The notes under the pieces were generated by a model, which was not told the DNA's origin, did not search any database, and saw only the letters and a program-made list of their open reading frames with translations. Of a stretch of 64,000 nt of DNA, positions 1 to 64,000 are shown in pieces. Origin of the DNA: an uncultured Nitrospira sp. (GTDB lineage Bacteria; Nitrospirota; Nitrospiria; Nitrospirales; Nitrospiraceae); assembly GCA_902500825.1 (NCBI GenBank), contig CABVRX010000006.1, forward strand, positions 62,001 to 126,000, given 5' to 3'. Every line of letters starts with the position of its first letter. Within the stretch, counting starts at the first letter, position 1. Position numbers and translations under genes: made by a program.

Positions 1-191
1 CGGACGACATCTTCCACATCAGCCGGCTCCACCAACACATCGGCCGGACCACCGATGCGGAACGACGTGTACGCTTTAAGCGGCACATTGAAGTGAACCG
101 CTCCATGAACACCCGCCACGGCAGAGTCCAATCTACGCTGAGCCGGCGTTGATCGTACCTTCGTTCCATCCTTTTGCACCCGATGCTTCAT
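1..191 (-). CDS. murB: MurB, UDP-N-acetylenolpyruvoylglucosamine reductase (N-terminal part, cut by window edge)
   Basis: Reading the minus strand from the ATG at 191 gives about 63 codons with the segment PLKAYTSFRIGGPADVLV, the typical FAD-binding start of MurB (Thr-Ser-Phe-Arg followed by GGPAD). MurB uses NADPH and FAD to reduce UDP-GlcNAc-enolpyruvate to UDP-MurNAc in the cytoplasm. The gene starts 6 nt after the murC stop, so it belongs to the same dcw transcript. The rest of the gene, with the catalytic Ser and Glu, lies to the left of the window. An ATG overlapping the murC stop is in another frame, so 191 is the first plausible start. Confidence 0.85.
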   Translation of the reverse strand, partial: MKHRVQKDGTKVRSTPAQRRLDSAVAGVHGAVHFNVPLKAYTSFRIGGPADVLVEPADVEDVV

Positions 192-197
192 GACCCA

Positions 198-1685
198 TCA
201 CGCTGATTCAAGCCGGGCAAGAATCCCGGTTCCTGCCTTCCAGATATCGCCCGCGCCCAATGTGATGACGAGATCGCCAGGCCTTAGAGAAGGCAGTACT
301 TGATCCGGGAGTGATTCTTTACGCTCGATGAAGGTCACCGACGGATGGCCTGCAGACTTGATTGTTTCAGCGAGTACGGCTCCGGACACCCCTGGTATCG
401 GTGATTCACCGGCCGGATAAATTTCCGTCGTGAACAGCAGGTCGGCGTGATCAAAGGCATGGGCGAACTCTGCGATGCAATCCCTCGTCCGGCTGTATCG
501 GTGCGGCTGGAAAAGAACGACCAATCGACGGTCCCAGCCTTGCTTCGCGGCAGCGAGGGTCGCTTTCACTTCGGTGGGATGGTGACCATAGTCATCGACC
601 ACCATGATGCCGCCGGCTTCTCCTCGCAAGTGAAACCGCCGTTCGACTCCCGTGAAGGCGGCCAACCCTTTGCGAATCAGGTCTACAGGAATTTCCAGCT
701 CGAGGCCGATGGCAATGGCCGCCAACGCATTTGAAACGTTGTGGATGCCCGGCACGGCCAATCGGAAGGGGCCAAGATTCTTTTCACGGAAATACGTCCG
801 GAACTCGGCACCCCATTGTCTCAGGCTGATGTCGGTGGCTTTGAAATCCGGCGCCATCCCGTCCCGATCGCGAAGCCCATAGGTGTGATACCGCTTGACC
901 AAGTGAGGGAACAACCCGACCAGACGATCGTCATCGGCACACAATACCGCCAACCCATAAAATGGGATTTTGTTGATGAACTCCAAAAAACTTTCGTTGA
1001 TGCGTTCCATCGACCCATAGTGGTCAAGATGCTCACGATCTAAATTGGTCACCGCCACGATGGTCGGCGAGAGACGAAGAAACGATCCGTCGCTTTCGTC
1101 TGCCTCCGCCACGAGCAGATCGCCTCGTCCAAGCCGCGCGTGACTGCCCAAAGCATTAACCTTCCCTCCAATCACCATCGTAGGATCGAGGCCACCCTGC
1201 GCCAATACGTTCGCGACCATCGATGTCGTGGTGGTTTTTCCATGAGCGCCGGCGATGGCCACCCCGAACTTCAGACGCATGAGTTCCGCCAACATCTCCG
1301 CCCGCGGAATGACTGGAATCTGCTTGGCCTTCGCCGCCACAACTTCGGGGTTACTCGCCGCCACGGCGGAAGAGATGACCACAACTTGCGCCTCCCCCAC
1401 ATTGCTGTCTTGGTGTCCGATGAACACTTTCCCACCAAGCTCTTCCAGTCGTTTCGTCGTCTCCGAAGCGTGGAGATCCGAACCGGTCACTTTGTATCCC
1501 ATCGTGAGTAAGACTTCCGCGATGCCGCTCATCCCGGCCCCGCCGATTCCGACGAGATGAATCTGCTGTGTCTTTCGAAAGTGCATACGGCTTAGCCTTT
1601 GTCGTCCTGCGGAAGTCTGTGATCGAACCGCACGTTCCCTGACACCACTAACCTCCGGTCGCTCGAGTAGATTGGTTGATGTCAT
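198..1685 (-). CDS. murC: MurC, UDP-N-acetylmuramate--L-alanine ligase
   Basis: This is the first Mur ligase of the cytoplasmic peptidoglycan pathway; it adds L-alanine to UDP-MurNAc with ATP. The Rossmann-like N-terminus has IHLVGIGGAGMSG, the central P-loop is AGAHGKTTTTSM, and the C-terminal domain has DDYGHHPTEV, all typical of MurC. The 495-aa form starts at an ATG with a good ribosome site (GGGAG, 6 nt spacing) and overlaps murG by 38 nt. A shorter form starting at M34 (1586) fits the usual family N-terminus better but has only a weak site (AAAGG). The product is certain; the start is not. Confidence 0.95.
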   Translation of the reverse strand: MTSTNLLERPEVSGVRERAVRSQTSAGRQRLSRMHFRKTQQIHLVGIGGAGMSGIAEVLLTMGYKVTGSDLHASETTKRLEELGGKVFIGHQDSNVGEAQVVVISSAVAASNPEVVAAKAKQIPVIPRAEMLAELMRLKFGVAIAGAHGKTTTTSMVANVLAQGGLDPTMVIGGKVNALGSHARLGRGDLLVAEADESDGSFLRLSPTIVAVTNLDREHLDHYGSMERINESFLEFINKIPFYGLAVLCADDDRLVGLFPHLVKRYHTYGLRDRDGMAPDFKATDISLRQWGAEFRTYFREKNLGPFRLAVPGIHNVSNALAAIAIGLELEIPVDLIRKGLAAFTGVERRFHLRGEAGGIMVVDDYGHHPTEVKATLAAAKQGWDRRLVVLFQPHRYSRTRDCIAEFAHAFDHADLLFTTEIYPAGESPIPGVSGAVLAETIKSAGHPSVTFIERKESLPDQVLPSLRPGDLVITLGAGDIWKAGTGILARLESA

Positions 1686-2769
1686 ATGTCACTCCCATGA
1701 GCGCGCAACATTCACCGACAATCATTTCGCCGGCATCGATTCGTCTCATCTCAAAACTCTTCTGTTGCATCTTCTCCAGCCGTTGAGGATCCGATAAAAC
1801 CGCTTCGATCATATCACTCAGCTTCGCCCTCGTAAGATCTGTCTGTGGAAGAACAATGGCACCTCCGGCTGCTTCCATCGCCCGCGCATTCTTCATCTGG
1901 TGGTCATAAATGGCCGTCGGCAGCGGAATCAAAATGGCGGCCTTCCCACAGGCCGTCAGTTCGGCGATCGTCATCGCACCGGCGCGGGCCACCACCAGAT
2001 CGGCCGTCCGCAGAACGGCAGGCATGTCGTAGAGAAATGGGACGACCTTGGCTTGAATTCCCAGCGCTCGGTACGCGTCTTTGACTCGCTCAAAATCTCC
2101 CTCCCCGGTTTGATGAGTAATATTCAGGTCGGGAAGGCGCTGGCTCAGCATCGACACTCCTTCCAACACCGCGCTGTTGATGGCTTTGGCCCCCTGGCTT
2201 CCTCCGAAAATCAGCACGTGCCGGCCTTCATGCTTGGTTGATGCGTCGCCGGTTGGTGGCGCCAAAAATTCCTGTCGGATCGGTGTCCCGACAATACGAA
2301 CCTTTCGTCGGTCAAAGAAAGTCCCGGCCGATTCAAATGCCAAAAAAATCTTCTGCGCAAAGGGAGCGACGACTTTGTTGGCCAATCCGGGATGGGCATT
2401 GGGCTCCAGAATGACCCGAGCAATTCCTTTCAACGCAGCAGCAACCAACATGGTCGGACTCGTATAGCCCCCTACTCCAATCACTAAATCAGCCTTTCGC
2501 CGCTTCAGAATGTCCAGCGATTGCCGGATCCCAATAGGCACAGATACTACGCCCTTTATGATATCCAGCAGTCCCTTTCCCATAACCGGCTTAGCGGTGA
2601 TAAAAACCAACTCAAATCCTTCATGAGCGAGCACCCTGGACTCGATCCCGCGCGCCGTCCCGACAAAGAGAATGTTCGTAGAAGAGTCGCGGCGCAGAAA
2701 CTCTCGAGCCAGCGCCACAGCCGGGTAGAGATGCCCACCGGTCCCACCCGCGGCAATCACGATCGTCAT
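1648..2769 (-). CDS. murG: MurG, UDP-N-acetylglucosamine--lipid I transferase
   Basis: MurG adds GlcNAc to lipid I on the inner membrane face to give lipid II. The 373-aa product begins MTIVIAAGGTGGHLYPA, the Gly-rich loop of the family, and contains GVGGYTSPTMLVAA, FGGSQGAKAIN and ARAGAMTIAEL, which match the lipid- and UDP-GlcNAc-binding loops of GT28 enzymes. The ATG at 2769 overlaps the ftsW stop as ATGA, pointing to translational coupling; an ATG at 2784 is also possible. The open frame continues upstream to 4158, but that part is the antisense of nothing real: it is ftsW and murD read out of frame. Confidence 0.95.
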   Translation of the reverse strand: MTIVIAAGGTGGHLYPAVALAREFLRRDSSTNILFVGTARGIESRVLAHEGFELVFITAKPVMGKGLLDIIKGVVSVPIGIRQSLDILKRRKADLVIGVGGYTSPTMLVAAALKGIARVILEPNAHPGLANKVVAPFAQKIFLAFESAGTFFDRRKVRIVGTPIRQEFLAPPTGDASTKHEGRHVLIFGGSQGAKAINSAVLEGVSMLSQRLPDLNITHQTGEGDFERVKDAYRALGIQAKVVPFLYDMPAVLRTADLVVARAGAMTIAELTACGKAAILIPLPTAIYDHQMKNARAMEAAGGAIVLPQTDLTRAKLSDMIEAVLSDPQRLEKMQQKSFEMRRIDAGEMIVGECCALMGVTYDINQSTRATGG

Positions 2770-3977
2770 CGTCGGCTCGCCCATCCGCGTCCGCTCTGCC
2801 GGCTCGTCTCTTCTCGTCCAGCCTGCCGATCCCGCGAGATGCTCAGCAAAATCCCTACTCCGGTCAGGCAGATCACCAAGGACGATCCGCCATAACTGAC
2901 GAACGGCAGCGTAAGACCTTTGGTCGGTAACAGCCCCGTCACAACACAGGCATTGATCAGCGCCTGGATACCGATGAGCGTCGTGACGCCGATTCCCAGA
3001 TAGCGGCCGAACGGAATGCGTGCCCTGGTGGAGATCTGAAATCCCCGAATCACGAAGAGCGCGAAGAAGAGCACGATGATCCCCGCTCCAACGAACCCAA
3101 GTTCTTCGCCGATGAGTGCCAGCACAAAATCGGTATGGGCTTCCGGGAGATAGAACAGTTTTTGTTTGCCTTCCCCCAACCCCACTCCAAAAAGTCCGCC
3201 GCTGCCGAATGCCAGGAACGATTGAGTAATCTGGAATCCGGTATCCGATGGATCGCTCCACGGGTCCAGGAATGCCATAAGTCGTCGACGCCGATATTCG
3301 GAAGTCAAGACAAGCGCGAGCCCGATCAACCCCGAGCATAAGGCCATCGTTGAGAGATGAGACAAGCGCGCACCGCCGACGAACAAGAGCCCTCCCGTCA
3401 CTAACCCCAACACCACCACGGTTCCCAAATCGGGCTCCAAAAGGATCAATCCACAGACAATCCCAATGACGAGCAGCACCGGCAGCAGCCCCGTTGAGAA
3501 ATGCTGGAGCCGATCGTCTTTTTTTGCAAGGTACGCGGCGAGATAGATCACCGCGATCAACTTCGCCATCTCGGCCGGTTGAATCGAAATCGGTCCAAGG
3601 TGCAGCCACCGCCTGGCCCCCTTCGCCGCCACACCGATCGACGGAATCAACACCATCACCAGCAACACCGTGATTAGGCCAAGAAGAGGAAGCGCCAATC
3701 GTTTCCACCAGACATAGTCGATTCGAGACACCACATGGAGCAGCACAAGCCCGAATGTCAGCCAAGCAAGCTGTCGTTTCAGGAAGTACCAAGAGTCGTG
3801 CAAACGCTTGTTTTCTCCCGCTGACACGGCGCTTGCGCTGAAGATCATCACAAGGCCGACCAACGCCAGTGTAATGGTCATGAACAGCAAGATATGATCC
3901 ATCCCTACCTGCTTCGGAGCACGCGGGCTGACGGTGGACCATGGCAACGCCAAGGTCCCTGCAGATCTCTGTGACAT
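2766..3977 (-). CDS. ftsW: FtsW, SEDS-family septal peptidoglycan glycosyltransferase
   Basis: FtsW is a multi-spanning membrane protein that polymerises lipid II at the division septum with a partner class B PBP, here probably FtsI encoded upstream in the same operon. About ten hydrophobic segments are seen. SEDS features include the large periplasmic-loop region with DPWSDPSDTGFQITQS, the PEAHTDFVLALIGEELG stretch and the C-terminal GLLPTKGLTLPFVSYGGSS motif. The ATG at 3977 is preceded closely by in-frame stops, so it is the longest possible start; M26 (MDHILLF) after GGTAGGG is an alternative. It overlaps murG by 4 nt. Confidence 0.94.
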   Translation of the reverse strand: MSQRSAGTLALPWSTVSPRAPKQVGMDHILLFMTITLALVGLVMIFSASAVSAGENKRLHDSWYFLKRQLAWLTFGLVLLHVVSRIDYVWWKRLALPLLGLITVLLVMVLIPSIGVAAKGARRWLHLGPISIQPAEMAKLIAVIYLAAYLAKKDDRLQHFSTGLLPVLLVIGIVCGLILLEPDLGTVVVLGLVTGGLLFVGGARLSHLSTMALCSGLIGLALVLTSEYRRRRLMAFLDPWSDPSDTGFQITQSFLAFGSGGLFGVGLGEGKQKLFYLPEAHTDFVLALIGEELGFVGAGIIVLFFALFVIRGFQISTRARIPFGRYLGIGVTTLIGIQALINACVVTGLLPTKGLTLPFVSYGGSSLVICLTGVGILLSISRDRQAGREETSRQSGRGWASRR

Positions 3978-4012
3978 TTTTCAGCGTCAATGCTCCTCTG
4001 CCCTGCCGTCGG

Positions 4013-5428
4013 TTACACCGGCAAAGATTGCACGAGAGCTTTAAATTGCCGTCCTCGGTCTTGATAATCGGCAAACATGTCGAAACTCGCACAGGCCGGC
4101 GACAGGAGGACCACGTCGCCGGCCTGTGCTTTGGATGCCGCCAGCTCAACGGCCTCACGCAATGTGCCTGCCCATTCGATCCCCTGATACCCTTTCATCG
4201 CATTCGCGATCAACCGTGCCGCCTCGCCGATTAGAATGAGCCCCTTCACTTTCTGACGAATCGCCGGAGCCAACCGGGAGAAATCCCCTCCCTTGTCGCG
4301 TCCACCGGCGATAAGCCAAATCGGTTGGTCGATACTCTCCAACGCCTTGAGTGTCGCATCCACGTTGGTGCCCTTAGAGTCGTTGATGAACCGTATGCCT
4401 CGGCGCTCACGAACGACCTCCAACGCATGTTCCAATCCAGGAAACTCTCCGAGAACCTGGCGGATGATATCGAGAGAGCACCCGCTCAGGAGCGCATAGG
4501 TGGCAGCCACCATGGCGTTTTCGATGTTGTGATTGCCGATGATCTTGACCTCGCTCCTGGCACAGATCTCCTGAGTCCGGCCTCCGATGATCGTCATGAT
4601 GCGGTCTCGATCGAGATAGGTTCCCCCTGCCAGATCGGAAGGCAATGTCTGGGTTCTTGTGAAACCGAGTATGCTGGCCCTCACGCTCCGACGCAGAGGA
4701 GCTACCCTTGAATCATCCAAATTGAAGAGTGCGTAGTCGGACGGAGTTTGGTTCTCGAATATTCTGGTTTTGGCCGCGATATATTCGTCGATCGACTCAT
4801 AGCGATCCTGATGGTCCATCGTCACGTTGAGAATCGCGGCAATCCATGGATGAAACTGCTCGATGGTTTCCAATTGGAAACTCGACACTTCGACCACCAA
4901 CGCATCGTACGGGCATGGACGCCCCGTCTTCATGGCTTGCAGCGACTGTACGGCGGCCTCACTAATCGCCGTGCCCAGATTCCCGCCGACAAATATCCGC
5001 TTTCCGTTCTCTTGCAGCATTTTCCCGATCAGCGTGACCGTCGTGCTCTTCCCATTGGTACCGGTCAACGCCAGAATCGGAGCGGATAGAAACCGCGACG
5101 CGAGATCAAGCTCACTGATGACCTTCGCACCTCGACGTCGAACCCGTTCAAGGGCCTCCAACCGATAGGGTACTCCAGGACTAATCACGACAAGTTCGGC
5201 CTGGTCGAGAGCCGATTCATAATCGCGGCCCAGCACAAGACGGGTTGCCGCCTGATCCAGAGATCCAAGCACCTCGAGCAACTCACCCTGCTCCTTCCGG
5301 TCGGCCACCGTCACCAACGCGCCGGCTTCTTGTAATAAGCGGGCTGCCGCTACACCGCTCCGTGCCAGTCCAACGACTGTAACGCGAGCTCCTGCCAACT
5401 GTGTGGTGTCCACTCCTACCATGCCCAT
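4013..5428 (-). CDS. murD: MurD, UDP-N-acetylmuramoylalanine--D-glutamate ligase
   Basis: MurD adds D-glutamate to UDP-MurNAc-L-Ala in the cytoplasm. The sequence shows the N-terminal Rossmann motif [14 protein letters not shown], the P-loop [13 protein letters not shown], the [11 protein letters not shown] segment of the central domain, and [11 protein letters not shown] of the ligase core. The start is placed at 5428, where TAATG overlaps the mraY stop by 1 nt, giving 471 aa; the frame is open 19 codons further upstream inside mraY but that extension is not family-like. The gap to ftsW is 35 nt, so the genes are co-transcribed. Confidence 0.95.
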
Positions 5429-6504
5429 TACCTCAGCTTGAGCGTGCTCAAGCTCAATAGCGCCAGCAAAATAGCGATGATCCACAGACGCACGACGACT
5501 TTCGGCTCTTCCCAGCCTTTCATCTCAAAATGATGATGAATCGGAGCCATGAGAAAGATCCGTTTTCCTCTGGATTTGTATGAGGCGACTTGGAAAATGA
5601 CTGAGACGGCCTCGATCACGAAGACCCCGCCGACCATCAGCAACAACAACTCATGCTTGCTGATGACGGCGACCGCCCCAAGAGCCGCTCCAAGCGGGAG
5701 CGACCCGACATCTCCCATGAAGACCGAGGCCGGATACGTGTTGAACCACAGGAACCCAAGACTTGAACCCAGGATGGCCGCCGTAAAGACCGCCAACTCT
5801 CCGGCTCCGTCGATGTGCGGGATCAAAAGATATTCCGACATCAATCGGTGACCGGTAACATAGGCAACCACGGTGTACGCTAATGCCGCAATCATCACCG
5901 GACCGATGGCCAGCCCATCGAGACCATCAGTGAGGTTGACGGCGTTGGAGCTTCCAACGATCACCAGGACGGCAAAAACAACATAAAACCATCCCAAATC
6001 GGGTGTGAAATTCTTGAAAAAGGGCACGCTCAGCTTCGTGTTGTAGCCTGGCAGCGAATACAAAATCAGCGCCACGATGAGCGCAATGGCTATTTGAGCC
6101 GTGAACTTTTGCGACGCCGAAAGCCCTTTCGAGCGAGCCTTGATGAATTTGAGATAGTCATCCACAAACCCAATGGCGCAAAACCCCAGCGTCGCCGCAA
6201 GAACCAGCCAGATATGGGGACGTGAGATGTCGGCCCAGAGCAGCGTCGACAACGTGACTGCGAAGATAATGAGAATGCCACCCATCGTGGGCGTTCCACT
6301 TTTGGCCAAATGGCGCTTTGGTCCGTCGTCGCGTATCTGCTGGCCCAGTTTGATTTCTTGGAGCTTTCGGATCACCCACGGCGCGAGCACGAATGCGATC
6401 AAGAACGCAGTAACAGCGGCGTAAATGATGCGAAAGCTCTGGTACCGAAAGACATTTAGAAACGAGAACTCTTTATGGAACGGATAGAGCCAGATATACA
6501 GCAT
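5428..6504 (-). CDS. mraY: MraY, phospho-MurNAc-pentapeptide translocase (lipid I synthase)
   Basis: MraY transfers phospho-MurNAc-pentapeptide from UDP to undecaprenyl phosphate at the inner membrane. The 358-aa protein has around ten membrane segments and the signature blocks [16 protein letters not shown] (the Asp-Asp pair), [13 protein letters not shown] and [12 protein letters not shown], all characteristic of MraY. It follows murF by 14 nt and shares one base with murD. The length and motifs are normal, with no sign of damage. Confidence 0.97.
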
Positions 6505-6518
6505 AGCCTGGACGACCG

Positions 6519-7967
6519 TTACGAAGCCTTCTTCGTGATACGTTTTGCTCTTTTGAGCGCCTCAGCGACCAACTCCAGTTTCATGCCGCGCGACGCTTTG
6601 ATCAACACGGCATCGCCCGGTTTTACGACCGTTTTCACCACGATCGCGGCATTGCGTGCATCCGGCACTTCGAGAATACGAGATTGATCCAGTCCTGCCT
6701 GTTTCGCCCCTTTGGCGAGGCTTCGCCCTAATACGCCGCAAGCTACGAGCAGATCGACCCCTTGGCATGCCAGGAAGCCGCCGACCTCCTCGTGCATCAG
6801 AGGAGCATTCGGACCTAATTCCAGCATGTCTCCAAGAACGGCAATTTTCTTTCGTTTCGTCCCCGTTTGCGCGAGCAACTGCACCGCCGCTTTCATAGAG
6901 GCAGGATTGGCATTGTAACAATCGACGATCAGCTTCACGCCCTGATAGACCCGCACCTGTGACCGCATGGCAGCAGGCCGAAAACGGGACAACCCTTGAG
7001 CGATCGCCCCTCCAGATAAGCCCAAGATCGAACCGACCGCCCCGGCGGCCAACGCATTGGTGACATTGTGCTCTCCTTGAACACGGATATGAACCGTGGT
7101 GTGGCGTACGGCTCCTGGAAGCAGAAGACGAAAGATCGTCCCATTGCGCCCATCGGATTTCACGTCCATCGCGCGGACGTCGGCATTAGATGAAAAACCG
7201 AAAGATACCACACGACATCGAGATCGCCCGGCAAGATAGCCGTAATACGAATCATCCGCGTTCAGGATTGCAGTTCCATCACGGGGAAGAAGATCAAGCA
7301 ACTCGGCCTTCGCGTGGGCCGATGTTTCCATCGTACCGAAAAACTCTAAATGGTCCGGGCCGATGTTTGTAATGATTCCGATCGTGGGTCTGGCTACTTC
7401 ACAAAGCCTGGAGGTCTGGCCGACATTATCGACTCCCATCTCGATGACCGCTCCCTCGTGTCGATCATTGAGGCGAAGCACGGTCTGCGGAACGCCCACA
7501 CGATTGTTCAGATTGCCTTCGGTCTTGAGGATCTTCCAACGATGAGCCATGACATCGGCGACCATTTCCTTCGTCGTCGTCTTGCCGTTGCTTCCCGTGA
7601 CCGCCACGACAGGAATTTGAAATCGGCTTCGGTGATACGCAGCCAACTGCTGGTAGGCATAGAGTGGATCGTTGACGCCGAGGATAAGTGGCTGGGTCCG
7701 CTTCGTGCCACGTTTCAGGGCAAGTCTCGACACATCGTAGGAATCCAGCACGACCGCTCCAACTGCCCCACGCGACAGCGCTGTGACCACAAAGTCATGG
7801 CCGTCGAATCGATCACCTTTCAGCGCGAGAAAGAGATCTCCGGATCGCAGAGACCGAGTATCCAAGCTGATTCGCCGGATACGGCGATTGTTCCAACCGA
7901 TTCCTTCGCCGGCCAAGACTCTTGCGCCGATTACTTCTCGCAATTCTTCGACGGTAAACAGAGTCAT
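6519..7967 (-). CDS. murF: MurF, UDP-N-acetylmuramoyl-tripeptide--D-alanyl-D-alanine ligase
   Basis: MurF adds D-Ala-D-Ala to the UDP-MurNAc tripeptide, completing the soluble precursor. Seen are SLDTRSLRSGDLFLALKG in the N-terminal domain, the P-loop VTGSNGKTTTKEM, and DCYNANPASM and AVLGDMLELG in the later domains. I place the start at the ATG at 7967 (482 aa, MTLFTVEELREVIG). A longer reading from a TTG at 8033 would overlap murE and add 22 residues unlike the family. It lies 40 nt after murE and 14 nt before mraY. Confidence 0.94.
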   Translation of the reverse strand: MTLFTVEELREVIGARVLAGEGIGWNNRRIRRISLDTRSLRSGDLFLALKGDRFDGHDFVVTALSRGAVGAVVLDSYDVSRLALKRGTKRTQPLILGVNDPLYAYQQLAAYHRSRFQIPVVAVTGSNGKTTTKEMVADVMAHRWKILKTEGNLNNRVGVPQTVLRLNDRHEGAVIEMGVDNVGQTSRLCEVARPTIGIITNIGPDHLEFFGTMETSAHAKAELLDLLPRDGTAILNADDSYYGYLAGRSRCRVVSFGFSSNADVRAMDVKSDGRNGTIFRLLLPGAVRHTTVHIRVQGEHNVTNALAAGAVGSILGLSGGAIAQGLSRFRPAAMRSQVRVYQGVKLIVDCYNANPASMKAAVQLLAQTGTKRKKIAVLGDMLELGPNAPLMHEEVGGFLACQGVDLLVACGVLGRSLAKGAKQAGLDQSRILEVPDARNAAIVVKTVVKPGDAVLIKASRGMKLELVAEALKRAKRITKKAS

Positions 7968-8007
7968 CTGGAGCTTCCGTGCACCGACCGGCCTCTGCTC
8001 CCGTGAG

Positions 8008-9510
8008 CTAGACACGGGTTCCGAGTCGTTCAATGGCGTTGCGCGCCACCTCGCGATCGTCGAAATGAACCTTCTTTGTACCGATGATCTGGTAATCTTC
8101 GTGCCCTTTACCGGCGATCAAAACGATATCTCCACTATGGGCATCCCGCACCGCCTCCTCGATGGCTTCTCGCCGATCAGGAATTTTTCGATATTGGACG
8201 TGTGGCCGTTGTCGCAGCGCTTCGATCACCCCGACTTCGACTTGTTCCAGAATTGAGAGCGGGTCCTCGGTTCGTGGATTATCCGAGGTCAACATCACGA
8301 CGTCGCTGTAGCGCACGGCTGCTGCTCCCATCTTCGGCCTCTTTCCCCGGTCACGGTCTCCACCGCACCCAAAGACCGTGATGATGCGTCCGGTCTTCAA
8401 CGCTTGTGCCGCCGTCAGTAATCGGATCAGCGCGTCTTCGGTGTGGGCATAATCGACGGCCACCGTAAACGGTTGACCTGCCATCACACGCTCAAACCGT
8501 CCCGGTACGTTACTGACTCTCGCCACAGCCTCACGAATTTGCGCAATCGTGGCCCCTTCGTGTAGGGCGACCCCGATGGCAGCTAACAAATTGTAGACAT
8601 TGTGCTCACCCACGAGATGACTCTCGATGGGGAAGCTTCCGACCGGAGTCGCGGCGGTAAAGGCTGTGCCCTGAAGAGACAACCGCACCGCTACAGCACG
8701 CAGATCCGCCTTGGTCTTTAATGCATAGGTCCAAACGGGGACAGGACAACGCTCGACAATACGAGTTCCGTAGGGGTCATCGATGTTGACGATCGCCCGT
8801 TTATTCGTCTTGCCGCCTCCTTTCAATCCTGTAAAAAGTCTGAGTTTCGCTTGAAAGTACTCTTCCATGGTCTTGTGAAAGTCGAGATGATCCTGAGTCA
8901 GATTTGAAAAGACCGCTACGTCATATTCGCATCCACTCGTGCGCTCTTGCGCCAGGGCGTGAGAGGACACTTCCATCACTGCAGTTGTGCAGCCGTCGGC
9001 GACCATCCTGGCAAGCAGCTGTTGCAGTTCAAGCGAGCCAGGCGTCGTGTGCGTAGCCGGCATCGTGCGCTCACCGATCTGATAGGCGACGGTTCCAATC
9101 AACCCGACTGGGTGGTCCAGAGTTTCCAACAAGGCTTTGCAGATATACGTTGTGGTGGTTTTCCCGTTCGTCCCAGTCACGCCGATCATTCGCATATGCG
9201 ACGAGGGCTCTCCATAGAATCGGCTCCCCAATAGGCCGAGGGCCTTTCTGGAGTCGTCAACGCGGACGAAAGGAAGAGCCGCCTCCCGCACCGGTTGCTG
9301 CGACACCAACGCGACCATTCCCCCTCTTATCGCCGTTGGAATAAATTCATGTCCATCGACTTGCTCACCTTTTACGGCGACAAAGAGACTGCCGGTCGAG
9401 ACGGATCGAGAATCATCGGTGATCGCGTTTACGGTCACGTCCAAATTTCCATGACGATCACGAATCTTCACTTGTCCTTCGAGGGCCTGAAGCAGGGTTG
9501 CCAAAGTCAT
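8008..9510 (-). CDS. murE: MurE, UDP-MurNAc-L-Ala-D-Glu--meso-diaminopimelate ligase
   Basis: MurE adds the third residue of the peptide stem. The P-loop is VTGTNGKTTTTY and the substrate motif is SDNPRTEDP; a DNPR motif is the known marker of the meso-diaminopimelate-adding type, so the wall is predicted to be the Gram-negative A1gamma type. The frame is open from a TTG at 9522; I choose the ATG at 9510 (MTLATLLQALEG, 500 aa), although the ATG at 9516 is equally possible. It starts about 18 nt after ftsI and is followed by murF. Confidence 0.95.
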   Translation of the reverse strand: MTLATLLQALEGQVKIRDRHGNLDVTVNAITDDSRSVSTGSLFVAVKGEQVDGHEFIPTAIRGGMVALVSQQPVREAALPFVRVDDSRKALGLLGSRFYGEPSSHMRMIGVTGTNGKTTTTYICKALLETLDHPVGLIGTVAYQIGERTMPATHTTPGSLELQQLLARMVADGCTTAVMEVSSHALAQERTSGCEYDVAVFSNLTQDHLDFHKTMEEYFQAKLRLFTGLKGGGKTNKRAIVNIDDPYGTRIVERCPVPVWTYALKTKADLRAVAVRLSLQGTAFTAATPVGSFPIESHLVGEHNVYNLLAAIGVALHEGATIAQIREAVARVSNVPGRFERVMAGQPFTVAVDYAHTEDALIRLLTAAQALKTGRIITVFGCGGDRDRGKRPKMGAAAVRYSDVVMLTSDNPRTEDPLSILEQVEVGVIEALRQRPHVQYRKIPDRREAIEEAVRDAHSGDIVLIAGKGHEDYQIIGTKKVHFDDREVARNAIERLGTRV

Positions 9511-9528
9511 CGACATGTCCAAATAGAA

Positions 9529-11247
9529 TCACGACTTCCGCAAAGCCATCGCCAACGTGACGGGCTCGTTCGACGGCACGCCTAAGTAGCTTAACACCTG
9601 TTCCCCGACACGACTAAACACGGGGGCGGCGACAGCTCCACCCCACGCATCACCTTGAGGCTCATCGATAACCACGATCATGGCAAGCTGGGGGCTGTCT
9701 GCGGGTACATACCCGGTGAAAGACGCAACAAACCGAGTTGCCGAATACGTACCGGTTCGTGGGTCGATTTTTTGGGCCGTACCTGTTTTCCCAGCCACCC
9801 GAAACCCATGGATAGCCGCCTTGGTCCCGGTGCCGTCCGTGATGACACCTTCAAGAATCTTCGTCACGCTGCGGGCCGTTTCCGGAGAAATAACTCGTCG
9901 CTTGACTTGAGGAGATATCCGCCTAAGGATGTGGCCATCGGCATCTCGTATTTCTGAAACCACGTACGGCTTCATCAACACGCCTCCGTTTGCAATGGAC
10001 GCAACTGCGGATACCATTTGAAGCGGTGTCACGCCGATCTCTTGCCCCATAGAAATCGAGGCGACCGAACGACGCCCCCAGTCTTTGGGATTTCTAACTA
10101 ATCCAACCCCCTCTCCTGGAAGATCGATCTCCGTTCGCTGTCCGAAACCGAATGCCTGGAGATATCGATAGAGCCGTTGTTCCCCCAGCGCCATACCGGT
10201 CTTCGCCGCTCCGATGTTGCTGGACTTCTGAATCACCTGAGCAAAGGACACCCATCCCAGTCGCTCATGATCATGAATCACGGTGTTCGCGACCGTCATA
10301 TGACCATGCTCGCCGAATACCATCGTATTCGGCCTTACCACTCGCTCCTCAATGGCAGCGGCAGCCATCATCGTCTTCATCGTGGACCCTGGCTCGTAGG
10401 CATCCGTCAGCGCCCTGTTTCGCCAGCGATCGGGGCCGAGAGCCGACACGGCATTGGGGTCAAATCGCGGACTCACCGCCATAGCCAACACTGCTCCGGA
10501 CTTTGGATCAAGCACAATCATAGTTCCTGACTTTGCCTGTGCACGGCCGACCGCGTCCTCAAGCTCTCTCTCGGCGAGAGACTGAATCACTTCATCGATC
10601 GTCAGCGTGAGGCCATGGCCGGGCGTCGGACCCCGTTCCGTCATTCCCTTGGGAAACACCGTACGCCCTTTGCCGTCACGCTGCAGCACCATTGTCTGCT
10701 TCTCACCGTGCAAATACGATTCATAGCGGTGCTCTATGCCTTCCAAACCTTCACCGTCCATTCCCGAAAAACCCAATACATGAGCCAGGAGCGGTCCTTT
10801 GGGATAGAACCGCCGCCCCTCCATCACAACTCCGATTCCATCAATCGATAAAAGATCGAGCCGACGCCCCTGTTCAGGATCCAACTTTCGAGCCAACCAC
10901 ACAAAACTCCGGTTCTGCCGAAGTTTTCGCTCCAGTTCATCGGCCCTCACATGCAGAATCGGCGACAACTGCCGAGCGGTTTTGACAGGGTTTTCTACTG
11001 CGTTTGGCACTCCGAATACGGACCGCACTTCCACATTCTTGGCCAGGAGCTTACCATGTCGGTCGACGATCGTGCCGCGCGCCCCTTCCAGCGATACCGT
11101 CTTTTGATGCTGTCGATCCGCCTTGGCCGACAGATCAGCCGCTTGCAACACTTGCAATGTAACCAGCCGAGACAGAACCAACCCAAAACCACACAAGAAC
11201 AGCAGCAACAGGACGTACCGACGACCGCGAGAAAAAGAGCCGGTCAC
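9529..11247 (-). CDS. ftsI: FtsI-type class B penicillin-binding protein (septal transpeptidase)
   Basis: This is a 572-aa bitopic membrane protein with one N-terminal membrane anchor (about residues 10-30), a dimerisation domain and a transpeptidase domain. The active-site motifs are EPGSTMKTM (S-x-x-K), QKSSNIG (S-x-N) and AGKTGTAQK (K-T-G). The first 60 residues of the periplasmic part include GTIVDRHGKLLA, typical of class B PBPs. It starts at a GTG that overlaps the ftsL stop as TAGTG, so translation is coupled. It cross-links septal peptidoglycan and is the likely partner of FtsW in the same operon. No PASTA repeats are present. Confidence 0.95.
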   Translation of the reverse strand: MTGSFSRGRRYVLLLLFLCGFGLVLSRLVTLQVLQAADLSAKADRQHQKTVSLEGARGTIVDRHGKLLAKNVEVRSVFGVPNAVENPVKTARQLSPILHVRADELERKLRQNRSFVWLARKLDPEQGRRLDLLSIDGIGVVMEGRRFYPKGPLLAHVLGFSGMDGEGLEGIEHRYESYLHGEKQTMVLQRDGKGRTVFPKGMTERGPTPGHGLTLTIDEVIQSLAERELEDAVGRAQAKSGTMIVLDPKSGAVLAMAVSPRFDPNAVSALGPDRWRNRALTDAYEPGSTMKTMMAAAAIEERVVRPNTMVFGEHGHMTVANTVIHDHERLGWVSFAQVIQKSSNIGAAKTGMALGEQRLYRYLQAFGFGQRTEIDLPGEGVGLVRNPKDWGRRSVASISMGQEIGVTPLQMVSAVASIANGGVLMKPYVVSEIRDADGHILRRISPQVKRRVISPETARSVTKILEGVITDGTGTKAAIHGFRVAGKTGTAQKIDPRTGTYSATRFVASFTGYVPADSPQLAMIVVIDEPQGDAWGGAVAAPVFSRVGEQVLSYLGVPSNEPVTLAMALRKS

Positions 11248-11582
11248 TAGAGCCTCCCGGTGGGAAGATAATTCCTGGCGACTTTCAGCTCAACCGGCAC
11301 AACGTCTGATGAGGGACGAACATTCCTTGGCCTTGACTGAACCACAATGATCTGCCCTTGCTGAGGCGGGCTCATGCCGAGTTTTTCGGTCGCCAATTTT
11401 GCGATCCGATCGGAGGCGCTCAATGTGGAAAACTTGACGCGGAGCTCATCCCGTTGACGTTCCAGCATTGTCTTATCACGCTTCAACCGTTCGATTTGAT
11501 AGCCCACCCGAACCATGTCTACCCGCTCCCACACAAACACAAACACGAGACAGAGTCCTACAAAAACGGTGAAGGTCTTCAT
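11247..11582 (-). CDS. ftsL: FtsL-like cell division protein
   Basis: This 111-aa protein has one N-terminal membrane segment (about residues 3-19) followed by a heptad-like coiled-coil stretch (about 25-60, rich in Leu, Arg, Lys and Glu) and a short periplasmic tail. This is the FtsL architecture, and the position between rsmH and ftsI is the canonical FtsL position. FtsL forms the FtsQBL complex that activates FtsWI. The ATG overlaps the rsmH stop as ATGA and its own stop overlaps the ftsI GTG. Sequence similarity in this family is low, so the call rests on topology and synteny. Confidence 0.85.
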   Translation of the reverse strand: MKTFTVFVGLCLVFVFVWERVDMVRVGYQIERLKRDKTMLERQRDELRVKFSTLSASDRIAKLATEKLGMSPPQQGQIIVVQSRPRNVRPSSDVVPVELKVARNYLPTGRL

Positions 11583-12535
11583 AAAGTCCCCACCTTCGGT
11601 TGACGTTCAGCGACTCGTAATTTAGCGCTTCGAGATCGGGGATTCGCTTCACATTCTGCCTGAGAAGGAAGGACCGGTTTCTTGGTGAGTATGGAAAGGA
11701 TGGCTTCCGGCCCTTGCGAGAGAGACCGGAACGTATGCTTGACAATACGATCTTCCAGAGAATGAAAGGAGATCGCGCAGATTCTTCCCCCGGAAGTCAG
11801 CACGTCGGTTGCATCTCGAAGCGACGACTCCAAAAAATCCAGTTCATGATTCACCGCGATGCGAAGCGCCTGAAATGTCCGCGTTGCACAATGAATCCGT
11901 CCGTGGCGATACGATGCCGGCACTGATCGAGCAATAAGAGAGACAAGGTCGCCGGTGGTCTTGAGCGGGCAGCGTTGCCTTTCCTGTACGATTGCACGGG
12001 CAATTCGTCTCGCATATCGTTCTTCTCCATACTGAAAAATCATGTCTGCGAGCTCATGTTCCGGGCTGCTGTTCACCAAGTCAGCCGCGGTCCTCCCTAC
12101 AGTTTGGTCCATGCGCATGTCCAACGGGCCTTCTCGTTGGAAGCTGAACCCGCGCGAGACATCGTCCAGTTGCGGAGAAGAGACGCCGAAATCAAAGAGC
12201 ACCCCATCAACTGTCGAAACGCCCGCTTCGGCGAGGAGCGATTTCAAATCTCGATAATTTCCTTGTCGCAACACGATTCGTTCACCAAATCGAATCAACC
12301 GCTGTCGAGAAAAATCAATCGCCTTTGAATCTCGGTCTAATCCGATGACCTTAGTTCCCGTTTTACTCGATTCTAAAATCAGTTCTGCGTGCCCACCATA
12401 CCCCACCGTACAATCCAAAATAGTGGCAGATCGTTCAGAAATGAGCCAATATTGCACTTCATGACCCAATACTGGGGTATGCAAGTTTCCATTAGACGTT
12501 ACTTTTGATCCACTAATTGACACTTTTTCCCACAC
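11579..12535 (-). CDS. rsmH: RsmH (MraW), 16S rRNA m4C1402 methyltransferase
   Basis: RsmH methylates N4 of C1402 in 16S rRNA using S-adenosylmethionine. The SAM-binding motif is DCTVGYGGHAELIL, followed by GVLFDFGVSSPQLDD and the C-terminal FHSLEDRIVKHTF block. It is the first gene of the dcw operon here; the usual upstream mraZ is absent. The longest start is a GTG at 12535, which lies almost at the predicted transcription start, so translation may begin on a leaderless mRNA; a second GTG at 12523 and a TTG at residue 18 are alternatives. The product is clear, the start is uncertain. Confidence 0.95.
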   Translation of the reverse strand: MWEKVSISGSKVTSNGNLHTPVLGHEVQYWLISERSATILDCTVGYGGHAELILESSKTGTKVIGLDRDSKAIDFSRQRLIRFGERIVLRQGNYRDLKSLLAEAGVSTVDGVLFDFGVSSPQLDDVSRGFSFQREGPLDMRMDQTVGRTAADLVNSSPEHELADMIFQYGEERYARRIARAIVQERQRCPLKTTGDLVSLIARSVPASYRHGRIHCATRTFQALRIAVNHELDFLESSLRDATDVLTSGGRICAISFHSLEDRIVKHTFRSLSQGPEAILSILTKKPVLPSQAECEANPRSRSAKLRVAERQPKVGTL

Positions 12536-12542
12536 CAGACGA

Positions 12543-12570
12543 AGTATACTCTCGCATTTTTGGTTGTCAA
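12543..12570 (-). promoter_or_regulatory. sigma70-type promoter of the dcw operon
   Basis: On the minus strand, TTGACA (12565-12570), a 16-bp spacer and TATACT (12543-12548) form a near-consensus promoter. The expected start point (about 12536) coincides with the GTG of rsmH at 12535, leaving no room for a leader or ribosome site. This is the strongest promoter-like sequence next to the operon. Confidence 0.75.
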
Positions 12571-12746
12571 CAGACTTTTCAGTAACTTAGCGTTGGTTGG
12601 AGAAAGCATGCCACGGCAGGACAATTTGCGTTTCAATTACAATGGGCTATGCTGTTTTGTCCCATAACCAATCCCGACACATTTTTAGCTCGATCAACTC
12701 ATAGAGTTTGGTTGACTTCAAGGGATTTCAATTAGAGAATGCTTTT

Positions 12747-13859
12747 ATGGCGACATGCTATTCGGTTTCCTCATACACAAGACCATTCCTATTCCTCATT
12801 ATTCCGTTCCTCTGTGTAGAACAGGCCGGCGCGAAGGATTTCAATCCCGATAATCCTCTTAACCAACCGGCACCGATCTATTGGTGCTCAGGTAAGACAC
12901 CTGATCAGCAGATTTCAACGAAAAAGAGTTCGGGTTGTGAGCCGCTCTATGACCAACTCGCGGCAGAATCTTTCAAGGAAAAGGCGCGCCAACATGGGTA
13001 CGATCTGCCCGACCGCGATCCGATAAAGATCGTGGAATTGCAGAATGCCGCATCGAAGTTTTCCGACCGCTACAGGACGTTCCTATCGTGTTGCATGACC
13101 GATAATGACGCACCGGCAGAAATCGTCGATTTGATCGATGAGGCCAACCATATTCTCAAGGCGGTTCAACAAAAAGGCATCTATAACTCGACGGGATTTG
13201 GAGTCGGCAGCAGAGCAGACGGTAGCCCAGGCACTGGTCCAGGCAATGGAAGTGGAAACGGCGGTTTATTCGGCGGGCCCGGAGCGGCTCCGAAGCTTGG
13301 CACATTCGCTCGCCAGTATACACTCAGCGAAATCGTCGGTACGGTCGCACGCGCTCGTCAAGACCTGGCTCGTCTCAAGGATCGCCTGGAGAAGTTGAAC
13401 GAAGCGCAACAAGGTCTGAGCCAAGTCGACTACGAAAGGAGCGGCCGAGCCACACTGCAGATCCATGAGGAAGAAGATGCGATTAAGAAGGAATTCAAGT
13501 CCAAAAAGCCGCCATCCTCAGCGCCGACAGGCATGGAGATTCAAGACACGACGTTGCGTTCACGAATCGGCGGTGATATCGAGGACACCAAACTGAACGC
13601 TAACTTTGGCGCAGACATCGGAGCCTCGGTTTCTCCTTACAGCAACGTAGGCGAATCACTTCGCCCGCGCCGAGGAGATGATATTCACGACAGTCAACTC
13701 CCGCATCGGCCAGGGACGGATATACAGGACACCTCCATGTCCAGCAGCACTGGGTTCGAAGTCGACAACGCGCAAAATCGGGAGGGCTCCTCGAACGTTC
13801 CACGTCGAGGGATCGGCGCCGCCATCGGCGACTCCGATCTGAACAGTAAAAGACGATAG
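12747..13859 (+). CDS. Secreted protein of unknown function with C-terminal 13-residue repeats
   Basis: I do not recognise this protein. The ATG at 12747 gives 370 aa with a hydrophobic signal segment (FLFLIIPFLCV) ending near an AGAKDF cleavage region. The mature N-terminal part has scattered cysteines (WCSG, GCEP, SCC), then a Gly/Ser/Pro-rich linker (about residues 150-180), a charged helical region, and a tail of degenerate 13-residue units of the form G-x-[DE]-I-x-D-[TS]-x-[LM] (GMEIQDTTL, GGDIEDTKL, GDDIHDSQL, GTDIQDTSM, GAAIGDSDL). It is divergent from the dcw operon and convergent with the next gene. An upstream in-frame start at 12708 is less likely because it precedes the signal peptide. 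Confidence 0.75.
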   Translation: MATCYSVSSYTRPFLFLIIPFLCVEQAGAKDFNPDNPLNQPAPIYWCSGKTPDQQISTKKSSGCEPLYDQLAAESFKEKARQHGYDLPDRDPIKIVELQNAASKFSDRYRTFLSCCMTDNDAPAEIVDLIDEANHILKAVQQKGIYNSTGFGVGSRADGSPGTGPGNGSGNGGLFGGPGAAPKLGTFARQYTLSEIVGTVARARQDLARLKDRLEKLNEAQQGLSQVDYERSGRATLQIHEEEDAIKKEFKSKKPPSSAPTGMEIQDTTLRSRIGGDIEDTKLNANFGADIGASVSPYSNVGESLRPRRGDDIHDSQLPHRPGTDIQDTSMSSSTGFEVDNAQNREGSSNVPRRGIGAAIGDSDLNSKRR

Positions 13860-13866
13860 TCCATCC

Positions 13867-14880
13867 TTACTTTCCGCTCACCGGAGGCATCTGCTTCCAA
13901 GTCTCCCCGGCATCGTTGCTGCGATACAAACCACTGCCGTTTGTGCCGGCATAGAAGACCTTGGAATCCGTTGCGCTTTGTGCAATGGCTCTGATGTTGG
14001 TGGTCACAAACCCGCTGTTGACCGGCTTCCATGTCGCACCGGCATCTTCGCTTCGATGCACTCCATCTCTCCCCGTGATGTAGATCACACCCCGACGCGT
14101 TCGATCGAGCACCATCGCAACGATCATCTGATCGGCAAGCGACTCTCCGATTCGCTTCCAAGCCTTGGCCGCGTCCGTCGATTTATATAGCCCCGCGAGC
14201 GTGGCAGCATAGACGGTATCAGGCTCGTAAGGATCTGCCGCGATCGCGGTGACGTTCAGTGCCCGAGACGTTTTCAGCATGTCCGGCGGAACCAGCCCGT
14301 TGTTCACCTTTTCCCAATGACCGGCTTGGTCGATCGACTTGTAGACGCCGCCGCTGGTGCCTGCGTACAGGATGGACGGCCTGGTCGGATCCATGCCCAG
14401 CGTCACGACCATCAATACTTCTTTCATCCCCTCCATCTTCTTCGTCCATTGTTCGCCGCCACTTTTTGTTTCGAACACGCCCATCGTCGTAGCAAGAAAG
14501 ATGTGCTGTGCATCGGCAGGGTCGAAGAGAAACTGGTTCACGACTGAGGTTATCGTCGTATCATCAAGCCCGGAACGCATTGAGACCCAGCGCTGCCCTC
14601 CATCATGGCTTTTGTAGACGGCATCCCCCTTCGTCCCTGCATAGACCGTCGCGGGATAAACAGGATCGATTGCCATGGCAATCACACGGGAGTGACTCAT
14701 TCCTTTGGATAGATTCGTCCATGTCTGCCCACCATCACGGGTCTTATAGATATAGTCGTTCGTCGCCACATACAGGATATCCGGTTTGTTCGGATGGAGT
14801 TGAATGACGACGATCGGATCGCTGCGATTGCAGCCAAAAAGAGTGGCCGCAAGAACGAAGGCCGCAACGAGGTTTCGCAT
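13867..14880 (-). CDS. Lipoprotein with BNR/sortilin-type beta-propeller repeats
   Basis: The 337-aa product has a lipoprotein signal (LAATLFGC, lipid-modified Cys at about 17) and at least six repeats containing DGG-x-TW or DAG-x-TW Asp-box motifs (RDGGQTWTN, HDGGQRWVS, EDAGATWKP, NDAGETWKQ) alternating with D-x-P-x-x-VYAGT strands. These are the blades of a BNR/Ycf48-like beta-propeller that probably sits on the periplasmic face of a membrane. The substrate or partner cannot be told from sequence; such proteins range from photosystem assembly factors to glycan-binding proteins. It is 17 nt from yajQ on the same strand. Confidence 0.8.
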   Translation of the reverse strand: MRNLVAAFVLAATLFGCNRSDPIVVIQLHPNKPDILYVATNDYIYKTRDGGQTWTNLSKGMSHSRVIAMAIDPVYPATVYAGTKGDAVYKSHDGGQRWVSMRSGLDDTTITSVVNQFLFDPADAQHIFLATTMGVFETKSGGEQWTKKMEGMKEVLMVVTLGMDPTRPSILYAGTSGGVYKSIDQAGHWEKVNNGLVPPDMLKTSRALNVTAIAADPYEPDTVYAATLAGLYKSTDAAKAWKRIGESLADQMIVAMVLDRTRRGVIYITGRDGVHRSEDAGATWKPVNSGFVTTNIRAIAQSATDSKVFYAGTNGSGLYRSNDAGETWKQMPPVSGK

Positions 14881-14897
14881 GAGGGCTTACACACTGC

Positions 14898-15395
14898 CTA
14901 GCGATAGTTCATAAACTGCAGATCAATCCCAAAATCCTTGCCCTTCAAAAAGACGATTGCGGACTGTAGTTCATCCTTGCTCTTTCCCAACACCCGCACT
15001 TGCTCGCCCTGAATCTGCGCTTGGACTTTCAACTTTGAATCCTTGACCGCCTTCGTAATCTCCTTGGCCTTGTCCGAGGCTAAGCCGCTTTGAATCTTCG
15101 CCACTTGCCGCACCGTCCCACTCAGCGCCGGCTCGATCGCGCCCTGTGTGAACGCTTTCAGTGAGACACCTCGTTTCACGCATTTCGTTTTGATAATCTC
15201 CTGCACCGCATTGAGCTTATACTCATCATCCGACACGACGACCAACTCTTTTTCCTTTTCCTTCAGCGTGATCTCCGTCTTCGAGTCCTTGAAGTCGAAC
15301 CGCTGCTTGATCTCCTTCGTCGCTTGATCCAGTGCATTTTTCAGCTCCTGCATATTCACTTCCGATACGACATCAAATGAAAACTGATCAGCCAC
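14898..15395 (-). CDS. YajQ-family nucleotide-binding protein (c-di-GMP effector family)
   Basis: The 165-aa protein begins MADQFSFDVVSEVNMQELKNA and ends with KGKDFGIDLQFMNYR, both hallmarks of the YajQ/UPF0234 family. Members bind nucleotides and some have been described as cyclic di-GMP effectors acting with transcription factors. The start has a strong ribosome site (GGAGGAG). The window also encodes five PilZ proteins, so c-di-GMP signalling is well represented, but a link is only inferred. Length is normal for the family. Confidence 0.92.
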   Translation of the reverse strand: MADQFSFDVVSEVNMQELKNALDQATKEIKQRFDFKDSKTEITLKEKEKELVVVSDDEYKLNAVQEIIKTKCVKRGVSLKAFTQGAIEPALSGTVRQVAKIQSGLASDKAKEITKAVKDSKLKVQAQIQGEQVRVLGKSKDELQSAIVFLKGKDFGIDLQFMNYR

Positions 15396-15424
15396 AATCT
15401 CCTCCTTCTCTTATTCTCCACTAA

Positions 15425-15539
15425 AGGGCGCTTTGGTCAATCTCCCACTGCGCGCATGCACCGAGCACAGCCCTAGCCTCACCCTCCAATCAGTTCGAGT
15501 GCGCGGTGCGCGAGCACTGGAGATTGGCCAGAGCGCCCT
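15425..15539. repeat. Palindromic intergenic element, copy A
   Basis: This 115-bp element has 21-nt outer arms (15425-15445 and 15519-15539) that pair completely on the plus strand if two G-U pairs are allowed. An inner stem pairs GCACCGAGCAC (15458-15468) with GTGCGCGGTGC (15499-15509), with one mismatch. Copies B (45832-45947) and C (26857-26996) share the core blocks ACCGAGCAC and GCGAGCAC. The right end, CCCTA, supplies the TAG stop of cstA. The fill between yajQ and cstA is essentially this element. No transposase is nearby. Confidence 0.8.
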
Positions 15540-17532
15540 AGCAACATCCTGTTCCGTGCGGTAGTTTAAACCCCTTCTCTTCATCACGATGAATCGTAGT
15601 TTGCATTCGCCCAGCAGCCCCACCGCCTGCCGTTACGACGACTTCACTTGACGTAAACGGCTTCTTCAAGACCACGTAGCCATACCACTGTCTGATACTG
15701 TCGCTCAAAACAATCAAGCCCAGCACCGCGACTAGTGCCACCAACACCGCATCCAGATAGAGGGCAAAGGCTTGTCCCGCCGCCGACGTCCCGGCTTTCT
15801 TCAGGAACATCCAAAACATTTCATACGATCCGGTCAATGTAATCATGCCCACAAAAATCATCGGCAGCGCCGTCACCCAGAGATAGGGCGACTTCCACAT
15901 CTTAATCAACACCGTCGTCCCAATGCAGAGCGCCAGCATCCCCAGCAGCTGATTCGCGGCGCCGAACATCGGCCAAATCGTCGAAATGCTCCCTGTCCCG
16001 ATCAAATAGGCCCAGGCTCCCACGATCAGACCACTGCTCACCATCATGCCCGGCACCCAGTTCATTCGGCGAAATGGCGCATAGACACGTCCCGCCATTT
16101 CTTGAATGAGATACCGCGCCACGCGCGTGCCCGTATCGATCGTCGTGAGGATGAACAACGCCTCGAACACCAGCGCGAATTGATACCAATAGGCCATCAA
16201 GCCGGACATACCAGGCAACGCCGAAAAAATCGACGCCATGCCGACTGCCAAGGACACGGCGCCGCCAGGCCGGCCCGCCACGTCTACTTCGACCATCTGC
16301 GAGAGTTCTGAAATCCTGGACGGTGCAAAGCCTATGGCTGTTAAGGCCTCTGTGCTTAATGTCGTATTGATTGCCAAGTAATCGCCCGGAATCAACACCG
16401 AGGCTGCAATCAACGCCATCACGCCGACGAAACTTTCCAGCAGCATCGCCGCATACCCCACCACCGCCTGCGACTCCTGCTCGATCATCTTCGGCGTCGT
16501 GCCTGACGAGACCAGCGAGTGGAAGCCCGAAATCGCTCCGCAGGCAATCGTAATGAAGAGAAAGGGGAAGAGCGTACCGGGAATAATCGGCCCGCCGCCA
16601 TTGGCGAAGGCCGTCACGCGCGGCATCTCGATCGTCGGGGCCATGAGAATGACGCCGAACCCGAGTAGAAACACGACGCCAAGCTTCATGAAGGTCGAGA
16701 GATAGCCACGCGGTACCAACAACATCCACCCCGGCAACACTGAGGCGAGAAAGCCATAGCCGGCCAACAGCCAGACGAGCGCCGGCTTATCGAACTCGAA
16801 GAGCCACGCATAGGATGATTGGGCAACCACGCGGCCGAAGAACACCGCGGCCAGTAAGAGAACGATGCCGAGCACTGACACTTCCGCGATCGCGCCTGGG
16901 CGAAACCGCTGGAGATAGAAACCCATGAAGAAGCCGATCGGAATCGTCATCGCGATCGTAAACGTGCCCCAGGCATTGTGATAGAGGGCATTCACGACGG
17001 CGAATCCTAATCCAGCCAATGCGACGACGACAATAAAGAGGACCGCCACCGCTGTGGCCGTGCCGGTAATGGAGCCCAATTCATCGTGCGCAATCTCAGG
17101 AAGCGAGCGCCCGTTGCGCCTCATGGACGCCACCAGAATGATAAAATCCTGCACCGCCCCGGCCAGCACTGCGCCGATCACCAGCCAAAGAAACCCGGGC
17201 ACGAACCCAAACTGCGCTGCCAGCACCGGCCCAAGCAAAGGCCCTGCACCGGCAATCGCCGCAAAGTGGTGCCCGAAGAGCACGACCTTATTGGTGGGGT
17301 GGAAATTTACGCCATCGTTCATTCGGACGGCAGGTGTCACGTGCTGATTATTCAGTTCGACGACTCGCTTGGCCAACCAGCTCCCATAGAACCGATAGGC
17401 CAGCACATAGATGCAGGCCGCCGCCACGACCAACCAGAGCCCGTTTACTTTTTCATGGGGATTCATGGCGCCCGTCACATGGGCAAGCGCGGCGGCACCA
17501 AGAAGCGAAAGAAGTATCCAGAGAAAGGTCAT
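15538..17532 (-). CDS. cstA: CstA-family carbon starvation protein (peptide/pyruvate transporter)
   Basis: CstA proteins are large inner-membrane transporters implicated in uptake of peptides or pyruvate under carbon limitation. The 664-aa form starts at the ATG at 17532 (MTFLWILLSLLGAAALAHV) and shows about 16 hydrophobic segments, the GHHFAAIAGAGPLLGPVLAAQFG block, ISGFHSLVSSGTTPKMI and GAANQLLGMLAL, all typical. A TTG-initiated extension to 17577 is unlikely. The last codon and stop lie inside the right end of palindromic element A, so the C-terminus may have been altered by its insertion. A second, truncated copy of the cstA 5' end lies at 18251-18418. Confidence 0.92.
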   Translation of the reverse strand: MTFLWILLSLLGAAALAHVTGAMNPHEKVNGLWLVVAAACIYVLAYRFYGSWLAKRVVELNNQHVTPAVRMNDGVNFHPTNKVVLFGHHFAAIAGAGPLLGPVLAAQFGFVPGFLWLVIGAVLAGAVQDFIILVASMRRNGRSLPEIAHDELGSITGTATAVAVLFIVVVALAGLGFAVVNALYHNAWGTFTIAMTIPIGFFMGFYLQRFRPGAIAEVSVLGIVLLLAAVFFGRVVAQSSYAWLFEFDKPALVWLLAGYGFLASVLPGWMLLVPRGYLSTFMKLGVVFLLGFGVILMAPTIEMPRVTAFANGGGPIIPGTLFPFLFITIACGAISGFHSLVSSGTTPKMIEQESQAVVGYAAMLLESFVGVMALIAASVLIPGDYLAINTTLSTEALTAIGFAPSRISELSQMVEVDVAGRPGGAVSLAVGMASIFSALPGMSGLMAYWYQFALVFEALFILTTIDTGTRVARYLIQEMAGRVYAPFRRMNWVPGMMVSSGLIVGAWAYLIGTGSISTIWPMFGAANQLLGMLALCIGTTVLIKMWKSPYLWVTALPMIFVGMITLTGSYEMFWMFLKKAGTSAAGQAFALYLDAVLVALVAVLGLIVLSDSIRQWYGYVVLKKPFTSSEVVVTAGGGAAGRMQTTIHRDEEKGFKLPHGTGCC

Positions 17533-17585
17533 GATACACCGGGACCGGATGCTAACAAGGTGTGGGGTGACTTGCAAAGAGGGCG

Positions 17586-17882
17586 CTACCCATCTCCACG
17601 TTGAGCAAGCAGTAGCGTTCTCAGCTCCTCATACACATTACGACGAGGGCCGACAAATACAACATCAAGGCACGATTCGTCATCATTTATTCGATAGATA
17701 ATGCGATAGGTCCGAACACGATAGGATCGAAGACCGGCTAGCTCAAACTGGAGGCAATGCCCAGAAAGAGGAGACAGAAGCAGTTCTCTGATGCCTTCTC
17801 TAATTTCACGCTTGACCTGAGGATGCAGCTTTCGGATCCGATCGGACGCTTCAGGGGTATACCGCGCCCGATACCCTCTCAC
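17586..17882 (-). CDS. RelE/ParE-family toxin
   Basis: The 98-aa basic protein has the RelE/ParE pattern: an N-terminal YTPEASDRIRKLHPQVKREI helix pair, a central AGLRSYRVRTYRIIYRI strand region and a C-terminal VVFVGPRRNVYEEL. RelE toxins cleave mRNA in the ribosome, whereas ParE toxins poison gyrase; the sequence does not decide between them. The GTG start overlaps the antitoxin stop as GTGA. The pair sits between cstA and a cstA stub, so it arrived within a disturbed locus. Confidence 0.85.
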   Translation of the reverse strand: MRGYRARYTPEASDRIRKLHPQVKREIREGIRELLLSPLSGHCLQFELAGLRSYRVRTYRIIYRINDDESCLDVVFVGPRRNVYEELRTLLLAQRGDG

Positions 17883-18157
17883 GCGACCTCACGCCCAAAG
17901 ACGTCCTCGTGACGCACCCACTGCCCTTTCTCAGCCTGTTTCAACGATCGCCGAAGCGCACGCATCGCCTTCTGATCGCTGAGAATCTCGATCGTCTCCA
18001 TGAGGCCCTCGAACTGATCCATACTCAACAAAACGGCAGAGGGCACACCGTCACGCGTAATGGCAACGATCTCCTGCTTGTGCTTCATACGCCGGATCAA
18101 GTCCAGCAACTTGTTTTTCGCCTCGCTGACCGACACAAACTCATCGACCTGCGGCAT
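17879..18157 (-). CDS. Phd/YefM-family antitoxin
   Basis: This 92-aa protein has the N-terminal DNA-binding segment of Phd/YefM antitoxins (FVSVSEAKNKLLDLIRRMKHKQEIVAITRDGVPSAVLLSMDQFEGL) and a charged C-terminus that would wrap the toxin. It is the first gene of the pair and probably represses its own promoter, which is visible at 18188-18216. It overlaps the toxin gene by 4 nt. The gene is intact. Confidence 0.87.
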   Translation of the reverse strand: MPQVDEFVSVSEAKNKLLDLIRRMKHKQEIVAITRDGVPSAVLLSMDQFEGLMETIEILSDQKAMRALRRSLKQAEKGQWVRHEDVFGREVA

Positions 18158-18178
18158 GGCATTCTCCTACTAGCTTCA

Positions 18179-18418
18179 TTAGTGGCCATTATATTGGCTT
18201 GTCTCACATCTGGCAAGCGATGAACCAGAAGCGTTGGCGCGGTAGCTTTCCCACTCGCCAGAGAACCGATAGGCCAGCACATAGATGCAGGCCGCCGCCA
18301 CGACCGACCAGAGCCCGTTCACTTTTTCGTTTGGATTCATGGCACCCATCACATGGGCAAGGGCCACAGCGCCAAGGATGCCAAGCAGCACCCAGAGCAA
18401 ATTCACAGCCGCTTTCAT
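18179..18418 (-). pseudogene. Truncated duplicate of the cstA 5' end
   Basis: From an ATG at 18418 the minus strand encodes MKAAVNLLWVLLGILG and AHVMGAMNPNEKVNGLWS, closely matching the CstA N-terminus encoded at 17532 downwards. Homology stops after about 55 codons (near 18251), and the frame then runs through unrelated sequence to a stop at 18179. A 44-bp stretch is identical between 17388-17431 and 18262-18305. It is a non-functional stub left by duplication and deletion, or by insertion of the toxin-antitoxin module into a second cstA gene. Confidence 0.85.
18188..18216 (-). promoter_or_regulatory. Promoter of the first toxin-antitoxin pair
   Basis: On the minus strand TTGCCA (18211-18216), a 17-bp spacer and a consensus TATAAT (18188-18193) are seen about 30 nt upstream of the antitoxin ATG. 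A short palindrome, GCCA-N6-TGGC, overlaps the -10 box and could be the antitoxin operator. Confidence 0.7.
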
Positions 18419-18631
18419 GCGCGGCATCCTAACATAAAAGAAAGAAGCGGGCGTGACCAGGCTGCCCTTTGTGCTCGCGGAACGCGGCACGCGTGGCGAC
18501 CTATCCGGTTGCTTAGATTAGTTAATGAGGGTCCAGGTCGAACAAGTTCTGTTTGGCGAAGCTCGTTTGCTGTGCACGAGGACAACTATGGCTATCTCCC
18601 ACTTCCCATAATTTGGTTGTACCGCATCTGA

Positions 18632-18660
18632 TTGACTAAACATCATGAACGGAATATAAG
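18632..18660 (+). promoter_or_regulatory. Promoter of the retron RNA
   Basis: TTGACT (18632-18637), a 17-bp spacer and TATAAG (18655-18660) predict a transcription start at about 18667, exactly where the first self-complementary segment (a1) of the retron RNA begins. The coincidence supports both calls. The stretch 18491-18631 just upstream holds no gene I can support. Confidence 0.75.
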
Positions 18661-18667
18661 AAGTCAA

Positions 18668-18837
18668 CCTCTTAGCTGGGCAAATGTTGCTAATCGCAAC
18701 ATGAGCTCTATGCCGGGTGTATAGCCAGGCTGCAATAAATTGTGTGACTTTCTTCGGGCGGTTCCCGGAGTCTCCTGAACCGCCTGACCAGGCGGTTCAG
18801 GATCCTCCGAAAACCGCCCTACGCTCCAGGTAAGAGG
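18668..18837 (+). ncRNA. Retron msr-msd RNA (template and primer for msDNA)
   Basis: The RNA is bounded by CCTCTTAGCTGG (a1, 18668-18679) and CCAGGTAAGAGG (a2, 18826-18837), which pair at 11 of 12 positions. A TTAGC right after a1 offers the expected branching G. The msr part holds a perfect hairpin, ATGTTGC-TAATC-GCAACAT (about 18684-18702), and a second, CTATGC-loop-GTATAG. The msd part is a long near-perfect hairpin at 18756-18819, with 14-nt inner arms at 18773-18786 and 18789-18802 and outer GGGCGGTT/AACCGCCC arms. This is the standard retron layout and lies directly upstream of the effector and reverse transcriptase, as in Ec86-type retrons. Exact msDNA ends are inferred. Confidence 0.85.
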
Positions 18838-18843
18838 CAAAGG

Positions 18844-18885
18844 AAGCCATCCTGTCTGGTGCAAGCCTCACAGGGTGGCTTTCTC
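18844..18885 (+). terminator. Terminator-like hairpin between retron RNA and effector gene
   Basis: AAGCCATCCTGT (18844-18855) pairs with ACAGGGTGGCTT (18870-18881) with one G-U-compatible difference and is followed by a T-rich run (TTTCTCTTATAATTT). It could end most transcripts after the retron RNA while letting some pass into the protein genes, or simply stabilise the RNA 3' side. Confidence 0.5.
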
Positions 18886-18917
18886 TTATAATTTGCCATC
18901 CTGAAGAGGCACGCTCT

Positions 18918-19808
18918 GTGCGCTTCATCTCAACCTCAAAAATCCACAATCTCGTCAAAAAACTAACTGCATTATTTAAGAGCAAGAGTATATTCCTCAG
19001 TCGCAAACGGCATATCGTGTTTGTATGCGGAGGGAGTTCTCCTCGAAGCGCCCGCATGCGTTTCCTGCGCTATGCCAAAGCGGAGCTTCCAAATGTAACT
19101 TTCTTTTTGGCTGAAGCTGCTGAAAAGGATTGCCTTTCTCATAGCAAACCAACATTCCTCAACCTTTCAGATTTCGAAGAACTAGTTGCAGCAATCGCAG
19201 ATTGCATCATTTTGTTTCCTGAAACACCTGGCGCCATTGCTGAACTAGGGCTCTTTTCAGGCTCGAAGACGGCTCGAAAGAGTCTACTGGTTGCAATTAA
19301 ATCCGAGTATCAGAGCAATGATTCTTTTATTAATCGAGGTCCATTGGCCACAATTGATAAGGAATCATCATTTGGATCTCGCGTTGTTCTTGACTTCCAG
19401 AACCCTGATTTCTCTCACATCAAGCAAAAGCTAGCTCTGCTAGGGAAGTTCCGTAACCGATCTACCTTCAAGCACGAGACTCTTGCAAAAATGTCGAAGA
19501 GCGAAAAGCTGTTTGTGATCTTGGAAATCATAAATGTTTTTCGTGCACTTGCCTTGCCTGAGATCACTGAGATCTTAACCGCAATATTTTCTAAGCCGTC
19601 CGGCAAAGAGTTGCGATATCTCCTTTCAGTTCTTGTCGCTGCAGGTTATGTCACAAGGAAGGGCGCTGACGAAGAGTACTTCGCATCCGCAGAGCCACCT
19701 CACACATTTCTTGAGTATGAAAGAACTGGAATTGAAGAAATCAAGATATCAGTCTTGGACTACTACCAAAATACCGACGCCATCAGATTTAAGCTTCTGG
19801 AGAGCTAG
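18918..19808 (+). CDS. Retron effector: nucleoside deoxyribosyltransferase-like domain plus winged-helix-like C-terminus
   Basis: The 296-aa protein starts at a GTG with GAAGAGG upstream. Residues 32-130 look like the nucleoside deoxyribosyltransferase fold: HIVFVCGGS (CGG at 37-39), then CIILFPETPGAIAELGLFS with the probable catalytic Glu109, then SFINRGPL. The C-terminal third is helical and resembles the small DNA-binding domain of type II-A retron effectors (Ec86/Sen2 type). In those systems the effector is a toxin held inactive by the reverse transcriptase-msDNA complex and released on phage attack. Order RNA-effector-RT and a 3-nt gap to the RT match. Base composition is visibly more AT-rich than the neighbours, suggesting transfer. 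Its substrate is unknown. Confidence 0.85.
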   Translation: MRFISTSKIHNLVKKLTALFKSKSIFLSRKRHIVFVCGGSSPRSARMRFLRYAKAELPNVTFFLAEAAEKDCLSHSKPTFLNLSDFEELVAAIADCIILFPETPGAIAELGLFSGSKTARKSLLVAIKSEYQSNDSFINRGPLATIDKESSFGSRVVLDFQNPDFSHIKQKLALLGKFRNRSTFKHETLAKMSKSEKLFVILEIINVFRALALPEITEILTAIFSKPSGKELRYLLSVLVAAGYVTRKGADEEYFASAEPPHTFLEYERTGIEEIKISVLDYYQNTDAIRFKLLES

Positions 19809-19811
19809 ACC

Positions 19812-20729
19812 GTGTTCCTCCAAAGACTCGCAAAGATTACAGGACTTTCTGAATCCCACATCGCTAAAATTGCGCGAACGGCCAATCATCGCTATCGAAC
19901 ATACCAAATCCCAAAGAGGAGAGGGGGATTCAGAACAATCGATCATCCCTCAAAACATCTTAAGTTTTTGCAAAGGTGGCTTGTGCGAAACATCTTTTCA
20001 CATACCCCAGTACATCCCTCCGTCTACTCGTATAAAGAAGGGATCAGTATTCGTGAACACGCGCGCCTCCATCTCAACAGCAAATACACCCTGCGCATCG
20101 ATTTTCGAGACTTCTTCCCGTCCATTAGATCCACGGATGTCCAAAAGCTACTTATTGAGAACCGTAGCAGGATTCCCGTCCAGCTATCGGAGCGAGACAT
20201 CCGGATTGTATGCGCCCTGTCTTGCAGGAATGACAAGCTCACGATTGGAGCCCCCTGCTCACCAGCAATTTCAAATGCCATCATGTATGAATTCGACAAG
20301 CACTGGAGTCAAAGAGCCCACAGGTTCGATATCATCTACTCTCGCTATGCAGACGATATTTACTTTTCCACGAATCGACCTGGCGTGCTTTCGAAGGTCC
20401 TATCAGAATTGAAAGATGATCTTAAATCCCGCGCCTCACCACGGCTCGTATTGAACGCAGCAAAAACGATTTTCACTTCAAGAAAACGAAGGAGGGTGAT
20501 CACCGGAATAGTTGTCACATCAAACAGGAAACTGTCATTGGGGCGTGAGAAGAAACGACAGCTGAGAACTCTCGTGCATCTATTTAGCCAGCACCAGCTT
20601 GATCGAGACCGAGCGAAATCTTTACAAGGTTTCTTGTCGTATGCATCGACGATAGAGCCTTTGATTATTACCCGCCTCAAAAAGAAATTTGGAACTGAGT
20701 TGATTGCCAAGATTGTCGAAATGCCTTAG
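19812..20729 (+). CDS. Retron reverse transcriptase
   Basis: The 305-aa protein carries the reverse transcriptase blocks: TLRIDFRDFFPSI (motif A, Asp97), TIGAPCSPAISNAIM (motif B), SRYADDIYFST with YADD at 179-182 (motif C), and NAAKTIF. Retron-specific region Y is present as ITG (230-232, usually VTG), and region X as HARLH at 83-87 (usually NAxxH), so its first residue is changed. There is no maturase or endonuclease domain, which excludes a group II intron. It starts at GTG 3 nt after the effector stop. It would synthesise msDNA from the RNA at 18668-18837 using a 2'-5' branch. Confidence 0.93.
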   Translation: MFLQRLAKITGLSESHIAKIARTANHRYRTYQIPKRRGGFRTIDHPSKHLKFLQRWLVRNIFSHTPVHPSVYSYKEGISIREHARLHLNSKYTLRIDFRDFFPSIRSTDVQKLLIENRSRIPVQLSERDIRIVCALSCRNDKLTIGAPCSPAISNAIMYEFDKHWSQRAHRFDIIYSRYADDIYFSTNRPGVLSKVLSELKDDLKSRASPRLVLNAAKTIFTSRKRRRVITGIVVTSNRKLSLGREKKRQLRTLVHLFSQHQLDRDRAKSLQGFLSYASTIEPLIITRLKKKFGTELIAKIVEMP

Positions 20730-20882
20730 CGCCTATACTAAGACACATTCTGAACAATCTTGTTTCCGCTTATCTCACCTCATTGATTCATTTGTAGCCA
20801 GAAACCACACCTCCATGCGATGACTGATTCGACTCACCGACGGATGGACAAGCAGCACGGGCGACGGTATCCTCTTGCAATC

Positions 20883-20913
20883 TTGATGTTTTGCTTCGCT
20901 TCCGTCATATAAG
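20883..20913 (+). promoter_or_regulatory. Candidate promoter abutting the GST-like gene
   Basis: TTGATG (20883-20888) and TATAAG (20908-20913) are separated by 19 bp, and the ATG follows only 4 nt after the -10 box. Transcription would begin at or within the start codon, as seen at several other genes in the window. Confidence 0.45.
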
Positions 20914-20917
20914 CTCC

Positions 20918-21580
20918 ATGCTCACCCTCATCCAATTTCCTTGGTCTCCCTTCTGCATCACGATCAGGTACATCCTGACACGCCATCGTATTCCGTTTCG
21001 GCTCCACAACATCACCTACCATGATCGGGCCCTGATCATCAAAGCGACAAAAGGTCAGGGTCACACAGTGCCCTGCCTGATCGACGGCAAGCATGCCATC
21101 TGTGACCTCACGGATTTCGGACAGGAGGTTGCGCATTACGTGGATCGACGTTACCGGCTTAACCTCTTTCCCAAAGACCTCGATGGGCTACAGCTGATTC
21201 TCTCCCACTATATCGAGAATGATGTGGAGTCGGTGGGGTTCAAGGTGAACGATACGTACGTGATTCCGACCCGCCCTCTCATCGAACGGACGATGCTCAT
21301 TCGTCACAAGGAGCGCAAATTCGGAAGAGAGTGCGTCCGAGAATGGACCACCCACCGACGGTATCTGTGTACGCAGTTTGCGGAACTCTTGAAGCCGATC
21401 GACAGCATGCTGGCACACTCACCATTTCTTCTGACCGATCGCCCGTTGTTCGTCGATTACAATCTCTACGGCGTACTCGGCAACTACCTGTTCAACGGAA
21501 AGACACGATTGCCCAGTCTGAAGCACCTCCGACGCTGGTATCAGGCGATGAATACGGAAAACTATCCTGATTTGTCTTAA
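20918..21580 (+). CDS. Glutathione S-transferase-like protein
   Basis: The N-terminal 80 residues (MLTLIQFPWSPFCITIRYIL, then GHTVPCLIDGKHAICDLTDFGQEV) have the thioredoxin-like fold of GSTs, including a cis-Pro before the substrate-binding turn (TVPCL) and a CxDLTD segment where GSTs read ESxxI. The C-terminal part is helical with FVDYNLYGVLGNYL, matching the GST_C domain. The start at 20918 (220 aa) is preferred over an upstream GTG-like start at 20891. Substrate unknown. It is the first chromosome-like gene after the retron island. Confidence 0.75.
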   Translation: MLTLIQFPWSPFCITIRYILTRHRIPFRLHNITYHDRALIIKATKGQGHTVPCLIDGKHAICDLTDFGQEVAHYVDRRYRLNLFPKDLDGLQLILSHYIENDVESVGFKVNDTYVIPTRPLIERTMLIRHKERKFGRECVREWTTHRRYLCTQFAELLKPIDSMLAHSPFLLTDRPLFVDYNLYGVLGNYLFNGKTRLPSLKHLRRWYQAMNTENYPDLS

Positions 21581-21650
21581 GACATCTACGCGCGCCTTTC
21601 AATTACGGCTCATTCTATTCATCCTGCTTTTTGCTATACTCCTCCGCACC

Positions 21651-22049
21651 ATGCCATCGGACACCCCGGCCTCGCAGCCGAACTGGGAAGATCGCCGCGA
21701 GTTTTATCGCATCACCGTCACTTTACCTATCTGTCTTCAGCCTGAAAGCGACCAGGCTGAGGCGACGCTTATCCAGCGGTCCGTCAACATCAGCGGCGGA
21801 GGCATCGGCGTTACGCTCGACCAGACCTTCGAGGTGAATGAAATTCTCTCCTGCACCCTACTCCTTCCCGGCGAAGTGCTTTTTAAGTCTTACCTCGAAG
21901 TGTTGCGTGTTGATCCCATCACCTACCCATCCAACACCTATCGCCTCCATGGCCGTTTCGCCAGGATGACCAATCAGGATCGAGAACTGCTGATCCGACA
22001 TATAATCCAGTTCCAGCGCGAACACCTCACTAAGCACTACTCCGCCTGA
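21651..22049 (+). CDS. PilZ-domain protein
   Basis: This 132-aa single-domain protein begins with DRREFYRITVTLPICL, where RREFYR fits the RxxxR c-di-GMP-binding motif, and follows with VNISGGGIGVTL, matching the D/NxSxxG motif. PilZ domains bind cyclic di-GMP and pass the signal to partners. A TATACT box at 21635-21640 ends only 10 nt before the ATG. It is one of two adjacent PilZ genes on this strand. Confidence 0.88.
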   Translation: MPSDTPASQPNWEDRREFYRITVTLPICLQPESDQAEATLIQRSVNISGGGIGVTLDQTFEVNEILSCTLLLPGEVLFKSYLEVLRVDPITYPSNTYRLHGRFARMTNQDRELLIRHIIQFQREHLTKHYSA

Positions 22050-22141
22050 GCGGCCACCGCCTTCACTGTGACCAGGATTCCGTTTCGTCCCCGCGAAAGG
22101 GGGATTCATTCTGCCACGCAAGGCCGACTACACTCGCCACC

Positions 22142-22513
22142 ATGGAACCGACACGTCCCTATGTTCGACACCACTATCGAGTTCCGCTCGATGTGCAATA
22201 TCCCGTGATGTTTTCCGATGCGGAAACGATCGCGGAGGGGAAGGTGATGAACCTCACCGTGTTCGGCTGCGCAATCGAGTGTGTCGGCGCCGCGCCTCAG
22301 CGGGCCACCCTCCGCATACGGCTGATCCTCCCGGACCAGGCACAGTCACTCCCGGTCGAAGAAGCGGAAGTCCGATGGGTTCAAGGGAATCGAATAGGGC
22401 TTCAGTTTCATAAAGTGGAGCGGGCGGCGGATTTTCGGCTTCACGGGTTTGTGTGGGATCGGATGGTCGAACGGCTCCGAATGATCACTCAGGAAGGATT
22501 TTCCATCTCTTGA
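22142..22513 (+). CDS. PilZ-domain protein
   Basis: The 123-aa protein starts MEPTRPYVRHHYRVPLDVQYPV, with RHHYR as the RxxxR motif, and has VMNLTVFGCAIECVG, a weaker form of the NxSxxG motif, so c-di-GMP binding is plausible but less certain than for the neighbour. Its 3' end overlaps the convergent UPF0104 gene by 25 nt. A TACACT box at 22129-22134 lies 7 nt before the ATG, compatible with a leaderless mRNA. Confidence 0.82.
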   Translation: MEPTRPYVRHHYRVPLDVQYPVMFSDAETIAEGKVMNLTVFGCAIECVGAAPQRATLRIRLILPDQAQSLPVEEAEVRWVQGNRIGLQFHKVERAADFRLHGFVWDRMVERLRMITQEGFSIS

Positions 22514-23496
22514 TTCTGAGGCACTCTGTTTTTTCCAACCGTTGCCAAACATAACAGTCCGATGCCGATCCACACGAGCTCACGGAACCGCCGCAACAGC
22601 GCGAACGTGATCCCCGTCACGTCACTGTAGCCGAACGCTTGGAGCAACAGGAGATTGCCCGCATCTTGAGCGCCCAGACTGCCGGGGATAAAGAAGGATC
22701 CACCTTTGATAAACACCGCGAGCGCTCCTATGGAGAGAGCAGACGACACACTCATCGAACCGCCGAGTAAATAGATGATCCCGAAGACTTCCATCGATTC
22801 GGCCATCCAGCCCAAAAAGTACACCCCCATCGACACATAAAAGGCCTTTTGATGGTGGCTGTAAAAATTCCGAATCGTCTGGTCGATCGAGCGCAGATGT
22901 TCTTCCTGCGCTTCCAGAGATCGGATTCGTACGCCAAATTTCTTGACCAACGACAGAATCGATGCAAAGAGTCCGCGATGCTGGATAAACACAAACCCTG
23001 CGATTGAACACACCAAGAGTCCGACACTCAGCAGTGCAGCTGTGATCGTCTGTCCTGCCGAGCTTCCGGCACCCAGAATCCAAAAAGCCAGGGCGATTCC
23101 CATGAGGATATAGAACACTTCGGCGATCGTCATGGTCGTCTTCGCAATCACAACGGACGCGGCCCCTTCCGCCATGGGAACGTCATATTTGTTGAGCAGA
23201 TAGACCTTCAGCGGTTCGCCCCCCAGGTAGGCGGTCGGCGTGGTCATATTCACCACTTCGCCGGCGCTCCGAATCGTCAGCAGTCGCCAAAACGGAATCC
23301 TTTGTGCCGCTTGCCCCAACACGATTTTCCACCCATAGGCTTCAACGGAATACATGATGACAGATGGAATCAGGAGGGCGAGCAAGGCTGTCGGACCCAG
23401 TTGCGTCGCGGCCTCATAGATATTGGCGGGACCGATATGCCAGACAAGAAGGCTCAGAACGATGAGGCCCAGGGCTAGTAGGATATAGCGCAACAC
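22489..23496 (-). CDS. UPF0104 / lysylphosphatidylglycerol synthase-type membrane protein
   Basis: This 335-aa protein has about eight membrane segments and the family blocks GEVVNMTTPTAYLGGEPLKVYLL and FIPGSLGAQDAGNLLLLQAFG, typical of the UPF0104 (TIGR00374, flippase-like) proteins related to the membrane part of MprF. Such proteins are often next to lipid head-group genes. The GTG at 23496 (LRYILLALGLIVL) is chosen because upstream sequence, although open to 23679, is the neighbour read out of frame. It follows the CDP-alcohol phosphatidyltransferase by 25 nt and may flip or modify the phosphonolipid predicted for this cluster. Confidence 0.8.
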   Translation of the reverse strand: MLRYILLALGLIVLSLLVWHIGPANIYEAATQLGPTALLALLIPSVIMYSVEAYGWKIVLGQAAQRIPFWRLLTIRSAGEVVNMTTPTAYLGGEPLKVYLLNKYDVPMAEGAASVVIAKTTMTIAEVFYILMGIALAFWILGAGSSAGQTITAALLSVGLLVCSIAGFVFIQHRGLFASILSLVKKFGVRIRSLEAQEEHLRSIDQTIRNFYSHHQKAFYVSMGVYFLGWMAESMEVFGIIYLLGGSMSVSSALSIGALAVFIKGGSFFIPGSLGAQDAGNLLLLQAFGYSDVTGITFALLRRFRELVWIGIGLLCLATVGKNRVPQNQEMENPS

Positions 23497-23521
23497 GTTA
23501 GTCGGATGGCAAACGCGGCAT

Positions 23522-25015
23522 TTATGGCCGAGGAGATGAGATTGCAGATGGGCGGATGACCCAGACCATGGCGCCGGCAAACAGCAAGGAGCCGGCTGCC
23601 GCAAAGAGTAAAAACCAATAGAGTTGATCGAACAGCGCAAAGCCCAGTAAGGCCGCTGAGAAATCGCGGTTGGCGACATTTTTCAGCATGACGTCCGCCC
23701 AGGCTGCATGAGCAGGGGTTCTCCAACCACTCCCCGTTTTAATCTTTTGCGCCTTTTCGACAAGTAGGAATGCGAGGCCGTTGCCGAACACCGCAGCGAC
23801 GCCCAGCGCAAGAGGAACCCAGTCGTCCGCTTGTCCGACGCGCACCGTATAGAGGCCTACGGCGATACCCACAAAAATCGCCATATGCACGATGTTGTCC
23901 AAGACGATATCGAACCAGGCGCCGAACGGCGACTCGGTAAAGGTCAACCGCGCGACTTCACCGTCACAGCAATCAATCACGGCCGCTAATTGAAACAAAA
24001 GCGCTGCCACGATACCGGCGCTGTACGTGCCCATGCCAAACCCAACCGCAGCAACCAGACCGATGAGTCCGGCGAGAACCGTGATGGAATTGGGCGACAG
24101 CCCCATGGCGAGAAACAGGCGTGTGAACCAGCGAGAGACCTTGCGATTGAAATAGCGATCGACGATCCCTTCGAATTCCCCCTTGAGCGAATTGAACAAT
24201 TTCTTTTCAGCTGTTTGGACATCGGACATGGTTCGGACGGGTTGATACCAATGACCCCGCTTCTCTTCGGCTGAGACGACACGCACTCGACCATCCACCG
24301 CGGCCTGCTCAAGCCACTGCTGAATCGGAGGGCTCCCCTTCTGACTCACCGTTTGATTGGCAGTGCTCATCAGACTTGCCGGCACAACCACCAGCTCGGC
24401 GATACGCAAGGCCGGATCGTCGAAACGAGGACGGGCGAAAATCGTCGGGCGACCGGATGAGGCCTTCGATCGCACGCCCTGTACCATGAACTGATCGACT
24501 TGCTGTGGTGGGGCTTGAGAGACCACGATAGCCTGACCGTCCTGGACATCACGCCGCAACCGTTCGATCAACCCTCGGGAGAACACACTCTTGACGCTCG
24601 CAACCAACGCAAAGCCATGCACTTCGGCAGCCAAGGCTTCCCAAGTCCGAGGATCGTCGAGAGGAAATTCACGAATCGGCATCCAACGGACGGGAATCGT
24701 GACGCGCGGCCCTTTACCGAGCGCCTGTTTCAGCTGCTCCTCCTCAGAACCGGAAAGGACGATTAATTGACGAATCCCCGCCCGTTGCAGAGTGAGCACG
24801 GTCCGTTGAAAGAGTCCGATTCCCACGACACTCGTCAGGGGCCCCACGTCGTCGATCTGAGACTCAATCGGACCGCCGAATACCTCGACAGACGGCAGCA
24901 GAATCGCCGTCGCCAATCCGTGGATTTCAGCTCTTCTTTGAAGGGTGCTCTTACTCATGGACAACTGGACCTGCTTGCCGATGGTTCCTTGCGTAGAAAC
25001 TTCCCCATGGAACAC
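23522..25015 (-). CDS. CDP-alcohol phosphatidyltransferase with an N-terminal nucleotidyltransferase-like domain
   Basis: The C-terminal half carries the complete CDP-alcohol phosphatidyltransferase motif, DGEVAR-x8-G-x3-D-x3-D (CDGEVARLTF then GAWFDIVLDN), within about six membrane segments. The first 280 residues resemble a sugar nucleotidyltransferase fold (TAILLPSVEVFGG, VVGIGLFQRTVLTLQRAGI) but lack the usual G-x-G-x-R and PK motifs, so this part is probably not an active pyrophosphorylase. In context it is the best candidate for moving phosphonoethylamine from CMP-aminoethylphosphonate to a lipid. The GTG at 25015 is the longest start; the ATG at 24958 is an alternative. Confidence 0.82.
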   Translation of the reverse strand: MFHGEVSTQGTIGKQVQLSMSKSTLQRRAEIHGLATAILLPSVEVFGGPIESQIDDVGPLTSVVGIGLFQRTVLTLQRAGIRQLIVLSGSEEEQLKQALGKGPRVTIPVRWMPIREFPLDDPRTWEALAAEVHGFALVASVKSVFSRGLIERLRRDVQDGQAIVVSQAPPQQVDQFMVQGVRSKASSGRPTIFARPRFDDPALRIAELVVVPASLMSTANQTVSQKGSPPIQQWLEQAAVDGRVRVVSAEEKRGHWYQPVRTMSDVQTAEKKLFNSLKGEFEGIVDRYFNRKVSRWFTRLFLAMGLSPNSITVLAGLIGLVAAVGFGMGTYSAGIVAALLFQLAAVIDCCDGEVARLTFTESPFGAWFDIVLDNIVHMAIFVGIAVGLYTVRVGQADDWVPLALGVAAVFGNGLAFLLVEKAQKIKTGSGWRTPAHAAWADVMLKNVANRDFSAALLGFALFDQLYWFLLFAAAGSLLFAGAMVWVIRPSAISSPRP

Positions 25016-25036
25016 CCCACCATGGTAAAGACTGTC

Positions 25037-25756
25037 TCATAATCTTGGCAAAACTTCCAATTCAGCTTTTTTTACGTCTTCGATAAAATCGATCTCAGTC
25101 CAGGGCAACCCTCCGATTCGTTCATAACCGACCCGCACGTCCTGAAAATACTGCCGCAGCGCGTCTTCGTACTCCATGTCCCACGATCCTCTGTCGATGT
25201 GGCTACGGAGCGACGAAACGACGCGAGGTGTGTCGGCATGTCGAACTCGAAGAAATCCAACCCCTTCACCGGCGTAGTCGTACCGTTCCGGCATGTTCTT
25301 TGTCAGCGCGACAACTCGCCCCCCCACCGCGACCACCATACATTCTTCACCGGTCTGTTTCACCGACTCATCCATCAATAACGCATTCTCAGAGGGTGAC
25401 GACACCAGACGCCGTAGGATTTCCTGATGGAACAGCACATCGGCATCCATCACGATGGTATCGTCGTCGAGCGCGGTTCGTGCAATCCATAGCGAGGAAA
25501 TGCTGCCTCTGTGAAACTGTTCGTTGACCAGAAACTTCACATCGACGCCGCAGGCATCCTGTTCGACCGCCTCGCGAATCATCTCCTGCTTGTACCCGAC
25601 GACGATCTCCGCCCGGCGAATTCCGACGGAAACCAGAGACTCCAAATAACGACGCAGGAGCGACCGGCCGCCGATCTCGATAAGACATTTCGGACGATGT
25701 TGAGTGACTTCCCACAGGCGCTTTCCCACTCCCGCTGCAAGGATGATTGCCTTCAT
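25037..25756 (-). CDS. NTP transferase, probable phosphonate cytidylyltransferase (PntC-like)
   Basis: The 239-aa protein begins MKAIILAAGVGKRLWEVTQHRPKCLIEIGG, an intact nucleotidyltransferase loop (L-A-A-G-x-G-x-R and PK), with DADVLF as the metal-binding Asp motif. The family includes choline-phosphate and phosphonate cytidylyltransferases. Between an aminoethylphosphonate aminotransferase and a CDP-alcohol phosphatidyltransferase, it would make CMP-aminoethylphosphonate. The ATG overlaps the aminotransferase stop as ATGA. Specificity is inferred from context only. Confidence 0.8.
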   Translation of the reverse strand: MKAIILAAGVGKRLWEVTQHRPKCLIEIGGRSLLRRYLESLVSVGIRRAEIVVGYKQEMIREAVEQDACGVDVKFLVNEQFHRGSISSLWIARTALDDDTIVMDADVLFHQEILRRLVSSPSENALLMDESVKQTGEECMVVAVGGRVVALTKNMPERYDYAGEGVGFLRVRHADTPRVVSSLRSHIDRGSWDMEYEDALRQYFQDVRVGYERIGGLPWTEIDFIEDVKKAELEVLPRL

Positions 25757-26835
25757 GCCGATTTGCACGCATGCTCGAATGCATCAAGAAATCCGCTGAA
25801 TTGCGCCTCGGACAATGCCCCCATATTGGCCACGCGGAAAATCTTGTTTTCCAAGTTGCCTTGGCCGGCATAAATGACATAGCCCTGCTGCTTCAGCCGG
25901 TCATGCAACGTGTGGTAGGAAACGCCATCCGGCAAGTGATAGGCCGTGATGGTATTCGATTGCCGTTCCGCCGGGAGAAGCGCCTGGACACCGAGTTTGG
26001 CCATTCGTTCACGGATCAAGGTGGCCATCTTCTTGTACCGCTGGATGCGATTGGTCACGCCTTCTTCAAGTAGTTCGTCGAGCGCTTCGTCGAAGGCATA
26101 ATAGACCTGCACGGCGGGCGTGAAGGGAATCGTGCCTCGCCCTTCGTTGTCGATGTAATGGGTCAGATGGAGATACCACGAACGCTTCGGGTACGAGCGC
26201 ATTTTCTCGACGAACCCCTTCCGCACCAGCACGAACGAGACGCCCGGGAATCCCTGAATGCATTTTCCCGCCGTCCCCGTCACCATATAGATGTGCGATC
26301 GCGCAATGTCGATCGTCTCACCCGCCAGAGCGCTGACGGCATCGAGCACAAACACCCGATTCTGATTATCGACGATCTCGGCGATCTCATGGATGGGATT
26401 GAGGAGTCCGGTGGTGGTCTCATGATGCACCATGCCGACGGCGTGCACTTCCTGATGCTGCCGCAAGGCAAGCAGCAATCTTTCCGGATCGGGCCGGACC
26501 GTCCATTCGTACTTCAACTCGCTCGCCCCCAAGCGATTGAGGCCCACGATTTGAGACATCCGTTCACCATACACACCGTTGTTGAGGATCAGCATACGAC
26601 GGCCGTGAGGGAGCGACGACATCAAGGCGGCTTCGACGGCAGCCGTCCCTGATCCGGTCATCACGACGGCCACGTAGTCCGATTCGGCTCCGGGGACAAA
26701 GGCCGTAAGCAGTTTGGCTTGGATGCGGTGAAGCAGGTCGGAGAATTCCTCTTCTCGATGACAGATATCGGGGTTCAGCAGTGCCTGCCGTACCCGATCG
26801 GAAACGTTCACCGGCCCAGGATTCAGGAGAACCAC
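25753..26835 (-). CDS. phnW: 2-aminoethylphosphonate--pyruvate aminotransferase-type enzyme (PhnW/AepZ-like)
   Basis: This 360-aa class V aminotransferase starts MVLLNPGPVNVSDRVRQALL and has GSGTAAVEAAL (PLP phosphate site), HHETTTGLLNP, LDAVSALAGE and the PLP lysine in GTAGKCIQG, all as in PhnW proteins. In a biosynthetic cluster it would convert phosphonoacetaldehyde to 2-aminoethylphosphonate. The GTG start has a clear ribosome site (AAGGAGAG). It overlaps the cytidylyltransferase by 4 nt. The direction (making, not degrading, AEP) is inferred from the adjacent decarboxylase and mutase-like genes and the absence of a phosphonatase. Confidence 0.88.
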   Translation of the reverse strand: MVLLNPGPVNVSDRVRQALLNPDICHREEEFSDLLHRIQAKLLTAFVPGAESDYVAVVMTGSGTAAVEAALMSSLPHGRRMLILNNGVYGERMSQIVGLNRLGASELKYEWTVRPDPERLLLALRQHQEVHAVGMVHHETTTGLLNPIHEIAEIVDNQNRVFVLDAVSALAGETIDIARSHIYMVTGTAGKCIQGFPGVSFVLVRKGFVEKMRSYPKRSWYLHLTHYIDNEGRGTIPFTPAVQVYYAFDEALDELLEEGVTNRIQRYKKMATLIRERMAKLGVQALLPAERQSNTITAYHLPDGVSYHTLHDRLKQQGYVIYAGQGNLENKIFRVANMGALSEAQFSGFLDAFEHACKSA

Positions 26836-26856
26836 TCTTCTCTCCTTCCTCTTTTA

Positions 26857-26996
26857 AGGGGGCGTGATGGGCTTCTCTTTATTGCACGCATTGACCGAGC
26901 ACGCTCATTTCACCCACCTACCCCACGTCGCCGAGACTCCGTCGTGCCCGAGTCGTGCGCGGTCAGCGAGCACAGGGGAAGCTCGCCGCGCCCCCT
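26857..26996. repeat. Palindromic intergenic element, copy C
   Basis: This 140-bp element has 23-nt outer arms starting AGGGGGCG (26857) and ending CGCCCCCT (26996). All six arm differences are transitions and five can pair as G-U on the plus strand. The inner stem pairs TGACCGAGCAC with GTGCGCGGTCA; relative to copy A two base pairs have changed on both sides, which is covariation. The right end, CCCTA, supplies the TAG stop of the neighbouring decarboxylase beta-subunit gene, just as copy A does for cstA. Confidence 0.8.
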
Positions 26997-27576
26997 ATCC
27001 CTCAATCGCTTTCATGAACCGGCGGGTGATGTCCGGTGGATCGAGCAAGACGCGGCCGGCATCTTCCACAAATTCGTTCACCTTGACGAGCAACATGCTG
27101 GGCCCATCCTTCTTCAGCATATCTTTGAACTCGTAGATGAGATCGTCGCGATCAAGCACCCGTTCCACATTCACATAGCCCGCCGACTTCGCGACCTTTT
27201 CCAGCGGCACCACGTTGGAGATCGTGGGCTGGTTCCCGGTCGTTCCGTACACCTCATTGTCGAATACGACGTGGATAAAGTTTTTCGGTTTCAACGCGCC
27301 GACCGTCGCAAGTGTGCCCATCCCCATCAATACATTCCCGTCGCCGTCGAAGGTAATCACCTGTTTATTCGGCTTTGCGAGTGCGACACCGAGTGCGATC
27401 GCCGGAGCATTCCCCATGGAGCCGATCATGTAGAAATGGGTGGAACGATCCGCGATCTTGTGCGCCTCGCGCGAGGGAAACCCGTTGCAGATAATGACGG
27501 GCTGATCGGTCAGCAGCTCCAGCAAAGCCGCCATCGCCTGTGCTCGGCTGATCAATGTGCCTTGCTCGGGCCTCAT
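26995..27576 (-). CDS. Phosphonopyruvate decarboxylase, beta (ThDP-binding) subunit
   Basis: The 193-aa protein matches the C-terminal half of phosphonopyruvate/sulfopyruvate decarboxylases: IICNGFPSREAH, GSMGNAPAIALGVAL and the ThDP motif TFDGDGNVLMGMGTLATVG with VVFDNEVYGTTGNQPT. It would form an active site with the alpha subunit encoded just upstream and release CO2 from phosphonopyruvate to give phosphonoacetaldehyde, pulling the unfavourable mutase reaction forward. The ATG at 27576 overlaps the alpha stop as ATGA. Sulfopyruvate decarboxylase is the main alternative, but the neighbours are phosphonate genes. Its stop codon lies inside element C. Confidence 0.85.
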   Translation of the reverse strand: MRPEQGTLISRAQAMAALLELLTDQPVIICNGFPSREAHKIADRSTHFYMIGSMGNAPAIALGVALAKPNKQVITFDGDGNVLMGMGTLATVGALKPKNFIHVVFDNEVYGTTGNQPTISNVVPLEKVAKSAGYVNVERVLDRDDLIYEFKDMLKKDGPSMLLVKVNEFVEDAGRVLLDPPDITRRFMKAIEG

Positions 27577-28070
27577 GGATGCAACCCTTTCACGACGCCC
27601 TTGGTAATGAACAACGCGACAGGAATCTGTTGCTGCATGAACGTCTGGGCCACCCATCTGAAATCTTCGAGTGCCGTTTTTTCGGTTAAGGCACGATGCG
27701 GAATTTTGACGGTATCGAGCAATTGCGGCATTACTTCTCCCATCACCAAATGTTCGGGAGCATCCTTTCCCCCTTGGCCCCGCCATGAAACAATCAGGAT
27801 GCAGGGTTGTTTATAAATCATATTCAAAGAAATGAGCGTATTGAGCGAGGTGCCGAGTCCTGAATTCTGCATGAGGACGGCGGGTGTTTTTCCCGCCAGA
27901 TACGCGCCCGCGGCCATACCGACCGCTTCATCCTCACGAACCGCGGGAGTGTAGAGCCGACGGTTCATGAGCTCTGCAATGATCCCACCGAGGATCGAAT
28001 CCGGTACGCCGGTGAAAAAATTGACTCCCATATCCTGCATGGTTTGCACGAACACGTCGCTTTCAATCAC
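27573..28070 (-). CDS. Phosphonopyruvate decarboxylase, alpha (pyrimidine-binding) subunit
   Basis: The 165-aa product matches the N-terminal PYR domain of the decarboxylase: FFTGVPDSILGGII, AVREDEAVGMAAGAYLAGKTPAVLMQNSG with the ThDP-activating Glu, and WRGQGGKDAPEHLVMG. In many organisms alpha and beta parts are one chain; here they are separate genes. I prefer the GTG at 28070, which has AAGGGG 8 nt upstream, over the GTG at 28100. It is the first gene of the minus-strand phosphonate operon and is divergent from a small secreted-protein gene. Confidence 0.85.
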   Translation of the reverse strand: MIESDVFVQTMQDMGVNFFTGVPDSILGGIIAELMNRRLYTPAVREDEAVGMAAGAYLAGKTPAVLMQNSGLGTSLNTLISLNMIYKQPCILIVSWRGQGGKDAPEHLVMGEVMPQLLDTVKIPHRALTEKTALEDFRWVAQTFMQQQIPVALFITKGVVKGLHP

Positions 28071-28227
28071 TAGGAGTTCCCCTTGAAGATTGATATGCAC
28101 CCGCCAAAAGCCGGCGCATTATAAGATACGCCTAGCGGGGTTCTCAAGAAAGATTCGTGGTGGAGTTGACTTCACTCGTATGTTCGCGTTAGTGCCAATA
28201 GGGTTATCGCCAGATCCGTCTGCAAAG

Positions 28228-28758
28228 ATGAAAGGTCCCATCCAACCACCCTCCCGTACGTGGCCGTTTGTCCTGATGTTCACAATCGTAATCGGTACCG
28301 GCTCAGTATGGGCTGCTCCCATGACCAATGACCCCAAGGGATTTCACGATATTCCTTGGGGAACCCCCTTATCTTCGCGCCAGGATCTCGAACTGATACA
28401 GGCAGATCCGCATAGCACCGAGTATCTCCTCAAGGCAGAGTCATCATCATTTGCCGGAACGCAGGTGACCAGCATCCGCTATGTCTCGGTGGACGACCAA
28501 TTCGCGCGTGTCATCATTCGGTATCAAGGGGACCACGTCCATCGACAGGTGTTGGACTTCTTGGAAAGCCGCTTCGGTCGGCTGGAACGGGTTCCCGGAC
28601 AAATGGCGCGGGGACTCACACAGCAATATAACTGGCGTGGCCCCGACACCGAAATCAATCTGACGTATCAGGCCGGGACGGAGCGTGGCTACATTTTTAT
28701 CGATAGTCGCACGCTCGCGCCGCGGTTCAACGACTACATGACCGATTTTGGGCAGTAG
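28228..28758 (+). CDS. Small exported protein of unknown function
   Basis: The 176-aa form from the ATG at 28228 has a signal peptide (WPFVLMFTIVIGTGSVWA, cleavage near AAPM). The mature part, beginning TNDPKGFHDIPWGTPL, has the FHDIPWGT-type opening seen in many uncharacterised periplasmic proteins (fine structure: G-x-x-x-IPWG-x-x-L), then mixed beta strands. I do not recognise a function. It lies between the two halves of the phosphonate locus and on the strand of the PEP mutase fusion, but an involvement is not shown. The frame is open from 28090. Confidence 0.65.
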   Translation: MKGPIQPPSRTWPFVLMFTIVIGTGSVWAAPMTNDPKGFHDIPWGTPLSSRQDLELIQADPHSTEYLLKAESSSFAGTQVTSIRYVSVDDQFARVIIRYQGDHVHRQVLDFLESRFGRLERVPGQMARGLTQQYNWRGPDTEINLTYQAGTERGYIFIDSRTLAPRFNDYMTDFGQ

Positions 28759-28801
28759 CTTGATGAAGGTGCGTTCTCCCCGGGCGGGACAAAAGTTTCC
28801 A

Positions 28802-28830
28802 TTGACAACCGCCTCACGCTTTCGCATCAT
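28802..28830 (+). promoter_or_regulatory. Candidate promoter abutting the PEP mutase-like gene
   Basis: TTGACA (28802-28807), a 17-bp spacer and CATCAT (28825-28830) end 8 nt before the ATG at 28839, so the mRNA would start at about the A of the start codon. No ribosome-binding site is present upstream of the ATG, in keeping with a leaderless message. The -10 box is weak. Confidence 0.5.
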
Positions 28831-28838
28831 GTTGCCCC

Positions 28839-30518
28839 ATGACTAACGCTGCAAAACTCCGAGCTGCATTGAAACGACCGGGTGCCTTGAAAATAGTCGG
28901 GGCTCACGATGCACTCAGCGCCCGTCTCATCGAACGCGCCGGTTTCGACGGTGTCTGGGCGAGCGGCTTCGCCATTTCGGCTTCGCTGAAATGTATCCCC
29001 GACGCCAGCTTTATCACCTCGAGCGAGCAACTCGATGTCGAACGGAATATCGTTGAGGCCGTGAACATTCCTGTGATCGCTGATTGCGACACCGGATATG
29101 GCAATGCGCTGAATGTCATGCGGACCGTCACCGACCGCGAGCGGGCCGGCGTGGCGGCGATTTGCATTGAAGACAACGTCTATCCAAAGCGCTGCAGTTT
29201 CTACGCAGGCGTTCGACGGGAATTAATCCCCATTGAAGAGCACTGCGGTAAGATTCGAGCGGCGAAAGCGGCTCAGGTTTTCCCGGACTTCATGATCATC
29301 GCCAGAACCGAGGCCCTCATTGCCGGGTGGGGACAGGAAGAAGCGTTGAAACGGGCTGAAGCCTATGCAGACGCAGGCGCCGACGCAGTCCTCATCCATT
29401 CGAAGTCGAAAAAGTTCGACGAACTGAAGGCCGTTTACAAATTGTGGTCCGGGCGCGTCCCGTTGGTCGTGGTTCCCACGATTTTCGACCAAACCACCGC
29501 GGCGGAAATGGAAGAAGCAGGAGCAAAGATCATTATCTACGCCAATCAACCGGTACGGGCGGCTATTCGTGCGATGGCAGACACCCTGGATCTCATCAAG
29601 AAGGACACGCGCCCGGGAGCGGCGAACGAGCGAATCGTCACCCTACCCGACGTGTATGACATTGTCGGTGTCCCGCAAATGGAGCAAGACGAGAAACAGT
29701 TCCTGCCGGTGGGTAGCGAACGAATCACTGCGATTATCGCTGCCGCCGGATTCGAAAAACAGCTCCTGCCGTTGATCGAGGATAAGCCGAAGTGTTTGCT
29801 CGACATTAAAGGGAAAACCATCCTGGATCGCCAGATCAGCGCGCTCAACGAATGCGACATCAAAGACATTGCGTTGGTTCGCGGGTACAAAAAGGAGGCG
29901 ATCTCGCTCCCCAATATCCGCTACTATGACAACGATCGTTACGAGGAAACCGGCGAACTCGCGTCGCTCTTCTGTGCCGAAAATGAGTTACGAGGGCGAA
30001 CCATCGTTTTGTACGGCGATATTATCTTTGACACGTCGATTCTTGAAAAGTTGCTGAAGAGTCCCGCCGACATTACTCTGGTCGTCGATCTGGCCTGGTT
30101 TGATCAGGAACAACGCAATGCCCAGCCGACCCATCTTAATCCGGACCTTGTCTCACTGGCCGCCCCTCCGGGCAAAAGCTATTTGTCCCGATTTGTGATG
30201 CCGGAAGGTGAGCACCAGGTCATGAAGATCGGCCAGCAACTTCCGCACGAACTGGCACATGGTGAATTCATCGGCATGGCCATGTTCTCAGAGAAGGGCA
30301 CCCAGGCCCTTTGCGAGTGCTACCACAGGATCCACAAACAACATCAGTCTTCCCCGTTCCACGAGTCTGCGAGCCTTACCAAGGCGTCTTTCACCGACAT
30401 GCTGCAAGAACTGATTGACCAGGGCTATCGCATCCAAGCCGTACCGATTTTTAAGGGCTGGATGGAAGTCGATTCCTTCGAAGAGTACCAAAAAGCCTGG
30501 GCAAAGATTCGGCAGTAA
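28839..30518 (+). CDS. PEP mutase-like protein fused to a nucleotidyltransferase-like domain
   Basis: Residues 1-285 belong to the PEP mutase/isocitrate lyase superfamily: GVWASGFAISASL (Trp40, Ser42, Gly43), Asp55, ADCDTGYGN (Asp82, Asp84), Glu111, IARTEAL (Arg156) and Ser188. PEP mutase rearranges phosphoenolpyruvate to phosphonopyruvate. The signature EDKxxPKxNS reads EDNVYPKRCS (111-120): the Asn is Cys119, as in lyases, and the first Lys is Asn113. Residues 294-559 look like a sugar/choline-phosphate nucleotidyltransferase (ITAIIAAAGF, then DKPKCLLDIKGKT; YGDIIFD), with the G-x-G-x-R loop lost. Context (decarboxylase, aminotransferase, cytidylyltransferase) favours a mutase role, but the altered motif leaves room for a lyase. 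Confidence 0.8.
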   Translation: MTNAAKLRAALKRPGALKIVGAHDALSARLIERAGFDGVWASGFAISASLKCIPDASFITSSEQLDVERNIVEAVNIPVIADCDTGYGNALNVMRTVTDRERAGVAAICIEDNVYPKRCSFYAGVRRELIPIEEHCGKIRAAKAAQVFPDFMIIARTEALIAGWGQEEALKRAEAYADAGADAVLIHSKSKKFDELKAVYKLWSGRVPLVVVPTIFDQTTAAEMEEAGAKIIIYANQPVRAAIRAMADTLDLIKKDTRPGAANERIVTLPDVYDIVGVPQMEQDEKQFLPVGSERITAIIAAAGFEKQLLPLIEDKPKCLLDIKGKTILDRQISALNECDIKDIALVRGYKKEAISLPNIRYYDNDRYEETGELASLFCAENELRGRTIVLYGDIIFDTSILEKLLKSPADITLVVDLAWFDQEQRNAQPTHLNPDLVSLAAPPGKSYLSRFVMPEGEHQVMKIGQQLPHELAHGEFIGMAMFSEKGTQALCECYHRIHKQHQSSPFHESASLTKASFTDMLQELIDQGYRIQAVPIFKGWMEVDSFEEYQKAWAKIRQ

Positions 30519-30643
30519 GTTCCTGCATCGTGCGATAGCTGGTCTCTCTCACCACCGGACATCCTTGAAAGACGGCGCGCGCCTCGCTTCTCATAAGCAG
30601 GCTCCATTGCTGAATTGATTAGGACAATATTCGCAACGAAGCT

Positions 30644-31051
30644 ATGATGGTGAAACTGACGATGAGTGGCCGAAAATCTTACGTGCCTTTAGATAACCGT
30701 TACACCGAACGTGTTGCCGTCACATGTCGAGTGCACTATGTCGGTGAAGTTCCGACGCAGCCTCACCAAGGCGACGGACTCACAAAAAACATATCCGTTT
30801 CTGGTTGCCACATCATCAGCGACCGTCCGGTGACACGCGGAACATTATTGACTCTTAGCATTGCGCTCCCCGATGGACTACCTCAACTTTTATTGAAGTC
30901 GGCGCATGTTGTGTGGGTATCGGGTTGTCAGTTTTCTGTCCGATTCATGGATCTGAGCCAAGACCATCGAAAGCGGCTACAATCGTTCATTTGGAAAAGC
31001 ATCTCTCATCACACCGTGAGTGACCAACGGACGCGATTCCGACTGATGTAG
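30644..31051 (+). CDS. PilZ-domain protein
   Basis: The 135-aa protein has an N-terminal Arg-containing segment (NRYTERVAVTCRVHYVG) and KNISVSGCHIIS, matching the NxSxxG part of PilZ. The usual RxxxR is spread (R-Y-T-E-R), which fits. It ends with a basic tail. It is followed 257 bp later by another PilZ gene. The upstream 125 bp after the phosphonate fusion gene hold no feature I can support. A c-di-GMP role is inferred from the family. Confidence 0.85.
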   Translation: MMVKLTMSGRKSYVPLDNRYTERVAVTCRVHYVGEVPTQPHQGDGLTKNISVSGCHIISDRPVTRGTLLTLSIALPDGLPQLLLKSAHVVWVSGCQFSVRFMDLSQDHRKRLQSFIWKSISHHTVSDQRTRFRLM

Positions 31052-31308
31052 CTCCGTCCTTGCCTTCCTATGTTGTTGCGATACTTTTCATGAGCACGCT
31101 TAGACTGCTCATCTAGCTCACAAGATTTTGCATACAATTCCCTGAACCAGGTCTCTCCGCACAACTTCTACCGTAAGGATTTATTCATTATCCCCCTTCC
31201 GGGTTGGAGACTCCCCCTCATCTAGTGGGAAGGCAAGATTGACACTCAACGCTATCCTTCACTCATACGAAGTCTCCGAATATAGGCATGCAGCCAGGAG
31301 GTGTAACA
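31052..31308 (+). promoter_or_regulatory. Intergenic region upstream of a PilZ gene with a candidate -35 box
   Basis: This 257-bp AT-richer gap carries TTGACA at 31239-31244 with a poor -10 (TCATAC) 18 bp on. The downstream ATG at 31309 has a consensus AGGAGG ribosome site, so this leader is conventional, unlike several other genes in the window. No RNA gene was recognised. Confidence 0.35.
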
Positions 31309-31692
31309 ATGAGACAGATGAAGCATTTGAGACGATCAGAAACAACGCACTCACCTCATTCCATTGAGCGCCGCAAAAGGAGAAGAACTTGTGCCTCTTT
31401 TAGCCTGATGTATTCAGGAATCAACGGAGACGACGTTCTCATTGGCGACGGTAGTGCCGTCGATCTATCCGAGGACGGATTGGGCATTCGTGGAAATTGT
31501 CCAGTCAATGTCGGTATGGAGTTGACCCTGTTTTTATATCTCCTGGACGATGAGGAACCTCTGTTCGTTTCTGAAGCAACGGTAGCCTGGACAGCGGGAT
31601 CTTTGTTCGGCGTGGTAGTGAAAGAAGTAAGCCTCCGTGATAGCGATCGTATTCTGTCGTTTCTCCGTATCCAATCGGTAGGCCAAGCCTAG
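31309..31692 (+). CDS. PilZ-domain protein
   Basis: The ATG at 31309 has AGGAGG 7 nt upstream, deciding it over the in-frame 31288. The 127-aa protein has a basic RRKRRRTCASFSLMYSG segment (RxxxR-like) and AVDLSEDGLGIRGN, a good D-x-S-x-x-G motif, so it should bind cyclic di-GMP. It ends with a short helical tail. A perfect 8-bp hairpin (GACCAACT-CGC-AGTTGGTC, 31704-31722) follows the stop and may end transcription, though it lacks a T-run. Confidence 0.86.
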   Translation: MRQMKHLRRSETTHSPHSIERRKRRRTCASFSLMYSGINGDDVLIGDGSAVDLSEDGLGIRGNCPVNVGMELTLFLYLLDDEEPLFVSEATVAWTAGSLFGVVVKEVSLRDSDRILSFLRIQSVGQA

Positions 31693-31856
31693 TCGGTTCG
31701 ATGGACCAACTCGCAGTTGGTCAGAAATGCAAAATAATAATTATTACGAGTCATGTCCCCCAAGACGTCACAAATTTCACGGTGCCCCACATTGCTTTAG
31801 TGCCTCTGAACTCTCGATCTCTCATCGTTGATCCTCCTTGTCTTCCGAGTAAGCAA

Positions 31857-31896
31857 TATGATACTTCATGGTGAGTAAGTAGTTACTCACCATGAA
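31857..31896 (+). promoter_or_regulatory. TetR operator: perfect 32-bp palindrome over the tetR start
   Basis: TTCATGGTGAGTAA (31865-31878) and TTACTCACCATGAA (31883-31896) are perfect 14-bp arms around GTAG. The right arm covers the ATG of the tetR gene at 31892, and a TATGAT -10 box (31857-31862) abuts the left arm. This is a classical autorepression site: bound repressor would cover the transcription start. Confidence 0.85.
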
Positions 31897-32536
31897 TAGA
31901 ACAAAGATAGCTTCTCGTCAGAGACATCAACCATCCCGAACATCCGGTCATGAACGACAGGCCAGCCTGATCAGCACTGCGGCATCGTTGTTTGCCGCGA
32001 ACGGTTTTACCGGAACGACCACTAAACAAATCGCCAAGGCGGCCGGTGTCAGTGAAGCACTGCTCTTCAAATATTTTCCGACCAAGCACGCACTGTACAC
32101 GGCAATTCTTGCAGAAAAGGCTCAATACTCCGAGTTGCGAGAAGCCGTCGAGGAAGCAATCAAGAAACGAGATGATGAACGGCTCTTTACATTGCTCGCC
32201 AGCTATCGAATCAGAAAGGGCACGGATCCGACGATGCTTCGACTACTCCTTTTCAGTGCTTTGGAAGGACATGAGTTGTCCGATATGTTTTTTCAGCAGC
32301 AATATCGAGTCTTTCACGATCTGCTCGCCGGCTACATTCGACGCCGCATCGAGGACGGCGCTTTCCGTTCTGTCGATCCAGTACTTGCCGCAAAAGCTTT
32401 CTTCGGAGTCGTCCTCCACCATCGACTCTTGCACGATATTTTCGGGTTACCCATGCACCTGTCCCATGAAGCCTCGGTGGTCGAATATGTGTCTCTTTTC
32501 CTCGGCGGGCTCGTCCGGCAGTCGCCGGACTCGTAG
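31892..32536 (+). CDS. TetR-family repressor of the adjacent efflux pump
   Basis: The 214-aa protein has a TetR helix-turn-helix (LISTAASLFAANGFTGTTTKQIAKAAGVSEALLFKYFPTKHALY, about residues 26-68) and a ligand-binding C-terminal domain resembling AcrR/TetR_C regulators. The ATG lies within a perfect palindrome, its probable operator. It is 15 nt upstream of an HlyD-type adaptor gene, so it very likely controls itself and the RND pump, with induction by a pump substrate. No ribosome site is visible before the start. Confidence 0.9.
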   Translation: MNRTKIASRQRHQPSRTSGHERQASLISTAASLFAANGFTGTTTKQIAKAAGVSEALLFKYFPTKHALYTAILAEKAQYSELREAVEEAIKKRDDERLFTLLASYRIRKGTDPTMLRLLLFSALEGHELSDMFFQQQYRVFHDLLAGYIRRRIEDGAFRSVDPVLAAKAFFGVVLHHRLLHDIFGLPMHLSHEASVVEYVSLFLGGLVRQSPDS

Positions 32537-32551
32537 CGGAGAGGCGTCCCC

Positions 32552-33754
32552 GTGAGTCGACTCGTCCGACATCCATTTCTAGCCCTTGGGATCATCATTG
32601 TTTTTGCGATCACGGGTCTTGTGGTCTTTCGTCTGAGCACTGGGGCCAAAGCCGACACGAAGAAGGCTCGGCTCATTACGGTAGGCGTTGTGTCCCCGCT
32701 ACGACAGGATCTCGATATTCACCTGGCCTACACTGCGGACATCTCGCCCAATCAAGTCGTCAATGTCTTCTCACGGGTCGACGGATACATCGCCAAGCTG
32801 CATGTCGATAAGGGCGATTTTGTCAGGGCAAATCAGTTACTCCTCGAAATCGATCATACCGACTATCAACATGCCGTCAATCAGGCGAAAGCCAATCTTT
32901 CAGCCGCCAAAGCGAAGGTTTCACAACAGGATGCGGTGGTTCGCAACGCCAGGCTTACCTTCGATCGCATGCAGAGCCTCATCAAGGACCAATTTGTCTC
33001 ACAGCAAGACATGGACAATGCGCGGGTCAACTTTGACGCTGCCAGAGCAGCACACGAATCTCTGCAAGCACAGGTCGATCAAACAGAGGTTGCCCTGGCC
33101 CAGGCGGAGACTAACCTCGCCTACTCCTACATTCGAGCTCCATTTCCCGGCTACATCGCAGAACGCAATTTAGACACCGGAGCCTATGTAACCAGCGCGA
33201 CGGCAAGCACCTCGACAATGTCCAGGGGCATCATGAGCCTGCATGACATCAATACAGTTCGTGTGCTGATCGAAGTCGTCGAGCGAGACATCCCGCTGGT
33301 ACAAATAGGCCAAAAGGCCGAACTCCGTGCAGAAGCGTATCCAGACCAAGTGTTCCAAGGAACCGTCACGCGCATCGTTCAGGCCTTGAATCGCGCGACG
33401 CGTACCATGACGGTGGAAATTGATCTGCCTAATAGAGATCGCCGATTAAAGGGTGGGATGTTTGCCCGAGTCGAGGTCATGGTAGGAACCCATCACCAAG
33501 CATTGCAGATTCCCATCGATGCTGTGAGCCGGTTGGAAGATACGCAATATATCTATGTCGTCCGAGATGGGAAAGCCCAGCGAGTGGATATTGAGATCGG
33601 CGCACGTAACAGCAACCTCGTCGAGATTCTCAAGGGCTTACGCGGGGGTGAGCAGGTCGTCGTCTCAGGCAAAGACTTAGTGCACGACGGCACACCCGTA
33701 CAAATCCACCCGCTTCCCCAGCCCTCTGATTTGAGCGCTGAGTCGAAGCGTTGA
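32552..33754 (+). CDS. RND efflux periplasmic adaptor (HlyD/AcrA family)
   Basis: The 400-aa protein has one N-terminal membrane anchor (LALGIIIVFAITGLVVF), a biotinyl-lipoyl half (VFSRVDGYIAKLHVDKGDFVRANQLL), a coiled-coil hairpin (about 100-190), the second lipoyl half (YIRAPFPGYIAERNLDTGAYV) and beta-barrel and membrane-proximal domains. It would link the inner-membrane RND pump to an outer-membrane channel, which is not encoded here. It starts at GTG, directly after tetR, and has no lipoprotein cysteine. Confidence 0.92.
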   Translation: MSRLVRHPFLALGIIIVFAITGLVVFRLSTGAKADTKKARLITVGVVSPLRQDLDIHLAYTADISPNQVVNVFSRVDGYIAKLHVDKGDFVRANQLLLEIDHTDYQHAVNQAKANLSAAKAKVSQQDAVVRNARLTFDRMQSLIKDQFVSQQDMDNARVNFDAARAAHESLQAQVDQTEVALAQAETNLAYSYIRAPFPGYIAERNLDTGAYVTSATASTSTMSRGIMSLHDINTVRVLIEVVERDIPLVQIGQKAELRAEAYPDQVFQGTVTRIVQALNRATRTMTVEIDLPNRDRRLKGGMFARVEVMVGTHHQALQIPIDAVSRLEDTQYIYVVRDGKAQRVDIEIGARNSNLVEILKGLRGGEQVVVSGKDLVHDGTPVQIHPLPQPSDLSAESKR

Positions 33755-33831
33755 ACAGGGCCCAAACTTATGATTGGATCCCAATCTAGGATGATTTTCT
33801 GCTCAGCACTCAACACTGACCATTTTTTCAC

Positions 33832-36800
33832 ATGTGGTTGACGTTACTTGCATTACGCAATCGCATCGGCATCTTGATGCTGTCACTTGCGATGGTGGTA
33901 TTGGGGCTGACGTCTCTCCAACGATTGCCGGTTGATCTTTTCCCGCAAATCCAGGTTCCAGTCGCCTTCGTTGGTGTCATTTACAAAGGAGCGCCGCCTC
34001 TCGACATTGAGCAGAGCGTCGTATACCCGATCGAGAAAGCCGTCAGTTCCGCTTCCAATGTCGAACATGTCGAATCGTTCAGCAAGCAGGGTATTGGAGC
34101 CGTTCAGATCTGGTTCAACTGGGGGGCCGACATTAATGTCGGCCAAATGGAAGTGATGCAGCGCATCACTCAGATTTTGAATAGCCTCCCACCGGGCATC
34201 CTGCAGCCCTTTATCGTCAAATTCGACGTCTCCAATATACCGGTTTCGATCGTTTCGGTATCGAGCGATGAGCTGGACGAGCGCGCGCTCTATGATCTCG
34301 CCTACAACACGATCGCTCCACAGATCGAACAGATTGCCAATGTTGCCGCGGCGACCGTCGAGGGGGGCAAGATCCGCCAGATCAATATCAACCTTGATCC
34401 GGCGCTCCTCAGCGCCCGTGGGCTCTCCATCCTCGACGTCGTGAAATCCGTCAAAGCCTCCAATTTGATTCTACCTTCCGGCAATATCAGAGCCGGCAAC
34501 CTTGACTACAATGTGTTTACGAACAATCAGTTTCGAACGGTGGAACCGATCCAAGACGTGATCGTGAAAGTGAATCCGCAAGGCAGCCCAGTCCGCATTC
34601 GCGACATAGGGACCGTAACAGACTCTTCCGATATTCAAACGAACATCGTTCATGCTGATGGAGCCAGGTCCGTGTTTCTTCGGGTGAACAAGCAACCGAT
34701 CGCCAACACAGTCGAGGTCGTGGACGCCTTGCGCGCAGCCCTTCCTAGGATGTTTGGCATCCCTGAAGGAGTAAACCTCGGCATTTCGTTCGATCAGTCT
34801 CTCTATATCCGTCAATCCATCCATAATCTGATTGAACAGGCCCTTCACGGTTCACTATTGGCTGCAGCCGTGATTCTAATTTTCTTGCGCAACCTCACAA
34901 GTACCGTGATCATTTCAGTGGCCATTCCGCTCTCCATGCTCGTGACGTTTATCGTCCTCTATTTTACCGGTCAGACCCTCAACGTCTTCACCCTTGGTGG
35001 GCTCGCGCTTGGGATCGGTCGGCTGGTTGATGACTCAATCGTGGAGCTGGAGAACATCCAGCGCCATCTCAATGCCAACGCCAACCGATGGACCAGCATT
35101 CTCGATGCCGCCCGGGAAGTCGCGATGCCGATTTTTGCGTCGACCGTCACCACGGTGGTGGTCTTTCTCCCGATGTTCTTCGTCGTCGGTATCGCCCGTC
35201 TGTTGTTGATCCCGTTGACCATGACGATCGCGATTGCGCTCTTCACTTCGTTCTTAGTCTCCCGCACGGTGACGCCGGCGCTGTGCTACAAATTTCTGAA
35301 AGCCGAACAAGAGGCCGCGAGGTCAATGCCGATCTGGTTTACCAACCTGATGGAGTGGAGCCGTCGCCGATACGCGGCGCTTGATAAGAGTTATGAAGAG
35401 TCATTGCAATGGGTACTGGGACATCGCCGGATCTTTATCGCCATGGTGCTGCTGCTCTTTGTCGGATCGCTCACTTTGGTTCCGTTGATCGGGACCGAGT
35501 TCCTGCCGGTTTCCGATGAGAGTCAGTTTCGCATCGTCCTTCGGGCGCCGGTCGGCCAACGGGTTGAAAAGACCGAACAGCAGGTCTCGGAAGTCGAACG
35601 GGTGCTCCGAGCCAATATTCCCGCGACCGAATTGGAGACGATCGTCTCCAGTACGGGTATCCTGTCGCAAGGTCGCTCGTCGCTCTTCAATCCCAACACA
35701 GGGCCCCATACGTCTTCGATTCAAGTGTACTTGGCCTCACCGGACAAGCGAAACAGAACTCAAGTCGAGATCATGAACGATGTGCGGCCTAAGATCGTGA
35801 AACTGTTCCCCGGGGTCTCGATGTATTTCGATCCCGGCGGTCTCGTCAAACGCGTGACGAGCTTCGGCTCTCAAAAAGCCGTGGATGTGGAAATCTATGG
35901 ATATGATTTTGAAAAAGCGAGAGACGTCATCGCCCGCGTCAAAGAGATCATGGAGCAAACTCCAGGCCTGGCAGATATTGAACCAAGTCGCGAAGAAAAC
36001 TATCCGGAGGTCAATGTCACCGTCGATCGAGAGAAGGCTGCTCTGCTCGGAATCAACGAGACCGACGTGGCCAATGTGGTCCTGTTTTCTCTGAACGGAA
36101 ACGGCCAAACCGACCCGATCATTTACACTGATCCGCAAAGCGGCAACGAATACTTCATCAGCGCGTGGCTCGCTGCAGAACACCGAAAAAGTCTCACCGA
36201 TCTGGAGAACATTCTCCTCACTACCAAAGCCGGCGAGCCGGTCTTACTGAAGAACGTGGCTTCCCTCAAATTGAACGCGGGACCGGTGAAAGTCGATCGG
36301 AAGTATTTCCAGCGTGTGGTCCACATAACGGCCAATCCAACCACCCGGCCTCTCGGTGATATTGCCGAAGACCTCGAGTCCGCATTAGCCACACTCCAGC
36401 TGCCGGCCGGTTTCAGCATCAAGCTGGCAGGGCAGATTCAGCAGCAACGGGAAACCTTCCAAGGGTTGCAGTTTGCGATCATCTTGGCGCTCTTACTGGT
36501 CTACATGGTCATGGCCGCGCAATTTAAGTCGCTCATCGATCCCTTCATCATCATGTTTTCAGTGCCGATGGGTTTCCCGGGTGTCATCTTGATCCTGTTC
36601 CTGACGAATACGACGCTGTCCACCACATCGATGATGGGCATCATCATGATGTTTGGGATTGTCGTCTCAAACGGCGTCCTGCTGGTTGATTACACGAACG
36701 TGCTGCGGCGACGAGGTGAATCGCTTCACGGTGCTGTGGTCACCGCGGCGCGAACGAGACTGCGTCCGATTCTCATGACCTCACTGGCCACGGTCTTCGG

Positions 36801-36990
36801 CCTTCTTCCCATGGCGATCGGCCTTGGAACCGGCGGCGAAACCAACGCTCCCCTGGCACGGGCGGTCGTCGGAGGGTTGAGTGTCTCTACACTCCTCACG
36901 GTGTTTCTTGTCCCAACGATGTACGCGATGTTAGAAGAACGGTTCCCGAGAAAATTTGACTGGGAAATGCGAAATCACCAGCAAGCCTAG
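33832..36990 (+). CDS. RND-family efflux permease (AcrB/MdtB-type)
   Basis: This 1052-aa protein has the RND layout of twelve membrane segments and two large periplasmic loops. The family start is seen (LALRNRIGILMLSLAMVVLG, then QRLPVDLFPQIQVPV), as are GGLALGIGRLVDDSIVELEN in TM4 and GIVVSNGVLLVDYTNVLRR in TM10. TM4 usually has a D-D pair for proton relay; here LVDDSIVE retains it. It is a proton-driven exporter of hydrophobic compounds; the HAE1 type is more likely than a metal exporter. It starts 77 nt after the adaptor gene. The gap holds a CTCAGCACTCAACACT tract. Confidence 0.93.
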   Translation: MWLTLLALRNRIGILMLSLAMVVLGLTSLQRLPVDLFPQIQVPVAFVGVIYKGAPPLDIEQSVVYPIEKAVSSASNVEHVESFSKQGIGAVQIWFNWGADINVGQMEVMQRITQILNSLPPGILQPFIVKFDVSNIPVSIVSVSSDELDERALYDLAYNTIAPQIEQIANVAAATVEGGKIRQININLDPALLSARGLSILDVVKSVKASNLILPSGNIRAGNLDYNVFTNNQFRTVEPIQDVIVKVNPQGSPVRIRDIGTVTDSSDIQTNIVHADGARSVFLRVNKQPIANTVEVVDALRAALPRMFGIPEGVNLGISFDQSLYIRQSIHNLIEQALHGSLLAAAVILIFLRNLTSTVIISVAIPLSMLVTFIVLYFTGQTLNVFTLGGLALGIGRLVDDSIVELENIQRHLNANANRWTSILDAAREVAMPIFASTVTTVVVFLPMFFVVGIARLLLIPLTMTIAIALFTSFLVSRTVTPALCYKFLKAEQEAARSMPIWFTNLMEWSRRRYAALDKSYEESLQWVLGHRRIFIAMVLLLFVGSLTLVPLIGTEFLPVSDESQFRIVLRAPVGQRVEKTEQQVSEVERVLRANIPATELETIVSSTGILSQGRSSLFNPNTGPHTSSIQVYLASPDKRNRTQVEIMNDVRPKIVKLFPGVSMYFDPGGLVKRVTSFGSQKAVDVEIYGYDFEKARDVIARVKEIMEQTPGLADIEPSREENYPEVNVTVDREKAALLGINETDVANVVLFSLNGNGQTDPIIYTDPQSGNEYFISAWLAAEHRKSLTDLENILLTTKAGEPVLLKNVASLKLNAGPVKVDRKYFQRVVHITANPTTRPLGDIAEDLESALATLQLPAGFSIKLAGQIQQQRETFQGLQFAIILALLLVYMVMAAQFKSLIDPFIIMFSVPMGFPGVILILFLTNTTLSTTSMMGIIMMFGIVVSNGVLLVDYTNVLRRRGESLHGAVVTAARTRLRPILMTSLATVFGLLPMAIGLGTGGETNAPLARAVVGGLSVSTLLTVFLVPTMYAMLEERFPRKFDWEMRNHQQA

Positions 36991-37023
36991 TGCAGTGGGA
37001 TTCTTGTTCGGGAGTAGTGCTCG

Positions 37024-37362
37024 TTACCCCTCAACCACGTTCGGGAACAAGGACTTCAGCTGCATAGCCAGCCCGATATCCCCGGTGACCTGCAAACGCC
37101 CCGACATTGCCATCGTCATCCCGCTGAGGCGCCCATTCAGTACCCCAATGCAGTCTTCTCCAGTCATCGATAAAGTCACATGCGGATCAGCATGGGTTCC
37201 ATTCTTCACGATACAGGTTCCATTTTGCACCAGCAGATGGTACTGACCGCCTTGATTCCCTCGAAGATCGAACTGGTAGACGGCATCAAGATCTTCAGCC
37301 GCATCTTTATCGAGTTTTGACGGAAGTGATTCGAGCACTTCTTTGACAGTCGTGGTTTTCAT
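37024..37362 (-). CDS. SCP2 sterol-binding domain protein
   Basis: The 112-aa protein matches the SCP2 fold: a helical N-terminus (KEVLESLPSKLDKDAAEDLDAVYQFDL), then GGQYHLLVQNGTCIVKNGTHADPHVTLSMTGEDCIGVLNGRLSGMTMAMSGRLQVTGDIGLAMQL, the usual pattern with a binding tunnel for acyl chains or sterol-like lipids. A nearby hopanoid/isoprenoid gene group suggests a lipid role, but this is only a guess. It is convergent with the efflux pump gene. Length is normal. Confidence 0.88.
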   Translation of the reverse strand: MKTTTVKEVLESLPSKLDKDAAEDLDAVYQFDLRGNQGGQYHLLVQNGTCIVKNGTHADPHVTLSMTGEDCIGVLNGRLSGMTMAMSGRLQVTGDIGLAMQLKSLFPNVVEG

Positions 37363-37399
37363 GTCTAAACAATACCCATGGCGTTGGATGGTTAAAATA

Positions 37400-37433
37400 T
37401 TCGGGGGCGCTATCCTAACCTAACGCCCCCGAA
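37400..37433 (-). terminator. Strong GC hairpin after the SpeD-like gene
   Basis: TTCGGGGGCG (37400-37409) and CGCCCCCGAA (37424-37433) form a perfect 10-bp stem with a 14-nt loop, located between the SpeD-like gene stop and the SCP2 gene. On the minus strand it is followed by TATTTTAA, a weak U-tract, consistent with a terminator. Confidence 0.6.
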
Positions 37434-37458
37434 ACAAGATCACTGTGAACAGAACGCT

Positions 37459-37899
37459 CTAGTAGCGGAGTGTGGCGGTCGCAATACTCCGACGGGCGCC
37501 GAAAAACTCTTTCGAAAACGACTCGACGACCGTGGGATCATACCCCTTGCAACTGAAAATGTCGAGGTAGGCGTGATTGGTGTCATTGGCAAAATGACCG
37601 CTGATCAATGAGGTTGAGATCAGCTGCACCATGGAGTAACCGGCGACACGGCCTTCGCCAAAATTGACGACCTGGCACTCACCGTAGCGCTTCATCCCGA
37701 TGAGTTCACAGAGCTCTACCACATAGCGCTTAATATAAGCGGCATCACGGATGAGATCGGGATTGCAATCCTGGAGATCAACAGCGGTGCAGAGCCCCCA
37801 TGCCTTGCCACTTCCCACCATGTCTTGAACAGGTTGGGCAGCGGTCGCAGGGGCGTCGGATGGTAAGATCGTGGACTCGGAACTGGCTGGGATGCTCAT
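37459..37899 (-). CDS. Divergent S-adenosylmethionine decarboxylase (SpeD/SpeH)-like protein
   Basis: The 146-aa protein resembles class 1b AdoMetDC proenzymes: YVVELCELIGMKRYG, then GYSMVQLISTSLISGHFAND and AYLDIFSCKGYD. In the family a conserved E-S-H-x-S-I-H contains the serine that becomes the pyruvoyl group; here it reads T-S-L-I-S-G-H, so the Ser and the second His are kept but the Glu and first His are replaced. The Cys of FSCK (proton donor) is present. It may be a neofunctionalised decarboxylase rather than a spermidine enzyme. It has an SD AAGAGG upstream. Confidence 0.7.
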   Translation of the reverse strand: MSIPASSESTILPSDAPATAAQPVQDMVGSGKAWGLCTAVDLQDCNPDLIRDAAYIKRYVVELCELIGMKRYGECQVVNFGEGRVAGYSMVQLISTSLISGHFANDTNHAYLDIFSCKGYDPTVVESFSKEFFGARRSIATATLRY

Positions 37900-38069
37900 A
37901 CGGGTTGACCTCTTTCAGTAAAATGTTTGTTGACAGCCACTATCATGCGTGAACTATATCATACATTCTCTTACGACGAATAAGGGCCACAAGGAATATT
38001 TTGGGTTGACAAGCGAACGCCATCATCAAGCGGTTGACAAGGCCATGGAGCTCAGGAACAATATGCCTC

Positions 38070-38234
38070 ATGCCATCCGCCCCCAACACGTCCCAGATCG
38101 AGTTACCTGATCGCCTCTGCACTTGGTGCAAAGTCCTCATGAGAAAGCGCCTTGTAGGTGGCAACCGATTCATTCACTACACGTGCCCCAAGTGTATTTT
38201 CCAACACACGCGCCGACTAGAAACAAGCTCGTAA
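38070..38234 (+). CDS. Small zinc-ribbon-like protein
   Basis: A 54-aa frame from the ATG at 38070 (open from 38034) has two CxxC pairs, LCTWCKVLMRK and YTCPKCIFQH, 20 residues apart, typical of a zinc ribbon. I do not recognise a family. The ribosome site is poor (AGGAAC at some distance), so the start and even expression are uncertain. Confidence 0.5.
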   Translation: MPSAPNTSQIELPDRLCTWCKVLMRKRLVGGNRFIHYTCPKCIFQHTRRLETSS

Positions 38235-38356
38235 GCGCATGATATCTTAAGTTGTTTTTTACCAACTCGCGGCGGGCTGCAGAATAAGATCTCGCTATCC
38301 TGTTCAGAGTCTCTCCATCCAAATACGCAGGCTCGCGACTTTCAGCCCGCAACATG

Positions 38357-38680
38357 CTAACCGCGGGAAAAATTACTCTGGATATGATCGTCGAGAACAT
38401 GGGTCAATTGCTCTCGATCCTCTGGACTGATTGAAATAATTTTTGCGCCCAGTTTAGGCGTACGCACGTGTATGACTTCCAACTCGCAGGCTAAGGACTT
38501 CCCTCGCTCAAGTTCGATCCCGAGTTGAAGCACATCCCCCCGCTTCACGAACAGACGGCTTTCCAGACGAACGCCGGACTCGCTGACATCCAGCACCTTG
38601 CACGGTGCCGAGAGAGCGCCTCGCTGCAACCGGCCGACACGGCCGATATCGACACGAGAATGTTTACGCTTGAAGCCCAT
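38357..38680 (-). CDS. PilZ-domain protein
   Basis: From the ATG at 38680 (two codons after an upstream ATG) the 107-aa protein starts MGFKRKHSRVDIGRVGRL, with RKHSR as the RxxxR motif, and has VLDVSESGVRLES, a good DxSxxG motif. It is a single PilZ domain that should bind cyclic di-GMP. It is the fifth PilZ protein in this window and the only one on the minus strand. The 120 bp beyond its 3' end contain GCGGGCTG and CAGCCCGC far apart but no clear terminator. Confidence 0.88.
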   Translation of the reverse strand: MGFKRKHSRVDIGRVGRLQRGALSAPCKVLDVSESGVRLESRLFVKRGDVLQLGIELERGKSLACELEVIHVRTPKLGAKIISISPEDREQLTHVLDDHIQSNFSRG

Positions 38681-38749
38681 GCGCACGCCTCCAGCTTCCG
38701 AGCAGCATAGCAGGAGAGGCAGACCATGCCAAAGAGATTACCGAAATAT

Positions 38750-39112
38750 TTAGAGTTTTCCCGACACTAAGGCTCGTACTTGTTCCATGCGTTGTCGGTT
38801 CACGCCAAGATCACTGTAGCCCGTGCGGGACGCAGAACGAAAGTGAACCGTTTTCGTGGTTTCATCGAAGAGAAACTCCACGTCATCGACGAAGCGGAGC
38901 AGCAGGCTGGTAAACTCGTAATGCAGGTAGGACTCGTCTTCTTCGACGAGTTTCGTCCGGGGCAATGTCGCGATTGCGGCCTTTAACGCCTCTTTCGCTT
39001 CCGCGCGAGACTTTTTGTACTGGAACGGCACGATGGCGTGACGCTCATCGGTCGCGTGGGAGGCCACGCAATTAGGGCTGGAAGGGCAAGGGAAAAGTGT
39101 CCGCTGACTCAT
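38750..39112 (-). CDS. DUF1499-family protein
   Basis: The 120-aa protein opens with LFPCPSSPNCVASHATDERHAI, the C-P-x-S-P-N-C-V-x-S motif that defines DUF1499, and contains DDVEFLFDETTKTVHFRSASRTGYSDLGVNRQRMEQVR, also typical. Function is unknown. It has no signal peptide here, although many members do. It lies between a PilZ gene and a DUF2914 membrane protein on the same strand. Confidence 0.88.
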   Translation of the reverse strand: MSQRTLFPCPSSPNCVASHATDERHAIVPFQYKKSRAEAKEALKAAIATLPRTKLVEEDESYLHYEFTSLLLRFVDDVEFLFDETTKTVHFRSASRTGYSDLGVNRQRMEQVRALVSGKL

Positions 39113-39186
39113 TAGGCTCGCACCTTACTCGCTTCCACCATCGCCCGCAACCAAATCTCTGCAACCAACACCGCATATACGGATAG

Positions 39187-40296
39187 TCAATAGGAGATAC
39201 TCGTCAGCGTCCGGACCGTCTCAGCGGGACCCACAACCTGTACTGAAACTCTCCCAACAATGCGCCCGTCCTGGGATTCGACATCCACCTGCCAATCGCC
39301 TGGATCAAGCCGTTGCTTGAGGCTATAAGCTCGATAGCCGCCCTCGCGCCCACCCGAGATCTTGAGGGGAATTCTATCCGCGTGCATGAACGGCCTCTCG
39401 CTGTTCGAACGGTAGTACCAATGATGGTAAATTGTCGTATTGAGATCGACCGGCGCAAAGACGGCGGTAAAGCAATAGATGGGCAGGTTGGAAGGATACG
39501 TCGTATCCGAACGTTTCCAGACCTGGTACCACTGCCTCTCAAAAGCGAGCTCAAACTGGTCGCCGGTCCGCTTGATCTCGTGATACATCCCGCCGAACTT
39601 CATCGACAGCGGAACCGGCGGAATCCAATTCAGAAAGTAGAACCCGACGAGTATACCGATCAATGCCGCAGCGGGAACGGTCATCACAATCGCCTCCCGT
39701 CGTGATCGATCCAGATTGTCGCGATAGATCAACTGCGTGACTCGCAAGATCACCGCGACGCTCAGAATCGCTCCAATCACAAAGATTGTCGCATTCATGT
39801 AGCCCGTCATGACGGGGAGGAAAAACGTGAAGAACGCGAAACAGACCACGGCATAGAGGCTGATCAACAGCCGAAGATTCGACAATCGGTCGCGCAGGAA
39901 CTCGTTGGCCACCAAGAGCATGATGAGCAACAAGAAAAAGACCGCCGTACCCGTAAACGTGGCACTTCGCGAATAAAAGATCGTATAGGCGCTGAAGAGG
40001 CCACCGAGCAGGAACTGACTCGCCATGGGGTAGTAGGGACGGCTCGCCAAGACCCAGCGAGTGAAAGAAGAGAGCGACGCCAGCTGTTCGTGATCGGGTG
40101 GAGGGTGGATCCCCAATCGTCCGGTCAAGATGATCAAGGCGCCCAGGAGTGCAAGATACAGCATCAGTACCAGGTTATCTTGCAGCCGGTCGATTCGCGT
40201 GAGGGTCACGGTGTCATAGGTAACCCCCGAGAGAAAGAAGACGGCCGGCATGAACGGTTTCGAGAGTGCAGACTGGATCTTTGTGAGCGGGCTCAT
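39187..40296 (-). CDS. Membrane protein with a C-terminal DUF2914 domain
   Basis: The 369-aa protein has about seven hydrophobic segments (residues 15-240) and a soluble C-terminal domain with LNTTIYHHWYYRS, ISGGREGGYRAYSLKQRLDPGDWQVDVESQDGRIVGRVSVQV, the DUF2914 pattern (iyHxWyy, then pGdWxVdvxxxxG). Function is unknown. I chose M6 (40296) as the start because it is closer to the usual N-terminus; the ATG at 40311 is also possible. No operon partner is evident. The 160-bp gap upstream has no feature I can support. Confidence 0.8.
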   Translation of the reverse strand: MSPLTKIQSALSKPFMPAVFFLSGVTYDTVTLTRIDRLQDNLVLMLYLALLGALIILTGRLGIHPPPDHEQLASLSSFTRWVLASRPYYPMASQFLLGGLFSAYTIFYSRSATFTGTAVFFLLLIMLLVANEFLRDRLSNLRLLISLYAVVCFAFFTFFLPVMTGYMNATIFVIGAILSVAVILRVTQLIYRDNLDRSRREAIVMTVPAAALIGILVGFYFLNWIPPVPLSMKFGGMYHEIKRTGDQFELAFERQWYQVWKRSDTTYPSNLPIYCFTAVFAPVDLNTTIYHHWYYRSNSERPFMHADRIPLKISGGREGGYRAYSLKQRLDPGDWQVDVESQDGRIVGRVSVQVVGPAETVRTLTSISY

Positions 40297-40457
40297 GTCA
40301 CCACTGTGCAAAATCGGTAGGAATTGATCAACGAAATTTTGGATTCAAGAGATAGCGTTGACCGGCTGAGTTTTGAGGCGTGCGAGAACGCGGCTGGAAA
40401 TAGCTTATTCCTCCTCACTGCACAAACTTTGACCCCGGTGGGCTCCTTAATATTGAT

Positions 40458-41519
40458 TCACACGAACGCCGGTAACGGAGCATACACAACCGGATGACCA
40501 ATCAGTCGCTCCAACCACGGCGCCATCGCTTCTTCGTGGAGCGGAGCATGATTAAGGCGCGCTTCAATCTTGAACTGCCCGTTGATACCGACGATGCCGA
40601 TGATCGCCGAGGCATCCTCGGCGTCAGGCAACACGGCCTGCGTCTGAAATTCGCAGAGTGTGGCGTACAGGAGGCCGTGCGGTCGAATCGCGTTCTGCAC
40701 CTCCGGCAGATCGTCCAGCGGGCAGTGGACAGAGCATCGATAGGCAAGCCGCGCGCCTGGTTCGATGCCCTGAAATTCCGCCAAGGCTGCTTCTGAAAAC
40801 CCTGTAAGGTAGGCACGAACTCCGGCCGGTTCCGGATTGAATGTCTCGGCAAGCTTGCTGGCCGGCACGAGAAATTCAAACGCATCGGACGTGTTGTACT
40901 CGAACTGACAGGGACCAAACGCATCGGGCCATGAACAGAAGAACGGAATGGAAGCATCGGAAGACCGGAGTACCACCGCATGCTTCTCCACATGGGTCTC
41001 GATCGGCAAGTCCAAAACGGCAATCGCGTCGAGGAAGGCTGCTCGCCTCTCATCCAACCAGCTGGTCCGATCGGCATCGCCACGCGTTTCGCCGGGCGTG
41101 ATGACGACCTGAGTTTGGAGGCGAATCCGGATGAACGAGTGGGCATGCCGAAACCCGATCCAGAACATGGCGCGTTGCTCATGGAGCTGCAGTATTTCTC
41201 GAATGCGCCAGGGATGGCTGATGGAGCAATACGTGCCGATATCTTGATGGCGCTGATAGACCGTATGATAGGCTCCGGATAAAAGAAAGAAATCGCCGCG
41301 CCATCGCTCTCGTACATGGACAAGCGTGACGTCTTCAGTGGCCCAGGGGTCGAGCTGATCGAAGTCGTCGACCGACCCGACAGTCCATTCCTCCACATAG
41401 CAGATCACGTCGCTGGCAGGCGAAACCGGCTTTAACCCCAGTCCGGCGAGTCGATCCCCCACGGCAAGCGCCTGACCGAAACTCAAGGGCGTCGTCGTTT
41501 CCCACCGCCGCTCACGCAC
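40458..41519 (-). CDS. Uncharacterised protein, 353 aa
   Basis: I do not recognise this family. The soluble-looking protein starts at GTG (MRERRWETTTPLSFGQALAVG) and has no signal peptide or membrane segment. It is rich in Trp, His and acidic residues, with an internal two-fold impression: two regions with VEEW/VRERW-type strands followed by YxxxCSxxHP. Three Cys-His clusters (YCSISHPWR, FFCSWPDAFGPCQFEY, YRCSVHCPLDD) could bind metal. It may be lineage-specific. Long frames on other strands within it are shadows of this gene. Confidence 0.7.
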   Translation of the reverse strand: MRERRWETTTPLSFGQALAVGDRLAGLGLKPVSPASDVICYVEEWTVGSVDDFDQLDPWATEDVTLVHVRERWRGDFFLLSGAYHTVYQRHQDIGTYCSISHPWRIREILQLHEQRAMFWIGFRHAHSFIRIRLQTQVVITPGETRGDADRTSWLDERRAAFLDAIAVLDLPIETHVEKHAVVLRSSDASIPFFCSWPDAFGPCQFEYNTSDAFEFLVPASKLAETFNPEPAGVRAYLTGFSEAALAEFQGIEPGARLAYRCSVHCPLDDLPEVQNAIRPHGLLYATLCEFQTQAVLPDAEDASAIIGIVGINGQFKIEARLNHAPLHEEAMAPWLERLIGHPVVYAPLPAFV

Positions 41520-41600
41520 CGTGAGAGATCCTTGAAGAAAGATAGAAGCTGCCGTCGCTGCTCAGAAATTCAATGCCCCTCCCCACTGCGTCGCAACAGT

Positions 41601-42257
41601 TTACTCTTGCAGGAGGCGCCGTGACGGGCGTAACGCCTTGTTATCAATCGTTGTGTCGACAATCAGCCGATCAAGTCCGTCTTTTAAGGTCACCGCCAAT
41701 TGTTCTCGCACGTCATCCTCATTGAACCAAAACACCGTTCGACTCCGCCCTCCTTCAATGGTGCGAATGGTCGTGCTTCGATCGACGAGATTCCTGGCCT
41801 GAATCGTAAACCGGCTGCTGGTGTCGATCACGGTGGAAAAGACCCGGCTCTTCACGGTGGCGGAGAAATCTTGCACCTGTCCGCTGATGACGATGTCGGC
41901 ATCCGCTGCAGATCCGGCTGGGGCCACACGCACGTTCCATACGCGATCCCGCCACCCACGAGTTCTTAAGCGATCGGCGAGTCGTTGAGTGAGCAAGCCC
42001 CCAAGCCGATCACCCGACACGTCGAAATGCGTGGTCCCTCCCCAGAGATGGGTGCGCGTCCCCACACGGCTCTTGTCCGCCCGTCGATCATCAAACGGTT
42101 CGATGGCGATCTTCACCGGTTCGATATCGGTTACCTGCACCATCGGCGGCTTCTCGCGCAAATCCACATAGCGCATTTCTCCTGTTCCTCTACAGCCGGC
42201 CAGCATGGTCGCCATCATGATGGCACAACCCAGAACTCGTAATGACGATTGCTTCAC
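41601..42257 (-). CDS. YajG-like lipoprotein
   Basis: The GTG at 42257 has a strong ribosome site (GGGAGGAG) and gives 218 aa; the frame is open to 42281 but lacks a site there. A lipoprotein signal ends at MLAGC. The mature protein (IAIEPFDDRRADKSRVGTRTHLWGG, then LADRLRTRGW and ADIVISGQVQDFSATVKSRVFSTVIDTSSRF) has the layout of YajG and similar outer-membrane lipoproteins that reduce to a TolB-like alpha/beta domain. Function is unknown. Upstream is a different, unlinked set of genes. Confidence 0.8.
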   Translation of the reverse strand: MKQSSLRVLGCAIMMATMLAGCRGTGEMRYVDLREKPPMVQVTDIEPVKIAIEPFDDRRADKSRVGTRTHLWGGTTHFDVSGDRLGGLLTQRLADRLRTRGWRDRVWNVRVAPAGSAADADIVISGQVQDFSATVKSRVFSTVIDTSSRFTIQARNLVDRSTTIRTIEGGRSRTVFWFNEDDVREQLAVTLKDGLDRLIVDTTIDNKALRPSRRLLQE

Positions 42258-42339
42258 GGGCTCCTCCCTGTCAAGGTTCAAAAAGAGTGGCGGCCCAGTC
42301 TACCCAAGTTTGGTGTCAGAGACAATTAGGATAAATAAG

Positions 42340-42960
42340 TTAGGGGGTGACGAGCGGACGCATTGATTGAAAGGTTTCGCACGCCATCTGGGCCAACCGC
42401 CCTTCCCTCACTCGTGGATCTCTTAAAGACACACAGCGAACGACCTTCAGGAACGATCGTTCAGCCACCACGGCTGCGATCTGGGCCTTGCGGTCATGGG
42501 TGAGCGGCAGCGTATAGCCCTCTCCGCGTTTCCACTCCCATAACGATGGCGCCAGAGAAAGTTCCAGGTCTCTTCCCGCGAGCTGGTGAAATCGGCCGAG
42601 AAGCTGGCGCTTGTATCGTCCGATTTCTGAACCTTCCAGTAATAGCGCACAGGTCACATGATGCCCCCACCACACTAGAGTACGGAACGTGAACTTGTTC
42701 GCACCGGAAAAGTATTTGGGACAATCCAGGTATTGATACGGAAAATCCTCCAAGTGCTCGCCTTTGACCAGCTGATGAAGGTTGGGATCGAAATCAGGAG
42801 GGACGATGAGCGACAACCCGGCCAGCTCATTCTGCAATGCGCCATGAGTCGCTTCAAGCATGGCTCGTATTTTGGCCGTGATCGCAGCCTTTTTCCGAAA
42901 GAACTGCGCGTCGATCAGCAGCGTGGCCTCTTCTTCGGTAAACGTAAGCGGATGGGACAT
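42340..42960 (-). CDS. Uncharacterised protein, 206 aa
   Basis: I do not recognise a family. The protein begins MSHPLTFTEEEATLLIDAQFFRKKAAITAKIRAM and has a helical N-terminus, a central block (KYFSGANKFTFRTLVWWGHHVTCALLLEGSE) and a basic C-terminus. No signal peptide or membrane segment is present. It starts 14 nt after the next gene upstream, with a likely ribosome site, so the two are probably translated together. The phrase GANKFTFRTLVWWGHH looks like a conserved core worth a profile search. Confidence 0.7.
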   Translation of the reverse strand: MSHPLTFTEEEATLLIDAQFFRKKAAITAKIRAMLEATHGALQNELAGLSLIVPPDFDPNLHQLVKGEHLEDFPYQYLDCPKYFSGANKFTFRTLVWWGHHVTCALLLEGSEIGRYKRQLLGRFHQLAGRDLELSLAPSLWEWKRGEGYTLPLTHDRKAQIAAVVAERSFLKVVRCVSLRDPRVREGRLAQMACETFQSMRPLVTP

Positions 42961-42974
42961 CGGCTCTTGATTAC

Positions 42975-43343
42975 TTAATAGCGCGTTTCAAACGCCGCGA
43001 TACTCAATTCATACTGCCGTCTGCAGTCGGCACAGCGCAACCGCACGAGATCCTGAAATACATCCATCTCACGAAGCGTCAGAGAAGCCCGATGCGTCGA
43101 GACACAGGCCTTGAAAAACTCCTCACCAGACGGCTCCTCTTGTAGAGAATCATTTCCGGCGATTTGTTGGGCCGACGAAGCTTTCGAACTGACCGTGGCA
43201 ACCGTCAGATAATGGGCCGACTTGCATGAACTGCAGGAGAGCACGACCACACGTTCATCCGTCATTCGCTTGACGGACACACACAGGGGATGGACCGACC
43301 AGCACTGTTGTAGAAACGCGCCACTTCGGATGACTTGCGTCAT
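42975..43343 (-). CDS. Small Cys-pair protein of unknown function
   Basis: The 122-aa protein has CSSCKSAHYL and RLRCADCRRQYEL, two CxxC pairs about 60 residues apart, consistent with a zinc-binding fold. It otherwise shows no motif I can name. It lies directly upstream of the 206-aa unknown protein and may form a two-gene unit with it. The ATG at 43343 is the only good start. Confidence 0.65.
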   Translation of the reverse strand: MTQVIRSGAFLQQCWSVHPLCVSVKRMTDERVVVLSCSSCKSAHYLTVATVSSKASSAQQIAGNDSLQEEPSGEEFFKACVSTHRASLTLREMDVFQDLVRLRCADCRRQYELSIAAFETRY

Positions 43344-43417
43344 GATGTCTCAATGAACGGTGAGACGCCTATACGCCCACTCAGCAACGTTCAGGACTCA
43401 CAAAAGTAGCAGAGGAT

Positions 43418-43708
43418 TCAGGGCATGGCTGCCACAGGAGCCCCGTCCTTCTTCGGAGAAGGAGAGACGACCCCTTCCTGAACCGAACGACAGATTTTGC
43501 ACACCCGTGGTCGTACTTTTAAGAAAGAGACTTTCCCACTGGCAAGACAACTGTAATGGACGAATTCGTCACAGATCGTGCAACGAGACCAGCCCCCCCG
43601 GAGCATCGTCTTGTCCCGATAAAGGTCTTCTCGGCACACCCTGCAAAGGCGCGGCTCGATCGGAAGCGTCATCGGCTCCCACTCACCGCCAGCTTTTCGA
43701 ATACTCAT
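43418..43708 (-). CDS. RING/PHD-like zinc-binding small protein
   Basis: This 96-aa protein has four Cys/His clusters: CRVCRED, CTICDE, HYSC and CKICRS, spaced as CxxC-x16-CxxC-x3-HxxC-x15-CxxC. This is an order like that of treble-clef, RING or PHD fingers, though I cannot assign one. A TATACT box (43717-43722) ends 8 nt before the ATG with TTGTTT 18 bp upstream, so the message may be leaderless. Function is unknown; the spacing differs from typical zinc ribbons. Confidence 0.65.
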   Translation of the reverse strand: MSIRKAGGEWEPMTLPIEPRLCRVCREDLYRDKTMLRGGWSRCTICDEFVHYSCLASGKVSFLKVRPRVCKICRSVQEGVVSPSPKKDGAPVAAMP

Positions 43709-43831
43709 GGCGAGGGAGTATAACGGGGCACCCGGCGGAAAAACAAGCGAAGGGGAGACGCTACTTGGCCTTACCGCGCGAAACCCAGTCTCCAGGTTTG
43801 CGCTTCAGATGCGTCACAGCAGGCACACTGC

Positions 43832-44125
43832 TTATTTTCCTCCCTTTCGTCGAAGTCGCTCGGTCAACTCCTCATACACATGCCGACGTGGTCCGACAGC
43901 CATCAGGCGAATGACTCGTGCTTTCTGGTCGGCAGCATAGACAATGCGAAAGCGGCGAACGCGATACTTGCGCAGTCCGTTGAGTTCCCGCTGGAGTGGC
44001 TCCCCACATTCAGGATCATCGACAATGGCACGAATGGCCGACTTGATCGACCGTTTCAGATCGGGATGGAGCGATCGAATCACCTCCGCCACATGCGGAG
44101 GGATGTCCGGACGGAAGAGGCTCAC
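43832..44125 (-). CDS. RelE/ParE-family toxin (second pair)
   Basis: The 97-aa protein (FRPDIPPHVAEVIRSLHPDLKRSIKSAIRAI, RELNGLRKYRVRRFRIVYAADQ, LMAVGPRRHVYEELTERL) has the same layout as the toxin at 17586, including the GPRR-VYEEL end, so the two are distant paralogues. It starts at GTG overlapping the antitoxin stop as GTGA. It probably cleaves mRNA or inhibits gyrase; the sequence alone does not say. Confidence 0.86.
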   Translation of the reverse strand: MSLFRPDIPPHVAEVIRSLHPDLKRSIKSAIRAIVDDPECGEPLQRELNGLRKYRVRRFRIVYAADQKARVIRLMAVGPRRHVYEELTERLRRKGGK

Positions 44126-44418
44126 GCAGAGCGCCGCTTCTTGACGGGCGTAAGAGGTTCACCAAACACATCTTCAAACGACAGCCCTTTATTCTTCCTT
44201 CTGTAAAACGTCCGGCTCTCGGCAATCTGACTCATAAGCGTCGGATCGCTGAGGACATCCAACGTCTCCTTGAGGCGAGTGTACTCATCGACATTGATCA
44301 AAACCGCCGCCGGACGTCCGTTCTTCGTCACCACAACCTCCTCCTCGCGCTCTTGCACCGCCGCCACAAGCTCCGGCAGACGGGTTTTCACCTCCGACAA
44401 CGGCAACGTCTTAGCCAT
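44122..44418 (-). CDS. Phd/YefM-family antitoxin (second pair)
   Basis: The ATG at 44418 has GGGAGG 7 nt upstream and gives 98 aa; a TTG at 44424 is less likely. The N-terminus (LPLSEVKTRLPELVAAVQEREEEVVVTKNGRPAAVLINVDEYTRL) is a Phd/YefM DNA-binding domain and the C-terminus is charged. It would neutralise the toxin downstream and repress the operon through the palindrome at 44439-44458. Confidence 0.88.
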   Translation of the reverse strand: MAKTLPLSEVKTRLPELVAAVQEREEEVVVTKNGRPAAVLINVDEYTRLKETLDVLSDPTLMSQIAESRTFYRRKNKGLSFEDVFGEPLTPVKKRRSA

Positions 44419-44438
44419 GACCAACCTCCCTTTCAGGG

Positions 44439-44458
44439 ATGACCATAATTCTGGTCAT
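44439..44458 (-). promoter_or_regulatory. Antitoxin operator
   Basis: ATGACCA and TGGTCAT form perfect 7-bp arms around TAATTC, 21 bp upstream of the antitoxin ATG. It is a likely autoregulatory site of the toxin-antitoxin pair. The next 230 bp up to 44674 hold no supported gene. Confidence 0.65.
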
Positions 44459-44674
44459 GAGCATACAGGGAAAGACGGAATGGCGTCAATTGATAGGGCA
44501 GTCGCTGCTGCGCGACGCGAAATAGATGGAGGTGAGCCGTAAGACCTGACTCACATGGAGATCTGCGAGACACAGGGCGACGGGTGCACCGTGGCTATGC
44601 TGAATTGCAAGACGCAACCCCAATTGTCTGCGACGACGGGAGCATCCGGTTCAGCGGCTTGTTATGTGGATATA

Positions 44675-45451
44675 TTACCTGCGAGTACTGAGCGCTGCTC
44701 GCAGAGTGGATTTGAACAGATCTGCCCAGGTGAGCCAGCCCATGCGGCTTGCCACAAGCTCGACTGGTGGATGGTTGATCCCAACAAGTGCTTCTTCTAG
44801 GGGACGCAGGCTGTTGTTGCGCCCATGTTTGTAGTAGTTGAAGAGCCAAGCGCTACGCCACTTATCTTTGTAACCTCCAGCAGACGCCCCCACCGCTTCT
44901 GCCTTTTCTCTCCTTTCGAACATTACGTCTGCGGGCGCGATATCCAGAAACACAAAATGGAAATCTCGTTCTTCACTGGTTGGTGAATCCAGCCCAACCC
45001 TTAATTTTCTGGCGATTTGGTCGTGTGGCTTTTCAGGGGGTGATGCCGCACTTACAGAGGAATACAGCTTGGCCTCGACGAATACCAGTATGCCAGGCGC
45101 CTCAATACTTGCATCCACCTCGGTAGACTCTTTCGTCGAGGCGCCACTGTACGACTTCCCGACGTGAATTTCGATGTCCTTGCTTTCGAGACCACACGCC
45201 TTGAAGGACAAAGGGCTATTACCCTGAAATGAATCCTCCAAAACTTCATCCAGTGCAGCCGCCTTGTCCAGAGATGGGAGATTCGCCAGGACATCAAAAC
45301 ATGACCAAGTGAGCGCGTCCTCGCTATTGGAACTAACAGCGTTCCTCCGCTTGTGCTGCATCCCCTTGTAAACTTGCTTGAGGAACGACTCTAACGCCTC
45401 TTCTCGGCCGGGCAAGATTACATGGTTGCGCTGGTACTTTTCGTAAATCAT
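44675..45451 (-). CDS. Solitary PD-(D/E)XK nuclease-like protein
   Basis: The ATG at 45451 has GGGAGA 7 nt upstream and gives 258 aa; a TTG at 45478 is possible. The segment TEVDASIEAPGILVFVEAKLYSS fits the PD-(D/E)XK catalytic core: Asp followed after a strand by E-x-K (VEAKL). Other features are a helical N-terminus and a Trp-rich C-terminus (KWRSAWLFNYYKHGRNN). It may be a restriction-like or defence enzyme; no methylase or partner is adjacent. Composition is more AT-rich than neighbours, and it sits beside an integrase remnant, which suggests an acquired gene. Confidence 0.6.
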   Translation of the reverse strand: MIYEKYQRNHVILPGREEALESFLKQVYKGMQHKRRNAVSSNSEDALTWSCFDVLANLPSLDKAAALDEVLEDSFQGNSPLSFKACGLESKDIEIHVGKSYSGASTKESTEVDASIEAPGILVFVEAKLYSSVSAASPPEKPHDQIARKLRVGLDSPTSEERDFHFVFLDIAPADVMFERREKAEAVGASAGGYKDKWRSAWLFNYYKHGRNNSLRPLEEALVGINHPPVELVASRMGWLTWADLFKSTLRAALSTRR

Positions 45452-45687
45452 CGAGAATCTCCCTTGGCCACATAACAATGTTTAAACCGATCCGTATAGG
45501 AGCAGGATACACAGGAATCTACCCGTGTAACACGCTACTTTGGTTTGGTGTACCACACGTCATGACCGTTGCTATTTCAATGGGTTGCAACAGTGGAGCC
45601 TTCTATCACAGGTTCTTATGTGGGTCGGCATAACACCCGTCCTTGAAAGGGTTCACATCTCATCCAGCAGGCTACGAACGCTCCCGG

Positions 45688-45789
45688 TTATCGGTGAAAT
45701 ACATGCATGTAGATCATTGTCGTCTTGACCTCGCGATGGCCCAACAACTCCTGAACCCTTCGAATATCAGCGTCGTTTTCGAGCAGATG
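45688..45789 (-). pseudogene. C-terminal remnant of a tyrosine recombinase (integron-type integrase)
   Basis: On the minus strand 33 codons read [20 protein letters not shown] followed by [13 protein letters not shown] and a stop. This is the catalytic end of IntI-like tyrosine recombinases (the H-x-L-L-E-x-G...RxVQELLGH...TTMIYTH pattern with the nucleophilic Tyr). Immediately upstream the frame loses similarity (KEACP before HLLE), so the gene is truncated. The rest of 45480-45831 holds nothing else I can support. Confidence 0.8.
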
Positions 45790-45831
45790 TGGGCATGCTT
45801 CCTTCGACCTTACTTATCTTTGCTATTCAGG

Positions 45832-45947
45832 AGAGGAAACTCAATGGTCTCCTATTGCGCGCATGCACCGAGCACCGTCCATAACATTAACTCCGATCAG
45901 TCCCGCGTGCGGGGTGCGCGAGCACAGGAGACCACCGTACTCCCTCT
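45832..45947. repeat. Palindromic intergenic element, copy B
   Basis: This 116-bp element has the same core as copies A and C (GCGCGCATGCACCGAGCAC, then GTGCGGGGTGCGCGAGCAC). The outer arms are 22 nt; GGTCTCCT/AGGAGACC next to the core pair perfectly and the distal part has six differences. It lies between the integrase remnant and a prenyl synthase gene. Unlike A and C its right end does not touch a stop codon. Confidence 0.75.
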
Positions 45948-46024
45948 GCCACCCCACCCGTTTGACTCCCCTCCTCCCCTTTGTTACTCTCCGCGCGGGT
46001 TTAGTCCTCAGGAAAACAGACTAT

Positions 46025-46915
46025 ATGAATATCGCGGAGTATCTCGAACGGAAACGGATTGACGTCGATCGATTTCTCGACCTCGTCGCACCGCCCTCCG
46101 TCACCTCACCGACAACCTTGCACGAAAGCATGCGTTACAGCCTGCTGGCTGGTGGGAAGCGAATCAGACCGATCTTGACGATTGCCTCGGCGGAAGCCAT
46201 CGGGGCGGCTGCCCCTGGCCTCATGCCGGTGGCTTGCTCATTGGAATTCATCCACACCTATTCGCTTATCCACGACGATCTTCCTTCCATGGATAACGAT
46301 GACTTTCGCCGTGGAAAACCCACGAACCATAAAGTCTATGGCGAAGCGATGGCGATCCTCGCCGGCGATGCGCTGCTCACCATGGCATTCGACATCATCA
46401 GCCGTCCCGATCTGATGAAAGGCTGCGACCCTGTGCAGCAGGTGCGGTTGGTTCAAGAGCTCGCCTATGGCTCAGGAAACAGAGGCATGGTGGGAGGACA
46501 GGTCTTCGATATCCAGGCCGAGAACAAGGACATCGATCTCACGACACTGCAGACCATTCACAAACACAAAACCGGCATGCTCATTCGTGCCGCGGTCCGC
46601 ATGGGTGCGATCGCCGCCGGGGCGAACGACCGTCAACTCGATGACATGACCGGCTATGCCGAAGACATCGGGCTGGCATTTCAGATCGCCGATGACGTAT
46701 TGAACGTGACCGGCACGCGTGAAGAGCTCGGGAAGAATCCCAATACCGATGCCGAACGAGGCAAGAAAACTTACCCGACCTTCCATGGCGTGGAGGGGGC
46801 GAAAAAGCTGGCTGACGATTGTGTGACCCGCGCCATCAACCGCCTCTCATCCTTTGGTTCTCCCGCCGACCCCTTGCGCGAGATCGCGCGGTATATTACC
46901 GCTAGAAAAAATTAG
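46025..46915 (+). CDS. ispA: Polyprenyl (farnesyl/geranylgeranyl) diphosphate synthase
   Basis: The 296-aa enzyme has the first Asp-rich motif in IHDDLPSMDNDD and the second in FQIADDVLNVTG, plus GGKRIRPILT and LAGDALLTMAF, the standard short-chain trans-prenyltransferase pattern. It joins C5 units to make C15-C20 diphosphates for quinones, carotenoids and hopanoids. The ATG at 46025 is the family start; the open frame from 45863 runs through element B and is not real. The downstream neighbours are HpnA and a carotenoid protein, so this is an isoprenoid group. Confidence 0.92.
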   Translation: MNIAEYLERKRIDVDRFLDLVAPPSVTSPTTLHESMRYSLLAGGKRIRPILTIASAEAIGAAAPGLMPVACSLEFIHTYSLIHDDLPSMDNDDFRRGKPTNHKVYGEAMAILAGDALLTMAFDIISRPDLMKGCDPVQQVRLVQELAYGSGNRGMVGGQVFDIQAENKDIDLTTLQTIHKHKTGMLIRAAVRMGAIAAGANDRQLDDMTGYAEDIGLAFQIADDVLNVTGTREELGKNPNTDAERGKKTYPTFHGVEGAKKLADDCVTRAINRLSSFGSPADPLREIARYITARKN

Positions 46916-46918
46916 ACC

Positions 46919-47008
46919 TGAGTGCTGAGTTATGCGTGCTGAGTTTCTGAACAACATCCCTCTTCTCACCCTTTTCGCTGAGAACTCAGCACTCAGCACC
47001 CAGCACTT
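46919..47008. repeat. Inverted array of AGTGCTGAGT units
   Basis: The 96-bp gap between the prenyl synthase and hpnA holds two AGTGCTGAGT-like units on the left (46919-46950) and three CAGCACTCAG-like units on the right (46978-47008), forming an imperfect inverted repeat that could fold. A related CTCAGCACTCAACACT tract lies at 33802-33817 before the RND permease gene. Confidence 0.6.
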
Positions 47009-47011
47009 CGG

Positions 47012-47995
47012 ATGAAAGCGCTGGTCACAGGCGCTACCGGCTTTGTTGGAGCGGCGGTGGCACGCGCCCTTGTGCGAACCGGCGTCGAAGTCCGTGTGAT
47101 TGCCCGCCCCGGTAGCGATTCGACCAATCTCCGATCATTGAATATCGAGAAGGTCCACGGCGACCTCCGCGATAAAGAATCCCTGCGCGAAGCCCTCACC
47201 GATTGCCGCCACCTCTACCATGTCGCCGCTCATTACGCTCTCTGGGCCAAAGATCCAGCCATCTTTTACGACATCAACGTGGCCGGTACCAGAAACTTGT
47301 TGGAGGCCGCACGTGAGGTCGGTGTCGAGCGCACGGTCTATTGCAGCACCATCGGCGCAATCGGCCTGCCGCTGGACGGAGGGCTAGGCACGGAAGAGAC
47401 ACCGGTGTCGCTCGAACAGATGGCCGGTCATTATAAGCGATCGAAGTATCTGGCTGAGCAGGAAGTGCACAAACTGGCACGAGAAGGGTTACCCGTCGTC
47501 ATCGTGAACCCCAGCGCACCGGTCGGTGAGAGCGACGTCAAGCCGACGCCGACGGGCCAAGTCATCGTCGATTTCATGAAAGGCCGAATGCCGGCCTACA
47601 TTGAAACCGGTATGAATATCATCGACGTGGATGACGTGGCCACCGGTCATCTGCTCGCCATGGAGAAAGGCCGGCAGGGTGAACGGTATATTCTCGGCTC
47701 AACAAATCTGTTGCTTCGTGAGGTGTTTGAAATTCTCAGCAAGCTGACAGGCCTCAAGGCTCCCGCGCTTAAATTGCCGCGAGGCGCTGTGTTACCTCTC
47801 GCCTATCTCAATCATTGGTTCGCTAACTTTACGGGCCATCCTCCTCGCATCCCGCTGGAGGGCGTGAAGATGGCGAAGTATAAGATGCACTACGATTGCA
47901 GCAAGGCGATCCGAGAACTCGGCTTACCACAAAATCCCCCCGAAGTGGCGCTGGAGAAAGCCGTGCGGTGGTTTCGCGACCATAAATATGCATAA
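47012..47995 (+). CDS. hpnA: HpnA-type hopanoid-associated sugar epimerase (SDR family)
   Basis: This 327-aa extended short-chain dehydrogenase has the NAD motif TGATGFVGAAVARAL, the catalytic YKRSK (YxxxK) region with a preceding CSTIGAIG serine, and family blocks YHVAAHYALWAKDP and NPSAPVGESDVKPTPTG, as in HpnA proteins. These act on nucleotide sugars or on the hopanoid side chain; the precise step is not settled. Its position beside a prenyl synthase supports a hopanoid/terpenoid role. Its last 8 nt overlap the small downstream gene. Confidence 0.88.
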   Translation: MKALVTGATGFVGAAVARALVRTGVEVRVIARPGSDSTNLRSLNIEKVHGDLRDKESLREALTDCRHLYHVAAHYALWAKDPAIFYDINVAGTRNLLEAAREVGVERTVYCSTIGAIGLPLDGGLGTEETPVSLEQMAGHYKRSKYLAEQEVHKLAREGLPVVIVNPSAPVGESDVKPTPTGQVIVDFMKGRMPAYIETGMNIIDVDDVATGHLLAMEKGRQGERYILGSTNLLLREVFEILSKLTGLKAPALKLPRGAVLPLAYLNHWFANFTGHPPRIPLEGVKMAKYKMHYDCSKAIRELGLPQNPPEVALEKAVRWFRDHKYA

Positions 47996-48257
47996 AGCTC
48001 TTTGCCCGGTTTGTGGGTATGATCTTGGGTTTCAACCGTGGAAGGGTAGTTCCGCATCACACGAGATTTGCCCATGTTGCGGGATTGAGTTCGGCTATGA
48101 TGACTTCGCTGATGGAGATCTTACAAAGCGCCATTCCATTTAGGAAAGTTGGCGAGAGAAGTGGATCAGTGGTGGTATGAAATGGTGGAGTGAAGGACAG
48201 ATGGCTCCGGCGGGGTGGAATCCTGCGACTCAACTAGAGCGACTTCAAAACAGCTAA
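47988..48257 (+). pseudogene. Small Cys-rich protein gene interrupted by an in-frame TAG
   Basis: From the ATG at 47988 the frame reads MHKALCPVCGYDLGFQPWKG, then HEICPCCGIEFGYDD, and meets TAG at 48141-48143 (codon 52). The same frame goes on with ESWREKWISGGMKWWSEG and AGWNPATQLERL to a TAA at 48255. Together they look like a single 89-codon CPVCGY family protein; the first part alone would be a truncated zinc-binding peptide. Either the gene is broken or the amber codon is read through. It overlaps hpnA by 8 nt. Confidence 0.75.
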
Positions 48258-48280
48258 GGCCATTGGTACAACAGTGAAGG

Positions 48281-49087
48281 ATGGAAGTACTCTCTCTTTT
48301 CTTTAAGACCATTCTCTTCCGGCCATACGTCTTTATTTTCCTTGCCGCGTTTCTCTTCTCCGCCATTAAACTGATCGGCTGGCCTCGGACCTGGCGCTTC
48401 TGGCTGATTAGCTGGATCACGGCGTTCATCTGTGAGTTGTCGTCAACGCGAAACGGCATCCCGTTCGGCTGGTACTTCTACAACGGCTCGACGGTCGGCC
48501 AAGAGCTTTACTTTTCCAATGTGCCGTTCATGGATTCCATCTCATTCAGCTTTCTCCTCTTCGCCTCTTACTGCGTGGCACTTGGATTCCTACTGCCGTT
48601 TGATTCCTCTCAGAGCATCGAGCCTGCCCTTCTCAAGTCGTTGCAATTCGACGTGGAGGCACGCACGGGTTGGACTGTCTTGGCGCTGACGGCGTTTTTG
48701 TTCGCTTTTATCGACATGGTGATCGATCCGGTCGCTCTGCGTGGAGACCGTTGGTTCTTGGGGAAAATTTATTACTATCCAGACCCAGGCTGGCATTTTG
48801 GGGTCCCATTCGCGAATTACGTCGGCTGGGCTGTGGTCGGACTGGTTTCGCTGGCCGTCTATTTTCCGTTGGACCGACGCCTCACCTCACTCTCACCGCT
48901 CCAACCGATCACACAGAATCTCTTGCTCGGCATCGGGTTGTACTATGGAGTCTTGGCTTTTAATCTCGGCATGACGTTTTGGATCGGAGAAGCAGCCATG
49001 GGCATGAGCGGCCTGCTCATGCACCTGCCCATCCTTGTTCTGCTGATCACTCGCCTCTCAGGTTTTCAACGAGTGCGCCCCACCTAA
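48281..49087 (+). CDS. Carotenoid biosynthesis membrane protein (DUF422 family)
   Basis: The 268-aa protein has about seven hydrophobic segments and conserved polar motifs ELSSTRNGIPFGWYFYN, SFSFLLFASY, DMVIDPVALRGDRWFLGKIYYYPDPG and GVPFANYVGWAVVGL, the DUF422 family pattern that includes carotenoid hydratases such as CruF and bacterioruberin enzymes. It probably modifies a carotenoid end group. It starts 24 nt after the interrupted gene and belongs to the isoprenoid group. The exact reaction cannot be told. Confidence 0.82.
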   Translation: MEVLSLFFKTILFRPYVFIFLAAFLFSAIKLIGWPRTWRFWLISWITAFICELSSTRNGIPFGWYFYNGSTVGQELYFSNVPFMDSISFSFLLFASYCVALGFLLPFDSSQSIEPALLKSLQFDVEARTGWTVLALTAFLFAFIDMVIDPVALRGDRWFLGKIYYYPDPGWHFGVPFANYVGWAVVGLVSLAVYFPLDRRLTSLSPLQPITQNLLLGIGLYYGVLAFNLGMTFWIGEAAMGMSGLLMHLPILVLLITRLSGFQRVRPT

Positions 49088-49226
49088 CGGCGTGGGTGGT
49101 ATTCATCGTGAAGAATTTGTATAGTGAGACGACGGTGATGGAAATCATGAGAGTCGGCATAGAGCACTGAAATCCTGAGCTGCCGCTCCAAATCCAGCTC
49201 CGCACAGATCCTCGCCCGGCATCATT

Positions 49227-49574
49227 ATGGTAAAGCTCGACTATCGACTCATCGTAACAGGCCTGATTCTCCTCACATTCTTGTGGCTGTCCCCTACTGC
49301 CTCGGCCACGGGTCCGGAGTTGCTGCACGTGCTCGGCATCGTGGCAGCGATCGATGCGAAACATATTGAAGTCAAAACAGCCAAAGGACCGATCGTGTCG
49401 GTCTTACTCAACAAACAAGTGAAATATAAGAACAAGAACAACCCAAAATCGATCGACTCGCCCACTGTGGGCGACCGTGTCATCATTGAGGCCTCGAAAG
49501 ACGACAAGACTAAAAAGTTGACGGCGACAGTCGTCCATTATTCACAGATCAAGAACGCTCCACTCCCGCAATAA
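49227..49574 (+). CDS. Small exported protein with an OB-like fold
   Basis: The 115-aa protein has a signal peptide (LIVTGLILLTFLWLSPTASATG) and a mature part (VLGIVAAIDAKHIEVKTAKGPIVSVLLNKQVKYKN, TVGDRVIIEASKDDKTKKLTATVVHY) with the beta-rich pattern of periplasmic OB-like proteins. Function is unknown. It is 4 nt upstream of the holin-like gene, so the two are co-transcribed. The 140 bp before it hold nothing I can support. Confidence 0.72.
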   Translation: MVKLDYRLIVTGLILLTFLWLSPTASATGPELLHVLGIVAAIDAKHIEVKTAKGPIVSVLLNKQVKYKNKNNPKSIDSPTVGDRVIIEASKDDKTKKLTATVVHYSQIKNAPLPQ

Positions 49575-49577
49575 CCG

Positions 49578-50033
49578 ATGCCGACGATTCGCTTTGAGAG
49601 GGCTGTGCACGAGTCACCGTTCCACGGAGGGGTGCGCCATGCCCTGATGCGCGTCCTCATCACGGGAATTGCGGTATTTCTGGCGATCGCGATTGTTCCC
49701 GGCCTGGAAGCCGACAGCCTGACGGCCGGCATTGCGGCAGTCCTGGTCCTCACCTTCTTGAATGTGATTCTTCGCCCCATTCTCTTCCTACTCACCTTAC
49801 CACTGATCGTGTTTACGCTCGGACTCTTCCTTGTGGTCCTGAACGCGCTGCTGTTGGAATTCACGTCCTTCCTGGTGAAAGGGTTCACCGTGGCAGGATT
49901 CTGGCCCGCCGTCGGTGGCGCGCTGATCATCAGCCTTGTCACGACCATCCTCAACAGCTGGACCGTCGACCGCCGCTTCCCGGACCTCCCGGATGAACCA
50001 CGTCGTCCCCCCAAAATCGTCAATCCGGATTGA
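49578..50033 (+). CDS. Phage-holin-4 superfamily membrane protein
   Basis: This 151-aa protein has four hydrophobic segments and the phrase VLVLTFLNVILRPILFLLTLPLIVFTLGLFLVVLNALLL, typical of the Pfam Phage_holin_4_2 family of chromosomal small membrane proteins. Despite the name, these are common in bacteria without prophages and have no proven holin role. It is directly downstream of the small exported protein. Confidence 0.85.
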   Translation: MPTIRFERAVHESPFHGGVRHALMRVLITGIAVFLAIAIVPGLEADSLTAGIAAVLVLTFLNVILRPILFLLTLPLIVFTLGLFLVVLNALLLEFTSFLVKGFTVAGFWPAVGGALIISLVTTILNSWTVDRRFPDLPDEPRRPPKIVNPD

Positions 50034-50045
50034 ACATCTAATTCC

Positions 50046-50537
50046 GTGGTTCATCGATTCAGACATATGCTCCTCGCTGTGGTACTGGGCGGCCTCTATG
50101 TCCAGATTGTGTGGGCTGACGAAAATGCGGCACCAAAGAATTTGTGGCAGACCGTCATGGCTCTTCCTTCGAGCGGTCAATCATCACTGCCGAGAAAACC
50201 GTGGATTCTCCGCGAGCGAGAGATCCTGCTCGATCTCCCGCTCCTTCACATGCTGAAAGATGCGGGAGCGAGACCCCTTCCCCGGATCGCCATAGAGCTT
50301 TTCGAGAATCCCAACCCCGAACTGGATGTCGTTTCCACGGTATCCCGTATCAACGACACGGCCGTCATCCGCGGCGCCTTCAAGCCTCTCTCGGTGGGCG
50401 ATTTTACCTTTGTGATCGCCGGCAATCTCCTCATAGGAACCATCCAAATGGGGAATCGGCTCTATAGAATCGAACATATCGTCAATGGCCGACTGCGACT
50501 GATCGAAGTCGATCCCGATAAAATGCCGCCGGACTAA
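50046..50537 (+). CDS. Exported protein resembling a metalloprotease propeptide domain
   Basis: The frame from the GTG at 50046 gives 163 aa; an ATG at 50067 (MLLAVVLGGLYVQIVWA) is likely the real start before a signal peptide. The mature end, VGDFTFVIAGNLLIGTIQMGNRLYRIEHIVNGRLRLIEVDPDKMPPD, looks like the propeptide-like domain found in front of reprolysin-type zinc proteases, but no protease domain follows. Function is unknown; it could be an inhibitor or a stand-alone fragment. Confidence 0.6.
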   Translation: MVHRFRHMLLAVVLGGLYVQIVWADENAAPKNLWQTVMALPSSGQSSLPRKPWILREREILLDLPLLHMLKDAGARPLPRIAIELFENPNPELDVVSTVSRINDTAVIRGAFKPLSVGDFTFVIAGNLLIGTIQMGNRLYRIEHIVNGRLRLIEVDPDKMPPD

Positions 50538-50648
50538 TTCTGAGTAGGTTGGCTATAGTGGAAATGGGAGGCAGTGTGCGTTGGCTTCGACTGAGAGATC
50601 ATTTGCTCAGCTCTGGAAGAGTAGCTATTCGCCGACGTTCCCGCTACA

Positions 50649-52496
50649 ATGCCTTCGCTCGTTCGTGAACGTATGATTAGTTCGACTCCTCATCCAAAAC
50701 CGGCCCCCGAGACGCACCTTCAACGAACGTTGAACGCGGCATTGAACGACGTCGGCACGGATTCCGCCTTGGCGGCCGTCTTCCATCAAGAGGATGGCCC
50801 TCTCGTCGAACATGCGTCGCGCGGGTTCACACCCAGAGATGTTCAAGCCATTCTCCGTACCCTGTCGACGCAACGTGCAGCGGCCTTGGCTCCGACCGCC
50901 CAAGATTCGGACGGTGGGCGCGCCATTCGCCTGCGTTTGATCACCCCTGGAGCGAAATCCCTGCTCGTCGTTCCGCTTCGCCACTTCAATAGCATCTACG
51001 GTTGCTTGGTCATCGGGCGGAAAGAGAGCGCAGCCTTTTCCAAGAAGGACAAATCCCACCTGGAGCAGATGTGCGACGGGATGACGAAGGCGTTGGACCG
51101 CGAAGGACTCTTCAATACCAACGCGGTGTTGAGTCGTTCCTACGTCACCCAGGAACCAAGCCCGCCGCAGCAAACCGGAGCGGACCTGTTTCCGCCGATG
51201 ATCAAGCACTTTTCTCCCGCACTCCAAGAAAAGATCGAGGCGGTCTTGACCGAAGCCCACGAATACGTGACGTATGACCGCGCCTGGGCCTGCTACTACG
51301 ACCCGCTGGCGGGAAACGTCGAGGTCTTGGGAATCGCCGGCGATGTGAAAACAGATCCAAAAGACGCCAAGAAAGACTTAAAACCCGGTCAGCGTCTGAC
51401 GCTCGACAGCTCGGCGGCGGGATGGGCCGTCCGTCATCGCAAGCCGCGGGTCGATCACGATCTGGCTTCCACCCAAGGCCGATTTCTCGATCACAAACAT
51501 CTCTTCAAAGACCGGTTTCAGTCGTCGCTCGTCATTCCCTTCTTCGTCAAAGGCCAGGTCGGCGGGACGCTTACGATGGGGTCAAAAGACCCGCAACGGT
51601 ATCAGACTACCGATGCCCGCACCTTGGAACCCATTATTCTCAAACTCGCCGAGCTCTTACAAGCACCGACGCCGCAGGCTGCCGCGCCTTTCCCGACGAC
51701 CGACGTCGGGACATCGGGTCCTCAACCGTCCGTGGCTGTCCCGTCCGAGCCCAGTATTCGAAAGCAAGAACGTCAAGCTGCGATCGGCGAGTTCAGTGGG
51801 TTCTTGGCAACCGAGATTCGAGAACCGCTCGCCTCCATTCGCTCCCAACTCGAAGAAGTGACCGGCGAAGGCATTCTTGATTTCGATCCCCAGACCCGCG
51901 TCGAAAATGCAATGCGTGACTTGATGAGGATTGAAGCGATTTTGAACGAGATCCTCGACTTCGCCAAGCCGCTGGAACTCAATCGGCATCTATGCCGTAT
52001 TCCAGAGGTGCTGGAGAGCGCCCTCGTGGTGGTGGGGACCGACTTGGAAGCGACCCGCATCCAAGTCACCAAAGACTATGCCAACGTCATTGCGCCGGTG
52101 CGCGGTGACGAGGCCAAGCTCCAACAGACATTCTTGAGCATCTTCCGGAACGCGTGCGAGGCCATGTCTCCCGGCGGCCATCTCCATATCCAGGTCATGC
52201 AACATCGGGCCGGACGAGGGCTCGAAGTTCAAATTCTCATTAAGAATGATGGAGTGCCTATCCCGGCTGACATCGTCGACAAAGTTTTCGAGCCATTTTT
52301 CACGACCAAACAATCCGGCACCGGGTTGGGCCTCTCCAGCGTCAAGAAAATTATCGAGGAACACGGGGGAACCATTGCGATCGGCAGTGCCCCTGGCGAA
52401 GGCACCACGGTCACCATTCGCCTCCCCGGCATCAGCCGCGGGCCGGCATTTCGACACCGTGGCCGTGGTCGGCGCCACCCACGGCGACCGACCTGA
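50649..52496 (+). CDS. GAF-domain sensor kinase lacking the phosphoacceptor histidine
   Basis: The 615-aa protein has two GAF-like regions (about 20-150 and 185-335) and a kinase module. The HisKA helix reads AIGEFSGFLATEIREPLASI where the usual motif is A-H-E-I-x-N-P; the histidine is replaced by Thr388. The ATPase parts are intact: FRNACEAM (N box), NDGVPIPADIVDKVF, FEPFFTTKQSGTGLGLSSVKKII (F and G2 boxes). It would bind ATP but could not autophosphorylate at the normal site, so it may act as a signal-sensing allosteric partner. No response regulator is adjacent. The Arg-rich C-terminal tail is unusual. Confidence 0.8.
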   Translation: MPSLVRERMISSTPHPKPAPETHLQRTLNAALNDVGTDSALAAVFHQEDGPLVEHASRGFTPRDVQAILRTLSTQRAAALAPTAQDSDGGRAIRLRLITPGAKSLLVVPLRHFNSIYGCLVIGRKESAAFSKKDKSHLEQMCDGMTKALDREGLFNTNAVLSRSYVTQEPSPPQQTGADLFPPMIKHFSPALQEKIEAVLTEAHEYVTYDRAWACYYDPLAGNVEVLGIAGDVKTDPKDAKKDLKPGQRLTLDSSAAGWAVRHRKPRVDHDLASTQGRFLDHKHLFKDRFQSSLVIPFFVKGQVGGTLTMGSKDPQRYQTTDARTLEPIILKLAELLQAPTPQAAAPFPTTDVGTSGPQPSVAVPSEPSIRKQERQAAIGEFSGFLATEIREPLASIRSQLEEVTGEGILDFDPQTRVENAMRDLMRIEAILNEILDFAKPLELNRHLCRIPEVLESALVVVGTDLEATRIQVTKDYANVIAPVRGDEAKLQQTFLSIFRNACEAMSPGGHLHIQVMQHRAGRGLEVQILIKNDGVPIPADIVDKVFEPFFTTKQSGTGLGLSSVKKIIEEHGGTIAIGSAPGEGTTVTIRLPGISRGPAFRHRGRGRRHPRRPT

Positions 52497-52589
52497 TATA
52501 TTCGTCTTTATCTCGTCCTCGTCCTTTGATCTACCGTTCGTCACGATACGACAGGAATCAATCGACAACGACCGCTCTATCCTGTCCGT

Positions 52590-52618
52590 TTGACAGAAGG
52601 ATTCTCCATCGCTATGAT
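52590..52618 (+). promoter_or_regulatory. Promoter of the small exported protein gene
   Basis: TTGACA (52590-52595), a 17-bp spacer and TATGAT (52613-52618) are a near-consensus sigma70 promoter. The expected start at about 52626 leaves a leader of about 77 nt before the ATG at 52703, so this gene has a conventional leader. Confidence 0.75.
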
Positions 52619-52702
52619 TCAGGCTTCAGGTAGAGGCATCCGAATTGAATGCTCTGAACGTCTGATTGTCATCCATCATCACCGCTCAAAGGGAGAATGG
52701 GT

Positions 52703-53068
52703 ATGAAACTTCTTACCGGTGCAGTCGCGACAGTCTCCTCGGTCCTGCTTGCATGCTCGGTGGCGTCGGCCAACCCGGCGCTGCTGCCGAAACATGACGG
52801 CTACCCCATGAAGAACTCGGGCAGTCCAGTAAACGGGCAGCCGACGGCGAACGACCCAGGCCAAACGGATGCGCACGGAACTTCCACGCTGTTGAAATCA
52901 GCGGAGTCCGTCAAGAACGCTGAGCAGAAACTGATAAAGACCGACAATGCGCGAATCACGGAAGGACAGGGTGCCGGAAGGCTTCCAAACGTAGAGGGGC
53001 CTCAGATCCAAATTGCTCCACCGGTAACCTCCGCGACCAAGATTACCGGCGATCGCCAGATCGACTAG
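52703..53068 (+). CDS. Small exported protein of unknown function
   Basis: The ATG at 52703 has GGGAG 7 nt upstream and gives 121 aa (an ATG at 52697 is too close). A signal peptide (LLTGAVATVSSVLLACSVASA) is followed by a Pro/Gly/Asn-rich, probably disordered, mature part (GSPVNGQPTANDPGQT, then KSAESVKNAEQKLIKTDNARITEGQGAGR). Function unknown. The gene is flanked by a strong promoter and a strong terminator, suggesting an abundant single-gene transcript. Confidence 0.7.
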   Translation: MKLLTGAVATVSSVLLACSVASANPALLPKHDGYPMKNSGSPVNGQPTANDPGQTDAHGTSTLLKSAESVKNAEQKLIKTDNARITEGQGAGRLPNVEGPQIQIAPPVTSATKITGDRQID

Positions 53069-53088
53069 CCGGACCTTCGACGCATAGA

Positions 53089-53125
53089 AAAAAGGGAAGT
53101 CTTGAGGACCAAGGCTTCCCTTTTT
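53089..53125 (+). terminator. Bidirectional Rho-independent terminator
   Basis: AAAAAGGGAAG (53089-53099) and CTTCCCTTTTT (53115-53125) form an 11-bp stem with A-tract and T-tract ends, so it can work in both directions: for the exported-protein gene on the plus strand and for the DNA glycosylase gene on the minus strand. Confidence 0.85.
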
Positions 53126-53161
53126 CTTTGATTTCAGAATTTGGATCTCCGTCAAGTCACC

Positions 53162-53704
53162 TTATACCTCGCTCGCGAGCAATCTAAACCGCCACGGTTT
53201 TTTCGCCCATATCCCCGCATAACCCACACCGATTCGTGGAAATGTGCCGACCTGCTTGCCGGGAACCAGTGCGCCCCGATCTTCGAACCAGAGGGATCGA
53301 CCATGTGTCAGATCGAGTCGATTCAAGGACCGATCGATCTCCAATGCGCGGCAGAGCTTTCCCGGGCCGTCAATCAACTCACTGTCGACTTCAATCGCCC
53401 GAATCAGCACGGCAGCTGGGAATTCAGCCCGTTCTGTCACCACATTCAACATGTGGTACATGCCGTAAATGAGGTAGACATACGACATTCCGGGAGGTCC
53501 GAACAGCACCTCTGTCCTTGCCGTCCTTCCTTTTGAAGCATGACACGCTTTGTCCTCACAACCGACATACGCTTCGACCTCAACGATCCTGCCGACGACC
53601 GTCCCCTTTCCATGTTCACGTACCAGATACTTGCCGACCAGCGACCTGGCCACGGTCAACGTGGGACGGTTGAAGTACCGCTTCGAGAGAATAGTGCCGG
53701 CCAT
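53162..53704 (-). CDS. 3-methyladenine DNA glycosylase (Mpg/AAG family)
   Basis: The 180-aa protein from M22 of the longest frame (MAGTILSKRYFNRPTLTVARSLVGKYLV) has the family blocks EVEAYVGCEDKACHASKGRTART (catalytic Glu), GPPGMSYVYLIYGMYHMLNVV and AAVLIRAIE with the Tyr and Met/His base-flipping residues. It removes alkylated and deaminated bases from DNA to start base excision repair. The frame is open to 53767, overlapping the downstream DHS-like gene's end, but those residues are not family-like. Confidence 0.9.
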   Translation of the reverse strand: MAGTILSKRYFNRPTLTVARSLVGKYLVREHGKGTVVGRIVEVEAYVGCEDKACHASKGRTARTEVLFGPPGMSYVYLIYGMYHMLNVVTERAEFPAAVLIRAIEVDSELIDGPGKLCRALEIDRSLNRLDLTHGRSLWFEDRGALVPGKQVGTFPRIGVGYAGIWAKKPWRFRLLASEV

Positions 53705-53750
53705 TCCGGTCCATGACAAGCACTGCCGATCCCGTGTGGAATGCCGAAAC

Positions 53751-54728
53751 TTACCAGCCGAGGACATACGCGAAGATCAAAGGGGCGACGATGGTCGCGT
53801 CTGACTCGATAATGAATTTCGGCGTGTCCACACCCAGCTTTCCCCACGTAATCTTTTCGTTCGGAACGGCTCCCGAGTACGATCCGTAGCTTGTGGTCGA
53901 ATCGCTGATCTGACAAAAATATCCCCAGAGCGGGATGCTTTCCTTTCGAAGATCTTGACTCAGCATGGGAACGACACAGATAGGGAAATCACCAGCAATC
54001 CCCCCTCCGATTTGGAAAAATCCCAGTGAATTGGCATCCGCCGTCTTCAGATACCATTCTGCCAAATGCATCATGTATTCGACGCCGGATCGCACCGTGT
54101 GAACGTTCTTGATCGATCCTGTCATGCAATGCGCCGCGTACATATTTCCCAACGTGGAATCTTCCCAGCCTGGAACAAACATCGGGAGGTTTCGCTCTGC
54201 CGCCGCATGCATCCAACTGTCGGTCGGATCAATCTGATAACTCTCTTTGAGCGTGCCTTTGACTAAGAGGCGATAGAGAAACTCGTGCGGAAAGGCGCAG
54301 GCACCCGCACGATCCGCCGCCATCCATTCAGTCGCCACCGCGGCCTCAATGCGCCGCATCGCTTCAGCCTCCGGAATGCAGGTGTCGGTGACCCGATTCA
54401 GGTGCCGATTCAATAAGGCTTGTTCGTCCTGCGCGGTCAGTTCCCGATAGCGCGGGATACGCTCGTAATGTTTTTGCGCCACAAGGTTGAATAAATCTTC
54501 TTCAAGGTTGGCGCCTGTGCAGCAAATCGCATGAACCTTGTCCCGGCGTATCATTTCGGCCAGCGACAATCCCAGCTCGGCTGTGCTCATCGCACCGGCC
54601 AATGTCACCAGCATTGTCCCACCTCGGTCCAAATGAGCCCTGTAAGCATGCGCTGCGTCTTTCATCGCCGCCGCATTGAAATGTCGATAATGATGGTCAA
54701 TGAATTGCGAAATAGAAGTTGGTTTCAT
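53751..54728 (-). CDS. Deoxyhypusine synthase-like protein without the catalytic lysine
   Basis: The 325-aa protein belongs to the deoxyhypusine synthase fold: AGAMSTAELGLSLAEMIRRDKVHAICCTGANLEEDLFNLV, then MFVPGWEDSTLGNMYAAH and ITWGKLGVDTPKFIIESDATIVAPLIFAYVLGW. Near the C-terminus the motif is QIGGGIAGDFPICVVPM, where true DHS and bacterial homospermidine-type enzymes have a Lys after GGG. So covalent imine chemistry at that Lys is not possible and the reaction is probably different. The neighbouring SpeD-like gene is 16 kb away, so no operon link is claimed. Confidence 0.82.
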   Translation of the reverse strand: MKPTSISQFIDHHYRHFNAAAMKDAAHAYRAHLDRGGTMLVTLAGAMSTAELGLSLAEMIRRDKVHAICCTGANLEEDLFNLVAQKHYERIPRYRELTAQDEQALLNRHLNRVTDTCIPEAEAMRRIEAAVATEWMAADRAGACAFPHEFLYRLLVKGTLKESYQIDPTDSWMHAAAERNLPMFVPGWEDSTLGNMYAAHCMTGSIKNVHTVRSGVEYMMHLAEWYLKTADANSLGFFQIGGGIAGDFPICVVPMLSQDLRKESIPLWGYFCQISDSTTSYGSYSGAVPNEKITWGKLGVDTPKFIIESDATIVAPLIFAYVLGW

Positions 54729-54823
54729 ATGAGACTCCTTGCTGTAGAGACTATCACACCCCTTGTGCGCTTTGCCCCCCTATTCCTTACCCATTGGGCG
54801 ACGATATCTCCAGAGCAATCTCC

Positions 54824-56869
54824 TTAAAAGTAATAGGCGAGGCCGCCCAAGAACGTCCGAGGATTGCCCGGTACGAAATGAATGTCGTTGACTGCCGCGG
54901 GTTCATTCCTCAGTCTTGATTCGAATGCGAAGATGGCTTGTTCCCACTCCGTATTGAATAGATTTTGAACATACAGAAAGACCTCCATCCGGCCATGAGG
55001 GAGTCGCATCGGAATGAGATATCGCTCGGATAGATCAAACGTGATCCACGACGGAGCCTTGATACTGCGATCCTCGATGAGTGGCCGAACTCCCATATAT
55101 GTGGCTTGGAGTTGAGAAGTCAATCCTTCCGGCCATTTCAGAATCGCGGCTCCATAGGCAATGTACTCCGGCGCCAAAGGAATGGCGTCGCCGTTCCGAA
55201 ACTCGGCGTGTGTCCAGGTGAAACTGCCGTTGACATAGAGCGGCCCCCATACCTGGCCGCGCGCGGCGACCTCGACACCTTGGCGTCTCGTTGCGCCTCG
55301 AATTTCCGTGGTTCCTTCGTCGCCGACGAACACGAGCTCCGACTTGAGATCCATTCGCCAAAGCGTCGCGAGCAATTCGAGCTTATCTGGTCCCCATGGC
55401 CTGGATCGTACCCCAATTTCATAGTTGATGGAACGGGAGAGCGGAGCAGACCCCGGCCTCACGGCGGACCGCGCGTCGTTGCTGTGAAAGCCTTCGCCGT
55501 AGTTGATGAAGAATTCCGTCCTCGCCCAGGGGCCCAGAATCATATTCATTTTCGGGAGGACGATACCGGAGCTTGTTTGTCCAGCCGATTGCTCCAAGCA
55601 AGTAGCACAGCGGTTATTCACGTCGAAGGTGAACATCTCGCCTCGTACGCCGCCGTTAAACCTCAGCCACGGCAACGGCTGCACTTCCGCTTTGAAAAAC
55701 GGCGCATAGGAGGCCGAGAACGCGTCGCTGTCGATGGTCGTGCCGGTTAATTGTTTTCGTAACTGCGCGCCCAGTTTCGCATGCACGTCGTCGATCCTCG
55801 TTTGAAATCCGACGGTTCCGATGCTGGGCATACCGACAATGTCTCCTCGTTGTTTGAATCCGATCTCGCCACCATAGATGGCGCGGCGATCGAATTGCGC
55901 AAAGCCGTCGCCGTTGACCGGATCGTTGAGAAAAAACGTGAAATTCGTGAAGAGATCCAGCCGGTAATATTGGCCATACGCCTTCATGTAGAACTGGCCG
56001 CCTGACGTCGTGTCATAATGGTAGTCTGCTTGGGCGGTCGTACGCAGTGTGTTTCCTCCCTCATAGGGATCGATCGCGCCGAACCGATTCAGCGTGCCGA
56101 AATCCACGGCCCGCAACGGAATCTCGCCGGACCCGTCCCATTTGGAATAAAGAAACGTTCCTTTGACGCTGAGTTCGTCCCGTCCAGTCAGATAGGTCGT
56201 GATTTTACCCAACAGATTGGTGCGAACATACTGGTTGTCGTTGATATATGGACCATTGGTGTAATACCCTTCGGCCGCGAACAGGCTGCGCACCCGCTCT
56301 TTGGTCGGAGAAAACATCAGCATGTATCGCTGGGTGCTGAATTCCCCGCCGGCGCCTTGAATCATGCCTTCTTTCACCACCTGACGCGTTCGAAAATTGA
56401 TCGCGCCTGCTGTTGAAAAATCTCCGTACTCGGGTAGATAGGCGCCTTTATTGACTTCGACGCCTTCAATCGTTTCGGGAATGATGAAGTTCAAATCGGC
56501 GTAGCCTTGTCCGTGCGCATGGCTGCGCAGATTAATCGGCATCCCGTCAAGGAAGAACGCGACATCCGTCCCGTGGTCGGCATCGAAACCCCGCAGAAAA
56601 TACTGGTCGGCTTTTCCCGCTCCGCCGGAATGTTCAACGGCCAGCATGCCGGGAATCAACCGCAGAATCTGTGCCGGTCTCCCTTGAGGCTGCAGCACGA
56701 TTTCTTTGTCTGGAATGAATTGCTGAGAGGAGGCCGCCACCGGTTTTTCACCGATGACGGCGATTTCCGGCACTTCCAGTACAGGCTCGTCCGGGTCATG
56801 GGCTTGGACCTGTTCCCAAAAGCTGAGAACAGCCGCAAGAGCAAGCACGAAGGTTATTGCGCGTGTCAT
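54824..56869 (-). CDS. TonB-dependent outer-membrane receptor, probable nickel uptake
   Basis: From M4 (MTRAITFVLALAAV) the 681-aa protein has a signal peptide, a plug domain (QPQGRPAQILRLIPGMLAVEHSGG, YFLRGFDADHGTDVAFFLDGMPIN, VEVNKGAYLPEYG) and a 22-strand barrel ending NPRTFLGGLAYYF. A TonB-box candidate lies near VPEIAVIGEK. It is the third gene after nikR and a DUF3842 gene, all on the minus strand, so the substrate may be a nickel complex; this is inferred from context. The energy would come from a TonB-ExbBD system, one TonB of which is encoded at 62057. Confidence 0.85.
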   Translation of the reverse strand: MTRAITFVLALAAVLSFWEQVQAHDPDEPVLEVPEIAVIGEKPVAASSQQFIPDKEIVLQPQGRPAQILRLIPGMLAVEHSGGAGKADQYFLRGFDADHGTDVAFFLDGMPINLRSHAHGQGYADLNFIIPETIEGVEVNKGAYLPEYGDFSTAGAINFRTRQVVKEGMIQGAGGEFSTQRYMLMFSPTKERVRSLFAAEGYYTNGPYINDNQYVRTNLLGKITTYLTGRDELSVKGTFLYSKWDGSGEIPLRAVDFGTLNRFGAIDPYEGGNTLRTTAQADYHYDTTSGGQFYMKAYGQYYRLDLFTNFTFFLNDPVNGDGFAQFDRRAIYGGEIGFKQRGDIVGMPSIGTVGFQTRIDDVHAKLGAQLRKQLTGTTIDSDAFSASYAPFFKAEVQPLPWLRFNGGVRGEMFTFDVNNRCATCLEQSAGQTSSGIVLPKMNMILGPWARTEFFINYGEGFHSNDARSAVRPGSAPLSRSINYEIGVRSRPWGPDKLELLATLWRMDLKSELVFVGDEGTTEIRGATRRQGVEVAARGQVWGPLYVNGSFTWTHAEFRNGDAIPLAPEYIAYGAAILKWPEGLTSQLQATYMGVRPLIEDRSIKAPSWITFDLSERYLIPMRLPHGRMEVFLYVQNLFNTEWEQAIFAFESRLRNEPAAVNDIHFVPGNPRTFLGGLAYYF

Positions 56870-56994
56870 GTCCACCATTCCTCGTCATGAATTGTGTGGA
56901 CGGATGAGACGCCCACAATGGTCTCTCGACAGTCGGCTCATCGACCGGCGCAGACCCTCGTGGCCTCGCAACTCTGAACGGATGGGAATCGCCG

Positions 56995-57420
56995 CTAGAC
57001 TTGGCAGGTTGCTTGTACGGCAACGCGAACGCGTGAGAGACACTCGTCGATCAACGTATCCATCGTGCGGCCTTCAGTCCCCACAATTTCGACCCGGACC
57101 CGATTCAGCGGCAACAACACCTTCTTGGCCTTCGCCTCAAGAATCGTTTTGGCGACTTCAGGAGTGACTTCACCCAACATCGCGCCAGGCAACACCATAT
57201 TCAGCGAGGCGACAATGACATCAGCCGTCGGCGCCAGCTTGGAGATCGCCTCGGCTCCTGATGCGACCTGTTCGGCCCCGGCCTCTTTCATCGCCTTGGC
57301 CGCGGCAAGATTGGTTCCCAACGCCAGGATCTGACAATCGAGATTCAACGTTTCGCGCAACCCCGTCACCAGACGGGAACCCAATCCTCCACCGCGTCCA
57401 TCGATGACACATACGCGCAT
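56995..57420 (-). CDS. DUF3842-family protein
   Basis: The 141-aa protein starts MRVCVIDGRGGGLGSRLVTGLRE and has GAEAISKLAPTADVIVASLNMVLPGAMLGEVTPEVAKTILEAKAKKVLLPLNRVRVEIVG, which matches the DUF3842 family, a Rossmann-like domain of unknown function. The gene starts 4 nt after nikR. The co-transcription with nikR and a TonB receptor suggests a part in metal handling. Confidence 0.83.
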   Translation of the reverse strand: MRVCVIDGRGGGLGSRLVTGLRETLNLDCQILALGTNLAAAKAMKEAGAEQVASGAEAISKLAPTADVIVASLNMVLPGAMLGEVTPEVAKTILEAKAKKVLLPLNRVRVEIVGTEGRTMDTLIDECLSRVRVAVQATCQV

Positions 57421-57424
57421 GGAG

Positions 57425-57844
57425 TCAGACCAATCCTTTGCCGGTGGTGGTCATGGTCAATTTGCCGTGCTTGACGCCTTTCACGCTCACAAGGGCATCG
57501 GCAACTTTTCTGATTTCCGAGCCTTTTCCCTTCACCACCAACACTTCTAGACAATGGTCATGATCGAGATGCACATGCATGCCCGACAAAATCTGCGCAT
57601 GGTGGTCGTGCTGAATATCCGTCAATTTACTGGTCAGGTCCCGCACATGATGATCGTACACAAACGTGATCGTGCCGACCGTTTCTTTATTCTCATCCCA
57701 TTCTTGCCCCACTAAGTTGTTGCGAATCAGATCGCGCAACGCTTCCGATCGGTTGGTGTATTTCCGGCGTTCGATATGCCGATCGAACGCATCCAATAGA
57801 TGGTGGTCGAGGGACACGCCGAACCGCACCAGTTTTTTCATCAC
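57425..57844 (-). CDS. nikR: NikR nickel-responsive ribbon-helix-helix repressor
   Basis: The 139-aa protein has an N-terminal ribbon-helix-helix ([40 protein letters not shown]) and a C-terminal ACT-like nickel-binding domain with [26 protein letters not shown]; the conserved nickel ligands are the His-x-His pair and the Cys of DHCLE. NikR represses nickel-uptake genes when nickel is plentiful. Here it heads a unit with a DUF3842 gene and a TonB receptor and probably also represses itself through the repeats at 57862-57888. The start could be either of two adjacent ATG codons. Confidence 0.94.
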
Positions 57845-57861
57845 TTTCTTCTCTCGTTATG

Positions 57862-57888
57862 GTAGCACGACCTACACTTTAGTAGCAC
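57862..57888 (-). promoter_or_regulatory. Candidate NikR operator (direct repeats)
   Basis: On the minus strand GTGCTAC occurs twice, 20 bp apart (57882-57888 and 57862-57868). This resembles the GTGTTAC half-sites reported for NikR in some bacteria, but here the two copies are direct, not inverted. A TTGATT/TACTAA promoter candidate overlaps the first copy, so binding would block transcription. Confidence 0.5.
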
Positions 57889-57998
57889 CGAATTGCCGAA
57901 GAAATCAACCAGCAATTGTCGACCCTGAATGTCTTACGGAAACTCGATTGCGGTTGGATTCACGAACGGGCGAAAAATCTGTGCCCCATGAATACCCA

Positions 57999-58886
57999 CT
58001 AGAGCATTTCATTCTGAGGAGACGAAATCACGAGCAGCAGACACCCGTCATCCGTCGACGTTTCATGATGTTCCGTGCCGGCTTCGGCACGATGATAGTC
58101 CCCCACGATCATCTCGCGGCCGGCGAGCCGGCATCCGCCTTCAAGCACGAAAAGCTCTTCCACTTCAGTGTGACGATGCGGGGCATAGCTGGTACCCGGC
58201 GCAAACCGGAGGAGGGACGTGGCCCGACGAGAAGCAGGGTCGAAGGAGAGCACCTTGGCCATCACGCCCGGAGCGATTCCCCGCCAGATTCCCTCCGATG
58301 CCTTGATGAAAGTCAGTCCCCTCGTCGGCTGCTGAAGTGCAATCTTCGCTTTCCAATACCGGACTCGCTCCGAGGTCACGGAACGAATGAGAATGGTCCG
58401 CAGAAAATTCGAAACGGCCGTCCAGCGAGATCGCGGCCGACTCTCACTTTTATTCTTTGCCCCAACACTCAGTAGGGCGGGCGTTTCGTGCAGGACGGGA
58501 ACCGAGTCTGTGACATCAAGTCGGACATCCGAGTGCCCTTCGATTCGGGAGAAGAGCCGTTCCCGTACCGCATCGCGAGGCTTTACTGGAGGTGATGCCA
58601 AGGCCAATGTACTCGCGGCAAGCTCGAATTGTTCAGCTTCGCGAGCAGCTTCCAACGCCACTTGTTTGACAAGCCGTTCGCGAAGAGTCGATGCCGGCGT
58701 CACCGGCGCCACGGCTGCGGCCAATGCATCCATTGTCGCTTGATACGCTGTCGCTGTTTGACGCAAGAGATCCGATTCTCTCTGGAGTCTCACCATAAAC
58801 GCCCGGCGATCGCCCTGATCCAATATCCCGAGGGCATGGAGAATCGCCTGTTCTTCCAATTCTTCCGGTAGTTTGATCTCAGTCAC
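57999..58886 (-). CDS. ChrR-type anti-sigma factor with a C-terminal cupin
   Basis: The 295-aa protein has a helical N-terminal domain and a C-terminal cupin with SYAPHRHTEVEELFVLEGGCRLAGREMIVGDYHRAEAGTEHHE, the metal-binding motif of ChrR-like anti-sigma factors. The N-terminal HxxxCxxC zinc site of classical ChrR is absent. It would hold the cognate ECF sigma factor inactive until a redox or metal signal, but what it senses is not clear. The GTG start overlaps the sigma stop as GTGA, so the two are coupled. Confidence 0.82.
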   Translation of the reverse strand: MTEIKLPEELEEQAILHALGILDQGDRRAFMVRLQRESDLLRQTATAYQATMDALAAAVAPVTPASTLRERLVKQVALEAAREAEQFELAASTLALASPPVKPRDAVRERLFSRIEGHSDVRLDVTDSVPVLHETPALLSVGAKNKSESRPRSRWTAVSNFLRTILIRSVTSERVRYWKAKIALQQPTRGLTFIKASEGIWRGIAPGVMAKVLSFDPASRRATSLLRFAPGTSYAPHRHTEVEELFVLEGGCRLAGREMIVGDYHRAEAGTEHHETSTDDGCLLLVISSPQNEML

Positions 58887-59485
58887 GGCGTTAAACCCGC
58901 CTCATAAGGCGCGAGCGCTTCGCGCAATTTCATCATACCCAATCTGATTCTCGTCTTCACCGTACCAAGGGGCAGTTGCAGTTTTTCCGCAATTTCACTT
59001 TGACTTAAGCCATAGAAATAGGCCAGTGCGATCGCTTGCCGCTGCTCCACCGCCAGTACTGCCAACGCCTGTTGTACATACCGCCGACGCTCCTGCCCTT
59101 CGACATCCTGCTCCGGCGTGTCGTCGGCGCTGACTAATAGTTCGACGGCATCCAATGATTCGATGCGCCCATATTCGGCCGCCCCGGCGCGAAATCGATC
59201 GATCGCCCTTGTACGGGCCAAGGTCATCAGCCAAGCCCCCGGCGCCCCTCGCGTTTCATCATAGGTATGGGCCTGACGCCACACTTGCGTATAGACATCC
59301 AGTGTGACTTCTTCAGCGGCCTCCCGATTGTTGAGAATTTTGAGGACAAGCCCAAAGACCTGTGGACTCGTACGATCGTAAAACGTGGCGAGCGCTGCCT
59401 GATCACCCTGTGCCGTCAGGGCAATCAGTTGTGCCCATTCTTGGTCTTTAGCCGCTTTGGTCGTTTCTGATGACATGAGCAACAT
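58883..59485 (-). CDS. ECF-type RNA polymerase sigma factor
   Basis: The ATG at 59485 has GGGGGAG 6 nt upstream, which decides it over an ATG at 59500; the protein is 200 aa. It has sigma region 2 (AATFYDRTSPQVFGLVLKILNNREAAEEVTLDVYTQVWRQAHTY, then GAWLMTLARTRAIDRFR) and region 4 (VLAVEQRQAIALAYFYGLSQSEIAEKLQLPLGTVKTRIRLGMMKLREAL). The sigma/anti-sigma pair diverges from the haemoglobin-DUF4331 genes across a 225-bp gap, which it may control. Confidence 0.92.
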   Translation of the reverse strand: MLLMSSETTKAAKDQEWAQLIALTAQGDQAALATFYDRTSPQVFGLVLKILNNREAAEEVTLDVYTQVWRQAHTYDETRGAPGAWLMTLARTRAIDRFRAGAAEYGRIESLDAVELLVSADDTPEQDVEGQERRRYVQQALAVLAVEQRQAIALAYFYGLSQSEIAEKLQLPLGTVKTRIRLGMMKLREALAPYEAGLTP

Positions 59486-59609
59486 AGCAATCTCCCCCAT
59501 AGACCTATACGAGGGAATGGGGAGACTGGATTGCCGACCGTGGGCTTTGGCACCCTCAGATAGAGCCCAAACTATAGCACCGTAAAAATCGCCCCAGCAA
59601 GCAACCTTC

Positions 59610-59680
59610 CTCGTGAAAGATCCAAATCAGAACACGTCTCGTAGTGGAGAACAGACCGCCGGACGGTTTGGATTCACGAG
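59610..59680. repeat. Inverted repeat between the ECF operon and the haemoglobin gene
   Basis: CTCGTGAA-AGA-TCCAAA (59610-59626) and TTTGGATTCACGAG (59667-59680) are 14-bp complementary arms, with a 3-nt bulge on the left, enclosing about 40 nt. It sits in the divergent regulatory gap 59501-59725 and could be an operator or an RNA hairpin in the haemoglobin leader. Confidence 0.55.
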
Positions 59681-59725
59681 ACAGGTGCCCAACGCAATCA
59701 TTCCCCTATCAGAGGAGACGGATCA

Positions 59726-60199
59726 ATGGCCATCAAGACCGCGTCACACATTACCATCAGCATGCTTCTACTGACTCTCGTCGGCTGTTCCAGTATGGAA
59801 CAGCCGACAAAATCTATGATGACGGGCAAGCCGCTCTATGAACGATTGGGCGGCAAATCGGCAATCACAGCGGTGATCGAGGATTTCGTCGGCCGTGTCG
59901 CCGCCGACAGCCGTATCAACGGCAAGTTTGCCAATACGGACATTCCCCGTTTGAAAACATTGCTTGTCGAACAGATCTGCCAGGCCACGGGGGGACCCTG
60001 TACCTACACCGGCCGCAGTATGAAAGCCACACATGCCGGCATGGGTGTCAGCAATGCCGACTTCGACGCGCTCGTCGGCAATCTCGTCACAACACTGAAC
60101 CAGTTTAAGGTCCCGGAGCACGAGAAAAACGAACTGCTCGGCGCGCTGGGCCCGATGAAGAAGGACATCGTCGATAAAACGCAGATGTCCATGAACTGA
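59726..60199 (+). CDS. Lipid-anchored truncated haemoglobin (group 1-like)
   Basis: The 157-aa protein has a lipoprotein signal (SMLLLTLVGC, Cys21), unusual for a globin, and then a truncated haemoglobin domain: LYERLGGKSAITAVIEDFVGRVAADSRINGKFANTDIPRLKTLLVEQICQATGGPCTYTGRSMKATHAGMGVSNADF, with the proximal His in KATHAGM. It would bind haem and O2, NO or other ligands in the periplasm. A strong ribosome site (GAGGAGA) precedes the ATG. It heads the group of DUF4331, TonB and TPR genes. Confidence 0.9.
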   Translation: MAIKTASHITISMLLLTLVGCSSMEQPTKSMMTGKPLYERLGGKSAITAVIEDFVGRVAADSRINGKFANTDIPRLKTLLVEQICQATGGPCTYTGRSMKATHAGMGVSNADFDALVGNLVTTLNQFKVPEHEKNELLGALGPMKKDIVDKTQMSMN

Positions 60200-60242
60200 G
60201 CAGACTGAGAAGCACCATCATGCTTCCTGAGAGGAGGACTTC

Positions 60243-60464
60243 ATGAAGACGTTGATCTATTCAACTCTGAGTTTGGCATTCGCTGTCGGCATCCTGTCCG
60301 GGTGCAGCGGAAGCGATAGTGTGCCCATCGTAGCCCCAAGCGGTCCGACGGCCTCGGCGGATGATCAACGCACTCCGCAATCGGACGCGCTCACATCGGA
60401 TGAGGCAGCACTGATAAGCCAAGCCGAATCAGAACCCGTTCCGGCCCCACTGCCGGACCTGTAA
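60243..60464 (+). CDS. Small lipoprotein of unknown function
   Basis: This 73-aa protein has a lipoprotein signal ending LSGC and a short, acidic, Pro-rich mature part (SGSDSVPIVAPSGPTASADDQRTPQSDALTSDEAALI). No domain is recognised. AGGAGG precedes the ATG, and it lies between the haemoglobin and DUF4331 genes on the same strand, so it is probably in the same transcript. Confidence 0.75.
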   Translation: MKTLIYSTLSLAFAVGILSGCSGSDSVPIVAPSGPTASADDQRTPQSDALTSDEAALISQAESEPVPAPLPDL

Positions 60465-60507
60465 TCCAACCCGCTCACTAAGCGGATCTGTTCACAAGGA
60501 GGACACT

Positions 60508-61998
60508 ATGTTCACTCAAATTCGATCACTCATCTTGACGATACTGGCCGTATTCACCGCGATGCCGGTCTTGGCTGCCAGCCATCGCGAAGCTCCGCTA
60601 ATCGCGAATGATCCGACGGCGGATATCACCGATTTCTATTTCTTTCGGAGCTGGCAGGACCCCGACAACGCCATCCTGATCCTGAATGTGATCCCAAGCC
60701 AGGAGCCGGGATCCGGCCCCAATTACTTCAACTTCGCGGACGACGTGCTGTATGAAATTCATATCGACAACAACAAGGACAACATCGCAGGGAACATCGT
60801 CTATCAGATCCGATTCAAAACAGAGATCCGCCAACCAGGAAACGTGTTCCCATTAGCCTATGTCGCATTGCCGCCCATCACGGCTCTCACGGGTGGAGGA
60901 TCGGAAGGGTTGCTCGTACGGCAAAGCTACACCGTCACGGAGCGGCGGTCTGGTCGATCGCCACGCGATCTCGGCACCGGCCCTATGTTCGCCGTGCCGT
61001 CGAACGTCGGCCCTCGCACCACGCCGAACTATGAACAGCTGGCAGCCAAGGGGGTTTTCCCGCTGAAAAACGGAGGGAGAGTCTTCGCCGGCCAACGGGA
61101 TGAAACCTTCTACATCGACCTAGGGGGAACGTTCGATACGTTGAATTTGCATATCTCTCCGATTCTTTCCAATGCGGACGATGCCAACGATGCCGTCATC
61201 GTCGGAGCGCCGGGCGCAGGTACCGCCGATACATTCAGCGGCTTCAACGTGAACACGATCGCGCTGGAAATTCCCATCAGCGAGCTCCTCGGCTCGAACG
61301 GCAACAAGGTGCTCGGCGCCTACGCCAGCACGAGCCGGCCCAAGGTCAGCGTCATCAAGAAAAACGGCGACCGTGACAACAGCACTCGCTTCGTTCAAGT
61401 GGCGCGTATGGGGAATCCGCTTGTCAATGAGTTGATCATCGCGACGAATATGAAGGACAAGTGGAATGCCACGGATGCGGAAGACGAAAACGAATTCGTT
61501 CCGTTCTACTGCAACTCGGCGCTGGCCACGGCACTCAACGCTGTCTTCGGCACCGGTTTCCCGACGGCGAATCGAGAAGATCTCGTGAACGCCTTGCTCC
61601 GGTATGCCCCGGGTCCACCGGTCTGCGGCTCCGGCAGAACCCATGAAGCCCTGGCTGATTTCATTCGAGTCGACCTGGATGTCGCACCGACTCAGCCTGA
61701 CGGCCAGAGGCGACTGGGTCCTCTCGCTCATGACGCGAGCGGCAATGCCACACCGGATAGAGCCGGCTGGCCGAACGGTCGGAGGCCGAACGACGATGTC
61801 ACTGATGTGGCCTTGCGTGTCGTGGCCGGTATCCTGACAAACCCCGCCGTGCCGAACCTTGGGGACGGCGTGAATTTCAACGTCGGTTCAGTGGGCACCA
61901 ACAAGACGGCGAACGGGATTGCAACAGTGTTTCCATTCCTTCCCACTCCGTTCGACGGACGGGATCGCCGGCATATTGATCCCAAAGAGGGCTTCTAG
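60508..61998 (+). CDS. DUF4331-family exported protein
   Basis: The 496-aa protein has a signal peptide (ILTILAVFTAMPVLA) followed by ASHREAPLIANDPTADITDFYFFRSW, the SHREAP...D.TD.Y.F opening that defines DUF4331. The same region contains NYFNFADDVLYEIHIDNNKDN and NTIALEIPISELLGS. The function is unknown; DUF4331 genes are often next to TonB and TPR genes, as here. An AAGGAGG ribosome site precedes the ATG. Confidence 0.9.
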   Translation: MFTQIRSLILTILAVFTAMPVLAASHREAPLIANDPTADITDFYFFRSWQDPDNAILILNVIPSQEPGSGPNYFNFADDVLYEIHIDNNKDNIAGNIVYQIRFKTEIRQPGNVFPLAYVALPPITALTGGGSEGLLVRQSYTVTERRSGRSPRDLGTGPMFAVPSNVGPRTTPNYEQLAAKGVFPLKNGGRVFAGQRDETFYIDLGGTFDTLNLHISPILSNADDANDAVIVGAPGAGTADTFSGFNVNTIALEIPISELLGSNGNKVLGAYASTSRPKVSVIKKNGDRDNSTRFVQVARMGNPLVNELIIATNMKDKWNATDAEDENEFVPFYCNSALATALNAVFGTGFPTANREDLVNALLRYAPGPPVCGSGRTHEALADFIRVDLDVAPTQPDGQRRLGPLAHDASGNATPDRAGWPNGRRPNDDVTDVALRVVAGILTNPAVPNLGDGVNFNVGSVGTNKTANGIATVFPFLPTPFDGRDRRHIDPKEGF

Positions 61999-62009
61999 TT
62001 ATCCCCATC

Positions 62010-62035
62010 GGGTGCCGCATCATGATGCGGCACCC
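62010..62035. terminator. Perfect 26-bp palindrome after the DUF4331 gene
   Basis: GGGTGCCGCATCA (62010-62022) and TGATGCGGCACCC (62023-62035) are exact complements. It could end transcription or protect the mRNA 3' end, though no T-run follows. The tonB ATG is 22 nt further on. Confidence 0.55.
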
Positions 62036-62056
62036 GCTTGATCATCGGACCAGCGT

Positions 62057-62953
62057 ATGAATCAGTGGACGACAAGACAAGAGGCGCGAATCCCACTCCT
62101 GAACGGGTGGCTCGTCTCACTTACTCTCCACGGACTTTTGCTTTTCAGCCTCCTCCCGCTATTCCGCCAGTCGATAGCAATCTTGCCCGAGGAACTGTTT
62201 CACTGGGAGGTCGCGCTCGTGCAATCGGCATCAATAGCTCACAACTCGGTTCAAACCGCCGATACCATCAAGCTGGATGTACCGAAACAACCTGAACGTA
62301 GTTCAACCGTCACTCACGCCAAACGTACGATCCAACACGAACTCTCACCTACCCGACCCATCGCGCCTCTCAAACCACAGGCTGATGCACCTGCTGCACC
62401 GAATTCCATGCCTGACAGTCCTTTGCCGGTCACATCACCGAGTGAGATGACCACAGCTTCGATACCAAATGAGTTGCCTTCTACTCCGGGCCAGACAACT
62501 GAACTTCTACAACAACAGACTGAACTGCCGATGGGCTCGACGACACCCCCACTGGAAACAGCAGTTGCCGTGGCCAACGAAGGAATCACTCCGACTGCGG
62601 AAGCAGCCCAGCCGTCTCCGGCACAGGCCATGACATCAGATGTCGCCGCTGTTTCCGCGATACGGCCCGACTACGGATGGCTTCAGCAGGCAATTTCCCG
62701 ACGCCTGGAGGAACTCAAGCGAGCTTCTCGCCCATCACTCGATGAATCGCGCCCGCTCAAGGTCACGGTCAAGGCCGTGGTCTCAAGGGAAGGAATATTG
62801 CTGGATTCCGCAGTGGTAAAAAGTTCCGGGCTGGATCGCATCGATCAAGAAGCCCTAGCGCTCGTGCAACGAGCCTTTCCCATGCAGTTCGATCGTACAT
62901 TGGACCGGCAACAAATCGTTATGCGCATTCCAATCGCCTATTCAAGAGAGTAG
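62057..62953 (+). CDS. TonB-family energy transducer
   Basis: The 298-aa protein has one N-terminal membrane segment (SLTLHGLLLFSLLPLF), a long Pro/Thr/Ala-rich periplasmic spacer (about 60-205) and a C-terminal TonB-like domain (PDYGWLQQAISRRLEELKRASRP, VKAVVSREGILLDSAVVKSSGLDRIDQEALALVQRAFP). It transmits the proton motive force from ExbBD to outer-membrane receptors. No exbBD is in the window. It is adjacent to DUF4331, whose role may depend on TonB-driven transport. Confidence 0.87.
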   Translation: MNQWTTRQEARIPLLNGWLVSLTLHGLLLFSLLPLFRQSIAILPEELFHWEVALVQSASIAHNSVQTADTIKLDVPKQPERSSTVTHAKRTIQHELSPTRPIAPLKPQADAPAAPNSMPDSPLPVTSPSEMTTASIPNELPSTPGQTTELLQQQTELPMGSTTPPLETAVAVANEGITPTAEAAQPSPAQAMTSDVAAVSAIRPDYGWLQQAISRRLEELKRASRPSLDESRPLKVTVKAVVSREGILLDSAVVKSSGLDRIDQEALALVQRAFPMQFDRTLDRQQIVMRIPIAYSRE

Positions 62954-62957
62954 CTCA

Positions 62958-64000
62958 ATGACTCGTTCATGGTTGCTCATGGGGCTTATGGTGTTCGGCT
63001 GGTCGACGATCAACCAGGTCCCTTCGGCTTACCCGGAGCCCTACCGACCCACAGATGATGCCCAGGTCCTTGAGCGGCTCAGCTTTAAAGTGACCGATCC
63101 CGCTGCACGCGAAATCAAAGGCCTGCGAGCCGACCTGCGCAACGACCCTCATCATCTCGAATCAGCCGTACAGCTGGCCACCCGCTACATCGAACAAGGC
63201 CGCTCGGAAGGCGATCCTCGTTTTCTAGGGCAAGCACAGGCGATCCTCGCCCCTTGGTGGAACGAACAGACTCCTCCGGTTTCCACAATTCTTTTGCGCG
63301 CAACCATCAGGCAGAACGCCCATGAATTCGATGGGGCCCTGGCCGATCTCGACCAGGTGCTGGACAGACAGCCGACCAATGCCCAGGCTTGGCTCACCAA
63401 AGCATCGATCCTCCAAATACAGGCACGCTACGACGAAGCACGGCGAGCCTGTCAGCGGCTTGCTCGGCTGGCGGCCTCTCATGTTCTGCTGGGCTGTTTG
63501 AGCGATCTCGCCGGCATGACCGGTCAATCAGCGAAAAGCCAAGAGCTGCTCCGGCAGGTCCTTTCGAATTCCGATCTCTCAAGTCGCGAACGAATCTGGC
63601 TTGCAACGATCCTGGCTGAGACAGCTGCGCGCACTGGAGCCATACGAGAAGCTGAGCAGTCTTTCTCCGAAGCTTTCAAGGTCGGCGTCAAAGATCAGTA
63701 CTTGCTGAGTGCTTATGCGGACTACCTATTGGATCAACGTCGTTATCAAGACATCATCTTTCTACTTCAATCTGAGACGAGAGCGGACGGACTGCTCTTG
63801 CGCCTGGCCCTCGCTGAACAGGCGCTGGAACTGCCCGCGTTCCAGAACCATACAGCCGAACTGGCGGCCCGCTTTGCCGCAAGTCGTGAGCGCGGAACGA
63901 CCGTCCATGTCAGAGAAGAAGCACGGTTTACGTTGGCATTGTTGCACGATGCCAAGCAGGCACTGCCGTTAGCCCAAACCAATTGGAACGTCCAGCGAGA
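62958..64000 (+). CDS. TPR-repeat exported protein (3' end beyond window)
   Basis: From the ATG at 62958 (4 nt after the tonB stop) the frame stays open to the window end, 347 codons. A signal-like hydrophobic segment (WLLMGLMVFGWSTI) is followed by helical repeats with TPR spacing (LDQVLDRQPTNAQAWLTKASILQIQARYDEARRACQRLA, then SRERIWLATILAETAARTGAIREAEQSFSEAF). It probably scaffolds protein contacts in the periplasm. Its pairing with DUF4331 and TonB suggests a shared function. Confidence 0.8.
   Translation, partial: MTRSWLLMGLMVFGWSTINQVPSAYPEPYRPTDDAQVLERLSFKVTDPAAREIKGLRADLRNDPHHLESAVQLATRYIEQGRSEGDPRFLGQAQAILAPWWNEQTPPVSTILLRATIRQNAHEFDGALADLDQVLDRQPTNAQAWLTKASILQIQARYDEARRACQRLARLAASHVLLGCLSDLAGMTGQSAKSQELLRQVLSNSDLSSRERIWLATILAETAARTGAIREAEQSFSEAFKVGVKDQYLLSAYADYLLDQRRYQDIIFLLQSETRADGLLLRLALAEQALELPAFQNHTAELAARFAASRERGTTVHVREEARFTLALLHDAKQALPLAQTNWNVQR

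Follow-up and report, generated by a model that had tools for sequence, protein, structure and literature searches.

Phosphoenolpyruvate (PEP) mutase opens the route to almost every biological compound with a carbon-phosphorus (C-P) bond, and the locus described here raises the question of what a protein does that resembles this enzyme and carries a cysteine in its signature motif. In the window, i.e., the whole 64,000-nucleotide stretch of DNA from an uncultured Nitrospira sp. that we analyzed, an open reading frame of 559 amino acids spans positions 28839-30518 of the plus strand and encodes an N-terminal PEP_mutase domain followed by a C-terminal MobA-like NTP_transf_3 domain (Pfam search). 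Its residues 111-120 read EDNVYPKRCS where the canonical form is EDKxxxxxNS, and the codon of Cys119 is TGC. Rereading of the frame and motif found both, together with Cys119 and Asn113, exactly as a first-pass annotation had described them, and alignment confirmed its statement that the other active-site residues D55, D82, D84, E111, R156, and S188 are kept. We infer, with a probability of roughly 0.85, that this protein is a PEP mutase converting PEP to phosphonopyruvate and belongs to a deep-branching, nucleotidyltransferase-fused Cys-type subfamily. The basis of this reading is the fold, the pocket residues, the genomic context, mutual exclusivity with and replacement by the canonical enzyme, and phylogeny. 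The gene is composed as follows:

28839..29714, plus strand: Cys-type PEP mutase domain, residues 1-292 (Pfam PEP_mutase 196.5 bits; NCBIfam TIGR02320 269 bits; AlphaFold model)
29169..29198, plus strand: variant signature EDNVYPKRCS (Cys119 codon 29193-29195, Asn113 codon 29175-29177)
29724..30518, plus strand: C-terminal nucleotidyltransferase (NTP_transf_3) domain, without the GxGxR arginine

Because it lacks the GxGxR arginine, the nucleotidyltransferase activity of the fused domain is uncertain; the same arginine is absent from the canonical fusions that we compared (L056-L073 and L187-L198).

The best family match of the window protein is the NCBIfam PEP_mutase model TIGR02320, but its score of 269-272 bits falls below the equivalog cutoff of 319.55, so that routine annotation would not name the protein confidently; second comes Pphn_pyruv_hyd with 257 bits. 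By sequence, the closest solved structures are the PEP mutase 5unc and then phosphonopyruvate hydrolase and the mollusc PEP mutase, and the AlphaFold model (pLDDT 88.5) is likewise nearest to 5unc (TM 0.97 by target length, 1.0-1.3 A, 51% identity). Besides the active-site residues listed above, H187, S120, and K117 are kept, while T157, F44, and a one-residue insertion before D55 set the protein apart from the mollusc enzyme; like the fusion, these features had not been listed in the first-pass annotation. The motif reads EDN[VI]YPKRCS at all 30 loci at which we read it in the window genome and 29 close relatives, and it is retained, in a Y or F variant, by all of 12 more distant Nitrospirales sequences with identities as low as 62%. 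The Cys is therefore neither a chance event nor an assembly error.

Divergently upstream of the mutase gene lies a minus-strand operon that runs from 28100 down to 22489:

27573..28100, minus strand: ppdA, TPP-binding N-terminal half or alpha subunit of phosphonopyruvate (or sulfopyruvate) decarboxylase, transcribed away from the mutase gene (TIGR03297 132.6, TIGR03845 115.1 bits)
26995..27576, minus strand: ppdB, TPP-binding C-terminal half or beta subunit (TIGR03846 183.6, TIGR03297 172 bits); probable ATG at 27576, judged from the translation, overlapping the ppdA stop
25753..26835, minus strand: 2-aminoethylphosphonate aminotransferase, PhnW/AepZ type (TIGR03301 353.3 bits, cutoff 360.8)
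25037..25768, minus strand: second nucleotidyltransferase, NTP2, a candidate CTP:AEP cytidylyltransferase (Pfam NTP_transferase / NTP_transf_3)
23522..25015, minus strand: CDP-alcohol phosphotransferase with an N-terminal IPCT/DIPP-synthase-like region (PF01066, NF041135)
22489..23679, minus strand: flippase-like membrane protein, LPG_synthase_TM / HpnL-like (PF03706, TIGR03476)

The phosphonate locus is flanked on both sides by small PilZ or PilZ-like genes (21651-22513 and 30644-31692, the two genes at the latter position being confirmed as PilZ). Farther away, at 18918-20729 on the plus strand, the window contains a type II-A retron-like pair of a nucleoside-deoxyribosyltransferase-like gene (NDT_II-A, PADLOC 185 bits) followed by an RT_II-A reverse transcriptase (352 bits).

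A whole-genome search across 147 related genomes, in which the kinds of mutase were told apart by identity and TIGR02320 score, revealed two separated kinds that are either at least 62% identical to the window protein or only 33-39% identical to it over the same fusion. The scores are bimodal, with 46 genomes at 226-292 bits (Cys-type) and 86 at 380-400 bits (canonical, EDK/NS), and these assignments rest on motifs for a large share of loci and on the score for the remainder. A single genome (G105) is intermediate, with 44% identity, 316.5 bits, and the motif EDKLFPKVNS, while the motif of the canonical kind was EDK[LV]FPKTNS at 29 plus 19 loci read. No genome has both kinds, whereas about 27 would be expected if they occurred independently (Fisher p 2e-25, uncorrected for kinship); no second, canonical PEP mutase was found in the window genome or in any of the 46 Cys-type genomes. 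Two canonical-scoring PEP mutases occur in a single relative (G037), where the additional copy (L324, G037:C5:56062-56910) is located in a 479-aa frame without a match to the EDKxxPKxNS pattern. In two others, G074 and G077 (L241, L242, and L259; around 90-94% complete), the ppd operon is intact and no PEP mutase was detected, which probably reflects assembly gaps and possibly true loss.

The same orthologous operon of ppdA, ppdB, aminotransferase, NTP2, CDP-alcohol phosphotransferase, and flippase genes was present in 40 further genomes that we fetched, irrespective of whether their mutase is canonical, Cys-type, or not detected. On the tree of the operon's aminotransferase, well-supported branches record at least 8 switches in the type of mutase (13 by parsimony), so that the two kinds appear to have been exchanged repeatedly on one downstream pathway. 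Traces of such exchanges persist as decayed pieces of a Cys-type gene beside the operon, at the place of the window gene, in three genomes whose canonical mutase is now encoded elsewhere: G054 (two pieces, 464 bp with 74% and 94 bp with 86% DNA identity, disrupted by stop codons, frameshifts, and a large deletion inside the gene), G041 (two pieces, 102 bp with 83% and 125 bp with 74%), and G019 (one piece, 89 bp with 83%). A fainter trace (55 bp at 78%, E 3e-5) was found in G074, the assembly of which yielded no mutase; a reversed-sequence control of this search gave zero matches. These four genomes adjoin one another in the aminotransferase tree, within a Cys-type group. Exclusivity, at least 8 swaps on the operon tree, and the gene remnants together strongly imply that the Cys-type protein works as a PEP mutase and not as a lyase or hydrolase. 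The first-pass annotation had left three options open, of which a new mutase subtype is well supported by phylogeny, pocket, operon, and mutual replacement, while a phosphonopyruvate lyase or a different enzyme feeding the pathway is disfavored because 46 genomes offer no candidate other than the Cys-type that could supply the operon with phosphonopyruvate, and the operon is fed by a canonical mutase in sister genomes.

In a tree built without the motif columns and with a lyase outgroup, the canonical mutases come out as a single clade that excludes the Cys-type (support 100/99), and both kinds together form a clade apart from the lyases (support 100/99). The tree shows the Cys-type as a grade surrounding the canonical clade, though a single Cys-type group is not rejected (AU p 0.218). 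In both cases, since the lyases of the superfamily carry Cys at the same place, Cys would most simply be ancestral and the EDK/NS form later, Asn having arisen once, on the branch that leads to the canonical mutases. A late Asn-to-Cys substitution inside the known mutases was rejected by trees with and without the motif columns, and because the Cys-type is a widespread lineage of its own that branches outside the canonical clade, a change from Asn to Cys probably gets the direction wrong. A bolder proposal, which we consider unlikely, is that the Cys-type is the surviving ancestral mutase that bridges C-C lyases and known mutases and that Cys119 is chemically active, as a proton relay or via a transient S-phosphocysteine, and is more than a phosphate ligand. 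If true, phosphonopyruvate would be made by a route closed to the Asn enzymes, possibly with residual lyase activity.

For the active site, we compared alignment columns of the Cys-type with those of 57 canonical mutases and 16 lyases, in groups set by motif, so that the invariance of Cys119 in this comparison is by construction and the other positions were free to vary. Wherever a pocket position distinguishes mutases from lyases, the Cys-type sides with the mutases (W40, S120, E158, H187, V212-P213-T214, A235-N236, and R240), and at S188-K189 it mostly does so. All metal and phosphoryl ligands (D58, D85, D87, E114, K120, S123, R159, and H190 in mollusc numbering) are conserved, also across phyla, where the mutase domain has around 65% mean column identity. 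In the mollusc enzyme, Asp85, Asp58, Asp87, and Glu114 organize Mg, while Arg159 and His190 hold the phosphoryl group, perhaps with Asn122 and Ser123 (PMC7916636). Against the mutase reading stands the gating loop that decides the chemistry, which is lyase-like (C119, R118, and N113, the latter being Gln in lyases), as is T157, which the Cys-type nearly always has and which occurs in 15 of the 57 canonical sequences. The same is true for the altered position 122, where Asn122Thr is the change that most authors blame for hydrolase behavior, albeit not without dispute (PMC7916636), and for Phe44, which is common to the hydrolase and many lyases where mutases have Leu. R127 is peculiar to the Cys-type, with Gln in canonical mutases and mostly Lys in lyases. 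The idea of C52 as an invariant partner of C119 holds in Nitrospirota and fails across phyla, and it was dropped.

It is on these loop residues that a very unlikely alternative builds, namely that the protein is a C-C lyase of the methylisocitrate/dimethylmalate type on an acquired PEP-mutase-like scaffold with Cys119 as general acid. C119, R118, N113, and T157 all match lyases, and the equivalent cysteine of isocitrate lyase is the catalytic acid, with Cys191Ser being dead (PMC7609661). Of the lyase hallmark KRCG(H/F), the window protein has the Cys, followed by Ser instead of Gly. However, W, H, and V occupy positions 40, 187, and 212 in place of the lyases' Tyr/Phe, Glu/Asp, and Asn, and all pocket positions that separate the two groups are of the mutase type. 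Furthermore, the window genome already encodes a PrpB-like methylisocitrate lyase (motif EDQDTAKKCG), the gene of which adjoins those for citrate synthase and a PrpD-like protein; besides this enzyme and a ketopantoate hydroxymethyltransferase-like protein, no further superfamily members were found there. If the protein were a lyase, moreover, 46 phosphonate operons would have no mutase at all, and a mutase could not take its place or be replaced by it.

Even less probable is a catabolic phosphonopyruvate hydrolase, as might be suspected from the loss of Asn at position 122, where the Variovorax enzyme has Thr, from F44 shared with that enzyme, and from Pphn_pyruv_hyd as the second-best family match. 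The window protein has Cys and not Thr at this position, its neighbors are biosynthetic (decarboxylase, nucleotidyltransferase, and phosphotransferase), and replacement by a canonical mutase would go unexplained; in a quick tree, the hydrolase groups on a long branch with canonical mutases, outside the Cys-type.

We regard as similarly improbable that the operon serves a sulfonate (sulfopyruvate/taurine) route and that the protein acts outside C-P synthesis. PpdA and PpdB score about equally as halves of phosphonopyruvate and sulfopyruvate decarboxylase, which also counts against the mutase reading, and PpdB even scores higher as the sulfopyruvate decarboxylase beta subunit (183.6 vs 172 bits). 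Yet in 58 of the 86 canonical genomes, no decarboxylase other than the two-subunit PpdAB was found, and this connects the operon with phosphonopyruvate. Orthologous operons coexist there with an EDKLFPKTNS mutase, mostly as the sole source of a decarboxylase, and nucleotidyl and CDP-alcohol chemistry requires a phospho- or phosphono-group. An extra single-chain phosphonopyruvate decarboxylase occurs in 22 canonical and no Cys-type genomes; it adjoins the canonical mutase in the cases viewed (e.g., L059:7741-8919 and L062:7689-8819), on top of PpdAB, and may mark a second phosphonate product. Finally, that the mutase domain is a dead scaffold for the fused nucleotidyltransferase, as its non-canonical motif might suggest, has a negligible chance given that this partner itself lacks GxGxR and that the metal and phosphoryl ligands of the mutase are conserved across phyla.

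As a PEP mutase, the window protein would bind PEP through Mg, held by D55, D82, D84, and E111, and a clamp of R156, H187, S120, and K117, and the loop bearing Cys119 would close over the bound substrate. Then, in the manner of known mutases, the phosphoryl group would be shifted from oxygen onto carbon, the Cys119 thiol being located where the mollusc enzyme has the Asn122 amide, with N113 in place of K116 and R127 in place of Gln. PpdAB would decarboxylate phosphonopyruvate to phosphonoacetaldehyde and thereby pull the unfavorable equilibrium, and the aminotransferase would convert phosphonoacetaldehyde to 2-aminoethylphosphonate (AEP). Probably, activation by the nucleotidyltransferases follows, and the CDP-alcohol phosphotransferase would load AEP onto a lipid or surface molecule.

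Judged by sequence, the Cys-type is a coherent subfamily with the signature EDN[VI][FY]PKRCS that extends over five or more bacterial phyla, and its genes typically adjoin those of a two-subunit phosphonopyruvate decarboxylase. When 84,980 species were scanned, loci sharing 54-60% identity turned up in Binatota, Myxococcota, Planctomycetota, Acidobacteriota, and candidate phyla, though the scan patterns contained Cys and Thr, so that motif retention there is no evidence. Named carriers include the myxococcota Sorangium cellulosum and Minicystis rosea as well as the cultured Nitrospira moscoviensis NSP M-1. Profile searches free of motif bias added 294 genomes of Planctomycetota, in which Cys-type matches outnumber canonical ones (20 vs 7), and 284 of Myxococcota, where canonical matches prevail and 2 are Cys-type. 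Among the 20 planctomycetal matches, 17 have the long fused form, 14 of these with ppdA and/or ppdB in the short flank; the variants EDNPFPKECS and EDSRHPKRCS were also met. Outside Nitrospirota, a co-directional order of the Cys-type gene, ppdA, ppdB, (aminotransferase), and NTP2 is frequent, but in Binatota and several Nitrospirota, the Cys-type gene does not adjoin the ppd genes, which speaks against the mutase reading.

The Cys-type is missed by surveys based on EDKxxxxxNS and by the cutoff of the NCBI model. Of 905 fused PEP mutase-MobA-like proteins, Rice et al. 2019 retained the 883 that bear the motif and removed the other 22 as presumed non-mutases (PMC6697681), and a 2025 survey of actinomycetes demanded a perfect EDKX5NS match (PMC12723261). 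Because a widespread subfamily fails this motif, phosphonate producers would be undercounted among nitrite oxidizers, planctomycetes, and myxobacteria; in our sample of Planctomycetota, PEP-mutase-bearing genomes are mostly Cys-type. Searches of the non-subscription literature for a Cys form of PEP mutase, Nitrospira phosphonates, and motif variants gave nothing relevant. The kind of enzyme is known; what appears to be new is the variant itself, how widely it is distributed, and that it branches outside the canonical clade. The dispute about position 122 as the switch between mutase and hydrolase becomes testable with natural Asn, Thr, and Cys versions of one scaffold and the lyase Cys as outgroup.

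Among known systems, the fusions of Rice et al. 2019 (PMC6697681) have the same order of PEP_mutase and NTP_transf_3 domains with phosphonate pathway genes nearby, and Cys-type fusions would fall into the motif-less set that was removed. Phosphonopyruvate hydrolase (Variovorax, 2dua) shares the fold, H187/R156, and Phe44 with the Cys-type but differs by EDKxxPKDTS, by Gly235 instead of A235, and by its catabolic role as opposed to a biosynthetic context. The likeness to methylisocitrate/isocitrate lyases (EDQVxPKRCGH) comprises the loop Cys, KRC, Asn/Gln after ED, and Thr after the active-site Arg, whereas these enzymes have Tyr/Phe, Gly, Asp, Glu/Asp, and Asn at positions 40, 120, 158, 187, and 212 and form a separate clade. 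With PEP mutase itself (PepM/Ppm; Mytilus edulis 1pym/1m1b and Streptomyces platensis 5unc), the Cys-type has in common the fold (TM 0.97), the metal acids, the equivalents of R159, H190, S123, and K120, W44, the V-P-T and A-N motifs, and the pathway context; it differs by EDN[VI][FY]PKRCS for EDKxxxxxNS, Phe for Leu48, Arg127 for Gln, usually Thr for Val/Ile160, often a one-residue insertion before D58, and its position outside the canonical clade.
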